IMG/VR virus record: IMGVR_UViG_3300020125_000109
Coordinates: 1 to 47,060 of that record
Direction: 5' to 3' (one strand)
Length of the DNA stretch: 47,060 nt
Source of the DNA: a virus
Made by a program: the position numbers and the translations under genes. Each line of letters begins with the position of its first letter. The first letter of the stretch is position 1. Shown here piece after piece: positions 1 to 47,060 of the stretch. The notes under the pieces are model-generated. The model was not told where the DNA came from. It did not search any database and saw only the letters and a program-made list of their open reading frames with translations.

Positions 1-127
1 AGACATCAAATTTGATACCCACCATATCGAAGGCGCGAATAACTTGGCCCACCAATTCTCTGCGGTGTGTCACCCAATAAGCCGACATTCCTTTGTCCTG
101 ACAGGTCTTTATCATCTTGGCCGTTAA
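1..127. repeat. Terminal direct repeat (assembly closure), left copy
   Basis: Bases 1-127 are identical to 46934-47060. The helicase reading frame runs through the join without interruption, so the molecule is a circle or a circularly permuted genome of 46,933 bp. A length of exactly 127 equals a commonly used largest k-mer of de Bruijn assemblers, so this is most simply an assembly overlap and not a biological terminal repeat. Confidence 0.95.
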
Positions 128-238
128 CAAGGTTTTGCCCCCGCCCGTGGCTAATTGGGCCAGTATCGCCTTCTTACCCAACACCATCTGCTCCCTAATA
201 TCCGAAATAAGTTTTTCTTGGTAAGGGCGTAAGTTCAT
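1..238 (-). CDS. SF2 (DEAH-type) helicase, N-terminal part (gene crosses the join)
   Basis: This is the 5' part of the helicase that continues at the right end of the window. Joining 238-1 to 46933-45783 gives a 462-residue protein. It starts with ATG at 238 behind an AAGGA ribosome site. The first residues form a Q-motif-like LRPYQ, and the Walker A loop ATGGGKT lies near residues 30-36. The downstream part carries DEAH, the TAT motif and motif VI. The upstream neighbour is the Dam-like methyltransferase gene, which ends 34 bases away, so the helicase belongs to the replication operon. Its likely role is ATP-driven DNA unwinding or branch processing during replication or recombination. The family is sure; the exact function is not. 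Confidence 0.93.
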   Translation of the reverse strand, partial: MNLRPYQEKLISDIREQMVLGKKAILAQLATGGGKTLLTAKMIKTCQDKGMSAYWVTHRRELVGQVIRAFDMVGIKFDV

Positions 239-272
239 CTAGTTCCTTGACAAGCTAAATTGACGTTAAACC

Positions 273-680
273 TTACAAAACCGCTTTTATTATGGGAGAT
301 GGACTTTTGCAAGGTTCTCCGGTTTCTGCATGAACCCACTTAACCCTTCCCAACGAACTTAACTCGGCTCCCGCTTCCAAAAGAAGCGTTATATAAAGTT
401 GGGCTGGCAAAACCAATACGCTTTTCTTGCCCATCGCCTTTTCAGCTATCGCTTTTCGCACAAAAGCCGTTGGTCCTCTGCCGTCTACGCCATCATCTCT
501 GTGAAATGGAGGATTCACATAGTTGCTCAAGCCCCACGGTACTTCTAGCCCATTAAATCCTTCCGGCACCGGATAGGGGCACGGATCAAAATCGAAGTGG
601 TACTTGTTATTCAACTCATTTAAAAGGCTCGGTGGCGTAAGCCAATACTTTTCACGAACAATCGCTTTTCCTTGTCTCAA
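273..680 (-). CDS. Dam-like phage DNA N6-adenine methyltransferase
   Basis: This 135-residue protein resembles the short phage Dam family (PF05869 type). It has an N-terminal W-L-T-P-P stretch (residues 13-17), an F-D-P-C segment (31-34) and the catalytic N-P-P-F motif (56-59), which corresponds to the DPPY/NPPY motif of N6-adenine methyltransferases. It should transfer a methyl group from S-adenosylmethionine to adenine in DNA, perhaps to protect phage DNA from restriction. The start is TTG at 680, chosen because AAGGAGGG lies five bases upstream. The preceding 35 bases closely resemble the leader of the second methyltransferase gene. It is shorter than typical members, so the target-recognition part may be reduced. 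Family is fairly sure, specificity unknown. Confidence 0.8.
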   Translation of the reverse strand: MRQGKAIVREKYWLTPPSLLNELNNKYHFDFDPCPYPVPEGFNGLEVPWGLSNYVNPPFHRDDGVDGRGPTAFVRKAIAEKAMGKKSVLVLPAQLYITLLLEAGAELSSLGRVKWVHAETGEPCKSPSPIIKAVL

Positions 681-711
681 ACCGCCCTCCTTATCAAGCC
701 CTCTTATCGTT
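677..711 (-). promoter_or_regulatory. Leader element shared by both methyltransferase genes (copy 1)
   Basis: The 35 bases running into the TTG start at 680 match 29 of 35 bases of the leader running into the TTG start at 2315. Both begin at the stop codon of the preceding gene, both contain TTGATA followed by GGAGGG, and both end in GGTTTGA. It includes the ribosome site. A regulatory function is inferred only from the repetition. Confidence 0.55.
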
Positions 712-884
712 TAACGCCTCGATAAAGAAATTCGTAAGGCGTACTTAAAAACGTTCCATCCGCACCGCTGGCAATAAATATAAACTTTTTTTGAATTTGG
801 ATAATTTGGATCATCTATTTCGTGCCTCTTGAATTTACAAATAATCCACTTCCAGGAGTTTAACCATTTCACATTCCACTTCAT
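711..884 (-). CDS. Small zinc-ribbon-like protein
   Basis: This 57-residue gene has ATG at 884 overlapping the stop of the preceding gene (ATGA), with the strong ribosome site GGGGAGGGGAG just before it. The protein is basic and aromatic and holds Cys16, His21, Cys38 and Cys41 (C-x4-H and C-x2-C), a pattern expected to bind one zinc ion. I recognise no family. Four-base overlap and tight packing place it in the replication operon. It may bind nucleic acid, which is inferred from charge and zinc pattern only. Confidence 0.7.
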   Translation of the reverse strand: MKWNVKWLNSWKWIICKFKRHEIDDPNYPNSKKVYIYCQRCGWNVFKYALRISLSRR

Positions 885-1108
885 CTCCCCTCCCCTCGTT
901 TCTCAGTGGGCTTGGCCGGAGCTTGAGTATCCGGCTGGCCTTGAGTTGGGTTATGAACCCAGGCAAAAATGCCCCCTGTACCGTTAGGCCAACGCTTAGA
1001 GCTGGCGAATCCGGCACTTTCGTCCGGCTTTCGTTTTTCCACTCCCACGCTAGTTATGCCCCGCGTGTCCTTCCACGCCGCAAGCCCACTCAAAAACGAT
1101 GCCTTCAA
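881..1108 (-). CDS. Hypothetical protein, non-ATG start
   Basis: A frame of 75 codons ends in TGA that overlaps the ATG of the next gene, which supports real translation. The protein is polar, with Trp-rich and Pro/Lys-rich parts and a charged C-terminus. No ATG exists in the frame. The longest start is TTG at 1108 but it lacks a good ribosome site, and a TTG at 1093 with GAAGG upstream is an alternative. I recognise no domain. It could be the tail of a gene damaged upstream, because the 35-codon gene before it ends only 45 bases away. Confidence 0.45.
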   Translation of the reverse strand: MKASFLSGLAAWKDTRGITSVGVEKRKPDESAGFASSKRWPNGTGGIFAWVHNPTQGQPDTQAPAKPTEKRGEGR

Positions 1109-1153
1109 AAATCACGGGTGGGATGGCGTTAAGAGTTGCGGAACTCAAAAAAT

Positions 1154-1261
1154 TCAGGCCCAGCCCCCGGACTGTTTGTCCTTTTGAACCGGATTGATTA
1201 CCTGGATTTCCGCCGCCTTCCGCTTTGCTTTATCCCACCCATCATCCTTGACAACAATCAT
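1154..1261 (-). CDS. Very small hypothetical protein (35 aa)
   Basis: ATG at 1261 lies two bases after the stop codon of the preceding gene, and the frame runs 35 codons to TGA. The product is charged, with a Lys/Asp-rich N-terminal half and a Gly-Gly-Trp end. No motif is recognised. The close spacing and natural-looking residue mix support translation by coupling to the upstream gene, but its shortness keeps confidence low. Confidence 0.4.
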   Translation of the reverse strand: MIVVKDDGWDKAKRKAAEIQVINPVQKDKQSGGWA

Positions 1262-1263
1262 TA

Positions 1264-1587
1264 CTACGGAGTCTCAGCAGAGCAATCTAAGCAAAACAAG
1301 CCTACACTTGAACACATAACTATGGTCGTACCTTCTCCTTCTCCGCTATGTCGCTCAAGCGAGTGACCGCAACCGCATTTTTGCGGGTCATTCATTTCAA
1401 CATTTTCTATCGCGTGTTCTTCTGGCCAATCCTGCGCCTTGGCCTCGCTCACTTCGATTAGCTGCAAAAATCGCCTTGCCGTATCAAAGGCAGTCTTTTT
1501 GAAAGTCGGAGGATAAATATTTTCTCCGTAAAATTCCTCTATAAGCCATCCGCTATCGTTTTGTGTTATCTTATAAACCCTTTCCAT
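1264..1587 (-). CDS. Hypothetical protein with C-terminal zinc-binding cluster
   Basis: This is a 107-residue protein starting at ATG 1587 behind AAGGGGGTGGC. The N-terminal 60 residues look like a small mixed alpha/beta fold. The C-terminal half has Cys71, Cys73, His75, His80, Cys92, Cys99 and Cys102, enough for a zinc ribbon or knuckle (C-x-C-x-H then C-x2-C). It lies between a methyltransferase gene and small zinc proteins in the replication operon. No family name can be given. Binding to DNA, RNA or a protein partner is possible. Confidence 0.7.
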   Translation of the reverse strand: MERVYKITQNDSGWLIEEFYGENIYPPTFKKTAFDTARRFLQLIEVSEAKAQDWPEEHAIENVEMNDPQKCGCGHSLERHSGEGEGTTIVMCSSVGLFCLDCSAETP

Positions 1588-1596
1588 GCCACCCCC

Positions 1597-2315
1597 TTAG
1601 TAATAGGCCTTGTCACGGAACCTTAAATCCAACACTTCCTGCGCCATCCTTTTAGCTGCTATTTCGCAATACTTTTCCTCGATTTCGATTCCAATAGCTT
1701 TGCGCCCTAAGTCTTTTGCTGCCCTTAACGTGGTTCCCGATCCCATGAACGGGTCTAGAATGGTTTCGCCTTCGTTGCTAAATTGAGTAATTAGTTCGGA
1801 AAAAAGACGTAAAGGCTTTTGGGTTGGATGTTGCTTATGTCCCGCTTCCACTTGATGCCGCCATATCCCCGCTTTCCCACCTCCATTCCATTTCATCCGT
1901 CCATTACGACAATTCAAAATGGCGATGCCTTCTCCACCTTGAGCTGGTCGATCTCCGCTTATTTGAGGCGTATTCGTAATTCTGTCCCATATTCCACCCC
2001 TGATATAATTTTCGGGTGCTGCTTTTTGGTATTTGCCCAACATTTCCAAAGAACAAAAACAAATAATCCAGCCCCGACACATTGATTTTAAAAGAAATAC
2101 TGTACCTTCAATATCGTCCAATGCTTCAAATTAATGCCCATGTTCTTCTTTTCTGCTTGGATAAACCTTTCTGGCATTGTAAAAGCCCCCTGATGAGTAA
2201 AATCATCATAGGGTGGGTCTGTTAAAACATGATCCACTTCGGGAATGTCGGTCAACATAAGTCTCCAATCCCCGTGGTAAATCGTAACCCAGTCATCTTG
2301 GTAATAAGGCTTCAA
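1597..2315 (-). CDS. DNA methyltransferase (N4-cytosine/N6-adenine class), split by a -1 frameshift
   Basis: Two overlapping frames together make one methyltransferase of about 239 residues. The first (2315-2088) starts at TTG behind GGAGGG and carries the catalytic D-P-P-Y (residues 33-36). The second (to 1597) carries H-P-T-Q-K-P and the AdoMet-binding [13 protein letters not shown] first and FxGxG last is the beta-class order of PF01555 enzymes. Slipping back one base at the TTT around 2128-2130 fuses the frames into [10 protein letters not shown], a natural continuation. No canonical X-XXY-YYZ slippery site is present, so loss of one T from the run (mutation or sequencing error) is the simplest cause. 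As read, neither half alone would be a complete enzyme. Confidence 0.85.
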
Positions 2316-2346
2316 ACCACCCTCCGTATCAACGGCTGTTATCGTT
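2312..2346 (-). promoter_or_regulatory. Leader element shared by both methyltransferase genes (copy 2)
   Basis: This leader matches 29 of 35 bases with 677-711. It follows directly on the stop codon of the RecT gene and ends at the TTG start of the methyltransferase. Shared parts include AACGATAA, TTGATA, GGAGGG and GGTTTGA. Confidence 0.55.
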
Positions 2347-3160
2347 ATATCGGCAACTCTTGCTCGGCTGGTTCTGGTGTCTCGCCCATATCTTCTGGCG
2401 CAAGTTCAACCACCAGCTTTTTTGGTTCTGCCTTTACGTCTATAACCTTTTCCAAGTTCTTTGGAACCGTCACTGGTTCCACTGGTTCCTTGTCGGGTAA
2501 GTCGTATAGTTCGTCGTCCCGGTGAATCACCTGTTCAAGGTCGGTGGACATTGGAAGTCGCTTACTGAGCCGTCTGATGGCCGTCTTACGCCACATTTCA
2601 TCCTCAAACGGCCCATTCCAAGGGGTGAATTTTTTATCCTTTGAAATCGCCTTCACTGAGTTCACCTGCTGAGTAGTCATCACTTCGACGTAGACAGCCT
2701 TATCCTTTGTCTTGGCCAGGGCGTATACCCCGATCTTGTCGCCACGATCACCAAATAGAAGGGGTTCATGCTCCAAATGTTCGCCGTCTCCATCCGTCCA
2801 GTACCGGAATTTGTCGTTTTTATAAATTACGTTGGAGGCTATGGAGGCCAGTTCCCCTGAGTTACGGACTTTCTTGAGTATTCCGCCAACCATGGGGTTG
2901 TATTTGGCCAAACCCTTGAAAGACATGATGGTTGCTTCACGTCCGTCACAGAGAAGGCCATCCGAGGCACATTTTAAAAGTTCCTGGTATAGGGAGCGCC
3001 GGTCAAGTTCCAACAAGGAAGGCGTATTCTGGATAGCGTTCATAGCCACTCGCGTAAATCTCTCAGCCGACACATGCGCCGGTAAACACTCCTTGAATTT
3101 CGGCTCCATCGACTGAATCGACTTGCAGACTTCTTCCATAGGCGTGATGGCTGTGGTCAT
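2345..3160 (-). CDS. recT: RecT-family single-strand annealing recombinase
   Basis: This 271-residue protein matches the RecT family. An N-terminal helical region is followed by the family core with L-x-C-A-x-x-G-L-x-x-D-G-R near residues 68-80, a central K-Y-N-P-M-V-G-G-I segment, and a conserved W-R-K-T-A-I-R-R-L-x-K-x-L-P stretch near 195-210, then a Pro/Glu-rich tail. It anneals complementary single strands and works with an exonuclease, here the YqaJ-type gene just upstream. ATG at 3160 is chosen because it overlaps the upstream stop (ATGA) behind AAAAAGGAG; a start six codons earlier is unlikely. The pair forms a phage recombination module acting on replicating DNA. Confidence 0.92.
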   Translation of the reverse strand: MTTAITPMEEVCKSIQSMEPKFKECLPAHVSAERFTRVAMNAIQNTPSLLELDRRSLYQELLKCASDGLLCDGREATIMSFKGLAKYNPMVGGILKKVRNSGELASIASNVIYKNDKFRYWTDGDGEHLEHEPLLFGDRGDKIGVYALAKTKDKAVYVEVMTTQQVNSVKAISKDKKFTPWNGPFEDEMWRKTAIRRLSKRLPMSTDLEQVIHRDDELYDLPDKEPVEPVTVPKNLEKVIDVKAEPKKLVVELAPEDMGETPEPAEQELPI

Positions 3161-4095
3161 TTCGGCTCCTTTTTCCAACTGATCTTGAAATTCCTATACG
3201 CTTCCCGGTGGTAGGCAATCTCTGCGGGAGCTACCATCCCAGCCGTAATCGTGAATCCCTCCCCGAATACTTTTTCCGCTTCTCCGATTTTCAACAGCAG
3301 TTTCGCCTTAATGATTTCCTTTTCGGTTTTAGCCTTCTTCTCCATTTCGGAGTAGTGCTTGTACCATGCTGTCATTTCTTCGTAGTCCTTGTCAGTGGAT
3401 TCTTTCACCGATAGAACCTGCCCTGGCTCGGCGTAGTTATACAGTTCTGCTATGAATTTCGAATCCCTTTGGAAATCAGGTTGCGGCTCGATATTCTCAT
3501 AGAGCGACTTCTTGAACTCTTGGACTTCTTGGATAATCCTATCCATGACTTTTTTATCAGGAGTGCGTTTAATGAGGACTTTCTTGTTTCCGCCGATCAA
3601 GGCCCCGATGTAGGCGTAGGTGCGGCCACTGACCAATAACTGAGTTTGAACCTGTAGTTCGATATGCGGCGGGGCCTCAACGTTATCGCCATCAACTATC
3701 CAGCCTTCTTTGTAGGCCAGGGAATCGACGTTCTTGACTTCTAATAGCCCGTAACCGTCCTTCTCGTTCAAGGAATAATCAAAACTAGCCGCTATCCCAA
3801 GGCTTGGAATTCTGATGTATTCATCCATGCGCCGAATAGTCCAGCCCTCATCCTTGGCGATCTTGGCGGCAATGGCATCTTGAAGGGCAAGGCCCCAAGC
3901 TGATCTTTCGTTGCCCACATTAGAAACGATAGTTTTGGAACGCTTGCGGTGAAACAATTCGTACTTGGTGACGTAAGGGGATAGGCCAAATAAGGCAGGG
4001 ACATCGGTGGAAGTAACGTCATCTAAACGTAGTTTCAACCACGCTTCTTCGGATTCTGGATGGAAGATTTCTCGGACTAACTCAGCAGTAGCCAT
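3157..4095 (-). CDS. YqaJ-like viral recombinase / exonuclease (PD-(D/E)XK)
   Basis: This 312-residue protein fits the YqaJ exonuclease family, the functional partner of RecT. It has the early V-T-S-T-D-V-P-A-L-F-G segment (about 27-37), a W-G-x-x-L-Q-D helix (68-73), and the nuclease core with Asp106, then Glu119-Val-Lys121 (E-x-K), followed by a Q-V-Q-x-Q-L-L helix. These residues bind metal and cut DNA 5' to 3' to expose single strands for RecT. The C-terminal 90 residues look like a coiled coil. ATG at 4095 follows AGGAG. The gene overlaps RecT by four bases and follows the ribbon-helix-helix gene, so all three are probably co-transcribed. Confidence 0.9.
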   Translation of the reverse strand: MATAELVREIFHPESEEAWLKLRLDDVTSTDVPALFGLSPYVTKYELFHRKRSKTIVSNVGNERSAWGLALQDAIAAKIAKDEGWTIRRMDEYIRIPSLGIAASFDYSLNEKDGYGLLEVKNVDSLAYKEGWIVDGDNVEAPPHIELQVQTQLLVSGRTYAYIGALIGGNKKVLIKRTPDKKVMDRIIQEVQEFKKSLYENIEPQPDFQRDSKFIAELYNYAEPGQVLSVKESTDKDYEEMTAWYKHYSEMEKKAKTEKEIIKAKLLLKIGEAEKVFGEGFTITAGMVAPAEIAYHREAYRNFKISWKKEPK

Positions 4096-4113
4096 GATAG
4101 TGGCTCCTAATTT

Positions 4114-4254
4114 TTATTTGAAACTGTTGACCAGCTTACGGATCAGAAACCGAATAAATGCCGAAAATGTTTCGTGTTCGCTCTTTTTTTGAGCGTTCTT
4201 GAGGACGGATAATTCTTCCTCAGAAATACGAATCTTCAACCATTTATTTTTCAT
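4114..4254 (-). CDS. Ribbon-helix-helix (Arc/MetJ-type) small DNA-binding protein
   Basis: This 46-residue protein has the classic ribbon-helix-helix pattern: a short basic beta strand (K-W-L-K-I-R-I-S), a helix rich in Glu and Leu, then a second helix (T-F-S-A-F-I-R-F-L-I-R-K-L-V). Such proteins dimerise and insert paired strands into the major groove, often repressing their own promoter. Its ATG at 4254 falls just where transcription from the promoter at 4261-4289 should begin, leaving no room for a ribosome site, so the message looks leaderless. It is the first gene of the replication operon and is likely its autoregulator. The fold is fairly sure; the regulatory role is inferred. Confidence 0.78.
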   Translation of the reverse strand: MKNKWLKIRISEEELSVLKNAQKKSEHETFSAFIRFLIRKLVNSFK

Positions 4255-4260
4255 GGGCAC

Positions 4261-4289
4261 ATTGTAGGTCAAATGTAGGCTAGTGTCAA
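4261..4289 (-). promoter_or_regulatory. Sigma70-type promoter of the replication operon
   Basis: Read on the minus strand: TTGACA (4289-4284), a 17-base spacer, then TACAAT (4266-4261). The -35 is perfect and the -10 differs at one position. The expected start of transcription, about seven bases past the -10, is the A of the ATG at 4254, predicting a leaderless transcript. Confidence 0.82.
4263..4279. promoter_or_regulatory. Putative operator: direct repeat TGTAGG spaced 11 bp
   Basis: TGTAGG occurs at 4263-4268 and again at 4274-4279, one helical turn apart, within the -10 and spacer region of the promoter. Ribbon-helix-helix repressors commonly bind such tandem half-sites, and one is encoded by the first gene downstream. 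The link is inferred from position and spacing. Confidence 0.5.
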
Positions 4290-4309
4290 GGATTATTTTT
4301 GAAAGGAGG

Positions 4310-4339
4310 GGGTACGCCGGTATTGGGGCCAGCGTACCC
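4310..4339 (-). terminator. Hairpin between late and replication operons
   Basis: The minus-strand RNA can form an 8-bp stem GGGTACGC/GCGTACCC around a 14-base loop. It lies just after the last late gene (stop at 4357) and just before the replication-operon promoter, which is where a terminator belongs. The following bases are pyrimidine-rich but not a clean U tract, so termination efficiency is uncertain. Confidence 0.55.
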
Positions 4340-4356
4340 TGAGAAGCGGAGGTTAG

Positions 4357-4821
4357 TTAGACAGGATTCAACAAAGCAAATTGGCCAAAGACTTCTTTGG
4401 CTTTATCGTTATAAACTTTAGCCGCTTCGGCTTCATCGTGATAATTCCCAAGATTCAATTTTCTTTTATTAAAGAAAATAGAAGCTCTCCAAGCCTTGGC
4501 GTATTTATCCCAATTAACACCTTTATATTTTGAAACGCCTCTTGTTTTAGCTTGGTTCATCGAATTTTTGCTTTTGGTACAAATTCGTAAATTTGAACGT
4601 CTATTATCCAAGCTATCACGATTTATGTGGTCTATAACTTGATCTTTAGAGGGGTTCATTATTAACCTATGCATGAACATTCCCTTGCTGCGACCCGCAT
4701 AAAACTTAACAGTGTTTGTGCTTCTGGTTTGATAGGCGCACCAACTAAACCTCGAAAGCCATCCAAAATCATTGTCATCCACGATTGCGAATTTCCCTCG
4801 AGTTAATGGAATACGCTTCAC
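4357..4821 (-). CDS. HNH homing endonuclease with AP2 DNA-binding domain
   Basis: This 154-residue protein has the two-part layout of free-standing phage homing endonucleases. The HNH nuclease region has His51, the D-H-I-N segment at 64-67, and Asn/Arg residues at 73-77. An AP2-type DNA-binding domain follows from about residue 98 (K-Y-K-G-V-x-W) to the end (Y-N-x-K-A-K-E-x-F-G). It would cut a specific DNA site lacking the gene and promote its own spread. It starts at GTG 4821, overlapping the upstream stop (GTGA), and is the last gene of the late operon, a common insertion place for such selfish genes. Confidence 0.92.
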   Translation of the reverse strand: MKRIPLTRGKFAIVDDNDFGWLSRFSWCAYQTRSTNTVKFYAGRSKGMFMHRLIMNPSKDQVIDHINRDSLDNRRSNLRICTKSKNSMNQAKTRGVSKYKGVNWDKYAKAWRASIFFNKRKLNLGNYHDEAEAAKVYNDKAKEVFGQFALLNPV

Positions 4822-5291
4822 AAACGATGCACCAGAATATCAGGCAGGATGTCGGCAGGGAAAGCCACGTTAATCATCAGCTTGGCATCCCCACGGTTAA
4901 TGGAATTCCACGCGGCAGAGAAGGCCACTTCTGGTAGGGTATCGTCCAGTTTAGGTAATCCCACCATCAGGCCGTAATCAAGCGAAATAGCCGATTGCCC
5001 ATTGGAATTCACCCACATACCGATGTCAGCGGCCACGAATCCCCCCACGAAGAAATAAGGACTCACGACCACATGGGACTGATCCGCTGGCAGCACATTG
5101 GCAAGCCCAATGGATTCAGCCAACACAAGGCCGTAATTGGAAGGCGTTGAAGGGGCGAACTCAATGGCCCCAATCGGAGCCAGCACCCAATCAATCTCAC
5201 CCCCAGGTGGAACCTGGATGGGAGAAGTAAGCCAACCGGCGTTCACGACCGGGGCCAACAACATCAGCACAGCGAAAAGAAGTTTTTTCAC
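4818..5291 (-). CDS. Exported hypothetical protein
   Basis: This 157-residue protein begins with a clear Sec signal peptide: two lysines, a hydrophobic stretch of about 14 residues, and a V-N-A cleavage site near residue 18. The mature part is rich in small and hydrophobic residues in alternating patterns with several Gly/Asn turns, compatible with a beta-rich periplasmic or outer-membrane protein. I recognise no family. It overlaps the small gene upstream by four bases (ATGA) and the HNH gene downstream by four bases, so it is co-translated with them near the lysis genes. Confidence 0.75.
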   Translation of the reverse strand: MKKLLFAVLMLLAPVVNAGWLTSPIQVPPGGEIDWVLAPIGAIEFAPSTPSNYGLVLAESIGLANVLPADQSHVVVSPYFFVGGFVAADIGMWVNSNGQSAISLDYGLMVGLPKLDDTLPEVAFSAAWNSINRGDAKLMINVAFPADILPDILVHRL

Positions 5292-5515
5292 TTGGAACCT
5301 CCAAAGTAATTTAATCCGGCCCTCAACAGAATCCCAACGCCCACCGATACTCCCGGAGGAATATGCGGTTGATACGCATTGAACAATTCCATTGCCACGC
5401 CTAAAGCGGTGGCGATGTCCTTCTGGTTCTCGTTGTCTTTATACCACGGAACCGGCGTATTGATCGGCGTGGGCGCTGGCGTTACCGGCGCTGATACTGA
5501 TACTGGATCGGCCAT
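5288..5515 (-). CDS. Small hypothetical protein
   Basis: This 75-residue protein starts at ATG 5515 behind AAGGAGGA. The N-terminal third is rich in Pro, Val, Thr and Ala with no charge. The C-terminal part has one amphipathic helix and a short hydrophobic stretch (V-S-V-G-V-G-I-L-L-R-A-G-L) too weak to call a membrane segment. It lies between exported proteins and close to the transglycosylase. A lysis or membrane role is possible but unsupported by any recognised motif. Confidence 0.65.
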   Translation of the reverse strand: MADPVSVSAPVTPAPTPINTPVPWYKDNENQKDIATALGVAMELFNAYQPHIPPGVSVGVGILLRAGLNYFGGSK

Positions 5516-5533
5516 AAGTCCTCCTTAAAATTT

Positions 5534-5560
5534 GGGTGGCAGCCAGCCAGACCGCCACCC
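5534..5560 (-). terminator. GC-rich hairpin, possible terminator or processing site
   Basis: GGGTGGC (5534-5540) and GCCACCC (5554-5560) form a 7-bp stem. On the minus-strand transcript the stem is followed by AAATTTTAAGGAGG, a short U run and then the ribosome site of the next gene. It may attenuate transcription or protect the message end. Confidence 0.45.
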
Positions 5561-5591
5561 TAGTTAACCTACTGTCTCTACTCACTCTGCC

Positions 5592-5607
5592 TACCCTTCG
5601 CAGGGTA
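5592..5607 (-). terminator. Small stem-loop after the exported protein gene
   Basis: TACCCT and AGGGTA form a 6-bp stem with a 4-base loop, five bases past the stop codon of the gene ending at 5612. There is no U tract, so it is more likely an RNA end-stabilising or attenuating structure than a full terminator. Confidence 0.3.
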
Positions 5608-5611
5608 TGGC

Positions 5612-6133
5612 TTAGTCGTTACCAGAAGTCGAATCATCAGAAGTGGTTTTCTTTGGAAGCCCGTTGTTAATCCAGTCCTGGTATTCGCCCACATAGAACT
5701 TGATGGTTTCCACTTCCTTGGAGTAAACAGGTTCGGTGACTTTTCCACAATAAAGCAAAACCACATCAGCCTGTTCCAAACAAGCCTTTTTATCACCCAG
5801 GAATTGCAACGTTCCGGAATCGAAATGGTATGCGCCCCAATGCCCTTCCGTCAATTCTCCACCCATCAGTTTGCGGAGAACGTCCAGGGCATACCATGCC
5901 TTCTGAATGGCCAACGGTGCCGCATCCACGGCATCTTGGTACTGCCCATTGTTCTTGAGGTCTTGGGCCTTGTGGATGGCATCCTTCAATGCCTTGGTCC
6001 AGACCATATGGTCAGTGATGGCCACAATCGCAGTTCCTTTATCAACCGGAACCACAGTGGGCGTAGCTTCCTGGGCATGAACCTTGAAACATCCAAAAAT
6101 CAACAGCATAGCAACAGCTAAAATCTTTTTCAT
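5612..6133 (-). CDS. Exported hypothetical protein
   Basis: The start is ATG at 6133, overlapping the transglycosylase stop (ATGA) behind AAGGAGGGAAGGA; a longer frame exists but is less likely. The 173-residue product starts with a signal peptide (two Lys, hydrophobic core, V-H-A-Q near residues 18-21). A Cys near residue 15 is not in a good lipobox. The mature part is mostly helical with several Trp residues and a polar Ser/Asp/Thr tail. No family is recognised. Translational coupling to the lytic enzyme suggests a cell-envelope role at late times. Confidence 0.7.
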   Translation of the reverse strand: MKKILAVAMLLIFGCFKVHAQEATPTVVPVDKGTAIVAITDHMVWTKALKDAIHKAQDLKNNGQYQDAVDAAPLAIQKAWYALDVLRKLMGGELTEGHWGAYHFDSGTLQFLGDKKACLEQADVVLLYCGKVTEPVYSKEVETIKFYVGEYQDWINNGLPKKTTSDDSTSGND

Positions 6134-6693
6134 TTCCTTCCCTCCTTGTATTTCTGGTACTTCCAATAGCCTTGGAAAACGGTATTGAAGTATTCCAGCC
6201 CGTTCAGTCTGTCAGCCCTGATACGTGAAGCGCCCCAATTATAGGCCATAGTGGCCTTCATGTAATCACCTTTAAAAGAGTCCAAAAGCACACGGAAATA
6301 TGAGCATCCCAGGCGGATACAGATTTCAGGGTTCATCCTCAGGAACGTCGGCGTGACCTTAATCTTGAGCTTCAGGCGGTCCGCCTCCTGCTGGGCGGTC
6401 TTGACCATCATGGAGGTGACGCCCCAGCTGCCGCAGTTGTCCGTGGTGTCCGTGTGCCAGTGCGTCTCGCCCTTCCCGAAGAGGTTCATCATCCACTCTT
6501 CGTTGAGGTCGTACTTGTGGCCGAACTTGGGGTCGTTTTCCTTGGAGTACTTGCAGACCCACCGGGCGTATTCTTCGGAACTTTCCTCTGTGAGGGTGGT
6601 GTTGTGATGGTCGTTTTCATTAAAGTCTTTCATGATCCAAGCGACCATTGGATGGTGCGGCACAGCCCCAACAAAAGATGGGAGTGAAATCAA
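6130..6693 (-). CDS. Lytic transglycosylase-like endolysin
   Basis: This protein of about 187 residues resembles SLT-type lysozyme-like transglycosylases. A candidate catalytic Glu lies in the G-K-G-E-T-H-W-H segment, followed by G-S-W-G-V-T-S-M-M, which matches the G-x-x-G-x-M-Q motif, and A-Y-N-W-G-A near the end matches the A-Y-N-x-G motif. It should cleave the glycan strands of peptidoglycan. The listed start is a TTG at 6693 with no clear ribosome site. The same frame continues upstream into a hydrophobic stretch ending V-G-A, so the real start may be an earlier non-ATG codon giving a signal peptide. It is the probable lysis enzyme. Confidence 0.78.
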   Translation of the reverse strand: MISLPSFVGAVPHHPMVAWIMKDFNENDHHNTTLTEESSEEYARWVCKYSKENDPKFGHKYDLNEEWMMNLFGKGETHWHTDTTDNCGSWGVTSMMVKTAQQEADRLKLKIKVTPTFLRMNPEICIRLGCSYFRVLLDSFKGDYMKATMAYNWGASRIRADRLNGLEYFNTVFQGYWKYQKYKEGRK

Positions 6694-6707
6694 AATGAGG
6701 CTTAGAA

Positions 6708-7268
6708 TCAGGCGGGAGAAGATGATCCAACCGCCGCATTGTTTTGGAGGTTCAACTGGAATGTCTGTTTGCCAAGCTTCTCGATCATAATATTTTTGGC
6801 CAGTAGGCTACGGCCTGGGGCCGTTTCTATGGATGGCTCTTGTTCCCCTGTGGCCTGGTTTTCTCTCAAAAGAACCCTGTCCAGGCCCGTCAAAAAGCAA
6901 TCTAGCGTGTCCTTTAGCCATGCCCCCGCATGGAACAGAATGTCCTCCGAAACCGAACCATCGGCAAGTTTTGCGTGGTGGATTCTGTAGGCCCAAACTA
7001 TTTCAATTTGAGGATCAGGAGTCGTTCCTGCCTGTGGCCAAATGGCGTTGATGACCCATTGCATTGAGAGATTTTTAATCTTCGGGGAATTGTGTACATA
7101 CGTTAAATGCGGCGAGGGTTCAAAGTTGACTTCGTACTGTCCGGGCTGTACATCCCCGGTGTCCATGAATTGAAGTAGGGTTCCATCGGGGAGGACACCC
7201 GAACTGAAATATCCCTTCTTGGTAGGCCCTTGGATTTTCTGATCGCGGGTGATGGTGAGGGTATTCAT
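6708..7268 (-). CDS. Hypothetical late protein
   Basis: This 186-residue protein starts at ATG 7268, overlapping the upstream membrane protein gene by four bases. It has no signal peptide. The first half looks beta-rich (T-I-T-R-D, G-Q-Y-E-V-N-F), the middle has Trp-rich segments and a helix, and the end is Ala/Ser/Pro-rich. I recognise no family. Its place between a probable holin and the transglycosylase suggests either a lysis accessory or a small virion protein. Confidence 0.7.
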   Translation of the reverse strand: MNTLTITRDQKIQGPTKKGYFSSGVLPDGTLLQFMDTGDVQPGQYEVNFEPSPHLTYVHNSPKIKNLSMQWVINAIWPQAGTTPDPQIEIVWAYRIHHAKLADGSVSEDILFHAGAWLKDTLDCFLTGLDRVLLRENQATGEQEPSIETAPGRSLLAKNIMIEKLGKQTFQLNLQNNAAVGSSSPA

Positions 7269-7564
7269 TGTATTCCCAACTTGCCTTTTATTTTTCCTAT
7301 ATCCGTAGACATACTAACCATAATGTCATACTGTTTTTCTAAATGATTATTTATTGCAATGAATTTATTCGTGTCATCGGATTTATGATCTTCTAGAGCC
7401 TTGTCCCATGCGGCGTCTACCGCAACCGAAATCTTTTTCTTTTTTCTTTGGGATAAAATGTACGAAACAATCGCCGCGAGAACCCCGCCACTTCCAAGCG
7501 CCCCTATCACCCAATGCCAGACAGTCAATACGATCTGGTCGCTGGTCGCAACATGTTCGATCAT
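7265..7564 (-). CDS. Small membrane protein, holin candidate
   Basis: This 99-residue protein has one strong membrane segment of about 24 residues (roughly 11-38, with Gly-rich packing) followed at once by a Lys-rich cluster (R-K-K-K-K) and a soluble helical C-terminal half likely to form a coiled coil. This topology occurs in some phage holins and in small inner-membrane lysis proteins. The next gene but one is the lytic transglycosylase. The membrane location is well supported; the holin function is inferred from neighbourhood. Confidence 0.72.
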   Translation of the reverse strand: MIEHVATSDQIVLTVWHWVIGALGSGGVLAAIVSYILSQRKKKKISVAVDAAWDKALEDHKSDDTNKFIAINNHLEKQYDIMVSMSTDIGKIKGKLGIQ

Positions 7565-7632
7565 TCGGTTTATACCCCCATAATTAAGATTAGCGCCTTC
7601 GTGAATTTATGTCCACAATTTTTATATGACAT

Positions 7633-8700
7633 TTAATGAGCCTTTATAACGGATTCAAATGTTCCGGCAATGCCCTGATGCCCACTGTACTTTGGGTGAT
7701 AGCGGTCATTCATGTCCGTTGTCGTATTCAAAGATAACCTGTCATCCACGAAATAAACCGGCAGACCGTCACCATTAAAAAGGTTCGCATTGGCTTGGGC
7801 ATCTGCGTTATAGGCGGCAGTATCGGTGGAATTCTGGTCATTCTGCTCCCTTATTACACCGCTCCAAAAAAGCTTTGGGCCAAGGCCTGTCGAAGGCCCC
7901 GGCACAGTTCCTACGCCTAATGTGCTTACGATATTTCCTGCGCCCGTTGAGGAAGTGACTGTTAGAAGAACTGTATGAGTACCGCTTGAGACAGAAGTTA
8001 TCCTTACTATTCCCACTCCTTGAGTCCCACCCAAAAGCGTAGCAATGGCAGGAGAAGTAAAGCAATTAATGGTTGTCGGTGCGCCGCCATCTAGTTTGTA
8101 GGAAAATACTCCCCCATTTCCGTCCATTACTCGATACCAAAGATAAATGTTCCCGCCAGTGGTTGTTATGGGCATGGAAAGCGTTGACCCATTGGTCGTA
8201 GACTGAATCCCTATGTTCGTCTGATAAGTGTTGTCGTTAGTCCAAGTACCTGTTTGGATGACTGATGAATTTTGGCCAAAGGTTTTACACTTCTTTGTAA
8301 CGGTCAGCCAAGCAATTTCGCCTTGCGAACAAAGGTTGTAAACGGCCTCGTAAGTACCAGCCCCCTTTTGAGCCGCATCATTAGTTCCGATCATGCCGGT
8401 ATAAATGATTCCGGTTTCCGTAGGATTTTCATTTGGGTAAATTTGAGAATCACCCATATCAGCGGCCATCTCAGAGCCAGTTCCATAATTGGTCAACGTG
8501 TAACCCATGTCTGTTGAAATCAGATAGACGTAACCATTTGTGGTGGGACTTGCGCCGTTGCAACAGAGAGACGTTATGGAGTCGCCAAAGGAATGGTAAG
8601 TTGTTATGGGAATCGGTGAATAATAATTCCAACCGCTGTTTTGTGCCTGTTGTACAGTTATCAGCACAAACGAAATTATAAAAATAATTCTTTTTTTCAC
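7633..8700 (-). CDS. Exported SGNH/GDSL-type hydrolase
   Basis: This 355-residue protein has a signal peptide (first 20 residues) and all key blocks of an SGNH hydrolase: F-G-D-S-I-T with the nucleophile Ser41, G-T-N-D at 105-108, and the C-terminal D-R-Y-H with Asp332 and His335. Between blocks lies a beta-rich insertion of about 150 residues. Such enzymes remove acetyl or acyl groups from polysaccharides, and phage versions often edit capsule or O-antigen at the tail fibre. Here the signal peptide suggests export instead, which is unusual. It overlaps the next gene by four bases. Enzyme class is sure, substrate unknown. Confidence 0.88.
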   Translation of the reverse strand: MKKRIIFIISFVLITVQQAQNSGWNYYSPIPITTYHSFGDSITSLCCNGASPTTNGYVYLISTDMGYTLTNYGTGSEMAADMGDSQIYPNENPTETGIIYTGMIGTNDAAQKGAGTYEAVYNLCSQGEIAWLTVTKKCKTFGQNSSVIQTGTWTNDNTYQTNIGIQSTTNGSTLSMPITTTGGNIYLWYRVMDGNGGVFSYKLDGGAPTTINCFTSPAIATLLGGTQGVGIVRITSVSSGTHTVLLTVTSSTGAGNIVSTLGVGTVPGPSTGLGPKLFWSGVIREQNDQNSTDTAAYNADAQANANLFNGDGLPVYFVDDRLSLNTTTDMNDRYHPKYSGHQGIAGTFESVIKAH

Positions 8701-9320
8701 CTTACTCGGATAATCCGAAAACAGTATCTAGCATTGGTGCCGTTGCATTGTGTGTCATCCTGTGGTCTTATAACGTCCGTGGCTACCAAATGCTTGGTAC
8801 AGGATGCTCCGGCGTCACCACCAGCCAAATTGATGACCTGTTCCGAGAGCAGAACTCCTGCTCCCTGGCTAAGTATAGAAGTGCTATTTACGCCGTTTCT
8901 AGTGACACCGAGGGAAGCTCCCAAAATAGAACTATTGTCGATCATATCCATACAGTAGTCGCCATCAGCAAGGATTGAAACGGAATCGCCATTGGTAGCG
9001 CTTTGAAGTAATGTCATGGAACCCGAACCTGTGTTAATGACAACGGTTGAGTATTTCCTAGTCGCTGTTCCTGATGACCCATGGCCGTTAGGAGTCCCAA
9101 TCCATATTTCTCCGAGAGTGGCTACGGTAGGCGTAGGCGTTGGAGTGAAGGTTGGGGTATTGGTAGGAGTATTAGTCGGAGTATTTGTAACCGTGGGCGT
9201 ATTAGTGTTCAACGGACTATTGATGATGATGCTACCCTGAATAGGAGCCGTGGAAGATAGAAGTCCGAAAGCGCCAAGAAAGGCCAGCAGGATTGAAACT
9301 TTGAAGATGGACTTTTTCAT
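8697..9320 (-). CDS. Exported protein with Thr-Pro linker
   Basis: The start is taken as ATG 9320, because it gives a proper K-K-led signal peptide; a GTG at 9332 overlapping the upstream stop is the alternative. After the signal peptide (about 30 residues) comes a Thr-Pro-Asn-rich linker of about 30 residues (repeats like N-T-P-T), then a beta-rich domain of about 130 residues with six Cys, probably forming disulphides outside the cytoplasm. No family is recognised. Linker type is shared with the genes at 9977 and 11530, suggesting a set of surface-displayed proteins. Confidence 0.75.
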   Translation of the reverse strand: MKKSIFKVSILLAFLGAFGLLSSTAPIQGSIIINSPLNTNTPTVTNTPTNTPTNTPTFTPTPTPTVATLGEIWIGTPNGHGSSGTATRKYSTVVINTGSGSMTLLQSATNGDSVSILADGDYCMDMIDNSSILGASLGVTRNGVNSTSILSQGAGVLLSEQVINLAGGDAGASCTKHLVATDVIRPQDDTQCNGTNARYCFRIIRVR

Positions 9321-9328
9321 GGTTGGCC

Positions 9329-9967
9329 TCACTGTGCCAAGTAATAAATTCGGCCAGTAATGCTGACAGCCGAACTAGAGTTTAGGATAAGCCCTTGAGA
9401 TGAAGAAGTTTCCCACCAAGGATTTGAAGTCTCGTCTAAAGTTAAAGAACTGCCGCCTCCAAAAGTAGTGGTATTGAAAACCGTAACGGGTGTTCCAGAA
9501 GTGTCGTAAATGGTCAGGTTCGTTTGTCCGCCAATCATCAGATAAACTTTGAAAACGCTGGAAACTTTAGCAGAGGTTCCGGCGAATAAGGTTGTGGCCC
9601 CTGACCCGGTTATATTTACCGCTGTCTCCGTTAAAGCATCAGGAATGTCCAACCGAATCGAAGTCTTGCCTTGCACCGGAAGCGGGTTTGATGGGCTGAC
9701 CAGTAATCCGCTGGTTTGTAACTGTACCGAATTCGTAGACCCCAAGAAACTCGCCACCGTTACGGCGCTAGTGACCCACACCTGTTGTGTGGCCACCGGG
9801 GTTTGAGTTCCAAGAGCGTTGTTTAGGATCACCACCCCAACCACATTCCCTTGGTTGTACCTTTGGGGTGCGCTTTGGGAATTGACCACCATGGCCACTC
9901 CCGCCGTCAAAATCAGGGCCATCCAAAGTACCGAGGCCCTTATCCTTCCGCTTTGATTTTTCTTCAT
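9329..9967 (-). CDS. Exported or membrane-anchored beta-rich protein
   Basis: This 212-residue protein has a basic start, a hydrophobic segment of about 17 residues and a possible cleavage or anchor region near residue 32. The rest is rich in Ser, Thr, Val and Gly in alternating strands, like fibre or adhesin domains. No family is recognised. ATG at 9967 follows AGGAGGATGAC. It lies inside the block of exported fibre-like proteins. Confidence 0.72.
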   Translation of the reverse strand: MKKNQSGRIRASVLWMALILTAGVAMVVNSQSAPQRYNQGNVVGVVILNNALGTQTPVATQQVWVTSAVTVASFLGSTNSVQLQTSGLLVSPSNPLPVQGKTSIRLDIPDALTETAVNITGSGATTLFAGTSAKVSSVFKVYLMIGGQTNLTIYDTSGTPVTVFNTTTFGGGSSLTLDETSNPWWETSSSQGLILNSSSAVSITGRIYYLAQ

Positions 9968-9976
9968 GTCATCCTC

Positions 9977-10795
9977 CTATTTTTTAACGTGGTAATAAAA
10001 TGTTCCGTTATCCCCGGATTGCGAAGAAGTAAATGTAACAGAACCAGTTCCGCATTGGGCTTTCAAAAATCCAGTTAAAGTACATCCTATCTGGCCCATA
10101 ATCATAGGCACCGAAGATGAGGTCACGCCCGTTAACCCCGTAACTGTAGCGGCCCCGCCTGTCATTGTAGAAGTTCCTGCAAACCATATCCCCGCGCTGG
10201 TATCCGTGTAATTCTTGGTCGAAGCATCCTGCGCTGCCGATGGGTCAGCGACATCGTGAATCTTTTTGGAACTCACGTCTATGGATGGGGCGTTGAAGGT
10301 GATCCCGCCAGTGGCGCTCATAACTACCGAACCACTCGTAGAGCCGTTGGCCTGGATATTCACCCCACCAGGAGAACCATTAGTGCCTGTAATCAAGTCT
10401 ATCGTGTTTGAATTGGTAATATCAATATAGTTGTTGTTGTATGCATCCGTAGAGAGTGCAAATCCGAGGGAGTTGTTGAATAACCCCCCACCAGATGGTT
10501 CACTGTAATACCCGGTTCCCAAGGCAAGCTTGCCCCCGGACCAAGAAATGTTTGAGGGATATTGATTTGTCGGATTTGAAGGCACCATGTAGGAAATTAC
10601 GGTAGTGGCGTTTGGAGTCGGGGTGGAAGTCGGGCTATTCGTGGGCGTTGGCGTGTAGGTAAATACGCCTGGGGGAAAAGGCCCGAAATAAATCTGGTTC
10701 GTTCCTGAATTCCACCAAATACCGTTATTGGCCAGAATCCAGGCGCAGAAGGCAGGAGATGTTAGAAGGAAAAATAACAAGGTAAGTTTTTTCAT
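9977..10795 (-). CDS. Tail-fibre-like protein with signal peptide
   Basis: The start is ATG 10795, overlapping the upstream fibre gene (ATGA). The 272-residue product begins with a clean signal peptide (M-K-K-L-T-L-L-F-F-L-L, cut near F-C-A), then a short Thr-Pro linker, then fibre-like beta sequence. Near the middle is K-K-I-H-D-V-A-D-P followed by A-x-D-A-S-T-K-N-Y, the repeat signature of many phage tail fibres. A tail-fibre motif behind a Sec signal is odd, since virion proteins normally stay in the cytoplasm. It might be displayed on the host surface, or the hydrophobic start may serve as an anchor in the virion. Confidence 0.8.
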   Translation of the reverse strand: MKKLTLLFFLLTSPAFCAWILANNGIWWNSGTNQIYFGPFPPGVFTYTPTPTNSPTSTPTPNATTVISYMVPSNPTNQYPSNISWSGGKLALGTGYYSEPSGGGLFNNSLGFALSTDAYNNNYIDITNSNTIDLITGTNGSPGGVNIQANGSTSGSVVMSATGGITFNAPSIDVSSKKIHDVADPSAAQDASTKNYTDTSAGIWFAGTSTMTGGAATVTGLTGVTSSSVPMIMGQIGCTLTGFLKAQCGTGSVTFTSSQSGDNGTFYYHVKK

Positions 10796-11529
10796 GGCCC
10801 ACCTGTAGTGACTTTGTTCCATGTAGCCGATGAAAAATTATACAGGAAAAGCTGGTTCGTATCTAACTGAAAAGCCAAGTTCAAAGAGTTGGAAATCGGC
10901 GTAAGTGCGGCCAAAGCACCCGCATTAGCTGGCAAGAATATCCCCAAGGTACTTAAAAGGGAAGTGAGGTTTGCGATCCCGGCAATAGCTGTTCCGAGAG
11001 TGGAAAAGGACACCGAGCCAGTAGGCACCGATACGATGGCCACTAGATTCCCGTTCACGTCCCATCCTGCGCCTTTACTGCTCCGGTCAGCCTTACTTGG
11101 CATGGTTTGGGAAGTGGCCCCACTTTGTTCTTGGTCAGGAGCCTTGGCCGTCTTTCCGGCCCACTCCCGGAGTTGAAGAACTGATTGGGTCAAGAGGTCA
11201 TAAGCCTGTTCAAGGACAATCGGTGCGTATTGGGCGTAATTTGAAATAGAAAGTAGTTGGGTGTCCGGGGGTGCTAAAAGAAATACGATCAGAACCCCAT
11301 TGGCAACCGCATTGGTGAAAGTGATCTGAGGCGATGCGCATTGTCCCTTAGTATCTTGAACGAAAGAAGTGAAGGTGTAGTTGGTTCCAAGAACCTGGGT
11401 AGTTACGGTATCACTTGAAAAAAGAAGTACGGTTAAATGCGCCTGACTGTAAAGCGAGAAGGGTATTGCGTAAGGGCCTGTAATTCCTGACCCAACGGCT
11501 GATCCCCATGCGGTGGTGGCCCCGATCAT
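10792..11529 (-). CDS. Tail fibre protein, N-terminal attachment type
   Basis: This 245-residue protein has the arrangement of podovirus fibre N-termini: a Y-x-I-P-F segment, an L-T-V-L-L strand, then a Y-T-F-T-S strand (compare the T7 gp17-like N-terminal domain that docks to the tail), a helical coiled stretch with L-L-T-Q-S-V-L-Q-L-R-E-W (about 115-125), and a Gly/Ala/Ser-rich distal part. It has no signal peptide. Position after the internal virion proteins matches T7-like gene order. It probably joins the tail to distal fibre chains. The distal part is short, so other proteins may extend it. Confidence 0.75.
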   Translation of the reverse strand: MIGATTAWGSAVGSGITGPYAIPFSLYSQAHLTVLLFSSDTVTTQVLGTNYTFTSFVQDTKGQCASPQITFTNAVANGVLIVFLLAPPDTQLLSISNYAQYAPIVLEQAYDLLTQSVLQLREWAGKTAKAPDQEQSGATSQTMPSKADRSSKGAGWDVNGNLVAIVSVPTGSVSFSTLGTAIAGIANLTSLLSTLGIFLPANAGALAALTPISNSLNLAFQLDTNQLFLYNFSSATWNKVTTGGP

Positions 11530-12330
11530 TTACGGCTGATTCCAGCACCCTGGGGTCCAAGATGGGGCGCAAGTAGGGGTCGAAGTGGTGGTAGGTGTAG
11601 GTGTAGGGGTATTCGTCGGAGTCCAGGTATTCGTCGGAGTAGGCGTAGGGGTAATTGTAGGAGTATTCGTAAGCGTTGGAGTTGGTGTTGGAGTTGGTGT
11701 GGCCGAACCCGTAGGAGTGAAAGTCGGAGTGTTTGTTGGGGTAGGAGTTTTGGTGGGGGTAGGAGTAGGCGTTGGAGTAGCCGAACCTGTAGGGGTCGGA
11801 GTAGGGGTGTTGGTGGGTGTGTTAGTGACAGTAGGCGTTGGAGTCGGAGTGGGAGTATTGGTTGCCGTAGGAGTGGGTGTCGGAGTGGGAGTAGGAGTAC
11901 AGGTTGCGTAGCGGTCAAACACGAACCAGTTACCGTAACGGGCTTTGTGAACTTTGTAGTTTGGCCACGTCCTTGTGGCGAGAGCAACAATGGCTTTTCC
12001 GCTTATTGGCGCAACAGGAGTTAAAGCCAAAATGGTAGCCGGTTCAAAAGAAGTGTCGTATCCCTGACGAGGTTGAACTCCGAAAAGATTCGCCGCATAC
12101 CAAGTGGTGGGGAAGGACAACCCAATACATGAACAGTTTCCTTGAAGGGCATTGTATCCATCCACGATCCTTGTGGCTTGGTAGGTCGGAGGGGTGCTTA
12201 CAACTTGGACTTGGGTTTGACTTTTATTATAATCTCCAAGGGTAGGGATGGCCACGCGGTCAGCGAGAACTTGGATGGCCATGGCGACCATCAGAATTGA
12301 GACCATCATTACGATTTTGAATTTTCTCAT
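11530..12330 (-). CDS. Exported protein with long Thr-Pro repeat tail
   Basis: This 266-residue protein has a signal peptide (about 23 residues ending V-L-A), a domain of about 120 residues with a C-S-C pair and several Trp/Tyr, then a low-complexity tail (about 145-255) built of T-P-T-P and N-T-P-T units, ending in a Cys/Trp-containing cap. Such Thr-Pro tails act as extended rods or cell-wall spacers in surface proteins. In the DNA the tail is a degenerate short tandem repeat (11585-11911), prone to slippage. No family is recognised for the head domain. Confidence 0.78.
11585..11911 (-). repeat. Degenerate tandem repeat encoding the Thr-Pro tail
   Basis: The segment consists of near-repeats of a 6-base unit (ACNCCN on the coding strand) with regular interruptions. 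It encodes the T-P rod of the protein above. Shorter copies of the same repeat type occur at about 9122-9205 and 10609-10660. Confidence 0.8.
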
Positions 12331-12365
12331 GGGATTTATCTTACCTCTTTCGTGTTTATTTTCAA

Positions 12366-15300
12366 CTATCTTTTAGCCCCTTTTTTCCTTATAGGGCCTA
12401 TTAAATCATACAGAGAGAATTGATTGGTCTGCATATCGTGGTGCAGATTTACCAGAATAGAATCCAGCCTTTCGGGGATACCTATGGCCTCCATGGGGCT
12501 TCCGAGGGCATCATGTAATTCCCTGTCCGACATTGGTTTGTGATCTGCCACGCTCCCAAATACGGCTTTGGCCGCTGCGTATTGGTCATAAAGAAACTCA
12601 GTGGCCGGGACACCAGTAATGATCTTCTCAGCCAGTTTGGGCCTTTCTATGGCGCTCCCGATCTTCTCGGCCCCTGGAATAAATCTTAACGGTGAAAGCA
12701 AAGCTGATTTGCCTATTTCTTTTAATTCCTCTTTACCGTGTTTCTTTTCTTCGTCCCTCCGATAAGCATAATTTCTTCCCAATTCCTCAATAATTCCGGT
12801 AAGGGCAACGTAGGTGAACATCTGCTTGGCCACTACCATCCCTTTCATCATGGCGTTCTTAACTGGCTGTTCCTTCATTTCCTTATCGGTCAAAATCCAC
12901 TTAATTCTCCCGGTGGTTATCGCCCTGTTAAGGGTGGCTCCAAAATAAGTCCACGCCGGGGAGAACATCTGGATAAGTTCGCTTCCGTGTTGAGGATATG
13001 AACGGTACAGGGCGTTGGCAGAACCGAGAGTCTTGGCCACATGGTCATCGGCCATTGCCCTGGCGGTATTTTCATCAACCCCCTTGGCAATGTGTTGATC
13101 GTGAACATCTTTCCAAAGCGGGTAAGAAATCCTGTCCGCCAATCGCTCTGGCCAGAAGTAAAGCATCTTCGCCGCTTCTAAAAGTCTTTCGTGTTCTTCG
13201 GGGTGTTTGAAAATATTGTTCATGGAGTACATATCGTAGTTGATGGCTTCCAAGGCCCGTTCCCGCATGACTTCTGATTTGGAGGTCACTTCGTTTTTAA
13301 GTTTGTTGAAGTCGTCGAAGTTGAAGGGATTGCTCTTTAGAAGGTATCCGAGAGTGTTGACGTGGCCATGTTCCTTCGCCAAAGTCCGATAGTCACTGGC
13401 CAGCTTAACCGGGTAAAGGAATGGACGTGAAGCAATGTGGAAAAGTATATTCCTGACCCTGCCCTCTCTAAGTGCCCAGTCCACCTTGTCGAAAACCCAA
13501 CTCACATGGGGATCACCGTGGATCACGAAATCCAAGTGGTGTTTGTAAAGCCACTGTCCACCCCCGGCCTCACCACCAAAGCCACCCTTCATAGCTGAAT
13601 CAACCAACGGATGATTTAGGAACCTGTTGATCTCATGGAGAGGTTCTTCGTAGGAGAGGTACTTCCCGACCTCTCGAAGGTGGTTGACGTAGACATCCTC
13701 ATCTAGCCGCACAGGGTATGGGTAATTCTCCACCCGTTCTTTTAGTGAACCTTTATTCAGGTATGGGTTAAGTGGGCGACTTCTTTCCTCAACCTCAGTG
13801 GGAGCCTTTAGAACTGGTCCCTTGGGATGACTGTAATCGTATTTCAGGGGATGGTAGCCGCCATCAAGAACTCCATGCTCGGTGACTATGGGCCTTTTCT
13901 GGATTCCAACTGGTTCATAATTGTGGACTCGCTGTTCGGTATCAACCATCTTAGCCCATATCTTTTCGTCGAACCGATACCAGCGTTTCAGGAACTTGAA
14001 ATCCTTTTCGTCGATGTGGGAAGTGATCGCGTCCAAGTCAGAATCCGTGTAGCCGTTTCCTTTGGTGAGTCGGTTGTATCCGGTTTCACTACCGCGCAAC
14101 CTTGTCAGATTCAAAATCTGCCACTTGCTGAATAGTTCCGGTTTGTCTCCGGTGCTTAACTTGATCGGGATGTTCCTGTCGCTCATCACCTTCTTTTCGG
14201 CATCGGTGTAAGTCTTGTCCTTCATAATGTCGAAGTTGGATTTTATCTCCCTCTGGTTTTTAAGCCATTCAGTTTGTCCATCGTTTATTTTGACATCGTA
14301 CATTTTGGTAAGTGCGGGGATGGTCTTACCCAATCCGGTCACTTCTGATAAATTCTGAGGGAGGTTTATCGGGCCATTCTTGATGATCTGCGAAAGGTGG
14401 TCGATCTTTTTTTGTGTATCCGTCATGGTTTGAGGATTCTTCTGGTAATCGAGTCGCACTGAATCCTTGATCTGTTGAGCGGTTTCCTGGGCAACGGTGT
14501 CCAGCTTTTCTTTTTTACCTGAATAGTTGACCTCAATATCTTTTCGGCCCGAATCGTAAATAGACGAAACTGTGTTTCTCAGGTTCTTCAAGTCCAAAAG
14601 GGTCATCTGTCCAAAAGCCTTTGGCTCTGAGGGGTCGGTTATCCTGGCCGCAAGTTCCGGGTTCTCCTGATCCATACGGGCTTTGAAATCCTGAAATGTC
14701 TCTTTCTTCCACTGGCCACCAACCTTTATAAGGCCCGTCTGGTTGGTGATTTCATTGTCCGGTGTGTTCTTATCCTGTAGCCCCTTCGCCCGGTACGCCT
14801 GAATCTCATTCTGCTCAGACGTGACTTTCTTGAATCCCGAATCCTCAAGCAAGGATTTGATGATCTTCCAATGGCCGTAAGGAATGTTGCTGGTATCGCT
14901 TTCCAGCTTGGCCAATTTCCTTATGGCTTTGATATTCTTGGTAATCACTTCCCGGTTCTGGATGGCCTGGACAGCCAGTTCATGGTTTAGGAGTTGTTTC
15001 CGCTTGTAGTCGTATTGGTCAGCCAACTTACCTGACTTCCCCGCAATGGCCGCTTTCACCGCGTTGTCCCTTTCTTGAATCATATAATGTCTTGCGTTTC
15101 TAGCATCGGCCCACGAAGATTCATTCATAATCCTCGAAGTTTCACTTTTGGCGAAGGCATGATCTTTTTGAGATTGGTCACGGCCAGCTTTACGGGCCTC
15201 GGCGGCTATCTGCTTCAATTCGGGAAGTTCCTTGAATCTCTTTTCAAGTTCTTTACCGAACTCTTTCCCAATATCGGTAGGAAGTTCTTTCTTTAATTGT

Positions 15301-17879
15301 TCCGAGAACTGTTGTCTGAATTTCTCAAGGGCATCTTCCTCCCGAATCTTTGAAGCCGTAATCTCCAATTCCTTGGCCATTAGGTCGGATGCCGCTCCTG
15401 CCGCTTTCCCCCGGTGAATAGCTTCCCAAACAGCCTTTTCGTCGGCTTCTACCTTGGGAGTAAATTGGCCCATGTGGGCATTCAAACGGTCTTGGATTTC
15501 CTTGTCCCTATCGGCATCCTTAATCAATTTCGCCACGCTCATTGGGTCATCCACGTCCATGTGAAGGCCAGCGGCAGCGAACCACATTTCATCCTCTGGC
15601 TTTGGATTTCCAGAAAGTATCCTGTCGGCTGCGGCTTTGGGGTCGCCCACCTTCTCTTTTAGATAATCCTCGGCCCTGTAAATAGGTAGGTCGTTTACTT
15701 GTTGAGTGATTTCAGCCTTCGCCCGTTGTTCCTCTTGCTCGTAGGCCTTCCTGCCAGACTCACCCAAGTCCTGCATTTTGTTCTTTAGAATCTCCCCCAC
15801 GGCCTGTTGCTTGGCCTCTATAGAGGCATCCTTCCATGATTGGGCCTCTTGTGGCGTGATTCCTTCTTGGGGGGCCTGGGCATATCCAAGGCTCTTTTGG
15901 GCATCGTTCACTTCGTTCTTGGTGATGTCCCTTAAGTCCTCTGGATTGGTTTCCTTGTTCTTGACCATCTCATGGAGTTCTTCGCTTGTCCTAAATCCGT
16001 ACTTCTTCTCAGCCACGTCCCGCGTGAAGAAATTCCCGTCCTTATCCACGAATCCCTGTCTTTCGGGCGTGTAGTTGTTCTCTCTTTCGATATCGGCTGA
16101 TGCCCTGGCCTGGGCGTGACTGTGGCCTGTCCAAACTTTCCCGGTGTCATCTATGACAGCCGCTTGGATACCTTCCAAGTCATCTTCCTTGGTGGTTGCC
16201 TTTCCGAATAACGACTTTGCCTTCTCGAAAATATCCTTGGCCGTCCCAACCACTTTATCGGTTATGGACTCTGGTTTCTTTTCTTCCTCGGCTGGTTTTT
16301 GTTCCTTTAGCTTGGAAGCCTCATTAGGTGTGTAAGCCTCGGAGTCAAACTTTATATGGTCGGCCAGAGTTTCGAGTTCCCCACTGGCGGCTTTGTTGGC
16401 CAGCATGTCCTCGATGGGGATTTTGATGTTCCCGCCCGTCAAGTCAGCATCCATAAATGACCTGTGGGCCTGGATACCGAAACTCTTAGCCGCTTCCTCC
16501 GGTTCCTGCCCTAACTTGGAATAGAAATTCTTGAAATCATCCACCGGGATTTGTGGGTCGCCCATCACGATCCCCTTGAGACTTTTAACGAGGGTTTTAT
16601 AATCCTCCGGGCTTCTTTCGGTGAGTTTCATGTTCTTGGCCGCATCCACGACCTTTAGGAATTTATCCTTTACCTCGCTGGCGTTTTGGACAGCCTTTTG
16701 GGAAGTGTCTACAGGCTTGGCCATCTCGGAACTGGTTTTAAAAGCCTCCACCAATTTCGGTGAAAGTAATAGCCCCCCCGAAACTATTCCCCCAATGGCT
16801 GTCTCTTTCATCTGGTGGGCCAAGTCATCGAAGGCGTGGGGATTCTCACCGCTGATTTTATCCACCATGGCGTTGGCGATAAGTTCCAATTCATTCTGGC
16901 CCACCATGGCCCCGGTGCCAAGGCCCCAATCTTTGATGGACTGTTTTAGGACTTGTCTGGCCCCGGCTCTGCCGATAGCGCCTTCCATTGGAGCGAATAG
17001 TTTATTGAAGAATCCAAAGAGAAGTCCGTTTGAGACTCCCGAAATAACCCCCTTGGTTTGAGCTACGTTCAAGGCCTTGTCCGGCGACATCCCGGCTTTC
17101 CGGGCTTCCTCATAGCTCTCGTTTTGGGTTTGGACTCCCATAATTCCGCCCATGACCACTGGCCCCAAACCAGAACCAGCCGACATCAGGGCCACATTGG
17201 GTATCTGCCCAACGATCTTCCTGGCCAGTGAACCGTAGTCCTTTTCCTGCAAAGCCTTGCTCCACTCTTTGTCCATTTCAGGAGTGGCTATCGAACTCAC
17301 TTCCTTGTCAACAAAATCCGAATTCTCATGGAAATAATCCCACTTGTTGGAACCGAATATGACCCCCAAGGAATGGAAGGGAAGGTCGAACCACTTGTTT
17401 ATCCCGGAAGTGGTTTGGAGGACAGACTTGTTCAAATCCGAGAACACGCTCTCATGCTTCATAGTGGCTGGAATATCATCGTGAACCAAGGCCATGTGGT
17501 TAGGGTCTTGAATCCAATCAGCGGTCTTGGGATGAGTTCCCCACATTTGGTCAATGGTTGGTTCTGGGGAGTTCATGGATTTTTCAGCGGTAGTGAGATT
17601 ATTGGCTACGAATCCAGGTGGGTCGCCTGTGGCCTGGGAGATTTTCCTTACCTTAGAATTCTTCTCGGCATCGGTGTCTTTCACTTGCCGATAGACAGAA
17701 CTCAGGGGTGGTTTTTCTTCCTCGGAAATAGAATTCCCCAATGGGTCGGTGTTGGGGTTTGAATCAATGGAGGATGGCGCGGATTTGGGTTCTGGTTTCG
17801 GAACTACTTCTTGAGTTTGTTGAGGCGCAGGGGTGCCATCATCAGGAATAGGATTTCCAAGCGGGTCAGTTCCGGCCAT
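12366..17879 (-). CDS. Giant internal virion (ejection) protein
   Basis: At 1837 residues this is the largest gene. A Pro-rich N-terminus precedes a region with the small-residue segments [12 protein letters not shown] and G-V-I-S-G-V-S-N-G (about 215-300), long charged helices in the middle (about 500-1150), and a Trp/Tyr/His-rich C-terminal part with L-Y-F-W-P-E-R and F-S-P-A-W. This resembles the large polyvalent-type virion proteins of podoviruses and takes the place of T7 gp16, the ejected core protein that builds a channel across the cell envelope. I see no convincing lytic domain. Stop and start codons overlap with the gene upstream. Confidence 0.75.
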
Positions 17880-19720
17880 TAAAAGACACCGTTGCTGTAC
17901 ATATTTATGGCCTTATCCACTTGATCTTTAGTCAGCGGGATTTGGTGCTGGTGTTCGCTGTTATACCGGATGATGGACCGGATGGCGTTGTTCACCGGGT
18001 AGTACCTTTGAAGGGCCTGGGGGCCACCGAATTCATCCATGAAATTCCCGAAATCAAACACCGTTGGCATCCGACCCAATTTATCGTAGAGGGTTTTCAT
18101 AAGCCCGTCCGTCACATCCTTGCCCATCTCGACGTACATTTTCCTTCTGTCAGCGGGTTGGACGTATTTTTCGGGAGGTTGGGCCATGTCTTTCCAGACG
18201 GGAGAGGCTTGGCCTTTCTCGCCTTCCAGGTAGTTCTTCGCATCCTCCATGACGCTCTTGACATCACCTTCACGTCCAATGCCTTGATAGATGTCCTCCA
18301 TGTGGTTCCTGAAATTGTTGATGGATTCCTGGTCGTTTCCAAAAGTGTCGCTGGCCATTTGGTTTAACCTTCGGAAGATGATATTCTTCCGCGTGTCCGG
18401 GCCGTTGATGTTGACTTGGTAGGCAGCTTTCATGGCTTGGTCGAATTGCTTCCGGGTAAGACTCCCGGCCTTCTCCAATAGCGGAATTTGTTCGGGCTTT
18501 AGATTCCCGAGGTTGATTTCCTGCATGATTTCGTGGAAGTGCTGTACCTGTGGGCCAGTTCCCCCGAAATAGATATTCAATCCCCCGGTGCCATTGGCCT
18601 TGAAATCCCGGTCAATAACCCGTTGCATCCTGAGTTGTTCGCCCTCTGACCCACCGATAGAGGCTGGGATGGTGGAGGCTTTTTCGTATGGAACCCCCGC
18701 CTTTAAAGCCTTCCCATAAACATCCTGGAACTGGTTCCACCGCCCAAGTTTCGCGGTATCGAACTGTTTCTTGTCCTGTCCATATTTGGCCAGGGCTATG
18801 GTTTTATACTGATCTTTTTCCAAGGGACTTAATTGGCTTTTGTCTATAGCCCCGATGACCTTGTTGATGTCCGTCAGGCCTTCCGAATCCTTCATCACCA
18901 TCGAGGCCTTGTTGTAGAAATCGTTGGCATCCCGTTTCAACGACCCGGTATTGGCCATCTTTTCCAGGGAGGCCAGTTTGGGGCCTTCCACCAATTCGCC
19001 CTTGGATTTCAATTCCTCGATGTACTTCTTGGCTCCCTGTGGGTCAAGGTTTGAAAGATAGCCGTGAACAATGGCAGTCTGGAAGTTATACCGTTGGGTG
19101 GCCTTTTGTGCATCGGCGGCTTCTGGCTGACCCCTGAAATTGGCGTACTTCTCCGAGGCTTCATCTAACTGTTGAAGCAGATAATCCCTTGTCTTGGGAT
19201 CGTTGTAAGCGGCTCCGGCCATATTCAGAAGGGACTTGATATTGTCCGCGAAAGTCTTTCCCTCGGCCAGTGTGGTTTGTTTAGCAACGTGCAACTGCAT
19301 CTGGCCGTCAAGGCTGGCCATGAGATGGCCTACGAAAGGCTGGATTTCCTTTTGCACTCTCTTGTTATTCTGAGAGGCATTATTGGCGAAATCGTTTATT
19401 TGTTCTTTGAATTTTGAAGTGAGGCTGTCCTCTTTCGTGGGGGAATAAGGAATGCTGTTCATTCCAAGGCTAGATTTGGCCGTCCCGGAGAACTCATTAA
19501 CCTTATCGAGGATTTGGTTCTTGATGGCGGAAGTTTGGAAATTGTCAGCGTTCTCTTGAATTCGATCCATGAGGTTTGAAGTGGTCTTTTCTTCTTCCTC
19601 AAGTCGTGGGGATACGCCTCCAAAGGCCCCGGAAGGTACGCGAGTCTCGGCCTCCCCGCGCTGAATATCAGGGACTACTTGCCGCTCTGTGAACGGTTCT
19701 GGTACTTTGGGGGTTCTCAC
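17879..19720 (-). CDS. Internal virion protein (T7 gp15-like position)
   Basis: This 613-residue protein is almost entirely helical and highly charged with few Cys, and has repeated helix-turn-helix hairpins resembling TPR-like solenoids. Its place between a gp14-like and a giant gp16-like protein matches the ejection-protein cluster of podoviruses. It likely forms part of the internal core and enters the cell with the DNA. Assignment rests on size, composition and order, not on a strong motif. Confidence 0.7.
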   Translation of the reverse strand: MRTPKVPEPFTERQVVPDIQRGEAETRVPSGAFGGVSPRLEEEEKTTSNLMDRIQENADNFQTSAIKNQILDKVNEFSGTAKSSLGMNSIPYSPTKEDSLTSKFKEQINDFANNASQNNKRVQKEIQPFVGHLMASLDGQMQLHVAKQTTLAEGKTFADNIKSLLNMAGAAYNDPKTRDYLLQQLDEASEKYANFRGQPEAADAQKATQRYNFQTAIVHGYLSNLDPQGAKKYIEELKSKGELVEGPKLASLEKMANTGSLKRDANDFYNKASMVMKDSEGLTDINKVIGAIDKSQLSPLEKDQYKTIALAKYGQDKKQFDTAKLGRWNQFQDVYGKALKAGVPYEKASTIPASIGGSEGEQLRMQRVIDRDFKANGTGGLNIYFGGTGPQVQHFHEIMQEINLGNLKPEQIPLLEKAGSLTRKQFDQAMKAAYQVNINGPDTRKNIIFRRLNQMASDTFGNDQESINNFRNHMEDIYQGIGREGDVKSVMEDAKNYLEGEKGQASPVWKDMAQPPEKYVQPADRRKMYVEMGKDVTDGLMKTLYDKLGRMPTVFDFGNFMDEFGGPQALQRYYPVNNAIRSIIRYNSEHQHQIPLTKDQVDKAINMYSNGVF

Positions 19721-20289
19721 TGGTTAGGCTGTCCTAGTAACCATGAACTGCTTTCCAACTCTTGCTGGCTTGGTTCACTTCCAGAGGTTGGGCCAGTTGG
19801 GAAGTTCTCGTAGTCGATGGCCTTTAATTGCGTCTGGAATAACTGTTCGGCCCCGCCCAAGAGGGTGTCTCCCGCTTTATTAAATCCAGCGCTCGTTTCT
19901 AATCCTGCTTGGGTAGCGGCATTCTCGCCCTGGATTTTGAATCCAAGGGCTTTCATAGCGGCGTTATTTCCAAGGGTTAGATAATCAATCCCGCCTATTT
20001 CCGCTGTTTGCTGCCTCGTTATGGCCGGGGTTCCTGAATTCACGTCTACACCTTGGGCGGCTTCGGCGGCGACCTGTTCTCCGTGGAGTTGGGCGGTTCT
20101 CTCCTGGGAAATCTGTTGTTCCACTCGGCCTTGGGTGATGGCTTCTCTCGATTGGATTTCAGCGATATGTTCGTTGAACTGGAATTGTTTGGAGATAAAA
20201 TCAGACTGATTTATTTCAGCGGTGGCATTGACGATGCTGTTTAGAACATCTACGCCACCCTCAACGGCTTGCAACGTCCCGTAGTCCAT
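19717..20289 (-). CDS. Internal virion protein (T7 gp14-like)
   Basis: This 190-residue protein has long Gln/Glu/Ala-rich helices and the segment G-V-D-V-N-S-G-T-P (about 80-88), a signature seen in many podovirus gp14-type proteins. These proteins leave the virion first and form the outer-membrane part of the ejection channel. It overlaps the next gene by four bases (ATG at 20289 shares a base with the stop of the nozzle gene). Confidence 0.75.
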   Translation of the reverse strand: MDYGTLQAVEGGVDVLNSIVNATAEINQSDFISKQFQFNEHIAEIQSREAITQGRVEQQISQERTAQLHGEQVAAEAAQGVDVNSGTPAITRQQTAEIGGIDYLTLGNNAAMKALGFKIQGENAATQAGLETSAGFNKAGDTLLGGAEQLFQTQLKAIDYENFPTGPTSGSEPSQQELESSSWLLGQPNQ

Positions 20290-23200
20290 CAGTTTTCCTC
20301 CACAATAGGAGCGATACTTAAAACAGCCATCGGCAAAGGCGAAGGATTTCTGAGACAGAAACTTCCGCCAAACGTGTATTTTTTGTCGATGTTAATGGGT
20401 ACTATACCAGTGAAAAGATTCGTTGGGGATAGAAAACCTTCCATCTCCCTCAGTTTCGGCCTATCCATTTGGCCTGTCGCCGGAAGTAATTCCGTGAAAT
20501 TCGGCCCCACGGTGATGTCTCCCGTCTGCAATAATTTCAACGTCACCCTTGGAATTCCGATTCTTTTGTCCATAAAAGTCTCGCCTTGGTGTTGGTCAAT
20601 ATCAAGGGTCTGCATATCGGAATAATAAGGAAGGCCCACGTTTATCACCCCGAAAGCGCTTGGTAGGGTTATGGCCCCATTCGTAACTGTAATCGTGGGC
20701 ATCGAGTCATCCTGTGGGTTGGCCTGGACAAACCCATCGGCTACCACGGCTACATTTTGGCCGTTCAAGTGCCAAAGGCCCCCAACCATATTAGAAGCCA
20801 CCCGCACATCGGGTATTGTGAGCGTGAGCATGTTTGGGTCAATCGCTTCGATCAAGGTTCCTGTGATTATGTTCCTGTTGGCGCTTTGGACTATCATACG
20901 GGCGTAATAAAAAATCGCATTGCCTTCCGTGTCATAAAGCGGCGATTGGACTTTAAAATTTACTTGCCATCCCACTTGGAAGGCGTTGACGTTGATGTTT
21001 AATTGGGCGCTGATGGTTCCGCCCGCCGTTGTTTGGCCCGACAAGGTAGCTACTGCCCCCGGAAACTTTCCATTGTAAACAGCCGAGGCATCAGTGAACA
21101 CCGCATCCACAGATGAGTCTTGGTAATATCGGCTGGCCATCCGCTCAAACCAGACTCCCGATTGCCTTTTTACCGTTAAGTATGGAAAGCTTTCAGTCCC
21201 TTCCTGGACACAAGCCACATCCTGGAAAAGGTCATTCCCATAGTTCGTGTCCCTCCAAGTGAAGGCACTCAATTCCTGTTCTTTTAAATAAGTGCAAAAA
21301 ACCATCTTCCCGTCTTTTCGGATTATAACGATTTGAGAATCCGGGTAATGTTTGTAGTCCCACGTCAAAACAGGCGAGGCAGTTAAAAGGTGTTCGCTAA
21401 AAAGAGAGAAGTTATCGCTCTTGTCGATGTAGGTGTAGAACGGCGTGACCAAAACTTCTAAGTCCCTGAGTGAGGCTTGGTTGGCCTCGACGTAAACCAC
21501 GTTCTTAAATATCGTTAGAGGTCTTGGATTCTGAGCGGCACCCGCGAACATCTGGCGCTTCACCAAGTTCGTCCCAGGAGAGAATAATCCTGTACTATCC
21601 CCCGAAATCACCATCGGCCCAAGGTCTGTCATTAGGATAAGGAATGCGGCCTCGGCGGAATGAAATATCTGCTGTAGCTCGGTACTCCAAACCGTCATTA
21701 TGATCGCGTCATTCGATTGGATGGGATTGTGAATAGTGAAATCGTTGTAGTCGCCAACGTTGCTGGCCCATAGTCCTTGGGGGTTATTATTTGTGGCGAA
21801 CTCCACCAATCTTTGCTGGTAAAAATTACAGTCTGATGGATAGTTCCCGACTCCGAAGAATAGTGGTAGATACGCCTTTGGTGTCTTGGTTGGGTCAGGC
21901 GGTATTCCCTGGTCAACGAAATTAAATGTAGTGGTTGTTTTGGCCGGAACCACAAACCCGATTAACCCATACCCACTGTTTAATTGGGTGGATGCGTAAA
22001 TCAAGAAAACAGTGTCCGTAGTGTAAATGTTCGGGTCAATGACCGTACCTACTACGGTTATGGGCGAAGTCTCAGTAGGAGTTAAATTGGTCGAGATAAT
22101 CGCCGTAGGACAAATGATAGTACTTGGACTTGAAACAAATCCCGAAAGGTTGTAGTTGGCCCCGTTGACCCCGTTAAGAGAAACAGTATTCGGGCTTTGA
22201 ACTGTCACGGTAAAGTTGAGTCCATCCAGGCCGAACACGCCTGTTCCCCTGATGGCTACTTCCTGACCGTTCACGAAATTGTGGTTGGCTGTGGTCTGGA
22301 TAACAATGGGGTTCGCATTTGAGATGGAAGCGATTTGATTCGATGAAGAAGTAGTGGTGTTAAAAACATAAGTTCCGGCAGCGAATTGAAGATTCGTTCC
22401 CCAAATCGGAGGCGTGTTTATAACGATCTGACTAGGAGTTAAATTATTTATGATGTAGGCAGTTCCAGGACTTAAAACTGTCACTAGTTTAGGATTAAAT
22501 GGGTCGCTATTATCTACGATTTGACAAACGCCAGAGACATAAACTATCCCACCTATGGTCAACCCCGTAGTGTTTCCAACCACTAGAACCACGTTCCCGG
22601 TTGGCCAGTTTATGACTCCCGTAGTAGGCCCCGTCGAACCACGCTGAATGTTTTGCTGGTATGGTTGGGCCAGATTCGCTATTGGACACGGAAGGCTTTC
22701 CTGTTTTGTTGTCCGATTGTAGGTGGACACCTTGTAGTAATAATTCACGTTCCCGGCGTTACCACCTGATGCCCCCAGGTTGTTCGCTTCTTGAATTTGA
22801 TTTGGCCAAGCGTTGTTATTAGTCAGGCTCCAATTAAGAGCGCTGACCTGACTGAGTTGCATCCGAGGATAGGAAGAGTGTCGAAGTTGAAGGATGCTGA
22901 AAGATTGGGCGTAATTCAGGTTGGCCAAATCCGTGTGGGCGTAAGGCGTGACAATTTCAAGGGCAGTATTTATTTGAAGATTGAATCCGTTGTAAGTTCC
23001 CCATTGGGAAGTGTTGATGGGACTTCCGTTCAAGTCAGTTAAGGTGAACGTGGTTGTCGTATTGTTGATCGTGACGTTCTGAATGATAAACCATCGGTTA
23101 TAGGCGAACAGGCTGAAATCGTTCACTACTGGCTGGTTTAAAAGGGCATTGGGTGGCTGACTCGGCTGAATTTGCGCCAGCATACCATTGGCAATTTGAC

Positions 23201-23594
23201 CGGAAGAAATAATCGGGGCCGTCTGTGATCCCAAATTGATGGTTAATGTAGGATTCACGCCTGTTGGGAAAATAGTTATCGGCGCAAACTTCGCCAAATT
23301 GAAAACAGGGCTTCCGTTATTTATGACATGGATGTACTTATCGCCAAAGATTAAATCGTATTGCTGGTTGAAAGAAAACTTGAACGGGATTTGGCGAGTC
23401 TGTTTAGTTGGAAACTTCCCAGGCATGATGGTCTGAGTGCCAGGGACATTCAACAAAGCCCCGGCCTTGTTGATGAAAACATTCCTGGCTTTTTTTAGGG
23501 CTGATTGATATTTTGGAAGATCGGTGAAACCGTAAAGGTCTGGACGGATTTCACCAGCCGCAAAGTGTCTTTGGTTTAATGTGGCGCGGCCCAT
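20289..23594 (-). CDS. Tail nozzle / tail tubular protein B-like
   Basis: This 1101-residue protein begins like the podovirus nozzle family: F-A-A-G-E-I-R-P-D-L-Y near residue 10, then Y-Q-S-A-L-K-K-A-R-N-V-F and G-A-L-L-N-V-P-G-T, followed by Q-I-P-F-K-F-S and Y-D-L-I-F-G. The rest is beta-rich, with several Ig-like or beta-propeller-like repeats. It should form the distal tail tube that conducts DNA. It is longer than T7 gp12 (about 794 aa), closer to the versions found in BPP-1-like phages. Confidence 0.87.
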   Translation of the reverse strand: MGRATLNQRHFAAGEIRPDLYGFTDLPKYQSALKKARNVFINKAGALLNVPGTQTIMPGKFPTKQTRQIPFKFSFNQQYDLIFGDKYIHVINNGSPVFNLAKFAPITIFPTGVNPTLTINLGSQTAPIISSGQIANGMLAQIQPSQPPNALLNQPVVNDFSLFAYNRWFIIQNVTINNTTTTFTLTDLNGSPINTSQWGTYNGFNLQINTALEIVTPYAHTDLANLNYAQSFSILQLRHSSYPRMQLSQVSALNWSLTNNNAWPNQIQEANNLGASGGNAGNVNYYYKVSTYNRTTKQESLPCPIANLAQPYQQNIQRGSTGPTTGVINWPTGNVVLVVGNTTGLTIGGIVYVSGVCQIVDNSDPFNPKLVTVLSPGTAYIINNLTPSQIVINTPPIWGTNLQFAAGTYVFNTTTSSSNQIASISNANPIVIQTTANHNFVNGQEVAIRGTGVFGLDGLNFTVTVQSPNTVSLNGVNGANYNLSGFVSSPSTIICPTAIISTNLTPTETSPITVVGTVIDPNIYTTDTVFLIYASTQLNSGYGLIGFVVPAKTTTTFNFVDQGIPPDPTKTPKAYLPLFFGVGNYPSDCNFYQQRLVEFATNNNPQGLWASNVGDYNDFTIHNPIQSNDAIIMTVWSTELQQIFHSAEAAFLILMTDLGPMVISGDSTGLFSPGTNLVKRQMFAGAAQNPRPLTIFKNVVYVEANQASLRDLEVLVTPFYTYIDKSDNFSLFSEHLLTASPVLTWDYKHYPDSQIVIIRKDGKMVFCTYLKEQELSAFTWRDTNYGNDLFQDVACVQEGTESFPYLTVKRQSGVWFERMASRYYQDSSVDAVFTDASAVYNGKFPGAVATLSGQTTAGGTISAQLNINVNAFQVGWQVNFKVQSPLYDTEGNAIFYYARMIVQSANRNIITGTLIEAIDPNMLTLTIPDVRVASNMVGGLWHLNGQNVAVVADGFVQANPQDDSMPTITVTNGAITLPSAFGVINVGLPYYSDMQTLDIDQHQGETFMDKRIGIPRVTLKLLQTGDITVGPNFTELLPATGQMDRPKLREMEGFLSPTNLFTGIVPINIDKKYTFGGSFCLRNPSPLPMAVLSIAPIVEEN

Positions 23595-23597
23595 GGA

Positions 23598-24359
23598 TTA
23601 GGGGTTCCAATTTTCGGCCACAGGTTGCCAAACGTTTGAAGCGTGAATCATAAGACCACCACCCATAGCGGCCTTCTCGATTAAACTTCTCTTTTCAGGA
23701 GCTATAAAACTCTCGTTCAAGTTTTGAGCGCCCGCGATTTTCAGCGCGGCATTGCCCAAGGCAAGATTCTTTTCACGGAGTTCGGCGGCTCCGGTTCCGG
23801 TTTGGAGAGATGGTGAGGCATAAGCGGCCATGACAAAAGCCAACGCTTCCTTGAACAGTTGGGGCATAATGGCGCAGTTCGTGACATCCGCAATGAACTC
23901 AAAAATGGGAATAGAGGTTTGGTCGGTCACGGCGGATATGGGGGTCGTATTTTGCGTTGGAACGTATGAGTTAGCCGGGAGTAATTGCGCAGGGCCAAAG
24001 TTCGACAGAATCAGCCTTTGGTTCCCATCGTTCGACTGGATGTACTGGATTTTATTGTCGATGTCATCGACGTGTTTGAAATTGTAAATGCGGTTAAACT
24101 TGAGGCAGTTTCCGGGATATTGCCACGCGAAGGCCCACTCAGGGGATGGCCAAAAACTTACCAAGGCTCCCTGTTGGTAGACACAAGCGAAGGGCCAAGC
24201 CCAAAGACTCAGCAGGGATCGGCGGACGTTATCATATAGCCGCCGCATGACACGACCCTCTTTTGAGGTATCCGTGTCTAGGTTTTGGATTTCAGCAAAG
24301 ACCCCCAGGTGGAGTAGCGCCTGATTACTTATGTCAGTGGGCGTAGCCAGTAACGACAT
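23598..24359 (-). CDS. Tail tubular protein A-like adaptor
   Basis: This 253-residue protein has the family pattern N-Q-A-L-L-H-L-G (about 12-19), D-T-D-T-S (28-32), a helix with R-R-L-Y-D-N-V-R-R, W-A-W-P-F-A (about 53-58) and Y-P-G-N-C-L-K (about 80-86). These match T7 gp11-type gatekeeper/adaptor proteins that join the portal to the nozzle. It starts at ATG 24359, overlapping the upstream stop by one base, and ends four bases before the nozzle gene. Confidence 0.87.
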   Translation of the reverse strand: MSLLATPTDISNQALLHLGVFAEIQNLDTDTSKEGRVMRRLYDNVRRSLLSLWAWPFACVYQQGALVSFWPSPEWAFAWQYPGNCLKFNRIYNFKHVDDIDNKIQYIQSNDGNQRLILSNFGPAQLLPANSYVPTQNTTPISAVTDQTSIPIFEFIADVTNCAIMPQLFKEALAFVMAAYASPSLQTGTGAAELREKNLALGNAALKIAGAQNLNESFIAPEKRSLIEKAAMGGGLMIHASNVWQPVAENWNP

Positions 24360-24715
24360 TACTTAGGCTCATAGGCCCCCAAATCAGGCCCAAAATGGTG
24401 GTGAACGTGTTTGTCCTTGGACTTGTTGGCCACTTGCAAATCATCCATGTCAGGTTCGTTGTGACCCCCTTCGTGCTTCGGGAAAGCATGGAACCCATGC
24501 CCCATGGGGTGATGGATGTCCTCAGTGTGATGCTCTTGATGGCCGATGTGATGGGTGCCTTTGCTTCCGCCCTTTTTCTCCGGGCTGTAAGTCCCCATGC
24601 TCCCGCCGTGCTTGGGCATGAACTTAGGAACCTTCTCGTATCCCGGCTTGAAATGCCCCGGATGGCTCCCCTCCATGTGGGGGGAGTTTTTCTTGCTGGA
24701 AGTTTCACCTTTCAT
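24359..24715 (-). CDS. Histidine-rich small virion-region protein
   Basis: This 118-residue protein contains 19 His plus many Gly, Lys and Pro and almost no hydrophobic core, so it is probably disordered unless metal-bound. Runs such as H-H-I-G-H-Q-E-H-H and H-V-H-H-H could bind zinc, nickel or copper. It starts at ATG 24715 behind AAGGAGGACGCA. It lies between capsid and tail genes. No family is recognised. Confidence 0.7.
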   Translation of the reverse strand: MKGETSSKKNSPHMEGSHPGHFKPGYEKVPKFMPKHGGSMGTYSPEKKGGSKGTHHIGHQEHHTEDIHHPMGHGFHAFPKHEGGHNEPDMDDLQVANKSKDKHVHHHFGPDLGAYEPK

Positions 24716-24725
24716 TGCGTCCTCC

Positions 24726-24899
24726 TTATTTGTGATAAACGTGTTCGTGCTTCGGTTCGTTTCCTTTTTTTACTTTTTCGGGTAAGGCCATTCCCTTACT
24801 CGCGGAATCAAATTCCTTTACCTGTCCGGGAGTGATTCCGGCTTTCTTGGCTCCTGGACTATGGAAAAACCTCCGTTGTGCGTCCGATTTGTAAGGCAT
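24726..24899 (-). CDS. Small conserved-type phage protein (57 aa)
   Basis: ATG at 24899 overlaps the upstream stop by one base (TAATG). The product starts M-P-Y-K-S-D-A-Q-R-R-F-F-H and contains D-S-A-S-K-G-M-A-L-P-E, a pattern I know from many small phage proteins of unknown function encoded near capsid genes. It is basic and probably binds nucleic acid or a virion component. The stop is followed after ten bases by the His-rich gene. Confidence 0.75.
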   Translation of the reverse strand: MPYKSDAQRRFFHSPGAKKAGITPGQVKEFDSASKGMALPEKVKKGNEPKHEHVYHK

Positions 24900-25669
24900 T
24901 AAATCCCCTCCTGTTCAACGGCCAATTCTTTGATTCGTTCCTCGATTGCCACGGCCACCCTCGGCCTTGACCGCTTGGACTCTTTGGCCGAGTAGTCTTT
25001 CAAAAGAGCCAAATCGCTCACTTCCTTGACGAACTTCGCGGCGTTGATTTCGTCCATGGTGGTGATGTCCACGATCTTGTCGTCGATGGGCTTCACTTTG
25101 GCCGGGTCGTTCTTGTCGGGGACAGGAACTACTTCGGCACCTTTAACCAGATTCACATAAGTCAGGCCCTTGGTTTGTTTTTCTTCCTCGGCCTTCTTTC
25201 TCAAAAGGGCCTTGGCATCCTCTGGAATTTCCCCGATGAACTCCATACAAAGAGGACTGAATTCCTTGAACAGAAGGGTTGCTACTTTGGTTTTCCAGAT
25301 CAAATCCGCCATTGCTTGACCGTCAAGCTTCCTGGGTGGTAAGTACATCCTCAACATGGACTTGTTTGAAGGGATATGCGGGGGTGCGGGTTGGTAAAGC
25401 TTCTGCCCTGGCTGACGGTGATACCCGCCAGTTTCCCAAATCCGTTTACGCCACTCCATTTCGGTAATCACATCAAAAGAACCGTCACGGTTCTTGTATT
25501 CCTTGTTGGCGATTTTGTCATCCAGGAAGTCGCCCGGAATATCTTCCTCATAGCCCGGATACTTGGGGCCGTGAAATCCACCAGCTAAATTGTGGCCATT
25601 GTGCGCGGCTACGTCTCCCGGCCAAGAAGGGTGCGAATCCTTATACCTGATACGAATGGTCTTAGGCAT
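24899..25669 (-). CDS. Hypothetical virion-region protein
   Basis: This 256-residue protein starts at ATG 25669, five bases after GGAGG; a TTG four codons earlier would include the ribosome site and is unlikely. The N-terminal third is rich in Gly, His, Tyr and Pro. The C-terminal two thirds are helical and strongly charged (K-K-A-E-E-E-K). No family is recognised. It is placed between the capsid decoration gene and tail genes, so a head-completion or structural role is possible. Confidence 0.68.
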   Translation of the reverse strand: MPKTIRIRYKDSHPSWPGDVAAHNGHNLAGGFHGPKYPGYEEDIPGDFLDDKIANKEYKNRDGSFDVITEMEWRKRIWETGGYHRQPGQKLYQPAPPHIPSNKSMLRMYLPPRKLDGQAMADLIWKTKVATLLFKEFSPLCMEFIGEIPEDAKALLRKKAEEEKQTKGLTYVNLVKGAEVVPVPDKNDPAKVKPIDDKIVDITTMDEINAAKFVKEVSDLALLKDYSAKESKRSRPRVAVAIEERIKELAVEQEGI

Positions 25670-25693
25670 CCTAACCTCCAAAACAGAAATAGG

Positions 25694-25721
25694 TGGGAAG
25701 GGGTTTTGAAGTCCCTTCCCA
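25694..25721 (-). terminator. Strong hairpin after the capsid genes
   Basis: TGGGAAGGG (25694-25702) and CCCTTCCCA (25713-25721) form a perfect 9-bp stem with a 10-base loop in the minus-strand RNA. It lies after the decoration-like gene (stop at 25751) and before the next ribosome site. The downstream bases are U-rich but interrupted. It could set a lower expression level for genes behind the capsid cluster. Confidence 0.6.
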
Positions 25722-25750
25722 TCCTTTTGAATCCCTTAACCACCCTCCAA

Positions 25751-26218
25751 TTAAGGAGTGTAGTTCGCAGCAACCGTGGTGAACCGAGGAACATCACTCG
25801 TATTCATCAGACTCGCCATCAGAATCGAGATGGACGGAGTGCCATTCCCGGCCAACGTGACCTTAACGGTCAAGTAAGGCTGAGTGACCAAATTCCAGTC
25901 AATCGCCAGGAAAAGCTCGGTGTTGTTTACCAGCCGGGGGTCCGTAATCGTCATCGTTCCGGTGTCGGCCACAGTCAGAACGTTGTTCTGACCGGCGTTA
26001 TCAGAAGATTGCTGGACTTGGAACTGGTAACTGTTGGTTCCCGCCAAAGTGATGGCGCTCCATTGAACGAACAGGCCCACAGGGTTGAGGGAGTCCTCAA
26101 CGTGCTGCAAGGCTGATGCCCGTTGAACGGTTTGCGACAACTGCTGCGTCGAAGTGATCGGAGTCACCAGCGCGGAAGTCGTCGGAGGAACGAACTGATT
26201 GAGTATGTTTACTCGCAT
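25751..26218 (-). CDS. Capsid decoration/stabilisation-like protein
   Basis: This 155-residue protein lies directly after the major capsid gene and is predicted to be almost all beta strand with few charges, as expected for a small head-cementing jelly-roll protein. Its place matches Bbp16-like proteins of BPP-1-type phages. Segments such as F-V-Q-W-S-A-I-T-L and Y-L-T-V-K-V-T-L-A-G-N-G-T fit alternate strands. Function is inferred from position and composition. Confidence 0.65.
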   Translation of the reverse strand: MRVNILNQFVPPTTSALVTPITSTQQLSQTVQRASALQHVEDSLNPVGLFVQWSAITLAGTNSYQFQVQQSSDNAGQNNVLTVADTGTMTITDPRLVNNTELFLAIDWNLVTQPYLTVKVTLAGNGTPSISILMASLMNTSDVPRFTTVAANYTP

Positions 26219-26228
26219 GGTATCCCCC

Positions 26229-27332
26229 TTAATTTCCGACTATGGCTTCGGTGTCGGTGATGGTATCGCAGATACCAGCCGGAACCCCGCCATACTCGAA
26301 AGCGCCCATATACTGATTCTCAGGGTTGCGGACATTCTCAGACCGAATGCCAGCGCCCGCGATCATCGTATTGAGCAGATTGTGTCCGAGATAACGCTTC
26401 ATCGAACGGTTGAAGAACCACCAGAAGGTGGGACGCGGAAGTGAGATCCCCGGCTCGTAAGGAACATTGTTGCTGTTCGGGATACGGCCAAGCATTTCCT
26501 CAAACCAGTACTTCACGTCAGTTTGGGGATTGGTTGAACTCAAATCCGTGGTGTCGAAGTTGCAACCCCTCAAGACAAAGCGCCAGTCGGGAACCGCCAG
26601 ACCGCCTTTGTACTCGAAGTAGTCCCGATAGACCCTCATGCGGCCAACGGAGCCGCCATTGGGATCGGGAGCGTTCGACAAGTCCACGATACCAGCATCG
26701 ATGTGGTGGAATCCGGCGTAAGTTCCGGGAGTTCCCGTATGAGGATTAAAAATCCCCGTACAAGAATCCGGGCTAAATCCAACCAAAAAGACGGAGGTTT
26801 GGACACTGGCATTCGTTCCGCCAGCGCTGATGGTGTTCAAAGCCGTGGGGCTGTTCGTGGTCGAAAGGTGGTTGTACCGAACCTCCAAACCATTGAACTC
26901 CAACGGATTGACCGCCAAGGACGAGTAGAAGAACATCTGAGCCACTTTATGGCCCATGGCGCGGATACGACCCATCACCTGACGGAGACGGTAGTATTCC
27001 TTGTCCTTGAATTCATCCAAAACGCTGACAGGAATTTCGAACACGTCCGGTACGCGGGCGTAGGTATCGAAATTCTGTTGGCTTGAATTGAAGTTCGGCA
27101 ACTGGCCCTGACCGTCAGCAGCGGCAGACGGAAGGGGCATGTAATTCTCGGCCTCGGACAAGAATCCACCTTGCGTGTTGCCCGGAATATAAGGCTCGAC
27201 GTAAAGATTCATGTTGTCCTGGTTAAGGGCCGCAATAAACGGCACCAATTCCTTACCTTCGGGGCCATACGACTTGGCGACCTCGATCTGCGTAGGATAT
27301 TGGATGCCAGCTATAGGGGCTGGATTAGCCAT
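26229..27332 (-). CDS. Major capsid protein (BPP-1/epsilon15-like)
   Basis: This 367-residue protein has features of the HK97-fold capsid family found in Bordetella BPP-1 and epsilon15-like phages: a loop and spine-helix region around residues 95-135, then F-N-G-L-E-V-R-Y (about 146-153), N-T-I-S-A-G-G-T (about 166-173), a V-F-L-V-G-F segment, G-L-A-V-P-D-W-R-F-V-L-R (about 245-256) and F-N-R-S-M-K-R near 308. It forms the icosahedral shell. The gene lies between the scaffold and decoration-like genes and has a good ribosome site (GGAAAGGAAAA). High confidence. Confidence 0.9.
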   Translation of the reverse strand: MANPAPIAGIQYPTQIEVAKSYGPEGKELVPFIAALNQDNMNLYVEPYIPGNTQGGFLSEAENYMPLPSAAADGQGQLPNFNSSQQNFDTYARVPDVFEIPVSVLDEFKDKEYYRLRQVMGRIRAMGHKVAQMFFYSSLAVNPLEFNGLEVRYNHLSTTNSPTALNTISAGGTNASVQTSVFLVGFSPDSCTGIFNPHTGTPGTYAGFHHIDAGIVDLSNAPDPNGGSVGRMRVYRDYFEYKGGLAVPDWRFVLRGCNFDTTDLSSTNPQTDVKYWFEEMLGRIPNSNNVPYEPGISLPRPTFWWFFNRSMKRYLGHNLLNTMIAGAGIRSENVRNPENQYMGAFEYGGVPAGICDTITDTEAIVGN

Positions 27333-27356
27333 CTAACTTTTCCTTTCGGATTTCCC

Positions 27357-28109
27357 TTACCAACCTGGCCCTTTTCGTTGGGGTGCCGTCTTGTAGCCTG
27401 TGCCCATTCCAGCGTAAGTCTTTTTGGCGAATTCCTCGGTTGTCTTGGGTTCATCCGTCGCGGGTGGCGGCGTCTGCTCCCCATTCACAACCGGCTTCGG
27501 GCTTTTGGCCCTCATTCGCCGGACAACGGCTTTGAAGAAGTTTGGTTCCGCATCGAGTTTCGAGGAAGCGAGTCTTTTGGCGAAATCAACACCGAATTCC
27601 TCAACCACTCCCTTGCGGTACAAATCCAAACTACCTTCCCATTTGGTTCCCCCAACCTCCGAGTCCTGTTTTAAGGACGAAATCCATTCTGAATTTTTGG
27701 CAGCCAAACCTTGTTGCATGGTGGTGAAAAGTTTGTGCGCCGTATCAAACCGCTTCTGAGCCTCATCAATCGTCTGTGAGGAAGAAGCTATGTCCGACAG
27801 GAATTCCTTGGGGTATTCGATACCTTCTGGAATTTTCAGGGATTCGACGGTTGGTTTGAGGGCTTCTAAGTTCCCCAAGAGTTCCGTAGTCCCTGGTGCA
27901 GCCGGGGGAGTTGCCGCTGGTACTGCTTGCGGTGGCGCTGCTGTAGGCGGGGGCGTAAACGTCCTCGCTGGCGGCGGCGTTTCAACTGGTGGCTGCTGGA
28001 CCGGAACGGGAGCTTGGGTTGTAGTTGGGGCTACCGTAGCTGGCGGTACAGCCGAAGGACTCCCTGCCGGGGGGGTCGCAGTTGCCGTACCTGATTGTTC
28101 TTGAGTCAT
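27357..28109 (-). CDS. Capsid scaffolding protein
   Basis: This 250-residue protein has a Pro/Ala/Thr-rich N-terminal 75 residues, central helices likely to form a coiled coil (E-A-Q-K-R-F-D-T-A-H-K-L-F), and a basic C-terminus, the usual build of phage scaffolds. It sits directly before the major capsid gene. It would guide capsid assembly and leave before or during packaging. No protease is seen nearby. Confidence 0.8.
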   Translation of the reverse strand: MTQEQSGTATATPPAGSPSAVPPATVAPTTTQAPVPVQQPPVETPPPARTFTPPPTAAPPQAVPAATPPAAPGTTELLGNLEALKPTVESLKIPEGIEYPKEFLSDIASSSQTIDEAQKRFDTAHKLFTTMQQGLAAKNSEWISSLKQDSEVGGTKWEGSLDLYRKGVVEEFGVDFAKRLASSKLDAEPNFFKAVVRRMRAKSPKPVVNGEQTPPPATDEPKTTEEFAKKTYAGMGTGYKTAPQRKGPGW

Positions 28110-28112
28110 AAT

Positions 28113-28460
28113 TTACCTTCCTTTCGATGGATTTTGCAACAAATCTTTTAACTTACTTCCAAAGAATTCCTCGCGTTCCATGTCCTCTTTCTCTATTTGG
28201 TGGTAAACCTCATAAATTCCAGCGGTTTTCATCCATTCTCGGAGCCAGAGACAGACGCTTTGTTGGCCGCAATTAAATGAAGTCGAGGCTCCATGATCCT
28301 TGTGGGGAGTGGTGTACATGTGGAAAGTCCTGAATATTTCCGCCATCACCAACCTTCCGTCCTTGGAACTCAGGACGGTTTTAAAGGCCTGGTTGGCCTG
28401 TTCCAGCTTTTCTAACCCCACGGCGTTTTGAGGCGTGACCGGGACTCTTTCAGGTAGCAC
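28113..28460 (-). CDS. Bbp19-like small phage protein
   Basis: This 115-residue protein starts at GTG 28460, overlapping the portal gene by 11 bases. It contains F-K-T-V-L-S-S-K-D-G-R-L-V-M-A-E-I-F and a downstream F-N-C-G-Q-Q-S-V, a pattern resembling the Bbp19-like family of BPP-1-type phages, which is always encoded between portal and scaffold. The molecular role is unknown. Confidence 0.65.
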   Translation of the reverse strand: MLPERVPVTPQNAVGLEKLEQANQAFKTVLSSKDGRLVMAEIFRTFHMYTTPHKDHGASTSFNCGQQSVCLWLREWMKTAGIYEVYHQIEKEDMEREEFFGSKLKDLLQNPSKGR

Positions 28461-30252
28461 TCGTTCCTCCTTGTTGTTGCTGGATCATCTTTTGAAGCAT
28501 GTTCGTATCCCCGCCAGTATCGGCCCCTCCAAGATTTTTCAAGGTCTTGGATTGGGTTTCGGCTTGTTGGGCTGCCTGTTGTTTCTGCCGCATGTCATTC
28601 ATCTTCTGCCTGATCTTGGCGACATCTTCCTGGCTGTAAAGAAGTTTCGGATTCAGGTTTAGGAGCCGGAATCCGTAGTCCATGGCTTCGTCACCGTTCA
28701 CCCTTTCGGTTCCGGGTTGAGCTTTGATTTGGGCTACCTGTCCGGCAAGGGCAAGTCCGGCGTTGAGAGCATTGATGTCTCCCTGTTTCAAGGCAATGGC
28801 GATTCTCGAAATCACTTCCACCCTCAAAGGCTCACCATGAAGTTCTTTGGGCGCAGGAGGAATCACTCTGTCCTCGACCATCAGGTAATAGAGGTCATGC
28901 CCCATGGGTTGCAGCCAGTCGAAATTGAACGCTCCGAATATCGGCCCCAACACACGGCTGTCCTCTTGGACTCTTTGAAGGACTTCCGTGGCCGTGGGCG
29001 GCGTCTGGCGCTCATCGTTGGCGAATCTGCGGAATATGTCCGCCATGAACAGGCGGTCAATGTCCTGCTTTGTTTCCTCGATGTATTCCTTGATGGGTTG
29101 GAGCATGGCGGGTTCAAGCTGGTAGATGGGGGCGAACTTCTTATTATTGTCGGGACCACCAGGAATCATGGTCAGGAAGTTCGGTGTCGTTCCAACACCA
29201 TTGTTCGTCACTCCCCCACCAATAGATGGGTCAGCACCCATGGGAGGTTCGAGAAGCTTTTGGGCGCTCAATAACCACATCTGGATGGATTTAAACATCC
29301 TCCGAATATCCGCCCGCGCCTTGGCACCGGGGCAATCCACCCCGTAAGCATCCGTAGGTTGGCGGAACCACCTGGGGCAATAGACCGGAAAATAATGGAA
29401 CCCTTCTTCCCTGAGAATCGTGTGGCCGATATTTTGGGAGAGTTCGTAATAATTCAGGGAGTACTTGGCGTACTTGGAATTGTACTTGGCCTTGAAAGAA
29501 TCAAACTCCGGGTTCGGGAATATCATCATCACCACGTCCACGAATTCTTCATGCCGTTTCGGGTCATTCCATTGGGTTTGGAGTAGGATACTTGCATTTT
29601 CCAAATGAACCACGCCGTTGTCATCGGTGCAAAATTCCTCAATGACCTGTCTGGCTCTCATTCGGAAAGTCCGGCAGAAGGTGTCCACTATCCCCCGGTA
29701 GTTATTCGATATGAAATAACTCTGAATCGGATAGGCGGTGAACCTTACGAAGGTTTCCTCATCCCGCTCCATCATTATGGCCCCGGTTGCGAATTCCAGG
29801 ACTGACCGGAGGCAGATGGGGGATTGCTGGTAGAAGTTACTTTTCAAGAGTGTCGCCTGGGCTTGGCGGGAAGCCGCATGAAGATACTGCCAGACCTTGG
29901 GATTCTCCATGAGAGGGCTTTCCTCATCCAACAGGCCGTACCGCATCCACGTCTGGTTGGCCGGAATAATCCCTTCTTGCAACCCGGACACGGCATCATC
30001 CCTGGATTGAAGGTGCTTGCTTGTCAGGAAAAGGTCGGACACAAAATCAGGAAACCCCGCTTGGTACATATTCTGGATGACCATGTGAGGGTCGAGTAAG
30101 GATTGGATGTCGGCGTAGAGGGAGTCGTAAGGTGAACGGTCAACGGACAGCCTGGAACGAAGCTGTTCCATGAGGACGTACTTATCCAGCTTTTTTTTGT
30201 CAATGGGGCCATGGGAAATGGGGCCTTTTTGGATGGTGAACGCGTTAGCCAA
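28450..30252 (-). CDS. Portal (head-to-tail connector) protein
   Basis: This 600-residue protein matches the podovirus head-to-tail connecting family. An N-terminal helical region with Y-D-S-L-Y-A-D-I is followed by S-D-L-F-L-T-S-K-H-L, a wing domain with Y-F-P-V-Y-C-P-R-W (about 270-280), and a C-terminal coiled segment rich in Gln. Twelve copies should form the ring at one capsid vertex for DNA packaging and exit. It starts at TTG 30252 behind AAGGGG; the nearest in-frame ATG is 27 codons later. It overlaps the preceding gene by eight bases. Confidence 0.88.
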   Translation of the reverse strand: MANAFTIQKGPISHGPIDKKKLDKYVLMEQLRSRLSVDRSPYDSLYADIQSLLDPHMVIQNMYQAGFPDFVSDLFLTSKHLQSRDDAVSGLQEGIIPANQTWMRYGLLDEESPLMENPKVWQYLHAASRQAQATLLKSNFYQQSPICLRSVLEFATGAIMMERDEETFVRFTAYPIQSYFISNNYRGIVDTFCRTFRMRARQVIEEFCTDDNGVVHLENASILLQTQWNDPKRHEEFVDVVMMIFPNPEFDSFKAKYNSKYAKYSLNYYELSQNIGHTILREEGFHYFPVYCPRWFRQPTDAYGVDCPGAKARADIRRMFKSIQMWLLSAQKLLEPPMGADPSIGGGVTNNGVGTTPNFLTMIPGGPDNNKKFAPIYQLEPAMLQPIKEYIEETKQDIDRLFMADIFRRFANDERQTPPTATEVLQRVQEDSRVLGPIFGAFNFDWLQPMGHDLYYLMVEDRVIPPAPKELHGEPLRVEVISRIAIALKQGDINALNAGLALAGQVAQIKAQPGTERVNGDEAMDYGFRLLNLNPKLLYSQEDVAKIRQKMNDMRQKQQAAQQAETQSKTLKNLGGADTGGDTNMLQKMIQQQQGGTSAT

Positions 30253-30544
30253 CGTCGATTCCCCTTTCCTTGAATTGTCTCACGTCCTCTGGTTTTGGTT
30301 CGGGCATGGGCGGTTTGGCGGTGAGCAGTTCGCCTTTTTTGTTCAGCGCGTCCATCAGCCCCACGAATCCTTCCAGGGCTGTAATCTGCCATTCCAAATG
30401 GACATTGTTCCCAATCAGCAACTTCTCGTATTTTTCGACCGGGGTATTGGCTTGGTGAACCAGTACCATAGCCCGACCAATACCGTGTTTCCTCAAGATT
30501 TTTTCAAGGTCGGCATCGTAATTGCTTCCTGGTCCATAGGGCAT
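30245..30544 (-). CDS. Small hypothetical protein
   Basis: The start is ATG 30544, overlapping the upstream stop by one base (TAATG). The 99-residue product is largely helical with a Pro/Lys-rich tail (P-P-M-P-E-P-K-P-E). No family is recognised. It is one of four small genes between terminase and portal. Confidence 0.65.
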   Translation of the reverse strand: MPYGPGSNYDADLEKILRKHGIGRAMVLVHQANTPVEKYEKLLIGNNVHLEWQITALEGFVGLMDALNKKGELLTAKPPMPEPKPEDVRQFKERGIDVG

Positions 30545-30768
30545 TAGTTTTTGGATGAATCTGGAATCGTTGCTTTTTCGATATCTTCCGCGTGAAGGCA
30601 AACATCCAGATTCGCGTAATGGTCTTGCCCGTTGACTTGGCGGATCGAACCATTACACGCCTTAACATTCGGCACGGCATGGTGAAGAATCCCGCTCACC
30701 ACATTTCCGTTTTCGACCATAACGACTGAATCTCCGTTCTTGGCCGCCCTTCCATTCTTGTAGTGCAT
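30544..30768 (-). CDS. Small conserved-type phage protein
   Basis: This 74-residue protein starts M-H-Y-K-N-G-R-A-A-K-N-G-D and contains V-K-A-C-N-G-S-I-R and L-H-A-E-D-I, a pattern I recognise from small proteins of BPP-1-like phages encoded near the terminase. It looks like a small beta-barrel. Function unknown. ATG at 30768 follows AAAGGAGGGGTT. Confidence 0.7.
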   Translation of the reverse strand: MHYKNGRAAKNGDSVVMVENGNVVSGILHHAVPNVKACNGSIRQVNGQDHYANLDVCLHAEDIEKATIPDSSKN

Positions 30769-30778
30769 AACCCCTCCT

Positions 30779-31000
30779 TTAGTTTTTTACCGGTGGCAAC
30801 AGGAACGATTCAGCCGCAACCATTGCCAATTCGTTGTCGATGACGTGGCACAACCATTCCCTCGATGGGCTTCCGACCATCAAGGAGTAAATCTTCCTCT
30901 CGTCCTGGTGTTGAATCAGGATAACGGCGGGATGGGCGATATGCTTGGCGTGTAAGGCGTCCATGTCTTTGGATAACCGGGCGAGTCTTTCGGGGGTCAT
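30779..31000 (-). CDS. Small hypothetical protein
   Basis: This 73-residue protein starts at ATG 31000, sharing a base with the upstream stop. It has an N-terminal amphipathic helix (L-S-K-D-M-D-A-L-H-A-K-H) and a mixed alpha/beta remainder. No family is recognised. Confidence 0.62.
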   Translation of the reverse strand: MTPERLARLSKDMDALHAKHIAHPAVILIQHQDERKIYSLMVGSPSREWLCHVIDNELAMVAAESFLLPPVKN

Positions 31001-31269
31001 TATTTACCAGCGGCGGGTAGACCGCCCAAGAGGGTATTCGTACCGGTTAGTTTTTCAGCGGTGATGTCAGCCCCCAAGATAGCCTCTTGCCCTGTTCGTT
31101 GGGCGATAAGGGTTTGATCTTCTTTTTGCTGTTCTTCCTGTAGGTAAGCTTCGTGTAGGAGTTGGGTTTCGGCTGCTTGATTTTGTTGGGCGACTTTGTT
31201 TCCACCGAATAAATTTATGATGCCCCCCACCAATCCAAGCCCACCCATAATCATCGTGAACGGGTCCAT
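31000..31269 (-). CDS. Small protein with Gly-rich hydrophobic N-terminus
   Basis: ATG at 31269 lies one base after the terminase stop and just behind GGAGGTAGG, so it is preferred over an earlier frame start. The 89-residue product has a Gly-rich hydrophobic segment (M-I-M-G-G-L-G-L-V-G-G-I-I-N-L-F) followed by a Gln/Glu-rich helix. It could insert into a membrane or act as a small virion protein. No family is recognised. Confidence 0.65.
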   Translation of the reverse strand: MDPFTMIMGGLGLVGGIINLFGGNKVAQQNQAAETQLLHEAYLQEEQQKEDQTLIAQRTGQEAILGADITAEKLTGTNTLLGGLPAAGK

Positions 31270-31270
31270 C

Positions 31271-32839
31271 CTACCTCCACTGGCTGAAAGGGTTTGAAAA
31301 ACCACCGCTGGTAGCCGGGTTTGTCACTTTCCGTTTACTATATTCCTCAAACGGGTTTATGTCCATACAGGATTTCATTCCCCCGCCCACGGCTTGACCC
31401 CCTGGTTCCCATTGCCTGTCATCAAATTCAAACGTTGTTATGAAACTATCCCACTTGTCCGGCGACCTCCCCAGGCGGGTTTTCACGATGTCTTTGGGTT
31501 CACAGATCATTTGGTCTTTCTTGATGGTATACCGGGTGGCCACGGCTTCTTCCCGCAACTGTTCATCGTTCGGTAGACAGCCTCCGCGCTTCACCCATTG
31601 GGCGGCTTTCCAGTGGAGTTCCGTCCGCTTGTTGTAGAAGAATTTATCCGAGGCCTTAGCGTTGAACTTTATGGCTATCGGGTTCACTCCCCTTATCCTG
31701 GACGCTTCCATGACCGCGCCCGCGTATCCCCCTGTGGCATCCACGAATAGGAACTTTGATTTGATTTCCGCCATTCTGGTTTGGATCATCGATGCCATGT
31801 TGAATCCGATTTGCGGGTCAGAGAGAGGGACGTTCAACTTTTCTTGGGGCCAGCATTTCAGGCCCTGCCTATGGGTGAGTACCGAACTGTCATCCCCACC
31901 ATAGGCAACATCCAACCCACTGTACGGGAAGAACTCGGCATAGGCATTATAAGGGACATCCCTCGCCATGGCCGCGTCCACGTCATCAATTCCCAGGAAC
32001 GAGTTGAAATCCGAATCAGGGAATTCAGCGAGGATGTACACCTGCACGAACGGGTCATCCTTCCCCAACGATTCGATTTGCGCCCTGGCCCATTCGATGT
32101 CGATACGGGGGCATCGTTCGGGGTCATCGGGGTCGCCCGTCATTTTCACCGGCCCCTTCCCGCCGTTCCAAAGTTTTTTCAACTTGGTAGCCGATGCGTA
32201 CAACGGCCCGGACTTGTGGGTTGGATTCCCACCCTGTAGGATTTTGATGAACCCTTCACCCTTCTTGTGGGTGGATAAAGTTCTTTCAGCGGCTTGAAGA
32301 ACTGACATCGGTACGCCCGAAGATTCGTCTATGAGGAACAGCGAATTTATGGAGTGGTGACCGGCAAGACCGAGTGACCCGGTGGGACTATTCGGGTCAG
32401 ATGTACTTTTAGCATCCCAGGTTCTTTTCTCAAAAAACCAAGTGGCGGGAGCGTGTTTCATAAATACCTTCTCGCTCTGCCACTTCAACAGTTCCTTTAA
32501 CGGTGAACTCAGGATCAGCTTGGCAAGTTCCGGCCACAGGTTCATTTCCAGGTTCTTGCCGTCGATGGCGGTGGCCAGACCTTTAGGGTGCAGGAACGGA
32601 TTACTACCACCCTTACAGCACAGGAAATGCAACACCATCTCCGCAAATATCCGGGTCTTACCTGTCCCAGTTGCGCCCACGACTCCCACTCTTGGGATTT
32701 CTGGATCAGCCCAATCTCTGAGTAACTTCATCTGGCCGGGGTCATAGGTTGTTCCAAAAAGTTCTTTCCCGAATACCCATGGTTGGGAATCCCACCGGGC
32801 GGCGTTTCGAGCGAACTCTTTAAATTCGAGTGGCTTCAT
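31271..32839 (-). CDS. terL: Terminase large subunit
   Basis: This 522-residue protein has both activities of a packaging terminase. The ATPase part has Walker A G-A-T-G-T-G-K-T (55-62) and Walker B L-F-L-I-D-E (about 167-172). The nuclease part starts with G-L-D-V-A-Y-G-G-D-D (about 310) and has further acidic positions such as F-V-D-A-T-G-G. It pumps DNA into the procapsid and cuts concatemers. It overlaps the upstream zinc-finger gene by four bases. Confidence 0.93.
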   Translation of the reverse strand: MKPLEFKEFARNAARWDSQPWVFGKELFGTTYDPGQMKLLRDWADPEIPRVGVVGATGTGKTRIFAEMVLHFLCCKGGSNPFLHPKGLATAIDGKNLEMNLWPELAKLILSSPLKELLKWQSEKVFMKHAPATWFFEKRTWDAKSTSDPNSPTGSLGLAGHHSINSLFLIDESSGVPMSVLQAAERTLSTHKKGEGFIKILQGGNPTHKSGPLYASATKLKKLWNGGKGPVKMTGDPDDPERCPRIDIEWARAQIESLGKDDPFVQVYILAEFPDSDFNSFLGIDDVDAAMARDVPYNAYAEFFPYSGLDVAYGGDDSSVLTHRQGLKCWPQEKLNVPLSDPQIGFNMASMIQTRMAEIKSKFLFVDATGGYAGAVMEASRIRGVNPIAIKFNAKASDKFFYNKRTELHWKAAQWVKRGGCLPNDEQLREEAVATRYTIKKDQMICEPKDIVKTRLGRSPDKWDSFITTFEFDDRQWEPGGQAVGGGMKSCMDINPFEEYSKRKVTNPATSGGFSNPFSQWR

Positions 32840-33240
32840 TCCAACTCAGCTAGGGCCATTTTCAATTCATTTGCTTTTCGCTGCTCCCAATCATTCAGAA
32901 CTTTTTCTTTGTCCACCACAATTCTCTCTCTTGTAAATGGACATTTTTTTTGACCATCAACGACGATGATTCGTTTCATGTGGCTTCTGAATTCAAAATT
33001 CTTAAAGTACTTTTTGCAAATATGACACTGATTCCAGTTCTTCCAATGCTTCCTGTCATAAGACCAAAGAACATCTTCGTTGTGATCGCCCTTAGTGGCA
33101 GTCCGAATCTCCTTGAGAGTTTTTTGAAAATGCTTTATTCCTCCCCGACCCTTGGTGAATCGTCCAGCATCAATAGCTTTGAAAATTGTCCGATGAACTG
33201 CGGGACCGTCCGATCCTTGATGTGTTTGTTTTTTACTCAC
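32836..33240 (-). CDS. Zinc-finger hypothetical protein
   Basis: This 134-residue basic protein contains C-H-I-C-K-K-Y-F then F-R-S-H-M-K and a later Lys-Lys-Cys, close to a C2H2-type finger, flanked by charged helices. It starts at GTG 33240, overlapping the Tad2-like gene by eight bases. It is encoded directly before the large terminase. It might bind DNA during packaging, or be a relict nuclease. No catalytic triad is visible. Confidence 0.68.
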   Translation of the reverse strand: MSKKQTHQGSDGPAVHRTIFKAIDAGRFTKGRGGIKHFQKTLKEIRTATKGDHNEDVLWSYDRKHWKNWNQCHICKKYFKNFEFRSHMKRIIVVDGQKKCPFTRERIVVDKEKVLNDWEQRKANELKMALAELE

Positions 33241-33484
33241 AAATTTTCCAATCCGTGGCCAGCACGTCCATCTGAGTGGGCTGCCATGGCCCCTGGCCTT
33301 CGGGGCTTTTCAGCAGGATCACCGGGAGCAACTTAGGTTCGCTACCCTCAGTGGTTAAATTTATCCTTGTCACCCACAAGAACCGTCCGTCCTTCCAGGA
33401 GGACCGCGCCACCTTTTTGTCGTTCATGGCAACTTCCATGGCCCAACCAATATCGCAGCCTATGTTCATAACTGGTTCCGTCAT
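33233..33484 (-). CDS. DUF2829 / Tad2-like protein (candidate anti-Thoeris)
   Basis: This 83-residue protein fits DUF2829, the family of Thoeris anti-defence protein Tad2. It has the short first helix (I-G-W-A-M-E-V-A-M), then K-K-V-A-R-S-S-W (23-30), a strand F-L-W-V-T-R, L-L-P-V-I-L-L-K-S (52-60) and the family ending W-Q-P-T-Q-M-D-V-L-A-T-D-W (67-79). Tad2 binds and sequesters the cyclic ADP-ribose-type signal that activates Thoeris. ATG at 33484 follows GGGGAGGCGTGAGA. Family membership is well supported by pattern; actual anti-defence activity here is inference, as DUF2829 is broad. Confidence 0.78.
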   Translation of the reverse strand: MTEPVMNIGCDIGWAMEVAMNDKKVARSSWKDGRFLWVTRINLTTEGSEPKLLPVILLKSPEGQGPWQPTQMDVLATDWKICE

Positions 33485-33486
33485 TC

Positions 33487-33816
33487 TCACGCCTCCCCTT
33501 TTCCGATTTGTTTCCGCCCGATACCCGTCCTGCCTCTGTTCTCCTGCATGGCCACCCATGTGTCCCTGAAATCCTTCCACTCCGGGTATCCGGCCCGCAT
33601 CAGGTCCAGGGTTTCCCACTTCCGCCGCCTGAGAGCCGCGAATCCCTGCTCTTTGTGGTACATAACCTTCTGCCGGTACACGGTGCCATCCCGGTACAGC
33701 CAGTACCGATACCCCCAGGCGGTATTCAGCCTATCATACCGACCACCGTTGAGCCATTCTTCCGACCCGGCAATTACGGGCCCATGGGAGTCGATTTCTT
33801 TGATTACCACGTTCAT
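33487..33816 (-). CDS. Hypothetical basic protein
   Basis: The start is taken as ATG 33816, after the stop of the small terminase gene; a longer frame overlapping that gene exists. The 109-residue product is rich in Arg, Trp and Tyr (G-Y-R-Y-W-L-Y-R-D-G-T-V-Y) with a basic tail, suggesting nucleic-acid contact. No family is recognised. It is encoded between the small terminase and the Tad2-like gene. Confidence 0.65.
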   Translation of the reverse strand: MNVVIKEIDSHGPVIAGSEEWLNGGRYDRLNTAWGYRYWLYRDGTVYRQKVMYHKEQGFAALRRRKWETLDLMRAGYPEWKDFRDTWVAMQENRGRTGIGRKQIGKGEA

Positions 33817-33823
33817 ACAATGT

Positions 33824-34444
33824 TCATATTGGCGAAACCTCCCCGGTGGGCACAGGTTCCGAATTTGGAACATCACTAACCGGCTCGGCAACCTTCTCCG
33901 GGGCTGGCATCTGCGGCACCTGAGCCTGGACCGGGATGGCTACCTCCTTCGCCTTTACCAGCGCCTCTCCCTTTTTCAGGCCCCTCATCTCGTCCAGCAC
34001 CTTTCCCCAATCCATGGCGGATTCCACGTCAGCTTTGTCGCCGTACCGTTCGGGATCGTACTTTGCGGCTAGTTTCATACGGGTTTCTACCCTCAACTTA
34101 TTCCTTGCCGACCCCATCATCGTCTCGGTGAGTTCGTCGGCTATTTCGACGGTTTCCTCGGCCAGCTTTTGGGCGCCCATCCTCTGCGCTTCTCTCAAAC
34201 CCTCTCCGAATTCCCGAACCCGCTTCTTCCACTTATTGATAGTACCCCAGGACAGCCGGTATTCCTCGATGACCGGCCCCAACATCTGACCCTCGGCCAC
34301 CCTCGCCACGATCAACGCCGCCAGCCGGGGGTCATACGGCACCACCTGCAGGTACCCTAAATCCCCCCTTAAATCCATTCGCGTGGGCGGGCCCGCCGCA
34401 CCCATCGGCACGATCTCCGCGTCCTCGATCCGCTCCCCCACCAC
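33824..34444 (-). CDS. terS: Terminase small subunit
   Basis: GTG at 34444 is chosen because AGGAGG lies six bases upstream; an ATG at 34525 lacks a ribosome site. The product, about 206 residues, has a helix-turn-helix region (about 45-75: V-A-E-G-Q-M-L then S-W-G-T-I-N-K-W-K-K-R-V), a long helix with A-E-E-T-V-E-I-A-D-E, and L-A-A-K-Y-D-P-E-R-Y-G-D-K, which is typical of phage small terminases. The C-terminal 60 residues are Pro/Val-rich. It selects the DNA to be packaged. It is the first late gene. Confidence 0.82.
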   Translation of the reverse strand: MVGERIEDAEIVPMGAAGPPTRMDLRGDLGYLQVVPYDPRLAALIVARVAEGQMLGPVIEEYRLSWGTINKWKKRVREFGEGLREAQRMGAQKLAEETVEIADELTETMMGSARNKLRVETRMKLAAKYDPERYGDKADVESAMDWGKVLDEMRGLKKGEALVKAKEVAIPVQAQVPQMPAPEKVAEPVSDVPNSEPVPTGEVSPI

Positions 34445-34601
34445 GCACCCCCTCCTCGTTAAATTCGACCGGGCGGATGCCCCCGTCGTGGGTATCGGGT
34501 CTCCCCTACTCCCACTCCCCGTCATAGGGTTCGCGGCCCCGCGACGGACCCGGCTCTCCCGAATCTTACCACCGTCAGGGTTCTCCGCGCCACAATTTCC
34601 C

Positions 34602-34642
34602 GGCGACTACCCCCCGGCGACTACCCCCCGGCGACTACTCCC
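34602..34642. repeat. Three tandem 14-bp GC-rich repeats
   Basis: The unit GGCGACTACCCCCC occurs at 34602-34615 and 34616-34629, with a third, slightly diverged copy at 34630-34642. The array lies about 160 bases upstream of the small terminase start in a GC-rich stretch (34445-34800) without a convincing gene. Tandem repeats next to terS are a common form of packaging-recognition sites; that role is inferred. Confidence 0.8.
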
Positions 34643-34816
34643 ACCAACTTCTCCTATCCATCCCTCTAAATCAGCGCAACCGTGCAACCCCCACTCGTAA
34701 ATTTACCACAACACTTATCGAGTCTTAGGGCGTTTTTATATCGCTGGGGTAACATCGAAGGGGGCGCGAGCGGAGCCAGATTTCAGCCCCCCACCCCCCG
34801 GTCAGGAATTATTCGA

Positions 34817-34942
34817 GTGACCGGACGCGATCAATGCCAGCAGTTCGGTATCCCGGATCGCGGCTACGCGAGGCTGCTTGGAGTTTTCAAAGACAACCCC
34901 GCCTTGTTTGCCGCTGCCATCCAATATCTCTCAAATAGTTAA
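34817..34942 (+). CDS. Possible small protein or gene remnant
   Basis: A frame from GTG 34817 to TAA 34940-34942 encodes 41 residues with a natural-looking mix (F-G-I-P-D-R-G-Y-A-R-L-L-G-V-F and an Ala/Phe-rich end). A weak AGGA lies upstream. The stop codon is inside a palindrome. No family is recognised. It could be the 3' remnant of a longer gene; the frame extends further upstream without a good start. Confidence 0.25.
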   Translation: MTGRDQCQQFGIPDRGYARLLGVFKDNPALFAAAIQYLSNS

Positions 34943-34957
34943 AGTTTTACTTTAACT
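34937..34957. promoter_or_regulatory. Perfect inverted repeat (AGTTAAAGT, 3-base loop)
   Basis: AGTTAAAGT and ACTTTAACT are separated by TTT, a perfect 9-bp arm pair at the edge where GC-rich DNA turns AT-rich. It could be an operator, or a weak terminator for the short upstream frame. Confidence 0.5.
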
Positions 34958-34975
34958 TTATTCGGTTCAAAAAAA

Positions 34976-34995
34976 TTGCACTATCTTTTGTGCAA
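34976..34995. promoter_or_regulatory. Inverted repeat TTGCAC-8-GTGCAA
   Basis: Two perfect 6-base arms separated by 8 bases, inside the AT-rich control region. The spacing places the arms on one face of the helix, as expected for a dimeric regulator site. The binding protein is unknown. Confidence 0.45.
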
Positions 34996-35114
34996 ATTAA
35001 ACTCGTCTCATAAAATAAGTGAAGGCCAAATTATGCAAATTATTATTTTGTTGGTTTTTTTATCGTAATACTTAATTTGTCGAAGTTTATTGATGTATTT
35101 ATATATAAAGAAGA

Positions 35115-35142
35115 AACATACCACTTTAGACCCATATGGCAA
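35115..35142 (-). promoter_or_regulatory. Weak candidate promoter for the late operon
   Basis: Read on the minus strand: TTGCCA, 16-base spacer, TATGTT. It matches five and four of six consensus positions. It points to the small terminase but lies about 670 bases upstream of it, so it is only a candidate. Confidence 0.25.
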
Positions 35143-35421
35143 CATTGGAAACTACATATATAATATTTCTAACACACACTTATAAATATATAGGCAATAT
35201 ATTATTTTAAACGTTTAACCTCAACCAGTGGTGTAATTGTTAAATGTGCATCAAAATTCAAAAAAAAAGGGTCTGACATCCCTGACTACACGACTATACA
35301 TGCTAAGTGTTCATGACAATTTATATACTTGTCGAGCTATCTATCTTTACTAATTACCCTAATACTATATATATATATATAAAGACAGTAGCGATATGAG
35401 ACAGGCAAAGGGAAATAAAGG

Positions 35422-35451
35422 TTGACTTGTCACGATCAATAAAGATACAAT
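35422..35451 (+). promoter_or_regulatory. Sigma70-type promoter of the accessory arm
   Basis: TTGACT (35422-35427), 18-base spacer, TACAAT (35446-35451). Each hexamer differs from consensus at one position. Transcription should begin near 35458, about 50 bases before the first gene of the plus-strand arm. The -10 is identical to that of the replication-operon promoter, so both are probably read early by host polymerase. Confidence 0.75.
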
Positions 35452-35506
35452 AGGCAATAAGTTAGTAAGTGGAAACATAATACCAGATGATTTATGTGGA
35501 GGAATT

Positions 35507-35701
35507 ATGGGAAAGGCCAGTAACCGTAGTTTGATGAATAAGATCGTAAAGGCTGCTGAGATTGAAGCGTATCAGATAAAACGGGAAATGGAGCAGCCGG
35601 TTACGGCGGATATGGGGCTCAGACCTGCAAAAAAAATAGTAAGAAAAAAAAGAAAGCGATTTAAGGAAGAATGGGATGAAGTAGGCTGGATGAACGAATG
35701 A
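35507..35701 (+). CDS. Small basic hypothetical protein
   Basis: This 64-residue protein is the first gene of the accessory arm, starting at ATG 35507 behind GGAGGAATT. It is helical at the start and has a very basic stretch (V-R-K-K-R-K-R-F-K) near residues 45-53, followed by an acidic end. It may bind nucleic acid or a host enzyme, as early phage proteins often do. No family is recognised. Confidence 0.7.
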   Translation: MGKASNRSLMNKIVKAAEIEAYQIKREMEQPVTADMGLRPAKKIVRKKRKRFKEEWDEVGWMNE

Positions 35702-35705
35702 GTAA

Positions 35706-36197
35706 ATGGCCTTGAGGAAAAAGAACGCCTACGATAAATATCGCGAAGAAATGGCCTTGCGGCGTGCTAAAATGGCCAATCTAACAGTAGAGACTGCGCG
35801 ATTGAAAGCCCAAATAAGGTACGAATCGGAGATCAGACAAATGAAAGACATCCTGAAAAGCGCAGGACAGGAGGATTTAATCGCCAGGGGGGGACGTTTA
35901 GGGCCTGACGGCAAAAGATTGCGCGAAATATGGCGGTCCGGCGAATTGAAACACCCCGAAAAATACCACGGCTGGCCACGAATCCAGGAGAAATGGATCG
36001 CCATGGCCGAGCAGGAAGCCCACCACATCGAATGGGAACGTAACGCTGGGAAACGCGCTGCCGCTCAAATCGTCCTCAATGACGAAATCGTCCGAGTCCT
36101 GACCGATACCATGGGCGAATTACAAGAGTTAAATCATATCCCCATGAACCGTGTCAGAAGTACAATGAGGACAGGCAGACCACGAAAGAGAATGTAA
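35706..36197 (+). CDS. Hypothetical coiled-coil protein
   Basis: This 163-residue protein has long Arg/Glu/Ala-rich helices (about 5-60 and 95-150), a Gly-rich centre (A-R-G-G-R-L-G-P-D-G-K-R), Y-H-G-W-P-R-I near 90 and a basic C-terminus (G-R-P-R-K-R-M). No family is recognised. It follows the first early gene by four bases and is likely co-transcribed. Confidence 0.7.
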   Translation: MALRKKNAYDKYREEMALRRAKMANLTVETARLKAQIRYESEIRQMKDILKSAGQEDLIARGGRLGPDGKRLREIWRSGELKHPEKYHGWPRIQEKWIAMAEQEAHHIEWERNAGKRAAAQIVLNDEIVRVLTDTMGELQELNHIPMNRVRSTMRTGRPRKRM

Positions 36198-36208
36198 ACC
36201 TGTAAAGT

Positions 36209-36227
36209 GTGTAAAATAAATTTACAC
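36209..36227. promoter_or_regulatory. Inverted repeat GTGTAAA-5-TTTACAC
   Basis: Perfect 7-base arms around a 5-base centre, 12 bases past the stop of the upstream gene in an AT-rich gap (36198-36380). Further on, ATGTAG (36285-36290) and ATGTAC (36295-36300) stand ten bases apart. Both look like protein-binding sites. No clear -35/-10 pair is visible in the gap. Confidence 0.45.
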
Positions 36228-36380
36228 TAATTAGTCAGTAATTGAACTATAAATAGACGTATACAAGAAGTGTGCCAGTTGTAAATGTAGATAAATGTAC
36301 AATAATTGAACATGGCATTAAACTTGCATGTGAATACGATAGGCCGCGAGGCTGACGAATCACACCGCATGGGGGTTACC

Positions 36381-36923
36381 ATGAAAATAAAGACGAAAAT
36401 AGAGAAGGTGGTTTCCGAGGACAAAACAAGGCTGGCAATTTGTGAGCCTTTTTTTGACGGGAAAAACCTTTACGCAACGAATGGGCATGTTTTGGCGGTC
36501 ATTCCAGGCGACGAATTGGAAATTGATCCTGAAATGCCGGATTCTCCCGGTTATGTGCCAGTAGCGGCTATCAAAGAAGCCCGGAAGCAAAAAAACTTCT
36601 TTGAAAACCAAGTTCATTGCAACGGCTCGGCAAAGGTAATGGGCACCGGGGCCGAATATCCAAGAAACCCTAATGATTCCAATTTTCCGCAAGCGGCAAT
36701 GGCCGAGGGTTTCGCGCTGGAAGCCTGTCGGAAAAAACACATTACCATTTCCATCAACCCTGAATTGCTGTTTGATCTTGCCCAGGCCTTGGGAATGAAG
36801 GATAAAATAAAGCTGGATATTCCTATTGATGATGACGGAAATCAAGTGAATAGTGGTTTTGAAGTAAGGTCCACGAATTCAAGCACCAAAGCTCATGGGG
36901 TATTGATGCCACTTCATGGATAA
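36381..36923 (+). CDS. DNA polymerase III beta-clamp-like protein
   Basis: The start is set at ATG 36381 because GGGGG lies five bases upstream; ATGs at 36306 and 36312 are possible but without ribosome sites. The 180-residue product has L-Y-A-T-N-G-H-V-L-A-V-I-P (about 31-43), matching the A-T-D-G-H-R-L-A signature of sliding-clamp domains, then V-P-V-A-A-I-K-E-A and a late I-N-P-E-L-L-F-D-L-A-Q-A-L-G. It is about half the length of DnaN. It may mimic or modify the host clamp to draw host polymerase to phage DNA, since no phage polymerase is encoded. Homology is moderate. Confidence 0.55.
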   Translation: MKIKTKIEKVVSEDKTRLAICEPFFDGKNLYATNGHVLAVIPGDELEIDPEMPDSPGYVPVAAIKEARKQKNFFENQVHCNGSAKVMGTGAEYPRNPNDSNFPQAAMAEGFALEACRKKHITISINPELLFDLAQALGMKDKIKLDIPIDDDGNQVNSGFEVRSTNSSTKAHGVLMPLHG

Positions 36924-36930
36924 AAAAAGG
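36917..36930 (+). repeat. 14-base direct repeat beside the ribozymes (copy 1)
   Basis: TGGATAAAAAAAGG at 36917-36930 recurs exactly at 37450-37463. Copy 1 lies just before the twister-like element and includes the stop codon of the clamp-like gene. Copy 2 starts within the last bases of the hammerhead and continues into the next ribosome site. Confidence 0.85.
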
Positions 36931-36937
36931 GCGCAAG

Positions 36938-36985
36938 CCCTTAATGCGGCCAAGGCCGGTTCCAAGCCCGGATAAACGCAGAGGA
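36938..36985 (+). ncRNA. Twister-ribozyme-like element
   Basis: In order the RNA shows UAA (36942-36944, the cleavage position in twisters), P2 UGCG (36945-36948), GCC, AAG, P4 GCCGG (36955-36959), loop UUCC-AAG, CCCGG (36967-36971), AUAAA (36972-36976), P2' CGCA (36977-36980) and GAGGA (36981-36985). This matches, block by block, the published environmental twister whose core reads GCC-AAU-GCCGG-UCCC-AAG-CCCGG-AUAAA. P2 differs in sequence but still pairs, and loop bases UCC (36961-36963) can pair with GGA (36983-36985), the expected tertiary contact. The weak point is stem P1: bases before 36942 do not pair well with those after 36985. It may be weak, permuted or inactive. Confidence 0.7.
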
Positions 36986-37026
36986 TATAACACCGCCGAG
37001 GGGATACTCGGAGAAAGCAGGTAGTT

Positions 37027-37164
37027 ATGACCCACCAGCAAGCAATGGAAACCATCTTGAACGCCGAGCCAAAGGATGACTGGGCAGCGTTCATGTCGGA
37101 GGAAATGGCCCACGAATACGCCTTGGAATGCGCCATGGAACAAGTACTGTCGGGGCGGATATGA
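37027..37164 (+). CDS. Small acidic hypothetical protein (45 aa)
   Basis: ATG at 37027 follows GCAGG, and the frame ends in TGA that overlaps the ATG of the next gene. The protein is helical and acidic (D-D-W-A-A-F-M-S-E-E-M). No family is recognised. It is the first of two small genes between the twister-like element and the hammerhead, so its message could be trimmed at both ends by RNA cleavage. Confidence 0.65.
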   Translation: MTHQQAMETILNAEPKDDWAAFMSEEMAHEYALECAMEQVLSGRI

Positions 37165-37403
37165 AAATACCAGGAACCGAGCGGATCAGCGAGATTTTGC
37201 ACGAGGATTTATCCCAGCTCAACGATGATGCCTCATTTTTGGGCGTAGAACGGTTTCCTAATGAATCCGAGGAATGTTTCCGAACAAGGGTAGCCTACGC
37301 AATGCAAGTACAGTTGGGCGTACCCATCACCGGGAAGATGTTGCTCCGAATGGCCTACTGGAATATGGTAGCGAATGGAGCGGCAGCCCAGCAGATCAAT
37401 TAA
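37161..37403 (+). CDS. Small hypothetical protein
   Basis: ATG at 37161 overlaps the upstream stop (ATGA) and follows GGGGCGG. The 80-residue product is helical and acidic in its first half, with A-M-Q-V-Q-L-G-V-P-I-T-G-K-M-L-L in the second. No family is recognised. Its stop codon directly abuts the first base of hammerhead stem I, so ribosomes finishing this gene would sit on the ribozyme. Confidence 0.68.
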   Translation: MKIPGTERISEILHEDLSQLNDDASFLGVERFPNESEECFRTRVAYAMQVQLGVPITGKMLLRMAYWNMVANGAAAQQIN

Positions 37404-37452
37404 CCAGCCTGACGAGTCCTAATGGACGAAACCGGCGAAAGCCGGTAGCTGG
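37404..37452 (+). ncRNA. Hammerhead ribozyme (type I)
   Basis: All conserved parts are present in order: stem I 5' CCAGC (37404-37408), core CUGACGA (37409-37415), stem II GUCC-UAAU-GGAC (37416-37427), core GAAA (37428-37431), stem III CCGGC-GAAA-GCCGG (37432-37445), UA (37446-37447), stem I 3' GCUGG (37448-37452). All three stems are perfectly paired. Cleavage is expected after A37447 (a GUA site). Both ends leave from stem I, so it is type I. The 3' product would start about 25 bases before the TTG start of the next gene and keep its GGAGG ribosome site. Homology is very strong; activity is untested. Confidence 0.93.
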
Positions 37453-37463
37453 ATAAAAAAAGG
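37450..37463 (+). repeat. 14-base direct repeat beside the ribozymes (copy 2)
   Basis: This is identical to 36917-36930 (TGGATAAAAAAAGG). Here it overlaps the last three bases of the hammerhead and leads into GGAGG. Confidence 0.85.
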
Positions 37464-37472
37464 AGGCGTAAT

Positions 37473-37763
37473 TTGAAAAAGAAACGTTATGTTCTCGTTC
37501 GAACCTATTCGGCTGGCGTTCATGCCGGATATTTCCACAGTCGGAATGGACAAGAGGTGACATTAACCAATACCAGGCGGATTTGGTATTGGGATGGTGC
37601 GGCCTCGTTGTCCCAAATTGCGGTATCGGGAGTTTCGAAACCTCAAAACTGTAAATTTTCAGTGGTTGTGAGCAAAAACGAACTGCTCCAAGCCATTGAG
37701 GTCATGGATTGCACCGAAGAAGCGCGGAAAAACATCGAAAGCGTGTCGTCATGGAAAGCATAA
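37473..37763 (+). CDS. DUF6948-like small phage protein
   Basis: This 96-residue protein starts at TTG 37473, seven bases after AAAGGAGG. It has Y-V-L-V-R-T-Y-S-A-G-V-H-A-G-Y (about 6-20), T-R-R-I-W-Y-W-D-G-A (about 34-43), L-S-Q-I-A-x-x-G-V and C-K-F-S-V-V-V near 60, a pattern shared by many small phage proteins that I know under the label DUF6948. It is probably a compact beta-barrel. Function unknown. It is the first gene after the hammerhead. Confidence 0.78.
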   Translation: MKKKRYVLVRTYSAGVHAGYFHSRNGQEVTLTNTRRIWYWDGAASLSQIAVSGVSKPQNCKFSVVVSKNELLQAIEVMDCTEEARKNIESVSSWKA

Positions 37764-37978
37764 CTTCCGGTTCCGGTTACGGTGACGGTTCCGGTTACGG
37801 TTCCGGTTACGGTGACGGTTACGGTTCCGGTTCCGGTTCCGGTTACGGTTCCGGTTCCGGTTCCGGTTACGGTTCCGGTTCCGGTTCCGGTGACGGTTAC
37901 GGTGACGGTGACGGTGACGGTGACGGTTCCGGTGACGGTGACGGTTACGGTTCCGGTGACGGTTACGGTTACGGTTAA
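37751..37978 (+). CDS. Gly-(Ser/Tyr/Asp) dipeptide-repeat protein
   Basis: ATG at 37751 lies within the end of the previous gene. After five ordinary residues the 75-residue protein is a pure run of 35 Gly-X pairs, X being Ser, Tyr or Asp. In DNA each pair is GGTNNC (six bases). The frame starts and ends with the repeat, supporting translation, though the ribosome site is weak. Gly/Tyr-rich chains of this kind are disordered and can condense or glue. No family is recognised. Repeat number may vary between phages or be collapsed in assembly. Confidence 0.6.
   Translation: MESITSGSGYGDGSGYGSGYGDGYGSGSGSGYGSGSGSGYGSGSGSGDGYGDGDGDGDGSGDGDGYGSGDGYGYG
37767..37975 (+). repeat. Six-base tandem repeat (GGTNNC)
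   Basis: About 35 consecutive units GGTTCC, GGTTAC or GGTGAC. The fixed GGT and final C with only three codon choices point to recent growth by slippage. Confidence 0.9.
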
Positions 37979-37990
37979 AATTCGCTTTAT

Positions 37991-38042
37991 ATCGAGGACA
38001 CGCCTTCGGGCCTGTAAGTCACAATCGCGGTCCAAAGTCCGC
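37991..38042 (+). ncRNA. Possible structured leader (UUCG hairpin plus second hairpin)
   Basis: In the 82-base gap between two repeat genes, GCC-UUCG-GGC (38002-38011) forms a tetraloop hairpin extendable by ACA/UGU, and GCGG (38027-38030) pairs with CCGC (38039-38042). The ribosome site AAGGAGG follows. It could be another regulatory or cleaving RNA but matches no class I can name. Confidence 0.35.
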
Positions 38043-38060
38043 TAAATTTAAGGAGGCAAA

Positions 38061-38858
38061 ATGCTATACGAATATTCAGAAATCAAAACGTGGCCTTACA
38101 ATGAAAAGGAAGGATGTTTCGAGAAAGGTAAAATCAAAATCTGGATCACGAAATGGTGTATTGAAAACAAGACCATAAGCGACCGGGCCAGTATGGGCGA
38201 AGGGGCCAGTATGGGCGACCGGGCCAGGATGGGCGCATGGGCCAGTATGGGCGAAGGGGCCAGTATGGGCGAAGGGGCCAGGATGGGCGAAGGGGCCAGG
38301 ATGGGCGCATGGGCCAGTATGGGCAAAGGGGCCAGTATGGGCGAAGGGGCCAGTATGGGCAAAGGGGCCAGTATGGGCGAAGGGGCCAGGATGGGCGAAG
38401 GGGCCAGTATGGGCGACCGGGCCAGTATGGGCGAAGGGGCCAGGATGGGCGCATGGGCCAGTATGGGCGAAGGGGCCAGTATGGGCGAAGGGGCCAGGAT
38501 GGGCGCATGGGCCAGTATGGGCAAAGGGGCCAGTATGGGCGAAGGGGCCAGTATGGGCGAAGGGGCCAGTATGGGCGACCGGGCCAGGATGGGCGAAGGG
38601 GCAAAAATTCAACATTGCTTATCTTTTGGCCCCATTGGTTCTCGTTTGGATTACCTTCACTATTTGCCAGAGATAGGTATTTTTTGTACGGGTTGTTTTT
38701 ATGATTCTGAAAAGGTGTTGGTGGCCGCGATCAAAGAGAAACACGAGGGAACCGATTATTTGAAACCTTATTTAGCGGCGGTTAAAGCCTTGAAATTGAT
38801 CGCCACAGCCAAAGGAGTAAAAAGAGTGAAGCAAGCGGAAGGCGTAAAAGTTGGTTAA
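38061..38858 (+). CDS. Hexapeptide-repeat (left-handed beta-helix-like) protein
   Basis: This 265-residue protein starts at ATG 38061 behind AAGGAGG. Residues 1-40 form a Trp-rich head. Residues 41-178 are 23 perfect six-residue repeats of the type x-x-A-(S/R)-M-G, which in phase reads M-G-x-x-A-S, the hexapeptide rule of left-handed beta-helices with Met in the aliphatic place. The C-terminal part (L-S-F-G-P-I-G-S-R-L, then a basic helix) looks like a cap. Three such sides per turn would give a rod of about eight turns. Function is unknown; phages use such rods in adhesins and inhibitors. Confidence 0.8.
   Translation: MLYEYSEIKTWPYNEKEGCFEKGKIKIWITKWCIENKTISDRASMGEGASMGDRARMGAWASMGEGASMGEGARMGEGARMGAWASMGKGASMGEGASMGKGASMGEGARMGEGASMGDRASMGEGARMGAWASMGEGASMGEGARMGAWASMGKGASMGEGASMGEGASMGDRARMGEGAKIQHCLSFGPIGSRLDYLHYLPEIGIFCTGCFYDSEKVLVAAIKEKHEGTDYLKPYLAAVKALKLIATAKGVKRVKQAEGVKVG
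38181..38594 (+). repeat. 18-base tandem repeat, 23 units
   Basis: The unit carries the fixed part GCC-AG(T/G)-ATG-GGC preceded by two codons drawn from GAA-GGG, GAC-CGG, GCA-TGG or AAA-GGG. High DNA identity between units indicates recent duplication. Confidence 0.92.
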
Positions 38859-38886
38859 GCCGGGAAATAAATCAGGGGGTGGGGAG

Positions 38887-39174
38887 ATGAGAATTCAAGG
38901 ACGCGAAGCGGTGTTTGTGCCGACAGCAAGCGGAATAGGGATAGCCGTTTGTGGCGAAAGCGGATACCACCCGTTAGATTTGGGAGGGCCTATTCCTTAC
39001 GACAAGGCCGTAGACCTGGCAGACCGCAAAAACAAAGAGGCTCATATCGACCCGGAATTAGTCGAAGCAATTCATGTGGGCTCGATGTTTGGGTGGCATG
39101 TACCGGGAGCAATGTACAAAGGCGAATTTCAACGCAATGGACAATACAAAAACCCCAATGCAGTCACCGCTTAA
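38887..39174 (+). CDS. Small hypothetical protein
   Basis: ATG at 38887 follows GGTGGGGAG and is preferred over an upstream start within the previous gene. The 95-residue product is a mixed alpha/beta chain with G-I-G-I-A-V-C-G-E-S-G-Y and H-V-P-G-A-M-Y-K-G-E-F. No family is recognised. It lies between two repeat proteins. Confidence 0.65.
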   Translation: MRIQGREAVFVPTASGIGIAVCGESGYHPLDLGGPIPYDKAVDLADRKNKEAHIDPELVEAIHVGSMFGWHVPGAMYKGEFQRNGQYKNPNAVTA

Positions 39175-39204
39175 CCCGCCGTCAAATCGAGTGAAAGGAT
39201 TCAA

Positions 39205-39945
39205 ATGAAAACGAAGTCTGTGAAATCCGAGCCGAGGAAATCCAAGTCCGTATTAGTTCTCAAGTCCGTAAACGCTGACATGACCTCAAAAAATGGATTC
39301 AAGTACCCTGAAAATGGAACGGTGGCCTGTACCGATTGGGAACCTACCCCCGAATGTGGAAATGGATTGCACGGGCTTCTTTGGGGAGAGGGCAATTACA
39401 GCTTGTTGAATTGGACCGCTGATGCAAAATGGCTAGTAATCAAAGTGACCGAGTTCGTGAAGATCGACAACGATAAGGTGAAATTTCCTAGCGGGGTAGT
39501 GGTGTTTTGCGGTGACCGTTTAGGAGCCTGTGATTACATTCGAGCCCATGGAAACAAGGGCTTAAAATTCAGTTTAACGGCAACCGCTGGGAATTATGGC
39601 ACGGCAACCGCTGGGGACGCTGGCACGGCAACCGCTGGGTATAAGGGCACGGCAACCGCTGGGGACGCTGGCACGGCAACCGCTGGGTATAAGGGCACTG
39701 CGACCGCTGGGGACGCTGGCACTGCGACCGCTGGGAAGTATGGCACTGCGACCGCTGGGGACGCTGGCACTGCGACCGCTGGGTATAAGGGCACTGCGCT
39801 TAGTGGTGATTACGGCGCAATTTCCTTAGAAGGCTATGCTAATGGCAATTACTTCAAAGTCGTGTCCGCTGTTGGTGGCAAAAGCACTTTGAAGGCTAAA
39901 ACCAAGTACAAATTGAATGATAATAACGAATTTGTTGAGGCTTAA
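39205..39945 (+). CDS. Octapeptide-repeat protein with conserved N-terminal domain
   Basis: This 246-residue protein starts at ATG 39205 behind AAAGGA. Residues 15-112 form a domain I know from many phage and bacterial proteins of unknown function: G-F-K-Y-P, D-W-E-P-T-P-E-C-G-N-G-L-H-G-L-L-W-G-E-G, then A-K-W-L-V-I-K-V and C-G-D-R. Residues 125-204 are ten copies of an eight-residue repeat T-A-T-A-G-x-x-G, followed by a short cap. Such repeats build flat beta-rolls or helices. Similar two-part proteins are common in phages. Role unknown, possibly binding or host takeover. Confidence 0.78.
   Translation: MKTKSVKSEPRKSKSVLVLKSVNADMTSKNGFKYPENGTVACTDWEPTPECGNGLHGLLWGEGNYSLLNWTADAKWLVIKVTEFVKIDNDKVKFPSGVVVFCGDRLGACDYIRAHGNKGLKFSLTATAGNYGTATAGDAGTATAGYKGTATAGDAGTATAGYKGTATAGDAGTATAGKYGTATAGDAGTATAGYKGTALSGDYGAISLEGYANGNYFKVVSAVGGKSTLKAKTKYKLNDNNEFVEA
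39577..39816 (+). repeat. 24-base tandem repeat, 10 units
   Basis: The unit encodes T-A-T-A-G-x-x-G (x-x being NY, DA, YK or KY; the last copy is diverged). GCAACCGCTGGG and GCGACCGCTGGG variants are clustered, which shows stepwise duplication. Confidence 0.9.
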
Positions 39946-39976
39946 CGTCAAACTCATTTGATAAGGAGATTGGGCA

Positions 39977-40087
39977 ATGAAGAAAGCTTCTAATGCCAGG
40001 GACGCGGTTACTTCGACAGAGGATAAACTTTACTTTGAAAAAATAAGGCTAGAATTACTTTCTATTAAAGACGAAATGGCGTTTTGA
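39977..40087 (+). CDS. Very small hypothetical protein (36 aa)
   Basis: ATG at 39977 follows TTGATAAGGAG, the recurrent leader type of this phage. The frame runs 36 codons to TGA. The product is a charged single helix. No family is recognised. The strong ribosome site supports translation. Confidence 0.6.
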   Translation: MKKASNARDAVTSTEDKLYFEKIRLELLSIKDEMAF

Positions 40088-40090
40088 GTA

Positions 40091-40180
40091 ACCCTCGATG
40101 AGGGGTTTGAAAGAGTGGGCGGCGTGAAGTGTCGGCCAGACGCCAATGCCGAAAGCTGGGTAAGCCCGGCCCCACTCTTT
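40091..40180 (+). ncRNA. Large structured RNA: 10-bp closing stem, H-type pseudoknot and hairpin
   Basis: AAAGAGTGGG (40110-40119) pairs perfectly with CCCACTCTTT (40171-40180). Inside, GGCGT (40121-40125) pairs with ACGCC (40140-40144); its loop bases TCGGC (40132-40136) pair with GCCGA (40148-40152), making an H-type pseudoknot. GCTGGG (40155-40160) pairs with CCCGGC (40165-40170) around TAAG. A small hairpin ACCCTC/GAGGGGT (40091-40106) precedes it. It fills the 119-base gap between two small genes. The order resembles the pistol ribozyme in topology, but its conserved bases are not present, so I leave it unclassified: riboswitch, ribozyme or trans-acting RNA. Confidence 0.7.
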
Positions 40181-40206
40181 GAAACTTTGCAGCGGAAAGG
40201 GGAGTT

Positions 40207-40374
40207 ATGGAAGAACTTTACTGTACCAAATGTGGGGAATCTCTTAGACGGGCAATGATCTTAGCCTTGATGATAGACATGGGCGCAAGTTCTAATAGAT
40301 CGCCTGAGATTTGCCACGAAGACGGAGAATCACACGATTGGCAGCCGTTGAAAAAAGAAGAAGTTAAGGCTTAA
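40207..40374 (+). CDS. Small zinc-ribbon protein (55 aa)
   Basis: ATG at 40207 follows AAGGGGAGTT. The product has Cys6-x2-Cys9-Gly near the start and Cys37-His38 then His43 later, a likely single zinc site. It ends in a Lys/Glu-rich tail. No family is recognised. It comes directly after the structured RNA. Confidence 0.65.
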   Translation: MEELYCTKCGESLRRAMILALMIDMGASSNRSPEICHEDGESHDWQPLKKEEVKA

Positions 40375-40375
40375 T

Positions 40376-40391
40376 GTAAATGACCATTTAC
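40376..40391. promoter_or_regulatory. Near-palindrome GTAAATG-AC-CATTTAC
   Basis: Seven-base perfect arms around two bases, immediately after a stop codon and 15 bases before the next start. It could be an operator or a small RNA hairpin masking the next ribosome site. Confidence 0.4.
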
Positions 40392-40405
40392 GTTAGGGAG
40401 GACAA

Positions 40406-41062
40406 ATGACACCCATTGGGCCGATTGACGGGGATAAATTAGTTGAATTTTTGAAAGATACCGCTCGTAGAACTGTGGCTGCGCATGCCGGAGCCTATAG
40501 CTATATTATCGGTGAAATTGAAAATCAACAGTTTCCTTGGCCTTATCCCTCACAGGACAAGTGCGCCTACATTGACCAAAGCTCCGTCATTCAAGAGGAA
40601 TGCGGATTACCGAAAAACAACTATCGTCACGGAATGGGAATTGGAATGCACCCGTTTGTGCCATCCAAGGAACCCCGCAAATGGAAGCCGGATGAGAAGT
40701 TTAAAGCTGACTATGCCGACTTTGGGCGAGGCCAAGTACCGGCAGTATTTTTCCCTGATGGCTGCGAAAACTTTTTAGTAACTAGTGAAGATCAAGCAAA
40801 GTTGGTGGCGCGCCTCCTAAACGAATGGTTGGCTAAATCCGCCCTCAACGCCTCGGAGGAAAGGGACTTCACGCCCCAAGAGGCCTACGAGGAAGCTAGA
40901 AAACGTTACGGCGAAAGCGGGTGGGTTTTGGTTACTGATGAAGAACCCGGAAAACTCATTTATAAAGTTGGGAATCACACTACGGAATTAACTGGCAGGA
41001 GTTGGGTATCATTCCGTGCCGCCTTTGCCTCTGCTGACGCTGCCAAGGAGGAAAAGAAGTGA
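40406..41062 (+). CDS. Hypothetical protein
   Basis: This 218-residue protein starts at ATG 40406 behind AGGGAGGACAA. The central part has several Trp/Pro/Tyr-rich segments (Q-F-P-W-P-Y-P, F-V-P-S-K-E-P-R-K-W-K-P) and the C-terminal half is helical then beta. No family is recognised. It overlaps the next gene by four bases (GTGA), so both are coupled. Confidence 0.7.
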   Translation: MTPIGPIDGDKLVEFLKDTARRTVAAHAGAYSYIIGEIENQQFPWPYPSQDKCAYIDQSSVIQEECGLPKNNYRHGMGIGMHPFVPSKEPRKWKPDEKFKADYADFGRGQVPAVFFPDGCENFLVTSEDQAKLVARLLNEWLAKSALNASEERDFTPQEAYEEARKRYGESGWVLVTDEEPGKLIYKVGNHTTELTGRSWVSFRAAFASADAAKEEKK

Positions 41063-41571
41063 GCACATACAATCCTCCTCAAGGTGCTTGTCGTAAATGT
41101 GGTAACCCTGACGGCTATGATACTTTTTGGCGGGACGCCGATGACCCGCATTATGCTTGCGGCAGATGTGGAGAAAGAGAAAAACCCATGACAACCGAGA
41201 ACATGCCGAGCGAAGGGCCGTATAAAATGGGTGATCTTCTTTCAGGAAAAGTGTGGCTCATAAGACTAGCCACGGAAGAAGGGGTTGCGGGAGCTAATAT
41301 TGCCTTCGCCCAAGGCCGCTCCGCAAGTGACGCTGAACACGCACGAAAGATTAAAGAGTTTTTAGCCATATTAAAGCGAGTGAGTGCCGCCGAGGAATCT
41401 TTTTTGAATTGGTGGAAAGAGCATGACGATTGTCCTATTTGCGAAGGCAATTATGAACCCGGCGAAGGCCACATACACAACCCAGGATGTTCTGCTGAAA
41501 TGTTCTACAACATAGCTGGCGATATTCGAGAACTTTTGTCCAAGTATTCAGCCAAGGGAGAGGGAACGTGA
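41059..41571 (+). CDS. Hypothetical protein with two zinc-binding clusters
   Basis: The start is GTG 41059 behind AAGGAGGAAAAGA. The 170-residue product has an N-terminal zinc ribbon (C-R-K-C-G at 11-15, C-G-R-C-G near 34-38) and a C-terminal cluster C-P-I-C-E-G with H-I-H-N-P-G-C. Between them lie helices. The pattern suggests two independent zinc sites. No family is recognised. It is coupled to genes on both sides by GTGA overlaps. Confidence 0.72.
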   Translation: MSTYNPPQGACRKCGNPDGYDTFWRDADDPHYACGRCGEREKPMTTENMPSEGPYKMGDLLSGKVWLIRLATEEGVAGANIAFAQGRSASDAEHARKIKEFLAILKRVSAAEESFLNWWKEHDDCPICEGNYEPGEGHIHNPGCSAEMFYNIAGDIRELLSKYSAKGEGT

Positions 41572-41675
41572 GCGAGCGCCAAGAAGGTGAAGGTTACAGT
41601 GTTTTTGAATGGTTTGCCGCCATTTACTGTATTGCGCTTGCGGTGTGTTTGGAATTTGCACTATTTTTTGGTTAA
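41568..41675 (+). CDS. Very small membrane protein (35 aa)
   Basis: GTG at 41568 overlaps the upstream stop (GTGA) and follows AGGGAGAGGG. After ten polar residues the product is one hydrophobic segment (F-A-A-I-Y-C-I-A-L-A-V-C-L-E-F-A-L-F-F) ending in Gly. It is a likely single-pass membrane peptide, perhaps acting on the host envelope or excluding other phages. Confidence 0.6.
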   Translation: MSERQEGEGYSVFEWFAAIYCIALAVCLEFALFFG

Positions 41676-41684
41676 GGATGGAGC

Positions 41685-41720
41685 ATGAGTGTGGAAATTA
41701 AGAAGCCTAATAGTAAATAA
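41685..41720 (+). CDS. Possible 11-residue peptide
   Basis: ATG at 41685 follows GGATGGAGC and the frame ends after 11 codons. It may be a true micro-gene or a leader for translation of the gene at 41741. Confidence 0.2.
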   Translation: MSVEIKKPNSK

Positions 41721-41740
41721 CCTTGATAAGGAGGGCCGCA

Positions 41741-41971
41741 ATGGACTCATATTACTTCCAGCGTCTTAAAACCTCTTGGCGTAGGGTTCATAACTTAGCC
41801 ATGAGGCGTGGGGCTAGGTGTGAGCGCCACTTTAATGGATGCGCGGCCTGTGTCTACGGATCGGATTGTAGGACGGCCAGTAGGTTGATTCGGCTGGCTA
41901 GGAATGCCAGAGGTACAGCGGCAAGGATTTTGGGAGTTATAAAAAGAAATCGAAGGAAGGTGGCTGCATGA
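41741..41971 (+). CDS. Small Arg-rich Cys protein
   Basis: ATG at 41741 follows TTGATAAGGAGGGCCGCA, so it is preferred over an earlier in-frame codon. The 76-residue product is very basic, with four Cys (C-E-R-H, G-C-A-A-C, D-C-R) and Arg-rich helices. It probably binds RNA or DNA with a zinc ion. No family is recognised. It overlaps the next gene by four bases. Confidence 0.68.
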   Translation: MDSYYFQRLKTSWRRVHNLAMRRGARCERHFNGCAACVYGSDCRTASRLIRLARNARGTAARILGVIKRNRRKVAA

Positions 41972-42300
41972 AACGTCCACGCCAAAAGACTATTTTTGTT
42001 GATGAGGTTGTAGCGGCTACTTTGAAGCAGATCGCCGCCAGTAAGGGGTGGACGATAAACAATGCCATTCGGTCCATGCTGAAAATGGAGATCAAGCCTA
42101 TTGGGAGGGGAAGGCCGGTGAAAGTTAAAAAAGAGCTACCACCGGAGGCGTTCTCTAAAACCGAACTTCTTCATTCAGTGGTGGGTATTCCTGCACCCGA
42201 ACCGCCACCCGCCACGCCCGAATCTTTGCCACCTATTGAAGAATTAGACCAACCTGGCTATATTCCTCAACGCCCCTACGTTCCACCGCCTGGGATTTAA
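41968..42300 (+). CDS. Ribbon-helix-helix-like protein with Pro-rich tail
   Basis: This 110-residue protein starts at ATG 41968 (ATGA overlap, GGAAGGTGGCTGC upstream). The first 45 residues fit a ribbon-helix-helix domain: K-T-I-F-V-D-E then V-V-A-A-T-L-K-Q-I-A-A-S-K-G-W then I-N-N-A-I-R-S-M-L-K. A Pro-rich, mostly disordered tail follows. It is the last gene of the accessory arm and its stop codon overlaps, tail to tail, the stop of the primase-helicase gene. It may repress early promoters. Confidence 0.7.
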   Translation: MKRPRQKTIFVDEVVAATLKQIAASKGWTINNAIRSMLKMEIKPIGRGRPVKVKKELPPEAFSKTELLHSVVGIPAPEPPPATPESLPPIEELDQPGYIPQRPYVPPPGI

Positions 42301-44291
42301 TTCCCTTCCAAGGGCGTCCAGAGCTTCACTACTTCGCCTGTGATCGAGTTCCGTGAATCCCTCTTTGTCCATCCCATGTACCGTAGGATTTTGGCTATCC
42401 TGATTTGCTCTTTCTTGCCCTGGCGCTCCATGGGGAAGGCCAGTTCCTTGAGGATTTCCCTAATCGTGATCCCTGAGACAGTAAAATTTCGTATGTAATC
42501 CCTTATCGGTTCCTCCCAAGGATCAACTTCTCGCCTCATATCCTGCTCTACCTTTGTTATTTCGTCAGGCATCATCCACCAGTTCTCCGGGGCCTCGCTG
42601 ATATGGGCGGTAGGTTCTCCACGCTTTGCCTTCTGATTTTGAACATTTTTCCAGCCAACGTAATCCATGTATCGCTTGTAGGCCTCTGCGAATAGCTGAT
42701 CCCTGTTCTTTAGGAGCCAGTCCAGCCTTATTTGGGACACTGTGACGGGCCAGAACCTTCTTGCCCCGGACAAATCCTGTAGGTATTCCTTCTCATTGGT
42801 GGTTCCTACAAAGATACACTGGCGTGGGAAGTCGGCACTAAACCGGGCGTAGGGGATTTTAAACCGATCTACGGGCGTGGTCAGCATTTCCTTGACCTGG
42901 GTAATCTCCATCTTCCTAAATGAATCCATTTCGGCTATCTCGATGATCCACTTGCCCTGGATATTGGAGTAAAAATTCGGGTTAGCCAGGTTAGCGCGAC
43001 AGGATGAGTACCATTTGCCACCTAAGAGGCGAAGGGCAGAGCTTTTATAAATACCCTGCGCCCCCTCTAGAATCATCATGTGGTCAGCTTGGCACCCAGG
43101 ATCAAACAGCCTGGCCACCAACGATAGGAAAAAATTCTTCGACACCGCATAGGTATAGGCATTGGTCGGCGCTCCAAAGGCTTCTGAGAGGCACTCATCT
43201 ATCCGGGCTTTGCCGTCCCATTCGAGCGATTTCACCCAATCCTTTGGCTCATTCTTGATCCGCTGGTGGGCATAAGTCTCTGCTGCACGTTGGATTTGGA
43301 GGTAATTGATCTTGGAAAGCCCCCACTCCCTTTGAAGGTGCGTTGTAAGCCTCAGAAGGTGAATATCCGTCCATTCCTCGATAGTGCTGTTCATCCCTAT
43401 TTCGCGCCAGTGGGTGAAATACTTCTTGTGGAAGTCATCCCACCAGACAAATTCCTCAAAGAACTCATCCCTCTCGAATATCCTCAGTACGTTGTCCTCG
43501 TTGTAGATCGGTATGCCCTTCGAGGATTGGGAAATGCCCACGTCAAGCCACTTCCCAGCCATGGACCGGGAGACGGGTTCCTGATTGGTCACGTCCTCGA
43601 CTTGGTGGGGTTGTTTCTTTCGGGTGGGGGCCAGTACTTCGACCTTGGGGATGGGTAATTCAACCAATTTAACCCTCTGTTTGCCCCACTGGATGACCTG
43701 TTTTTCATCCCATCCAGCGGCTAGGGCATCGGCGGCATCCCATCCATCTTTCTTCGAATCAGGCTCCAAAAAGGGGTCAAGAACCTTGATTTCGGGGCAA
43801 TACAAGGCCGCTAAACGCTCTCCCACAGTAGCCATAGCCGTCCTGCCAGGATCGTCAGCATCAGGCCACAAAAGCACTTTTCGGCCAATTAAAGGGGTAA
43901 AATCGACATTCTTGACCCCATTTGCGCCCCCCGGCCAGGTCATAACCACATAAAGACGGCCCATGAGAGTCCGGGCGGCATCAGCGGCCTTTTCCCCCTC
44001 AACCAATAAAACAGGCGCATTTGGCGATTTGGAGAGCAATTCTAGGCCGTAGAGGGGCCTGGGGGCCGGATAGCCCTTCATGGCCCATTTATCCTCATCC
44101 CAAGTATGCCAGTAAAACACCTTCCCATCTGCCCTTTGGTGCCGGGAATAGTAGAAAAGTGGGTCGCCTTGCGGATCACGGTAACACCAATAGGCCACGG
44201 CGTCTTTGAAATCGGGTAGGGGAGCGGTAACGGGGGGTTTGGGATAAGAGATTGGCTGCGGGGATTTGGGAGCGAGTTCGGTGTCAGCCAT
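42297..44291 (-). CDS. TOPRIM-VapE primase/helicase
   Basis: ATG at 44291 is used because it follows AAAGGATTTCA; a longer frame reaches into the upstream gene. The 664-residue protein has an N-terminal TOPRIM domain (L-L-V-E-G-E-K-A-A-D near 95-105 and D-A-D-D-P-G-R near 144-150) and a C-terminal virulence-associated E helicase domain: W-D-G-K-A-R-I-D-E-C-L near 360-370, Walker A G-A-Q-G-I-Y-K-S near 410-417, E-I-A-E-M-D near 451, G-T-T-N-E-K-E-Y-L near 496, R-R-F-W-P-V near 511. It should prime and unwind DNA and is the main phage replication protein. The Walker B acidic pair is less obvious, as usual in VapE. Confidence 0.9.
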   Translation of the reverse strand: MADTELAPKSPQPISYPKPPVTAPLPDFKDAVAYWCYRDPQGDPLFYYSRHQRADGKVFYWHTWDEDKWAMKGYPAPRPLYGLELLSKSPNAPVLLVEGEKAADAARTLMGRLYVVMTWPGGANGVKNVDFTPLIGRKVLLWPDADDPGRTAMATVGERLAALYCPEIKVLDPFLEPDSKKDGWDAADALAAGWDEKQVIQWGKQRVKLVELPIPKVEVLAPTRKKQPHQVEDVTNQEPVSRSMAGKWLDVGISQSSKGIPIYNEDNVLRIFERDEFFEEFVWWDDFHKKYFTHWREIGMNSTIEEWTDIHLLRLTTHLQREWGLSKINYLQIQRAAETYAHQRIKNEPKDWVKSLEWDGKARIDECLSEAFGAPTNAYTYAVSKNFFLSLVARLFDPGCQADHMMILEGAQGIYKSSALRLLGGKWYSSCRANLANPNFYSNIQGKWIIEIAEMDSFRKMEITQVKEMLTTPVDRFKIPYARFSADFPRQCIFVGTTNEKEYLQDLSGARRFWPVTVSQIRLDWLLKNRDQLFAEAYKRYMDYVGWKNVQNQKAKRGEPTAHISEAPENWWMMPDEITKVEQDMRREVDPWEEPIRDYIRNFTVSGITIREILKELAFPMERQGKKEQIRIAKILRYMGWTKRDSRNSITGEVVKLWTPLEGN

Positions 44292-44502
44292 TGAAATCCT
44301 TTGGCGGCACATACGGCCCGGAGGTTGGTGGCACTCCCGATCCCCAAAACACCGGCTTCTCAATTACCTCTTGTGGGATTTCATGACTATCGGGAAAATT
44401 CAAGTGCATCAACTGGAATTTGAGTTTTCGGATTTCGTTACGGATGGAGATTAAAAACAGCACGTTTACAATCAGGCTCAAAATCAAGAGGGCGTAAATC
44501 AT
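44284..44502 (-). CDS. Small membrane protein
   Basis: This 72-residue protein has one N-terminal membrane segment (residues 2-20, Leu/Ile/Val-rich) then a basic helix and a Pro/Gly-rich tail. ATG at 44502; GAGG lies further upstream than usual. It overlaps the primase-helicase gene by eight bases. It may anchor a replication protein to the membrane, which is speculation. No family is recognised. The 81-base gap before it (44503-44583) shows no gene. Confidence 0.65.
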   Translation of the reverse strand: MIYALLILSLIVNVLFLISIRNEIRKLKFQLMHLNFPDSHEIPQEVIEKPVFWGSGVPPTSGPYVPPKDFNG

Positions 44503-44583
44503 GGGAAGAATCTTTTACCTCTTTCGGGAAAAATATTCTACGGAATAATTCTATTCGCTTGTATGGTGTCGGTTATTTTTCTA

Positions 44584-45006
44584 CTACTGGTTGGGTACTT
44601 TGAATCCGTCTATGGAGAAAATCGCTTCTTTCTCGCTGTGAACAACGGCAGCTATCCCGCCGTCAGATTTAACCGCAGCGATAAACGCCTCTTGTTCCTC
44701 GGTGGCCTTGGTCTTGTCTTTTACTTCTAGCCCGGTAAATACCGCCAAGGTCTTTCCTACCATCTCCTGAGTGATTTTAACAGGAGTCCAACCGATGAGG
44801 TCGGATGAGCCAGGGCAGAGTCCAGCGTGTAATGGCCGTGCGTGTTTAACCAGCACGTCTCCCGGCGACATCAACACTCCCCGCGCTGACTTCTCCGCTT
44901 TGAGGGCTATTCCCGCCCAGCCCATGGCCACGTTGTTTCGAAAGATTCTTGTACCTGACTTGTTGACCGCTACCTGAATCTGCCTCATTATCTCCGCTTC
45001 TGACAT
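44584..45006 (-). CDS. VRR-NUC nuclease domain protein
   Basis: This 140-residue protein matches the stand-alone VRR-NUC nucleases of phages. It has R-N-N-V-A near 23-27, G-L-C-P-G-S-S-D-L-I-G (about 62-72, with the metal-binding Asp), F-T-G-L-E-V-K-D-K (about 90-98, E-x-K), and E-E-Q-E-A-F-I-A-A-V with G-G-I-A. It is a PD-(D/E)XK nuclease thought to cut branched DNA such as Holliday junctions. ATG at 45006 follows GGGAGGAAGAAGC. It fits the recombination module. Confidence 0.9.
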   Translation of the reverse strand: MSEAEIMRQIQVAVNKSGTRIFRNNVAMGWAGIALKAEKSARGVLMSPGDVLVKHARPLHAGLCPGSSDLIGWTPVKITQEMVGKTLAVFTGLEVKDKTKATEEQEAFIAAVKSDGGIAAVVHSEKEAIFSIDGFKVPNQ

Positions 45007-45096
45007 GCTTCTTCCTCCCGAAAAGATTTATTTTCCTTGAGAACAAATCGAAATTCCTTGGCGTGGCGACTGGTGATAAGTGAGATGATTCTTTTT

Positions 45097-45786
45097 TCAA
45101 AGCTTTACTATCCTTCCGAATTCTATTACCCAAACCCAAGGGTTTAAATCCCAAATCGGTTTCGGTTTGTCTGGAAAATTCCAGTTTTCACCGCCGTTTA
45201 CCCAGTTAATTAGGTTGGCAAAGGCATATTTGGGAGACGCAAAAACATCTTTGGCGTCAAATCGTTTCATGCCTTCCCACAGATATCCATATTCGTTTTT
45301 AATAATCCCTTCCGCCAGCGCATCCTCTTCTGAAATATCCTGTAGCCTCTCCACTCTCACCCTCACCACTTCCAAATCAATCCGGCTGGCCCAGCGGGGC
45401 ATGTGAATGGAAGGGCGTGGGAACCAAATCGGGGAAGTTGGATGCCAACCATTTGGAATTTGGTTTATGGCTCCATGGTTTGAAATCAAAGTACCGTCCT
45501 CAAAGGCGGCGTTTTCAAAATCCAATCCCTTTTCGTGCCACCACTTTTCCCTCACCCAAAGCCGATCACCATGTTGGCCGTAAGGACATTTCGGTTTTGC
45601 ATGGCCGGTTATTTCTGTCATAAATTGATTTTGCTCAACCGAATCAGAAATAAAAATAGGGACACCACCGAATGTTTGAGGTTGCGGTTTTATAACCCTT
45701 CTCGTCTGCGTCTTTCTCCCCTCCAAAATCGCCCGAACCATCATGCCACTAAACAGGATTGGTCTTTCTTTTATGAGTGTTTTCAT
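45097..45786 (-). CDS. ASCH-domain phage protein
   Basis: ATG at 45786 overlaps the helicase stop (ATGA) behind GGGGAGGAT. The 229-residue protein starts with R-P-I-L-F-S-G-M-M-V-R-A-I-L-E-G-R-K-T-Q-T-R-R, the hallmark of a widespread phage family with an ASCH-like, RNA-binding fold, followed by L-W-V-R-E-K-W, P-R-W-A-S-R-I, V-E-R-L-Q-D-I-S-E-E-D-A and N-P-W-V-W-V-I-E-F. The function is unknown; binding or processing of RNA or modified bases is proposed for the fold. The 90-base gap downstream (45007-45096) has no gene with a start codon. Confidence 0.88.
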   Translation of the reverse strand: MKTLIKERPILFSGMMVRAILEGRKTQTRRVIKPQPQTFGGVPIFISDSVEQNQFMTEITGHAKPKCPYGQHGDRLWVREKWWHEKGLDFENAAFEDGTLISNHGAINQIPNGWHPTSPIWFPRPSIHMPRWASRIDLEVVRVRVERLQDISEEDALAEGIIKNEYGYLWEGMKRFDAKDVFASPKYAFANLINWVNGGENWNFPDKPKPIWDLNPWVWVIEFGRIVKL

Positions 45787-47060
45787 ATCCTCCCCGCTTG
45801 AAGTTTCTTGGCCTGACGTGCATCGAACACATGTTTCGCCCACCCATGCGGTCTTTTCATCCCTCGCTTTTTCCCAACTTCTACCAATTCCTCAAACGTG
45901 TACGCCCTGCCTTGCTCCCTGCGCTTCTCTTTCCTCAACCTTTCAATGTCTACTTCTGAGAGTTCACCTTCTTTTTCCGCAACTTCCCGCGCCTTGATCT
46001 TGAAGATCGCTCCACAAAAACGACACGCCGAAACACCCGCATATTGGGCAGCGAAACACTTAGGACATATTCGTATGGATAATCCTTTGGCTTCTTTCTT
46101 TTTCGCATCGGAATGTCCCTCCAAACTCCATTCTCTGTCCTCATCGGGTAGGCCATGGCGCTCACAATTCCCGGCGTGGTCGAGGATCACGACTTCTTTT
46201 TTACCTTCTGATGGCCTTAATCCACGACCCACTTGCTGTAAGTACAACGCCAGGGACAGGGTAGGCCTTAATTGAATCACGCACTCAATTCCCGGAAGAT
46301 CGTAGCCCTCTCCGAACAATTCTACGTTGGACAGAACCAATATTTCCCCCCGCGAGAACCGTTCTGTAGCCCGATCCCTTTCCTCGGTAGGCGTTTCCCC
46401 GTCCACATGGGCCGCTGGCACCCCGGCAGCGTTAAAATCAGCCACCACATGCTTGGAATGCTCCCTAGAGGCGGCGAATACCAATGCCCTCTTGCCAGGG
46501 GCCAGTTTCTTATACTCTTTAATGGCATCCCCTGTTATTGAAGGCTTGTCCATGGCGCTAGATAATTGGGGCTTCGAATACTCTCCCATGACCTTTTTAA
46601 CGCCTGTCAGGTCAACCGTGGAAGGGGCATACAGTTTGTACGGTGCCAAAAACCCATTCTGAATTAGCCATTGAACGGACGGTCCCTTCACCATAACCTC
46701 AAAAAAATCACCAAGCCCTCTCCCATCAAGCCTTTCACTGGTAGCGGTCAGGCCCAATTTAAAAGAATTCGGAAACGCTGCGAAAACTGTTTTCCAGGAT
46801 TGAGCCGGACAATGATGGGCCTCGTCAAACACGGCCAGGTTTGGTTGTTTGAGATACTTAACCCTATTTCGAAGGGTGCCGATGGAGCAGATTTTTACTT
46901 TATGGTTTCGAGTTTCAAAAAAACCATTGGCCAAGACATCAAATTTGATACCCACCATATCGAAGGCGCGAATAACTTGGCCCACCAATTCTCTGCGGTG
47001 TGTCACCCAATAAGCCGACATTCCTTTGTCCTGACAGGTCTTTATCATCTTGGCCGTTAA
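45783..47060 (-). CDS. SF2 (DEAH-type) helicase, main part (gene crosses the join)
   Basis: With the piece at 238-1 this is a 462-residue superfamily 2 helicase. In full-length numbering: Walker A near 30-36, V-F-D-E-A-H-H (DEAH, about 114-120), T-A-T (142-144), the C-terminal helicase lobe with V-F-A-A-S-R-E-H and motif VI Q-V-G-R-G-L-R (313-319), then a zinc ribbon with Cys369, Cys372, Cys383 and Cys386, and a charged helical tail. This build resembles RadD/type III restriction-like phage helicases. It should use ATP to remodel DNA during recombination or replication. Bases 46934-47060 repeat 1-127. Confidence 0.93.
   Translation of the reverse strand, partial: LTAKMIKTCQDKGMSAYWVTHRRELVGQVIRAFDMVGIKFDVLANGFFETRNHKVKICSIGTLRNRVKYLKQPNLAVFDEAHHCPAQSWKTVFAAFPNSFKLGLTATSERLDGRGLGDFFEVMVKGPSVQWLIQNGFLAPYKLYAPSTVDLTGVKKVMGEYSKPQLSSAMDKPSITGDAIKEYKKLAPGKRALVFAASREHSKHVVADFNAAGVPAAHVDGETPTEERDRATERFSRGEILVLSNVELFGEGYDLPGIECVIQLRPTLSLALYLQQVGRGLRPSEGKKEVVILDHAGNCERHGLPDEDREWSLEGHSDAKKKEAKGLSIRICPKCFAAQYAGVSACRFCGAIFKIKAREVAEKEGELSEVDIERLRKEKRREQGRAYTFEELVEVGKKRGMKRPHGWAKHVFDARQAKKLQAGRI
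46934..47060. repeat. Terminal direct repeat (assembly closure), right copy
   Basis: Exact copy of bases 1-127. Remove one copy before any length or map calculation. Confidence 0.95.

Follow-up and report, generated by a model that had tools for sequence, protein, structure and literature searches.

Twister and hammerhead ribozymes as neighbours between the genes of a probable ribozyme-punctuated phage operon

The window, by which we mean the whole stretch of 47,060 nucleotides analysed here (IMG/VR record IMGVR_UViG_3300020125_000109, positions 1 to 47,060), is probably a complete phage genome, since its start is repeated at its end (1-127 and 46934-47060) as a direct terminal repeat of about 127 bases that is exact over the stretch printed. 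Its DNA showed no similarity to any of 50,697 phages, and no close relatives of the operon described below were found. On the + strand a gene of 180 amino acids is followed by a twister ribozyme, two open reading frames (ORFs) that overlap in an ATGA, a type I hammerhead ribozyme, a DUF6948 gene whose end is overlapped by an ORF made of GGT-NNC repeats, a twister-P5-like candidate and a hexapeptide-repeat gene (Table 1).

Table 1. Features of the ribozyme locus, in positions of the window
Feature	Position	Strand	Evidence and remarks
Upstream gene, 180 aa	36381..36923	+	Weakly similar to phrog_947 (phage DNA polymerase processivity factor; E 0.0015) and phrog_3007 (E 9e-5)
Repeat, copy 1	36917..36930	+	Covers the final codons of the upstream gene with the TAA stop (36921-36923), and the hairpin's 5' arm
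Hairpin AAGGGC-GCAA-GCCCUU	36927..36942	+	Its last base is the scissile U; would form the 3' terminus of the mRNA from the upstream gene
Twister ribozyme, type P1 order, P1 unpaired	36938..36989	+	Rfam RF03160 twister-P1, 45.8 bits, E 1e-10 over the whole record
Small ORF 1, 45 aa	37027..37164	+	ORF list
Small ORF 2, 80 aa	37161..37403	+	ATGA overlap with ORF 1; stop codon abuts the hammerhead
Type I hammerhead ribozyme	37404..37452	+	Own phage model R1, 55.7 bits, E 3e-13
Repeat, copy 2	37450..37463	+	Closing bases (3' arm) of hammerhead stem I, then a run of A and the first bases of the next gene's Shine-Dalgarno AAGGAGG
DUF6948 gene, 96 aa, TTG start	37473..37763	+	Pfam PF22253, E 4e-31
GGT-NNC repeat ORF (Gly-Ser/Tyr/Asp)	37751..37978	+	Starts within the DUF6948 gene, near its end; second gene in segment two
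Third ribozyme candidate, twister-P5-like	37991..38042	+	Rfam RF02684, 28.7 bits, E 0.007 in 7.9 kb, 1.6e-4 in 181 bases
Hexapeptide-repeat gene	38061..38858	+	Pfam PF00132; 18 nt past the third ribozyme candidate; SD AAGGAGG

The matches of the 180-aa gene are weak and its function is therefore uncertain, and no relative of it was seen among IMG/VR viral contigs or phages. The same search was empty for the 80-aa ORF 2, which like the 45-aa ORF 1 had no phmmer match in any of the fetched loci either; profile matches gave no relatives of ORF 1. In the leader of ORF 1 (36985-37032) the string UAUAACACC can pair with the start-codon region in a predicted fold that would hide the start, with a z of only -1.5. 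Several genes of this region are rich in repeats. A GGTTCC/GGTTAC/GGTGAC hexamer array at 37767-37978 encodes the Gly-Ser/Tyr/Asp repeats of the ORF at the end of the DUF6948 gene, and two more repeat-rich genes lie close by, one with ASMGEG-type hexapeptide repeats (38180-38600) and one with GTATAGDA-type repeats (39600-39850), both of which are possibly fast-changing through repeat slippage. A short tandem repeat with a period of 14 bases, CCCGGCGACTACCC, is found at 34599-34638.

A search of the whole window with Rfam at gathering thresholds returned nothing, as all three ribozyme-like elements are below the cut-offs, and we therefore used permissive searches and a hammerhead model of our own. 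The twister scores below the gathering score of its family (67.2 bits), and it carries the conserved elements UAAUGC..GC, GGUUCCAAGCCCGGAUAAA and GCAGAGG in the order of the RF03160 alignment. Helices P2 and P4 are paired both in that alignment and in the minimum-energy fold. Helix P1 fails: three of the four P1 pairs of the model are non-standard, and the 5' strand sits in the hairpin that precedes the cut. A strong twister match in another of the fetched loci (L003:1300-1365) likewise fails three P1 pairs, and twisters without P1 can still cut. Since the sequence and P2/P4 fit, we keep the twister call, with a reservation on P1. The predicted cut, U36942^A36943, is 19 nt past the stop codon of the upstream gene. 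With the type-P1 twisters of Rfam the element shares the conserved core, P2, P4, the order of the elements and the intergenic setting in a phage; it differs from them in the unpaired P1 and in the upstream hairpin that ends at the cut, which is absent from the Rfam model.

The hammerhead is complete. Its core, CUGACGA..GAAA..GUA, contains every nucleotide of the consensus (CUGANGA, GAAA and the NUH triplet), and its stems are I CCAGC/GCUGG (5 bp), II GUCC/GGAC (4 bp) and III CCGGC-GAAA-GCCGG (5 bp), of which II and III are closed and I is open, the topology of type I. The minimum-energy fold is exactly this three-way junction (z -5.7), and the descriptor search gave two matches in 150 shuffled windows. 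Model R1, which was built from 53 phage type I hammerheads with the copy in the window excluded, scores the element far higher than Rfam Hammerhead_1 (RF00163) does, at only 14 bits. All core nucleotides, the three stems, the open stem I and the GUA cleavage triplet are those of the Rfam family. The element starts directly after the preceding stop codon, and its predicted cut is A37447^G37448.

The third element looks degraded. An inspection of its alignment to RF02684 found a P1 hairpin (six of seven pairs), P4 and a T1 pseudoknot between GGAC (37996-37999) and GUCC (38030-38033), with P2 essentially unpaired (AUC against GUC, one pair only). We call it a candidate and not a member of twister-P5 because P2 is missing and its score is below the gathering score of 37.6 bits; as P2 is missing, it is possibly inactive. 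Its would-be cut is U38015^A38016. A weak RAGATH-32 match over the same bases (E 0.25) was put down to chance.

In the first-pass annotation the region between 36917 and 37463 had been described as a two-gene cassette, bounded by ribozymes and by identical 14-base edges, that could be gained, lost or circularised. Much of the description is borne out. The string TGGATAAAAAAAGG occurs exactly at both ends and nowhere else in the window, even with two mismatches allowed, and two ribozymes of different classes bracket the pair of small genes, which overlap each other. Beyond the 14 bases the sequences next to the two copies do not agree, so that the similarity stops there. The edges do not stand out from chance. 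When the window was shuffled 100 times with its dinucleotides preserved, 12% of the shuffles had at least one pair of exact 14-mers no more than 700 nt apart, with a mean of 0.2 pairs. The string contains a run of seven A and resembles a stop codon plus a Shine-Dalgarno sequence, and the longer 17-mer TGGATAAAAAAAGGAGG, with which an empty site was sought, is found in 11 IMG/VR stretches with other sequence surroundings, which marks it as a simple A-rich string that recurs by itself. Nor are the two copies equivalent edges, since the twister lies just outside copy 1 whereas copy 2 overlaps stem I of the hammerhead. With such pairs arising in shuffles, the string recurring elsewhere and the two copies doing different jobs, the 14-mers are weak evidence, compatible with chance, and we reject them as the edges of an element.

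A gain or loss of the 533-base interval by recombination between the two 14-mers is conceivable, because removal of one copy together with the interval would leave CATGGATAAAAAAAGGAGGCGTAATTTG, a workable ribozyme-free junction with an intact stop, Shine-Dalgarno sequence and TTG start. That the interval is such a mobile or recombining cassette is nevertheless quite unlikely, given the frequency of equally close pairs in shuffled windows, the independent recurrence of the 17-mer and the lack of a recombinase within the interval. Searches with the upstream gene and the 80-aa ORF in IMG/VR and phages, and with the upstream and small genes in the fetched loci, brought up no relative in which the site is either filled or empty, and the relatives of the DUF6948 gene have other neighbours. 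A discrete module of two genes is not supported either, as another ribozyme candidate comes next and unrelated viral contigs have arrays of 5-11 ribozymes that share the layout of stop, ribozyme, ribosome-binding site and start with different genes.

The predicted cuts of the twister and the hammerhead would free an RNA of 505 nt, in agreement with the size of about 500 bases given for the cassette. Both would leave 5'-OH and 2',3'-cyclic-phosphate ends, a chemistry that is established for twister and hammerhead alike, and such ends could be joined by RtcB-type ligases or by the ribozymes in reverse. Synthetic RNAs flanked by twisters have been circularised via such ends, and self-cleavage at two sites giving ligatable ends, here predicted, is what the locus has in common with viroids, retrozymes and the engineered twister-flanked circles. 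The locus differs from those systems in being a protein-coding operon of a DNA phage, with neither tandem identical ribozymes nor a shared stem that joins the ends. A search of the phage's own genes gave no match to the RtcB or RNA_ligase families. In the one predicted fold of the freed RNA the termini are neither paired nor brought together, and on structural grounds half a twister and half a hammerhead cannot rebuild one active site for self-ligation. The layout is that of an array with further ribozymes, and not of a pair. Circles from clustered phage hammerheads have been looked for and were not detected (PMC3088659). In our view a circular form of the 505-nt RNA, produced by ligation and bearing both small genes, is very unlikely.

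What the locus does share with other viral contigs is the position of its ribozymes. Every ribozyme match in the window starts 1-15 bases after a stop codon, and the cuts of the twister, the hammerhead and the third candidate are placed 84, 25 and 45 nt ahead of the next start. They lie on the coding strand between a stop and the next ribosome-binding site, the arrangement expected of a ribozyme-punctuated operon. A pattern scan of IMG/VR found 77 stretches with a twister, and a hammerhead scan at least 120. A search of 50 of the twister records with both Rfam twister models revealed arrays. One record has eleven twister-P5 matches and two more have nine each, although not all of the weaker matches are certain, and in several viral records with unrelated genes 5-11 twisters fall in 5-10 kb. 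Four viral contigs, L286 (G059), L287 (G063), L291 (G077) and L293 (G080), each have at least eight twisters, all on the same strand and mostly just ahead of a gene. The cut could be located for 87 twisters in 20 fetched regions of viral contigs with twister arrays. Of these, 68 had a stop no more than 110 nt upstream and, no more than 110 nt downstream, a start preceded by a Shine-Dalgarno sequence; the same held for 385 of 1800 random positions (21%), where genes were defined by simple ORF and Shine-Dalgarno rules and not curated. When one twister array was compared by blast with annotated phages, only repeat-protein genes were among the matches listed.

Another viral locus (L001, 1842-4105) has six ribozyme-type matches in 2.3 kb, namely three twister-P5, one twister-P1, one type II hammerhead and one sub-threshold RAGATH-5. 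Among contigs of bacterial genomes the strict twister pattern fitted just two, one from a Clostridia MAG of the sheep rumen (L301) and one from an Acidobacteria MAG (L302); it is possible that they are prophages and give hints of the host groups of twister phages.

Twister and hammerhead occupy the same kind of position between genes. To have them as neighbours is uncommon, as a twister was also present in just 2 of 50 records found by the type I hammerhead pattern, at about 2 kb and about 1 kb from the hammerhead. The genes of the operon had no homolog in the fetched twister or hammerhead stretches. Conversely, the 80 relatives of the DUF6948 gene had no type I hammerhead in the sequence fetched around them, which reached at most 4 kb to either side, twister was absent from 40 records with such relatives, and two of the relatives have type II-like descriptor matches about 2 kb upstream. 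DUF6948 is thus common in viral contigs without twister or type I hammerhead, and the gene and the ribozyme are not a conserved unit.

The hairpin that ends at the twister cut is also found elsewhere. We took 60 type-P1 twisters of phages from the fetched loci, and in 42 of them, the one in the window included, a hairpin of -6 kcal/mol or stronger ends at most 8 nt upstream of the cut, compared with 12.5% of 408 intergenic controls (Fisher p 3e-20). The proportion is 39 of 56 in a non-redundant set, and with random positions as controls it was 37 of 55 against 14%. The distance from hairpin to cut is mostly 0-5 nt, and the strongest hairpins mostly end 0 or 4 nt from it. In type P5 twisters and type I hammerheads a hairpin ahead of the cut is built into their own fold. 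Type I hammerheads outnumber type III by 124 to 23 in viral contigs when both are sought with the same stem II pattern, a count that depends on the descriptor used. No description of a hairpin at the cut was found in the open literature searched, which did not include the main twister discovery papers, and its novelty is uncertain.

The presence of the ribozymes, their strand, order and intergenic position, and their association with hairpins are observed, and from these we infer co-transcription, cleavage activity and an effect on mRNA stability. We hypothesize that the locus is a ribozyme-punctuated phage operon, in which one polycistronic transcript is cut into short mRNAs by ribozymes between the genes, and we find this probable. 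Starting at about 36.3 kb, RNA polymerase would copy the + strand genes into a single RNA. The twister and then the hammerhead, each in the gap that separates a stop codon from the following ribosome-binding site, would cut themselves as they emerge. The products would be the mRNA of the upstream gene, the 505-nt mRNA of the two overlapping small ORFs, an mRNA with the DUF6948 gene and the repeat ORF and, if the third candidate works, one with the hexapeptide gene. Each upstream product would have a stable hairpin near its 3' end, with 0-2 nt and a cyclic phosphate behind it, and each downstream product would open with a 5'-OH leader bearing its own ribosome-binding site. Exonucleases that work from the 3' side should be slowed by the hairpin, and decay from the 5' side by the 5'-OH, and we propose that neighbouring genes can therefore have independent mRNA levels.

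The operon reading rests on two strong matches with intact cores, each of which fits a gap between a stop and a start, and it is supported by the arrays in other viral contigs, by the position of most of their twisters between a stop and a start, by the hairpins that precede the cut in most phage type-P1 twisters, and by the cleavage seen in clustered prophage hammerheads (PMC3088659). It is weakened by a twister without a paired P1 and by a third candidate without P2. The ribozymes could instead be local regulators, each setting the translation of the following gene through cleavage or folding of its leader, without dividing the mRNA. The predicted cuts do sit in the leaders, 25-84 nt before the starts, and the leader of the 45-aa ORF has a fold, if only a weak one, that would cover its start codon. 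The same class of ribozyme, however, precedes many unrelated genes within an array, and a recurrent hairpin on the upstream side suggests a role for the upstream product too, which makes purely local regulation unlikely. A punctuated operon also allows a wider proposal, possible and made tentatively, that many phages use self-cleaving ribozymes of any class to form the 3' ends of their mRNAs and to separate genes, with a hairpin 0-5 nt before the cut that would protect the upstream 3' end, and a downstream mRNA that would receive a 5'-OH leader and its own ribosome-binding site.

Parts of this picture are already known. Perreault et al. (2011) described clustered hammerheads that flank single genes or short gene blocks in prophages, and proposed that transcripts are processed into mRNAs the length of a gene or an operon, with circles mentioned as an alternative; the clustered hammerheads cleave in vitro, and one set from A. 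tumefaciens also in E. coli (PMC3088659). According to a review from 2017, the role of ribozymes in phages and bacteria is still an open question (PMC6155905). Our locus agrees with the earlier clusters in having several self-cleaving ribozymes close together among small variable phage genes, and in the proposed outcome. It differs from them in that a twister and a type I hammerhead, a mixed pair of ribozyme classes, are neighbours. The hairpin rule may be the part that adds something new.

The rule, that phage twisters are placed between a stop codon and a ribosome-binding site and that in most cases a hairpin ending at the cut comes before them, can be tested. If it holds in infected cells, the ribozymes would be a system for mRNA maturation, comparable in purpose to the tRNA punctuation of mitochondria, and such ribozymes would also be useful as parts with which to separate the genes of engineered operons.

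Follow-up and report, generated by a model that had tools for sequence, protein, structure and literature searches.

Type I hammerhead ribozymes that flank genes in phages and prophages self-cleave in vitro, and one from Agrobacterium does so in E. coli as well (Perreault et al. 2011, PMC3088659). The same study already proposed that long phage transcripts are cut into gene-length mRNAs. Here we analyse an element of this kind in a viral genome; throughout, "the window" is the whole 47,060-nt stretch of DNA that was analysed, and the features of the locus are collected in Table 1.

The record is that of a tailed phage, with a terminase, a head-tail adaptor (portal), a major head protein, a tail protein and helicases recognisable; the phage context assumed in a preliminary description, made from the sequence alone, is supported by the terminase, portal, major head protein and tail protein. 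That description also spoke of an early operon. A sigma-70-like match lies at 35422-35451, but shuffled sequence yields matches of this kind at least as often, so "early" can only be inferred. Positions 36900-38100 have no DNA similarity to named phages, and the ribozyme segment alone gives only weak partial matches. The gene at 36306-36923 has no relatives in IMG/VR. In-frame tandem repeat genes occur in the same operon: 37768-37977 (6-bp unit, GSGYGDG-like protein), 38185-38602 (18-bp unit, hexapeptide-type repeats ASMGEG/ARMGEG, Pfam Hexapep) and 39577-39798 (24/48-bp unit, TATAGDAG/YKG repeats behind DUF7666).

Table 1. Features of the hammerhead locus, in window coordinates.
Feature	Positions	Strand	Basis
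Block of small co-directional phage genes holding the ribozyme, between two minus-strand blocks	35507..42300	+	ORFs
Upstream gene, 80 aa; ATGA overlap with preceding ORF 37027-37164; UAA 37401-37403 adjoins stem I	37161..37403	+	ORF list
5' flank AUUAA: last bases of upstream gene and UAA stop; A403/A453 = A/A flank	37399..37403	+	sequence
Type I hammerhead ribozyme (stems I, II, III and core)	37404..37452	+	sequence, MFE, phage covariance model R1 (49.9 bits, E 2.8e-13)
Stem I 5' strand CCAGC; partner 37448-37452	37404..37408	+	sequence, MFE
Core CUGACGA (positions 3-9)	37409..37415	+	sequence
Stem II GUCC (416-419)/GGAC (424-427), loop UAAU (420-423)	37416..37427	+	sequence, MFE
GAA (12-14) 428-430; stem III A15.1 431 and CCGGC 432-436, loop GAAA 437-440, GCCGG 441-445 and U16.1 446	37428..37446	+	sequence, MFE
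Predicted cleavage between A17 (37447) and G1.1 (37448)	37447..37448	+	hammerhead numbering, NUH rule G-U-A
Stem I 3' strand GCUGG, first bases of predicted 3' product	37448..37452	+	sequence, MFE
Shine-Dalgarno GGAGG, 6 nt before TTG, retained in predicted 3' product	37462..37466	+	sequence
Downstream gene, DUF6948 (PF22253), 96 aa, TTG start	37473..37763	+	Pfam E 4.4e-31

Every core position of the hammerhead can be read in the sequence (C3 U4 G5 A6 N7 G8 A9, G12 A13 A14, A15.1-U16.1 and H17), with C at N7 and A at H17; the latter is found in 14 of 127 phage copies, C being more usual. Stems I, II and III are 5, 4 and 5 bp long and all perfect (stem III has 6 bp counting A15.1-U16.1), and the hammerhead fold coincides exactly with the MFE structure of the 49-mer (-22.9 kcal/mol; z = -4.45 relative to dinucleotide shuffles). 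Since stem I is open-ended, the element is of type I, and the family numbering places the scissile bond at A37447-G37448. The preliminary description had proposed a complete hammerhead with stems of these lengths and loops UAAU and GAAA, cut after A37447. Sequence and MFE agree on the stems and loops, the completeness is borne out by core, stems, MFE and the phage covariance model described below, and the hammerhead numbering supports the predicted cut. We thus confirm 37404-37452 (+) as a genuine type I hammerhead.

How often such a site would arise by chance was estimated with a descriptor comprising the core, GAAA, U16.1, H17 and the stems. Run on both strands of the window, it finds a single site; 200 simulated windows yield none when stems of 5/4/4 or longer are required, and 3 under the loosest setting. 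A covariance model, R1, was built from 38 phage type I hammerheads with the window copy left out. With filters off it gives 49.9 bits and E 2.8e-13 at 37404-37452, the runner-up place reaching 11 bits; E-values of this search are rough, and the gap from 49.9 to 11 bits is very large. An Rfam 15 scan of the window, in contrast, returns no match at gathering scores. When a match is forced, RF00163 (Hammerhead_1) aligns end to end at 14.1 bits against a cut-off of 34, and RF03152 (RAGATH-1-hammerhead) reaches 18.4 bits (E 1.5) against a cut-off of 56.3. The covariance-model check that the preliminary description had suggested therefore divides: the Rfam families stay below their cut-offs, and the phage model is positive.

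The RF00163 gathering score is an operational cut-off and not a defining feature of the hammerhead family. It is passed by 2 of 34 clear phage hammerheads, defined by the descriptor and drawn from 12 other viral loci (L009, L012, L031, L040, L075, L080, L084, L088, L094, L096, L104 and L119), and it rejects the other 32. The sub-threshold Rfam score of the window copy thus follows from the insensitivity of the models to phage copies, and the standard Rfam test is a false negative for the phage type I hammerhead class. As the Rfam models miss most phage copies, ribozyme abundance in phages is probably underestimated.

The core combined with a GUCC/GGAC stem II is found in at least 120 stretches of the viral collection. 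Among the matches listed there are 122 distinct viral-contig sites, 114 of which also close stems I and III (type I or III), whereas shuffling the flanks lowers this rate to 1.2%; these sites were picked by core and stem II alone, given enough flank, and, unlike in parser-based pair counts, stems I and III were not required. The pattern therefore nearly always marks a real hammerhead. Adding TAR five bases before the core leaves 52 stretches in IMG/VR against 2 in 84,980 bacterial/archaeal genomes, counts that are in line with a phage association. Many contigs carry multiple hammerheads, at most six in a 14-kb stretch. Phage stretches L012, L119, L009 and L094 each hold 3-6 of type I, most of them shortly before a start codon, and the viral contig L088 combines ~18 tRNA genes with two or more hammerheads in one stretch. 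On L104 a Twister-P5 ribozyme (RF02684, 47.1 bits; 1390-1444, minus strand) lies ~0.8 kb upstream, on the same strand, of a type I hammerhead fused to a stop codon; this one phage may make use of two ribozyme classes.

The phage hammerheads compared, ~190 in total, link the sequence of loop II to the bases beside stem I. A/A flanks occur in 52 of 53 copies with loop II U(N)AAU, against 17 of 72 with other loops, and the window copy matches this phage signature with UAAU and A403/A453. Stem I, on the other hand, has 6 bp in 93 of 95 copies whose loop II is U(N)AAU and 5 bp in the window copy, which alone among 190 joins a 5-bp stem I to this loop and A/A flanks. Copies with a 5-bp stem I often have YAR, commonly a UAR stop, beside it; the window copy thus mixes features of the two stem I groups. 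In a longer RNA the MFE structure extends stem I past the A/A mismatch, pairing UUA 37400-402 with UAA 37454-456, and an alternative 4-bp pairing of AUUA 37399-37402 with loop II UAAU is possible. A Watson-Crick pseudoknot between loop II and the 5' tail is not supported as a general feature: at least 4 pairs are available in 8 of 128 copies, against 5.7 +/- 2.1 in permuted controls. According to the earlier study, a pseudoknot is used by ~40% of hammerheads and non-Watson-Crick contacts by others (PMC3088659).

On the downstream side, the predicted cut lies 25 nt 5' of the TTG at 37473, and AGGAGG stays on the downstream piece. Downstream sequence suffices for this comparison in 120 type I copies; 101 of these have a start within 100 nt of the cut (an ATG frame of at least 40 codons; ATG or TTG for the window copy), and in 49 of them the distance is 20-29 nt, where ~7 would be expected (median 26). 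The new 5' end about 25 bases before the TTG, with the ribosome site kept, had been predicted in the preliminary description and coincides with this population mode. The surroundings of 80 other DUF6948 genes, 574 kb in all, contain no hammerhead, so we reject a tie between the ribozyme and the DUF6948 gene, in agreement with the remark that genes flanking phage and prophage hammerheads are not constant (PMC3088659).

On the upstream side, relatives of the 80-aa gene were looked for in Pfam and IMG/VR and none were found. Its UAA (37401-37403) stands at offset 0 from stem I. This abutment, also remarked on in the preliminary description, recurs in ~22% of phage type I copies: of 127 selected independently of stops, 28 show an open frame of at least 40 codons whose stop has its final base at offset 0/+1. 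At the other offsets (-12 to -1) about 0-5 frames end at each, a roughly tenfold enrichment at the end of stem I, and in 37 more copies the upstream gene runs into stem I or the core before it ends. Of the stops at 0/+1, 60% close a real gene, compared with 17% of those at -12 to -4 (Fisher p 3e-6; p-values of the geometry tests are indicative, copies from one contig or from related phages being not fully independent). Stop fusion is therefore not only a by-product of flank base composition. Genes that precede other stop-fused hammerheads encode, among others, thymidylate synthase, primase/helicase and an anti-restriction protein. Taken with the cut ~25 nt before the next start and the linkage of loop II to the flanks, this regular geometry suggests that the ribozymes punctuate mRNA, perhaps under the control of translation.

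We consider it highly probable that the element is a functional, cis-acting type I hammerhead that cuts polycistronic phage mRNA between two genes. Catalysis, its timing and its effect on expression, which we infer, would run as follows. Once RNA polymerase has moved past ~37466, stems I-III would close and the RNA would be cleaved after A37447, giving two mRNAs. The upstream one would close with two hairpins and carry a 2',3'-cyclic phosphate at its end; the downstream one would begin 5'-OH-GCUGGAUAAAAAAAGGAGG, with the DUF6948 start codon 25 nt from this new end. Cleavage would thereby define the 5' end of the downstream gene's mRNA and its leader, and the two halves would be translated and decay separately. 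Arguing for this are the complete core and stems, the R1 score obtained without the window copy, the empty set of 200 simulated windows, the reality of the family as a whole, the match to the 20-29 nt peak, the phage genome and the self-cleavage of published gene-flanking phage and prophage hammerheads (PMC3088659). Some features pull the other way: with a 5-bp stem I where 6 bp is usual for U(N)AAU, loop II may contact stem I out of register, and cleavage may be slower; A is the rarer base at H17; the arrangement does not recur at the 80 other DUF6948 genes; and the searches gave no relatives of the upstream gene that would reveal selection on the window copy. The rare combination of 5-bp stem I, 6-bp-class loop II and A/A flanks would also suit a degenerate or inactive relic kept by chance, at most an mRNA-stabilising hairpin pair, as would the absence of locus conservation in searches for relatives and around other DUF6948 genes. 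We find such a relic improbable, however: core and pairs are all undamaged, the 49.9 bits were scored against a model of intact members, and the element sits exactly between stop and Shine-Dalgarno. Chance hairpins or an intrinsic terminator in place of a ribozyme are scarcely credible. The hairpin CCGGCGAAAGCCGG is GC-rich and Rfam offers no match above cut-off, but no U tract lies 3' on either strand, no terminator-like site is called there, and no simulated window holds a comparable site; the model scores and the absent U tract exclude this reading.

A ribosome on a stop codon covers ~12-15 nt downstream, a length that corresponds to stem I plus core and makes termination-gated folding attractive. 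While translation of the upstream gene terminates at UAA 37401-37403, the ribosomes would then cover stem I and core and block folding. Cleavage would be expected only on transcripts whose upstream gene receives little translation, or once the ribosomes have left, and the expression of both genes would thus be linked. This lies outside our core claim of punctuation, and we put it forward tentatively. It is favoured by the exact junction of stop and stem I, by the excess of real frame ends at 0/+1 and by the further upstream genes that end within stem I or core. Yet compact phage genomes would pack stops against a ribozyme without regulation, which explains the position equally well; the conserved 5' flank (A beside stem I, YAR in the 5-bp class) favours stops there; and termination takes seconds or less, so the block may merely delay cleavage. 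Some inhibition of cleavage by upstream translation is likely. It is doubtful that phage type I hammerheads as a whole form a broad class of translation-responsive intercistronic switches, in which the stop is built into the stem I flank, terminating ribosomes hold the ribozyme open and cleavage makes a ~25-nt leader; were that so, cutting would report the translation state of the upstream gene.

Among described systems, RF00163 (Hammerhead_1) shares family and fold with the window copy, which like most phage copies falls under its cut-off of 34. RAGATH-1 (RF03152) shares the hammerhead core, but its conserved 5' hairpin and flanks are poorly matched, and at 18.4 bits against 56.3 we rejected membership. 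The words "stop codon", "translation" and "ribosome" are absent from the main text of PMC3088659, where stop-codon fusion was apparently left undescribed; neither the fusion nor the 25-nt spacing was found in that text or in our searches of the literature, which were limited to open access. HHphage of haloviruses HF1/HF2 (PMC3088659) likewise lies in a tailed-virus operon and shortly upstream of a start codon, at 13 nt there and at 25 nt from the cut in the window copy; it is described as a hammerhead variant, whereas the window copy has a consensus core. With the phage and prophage type I hammerheads of the same study (PMC3088659) the window copy shares core, permutation and an intergenic place in a phage operon, and it differs from them by its 5-bp stem I with loop II UAAU and by A17. 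The element described here is thus an addition to the already published gene-flanking type I hammerheads of phages.
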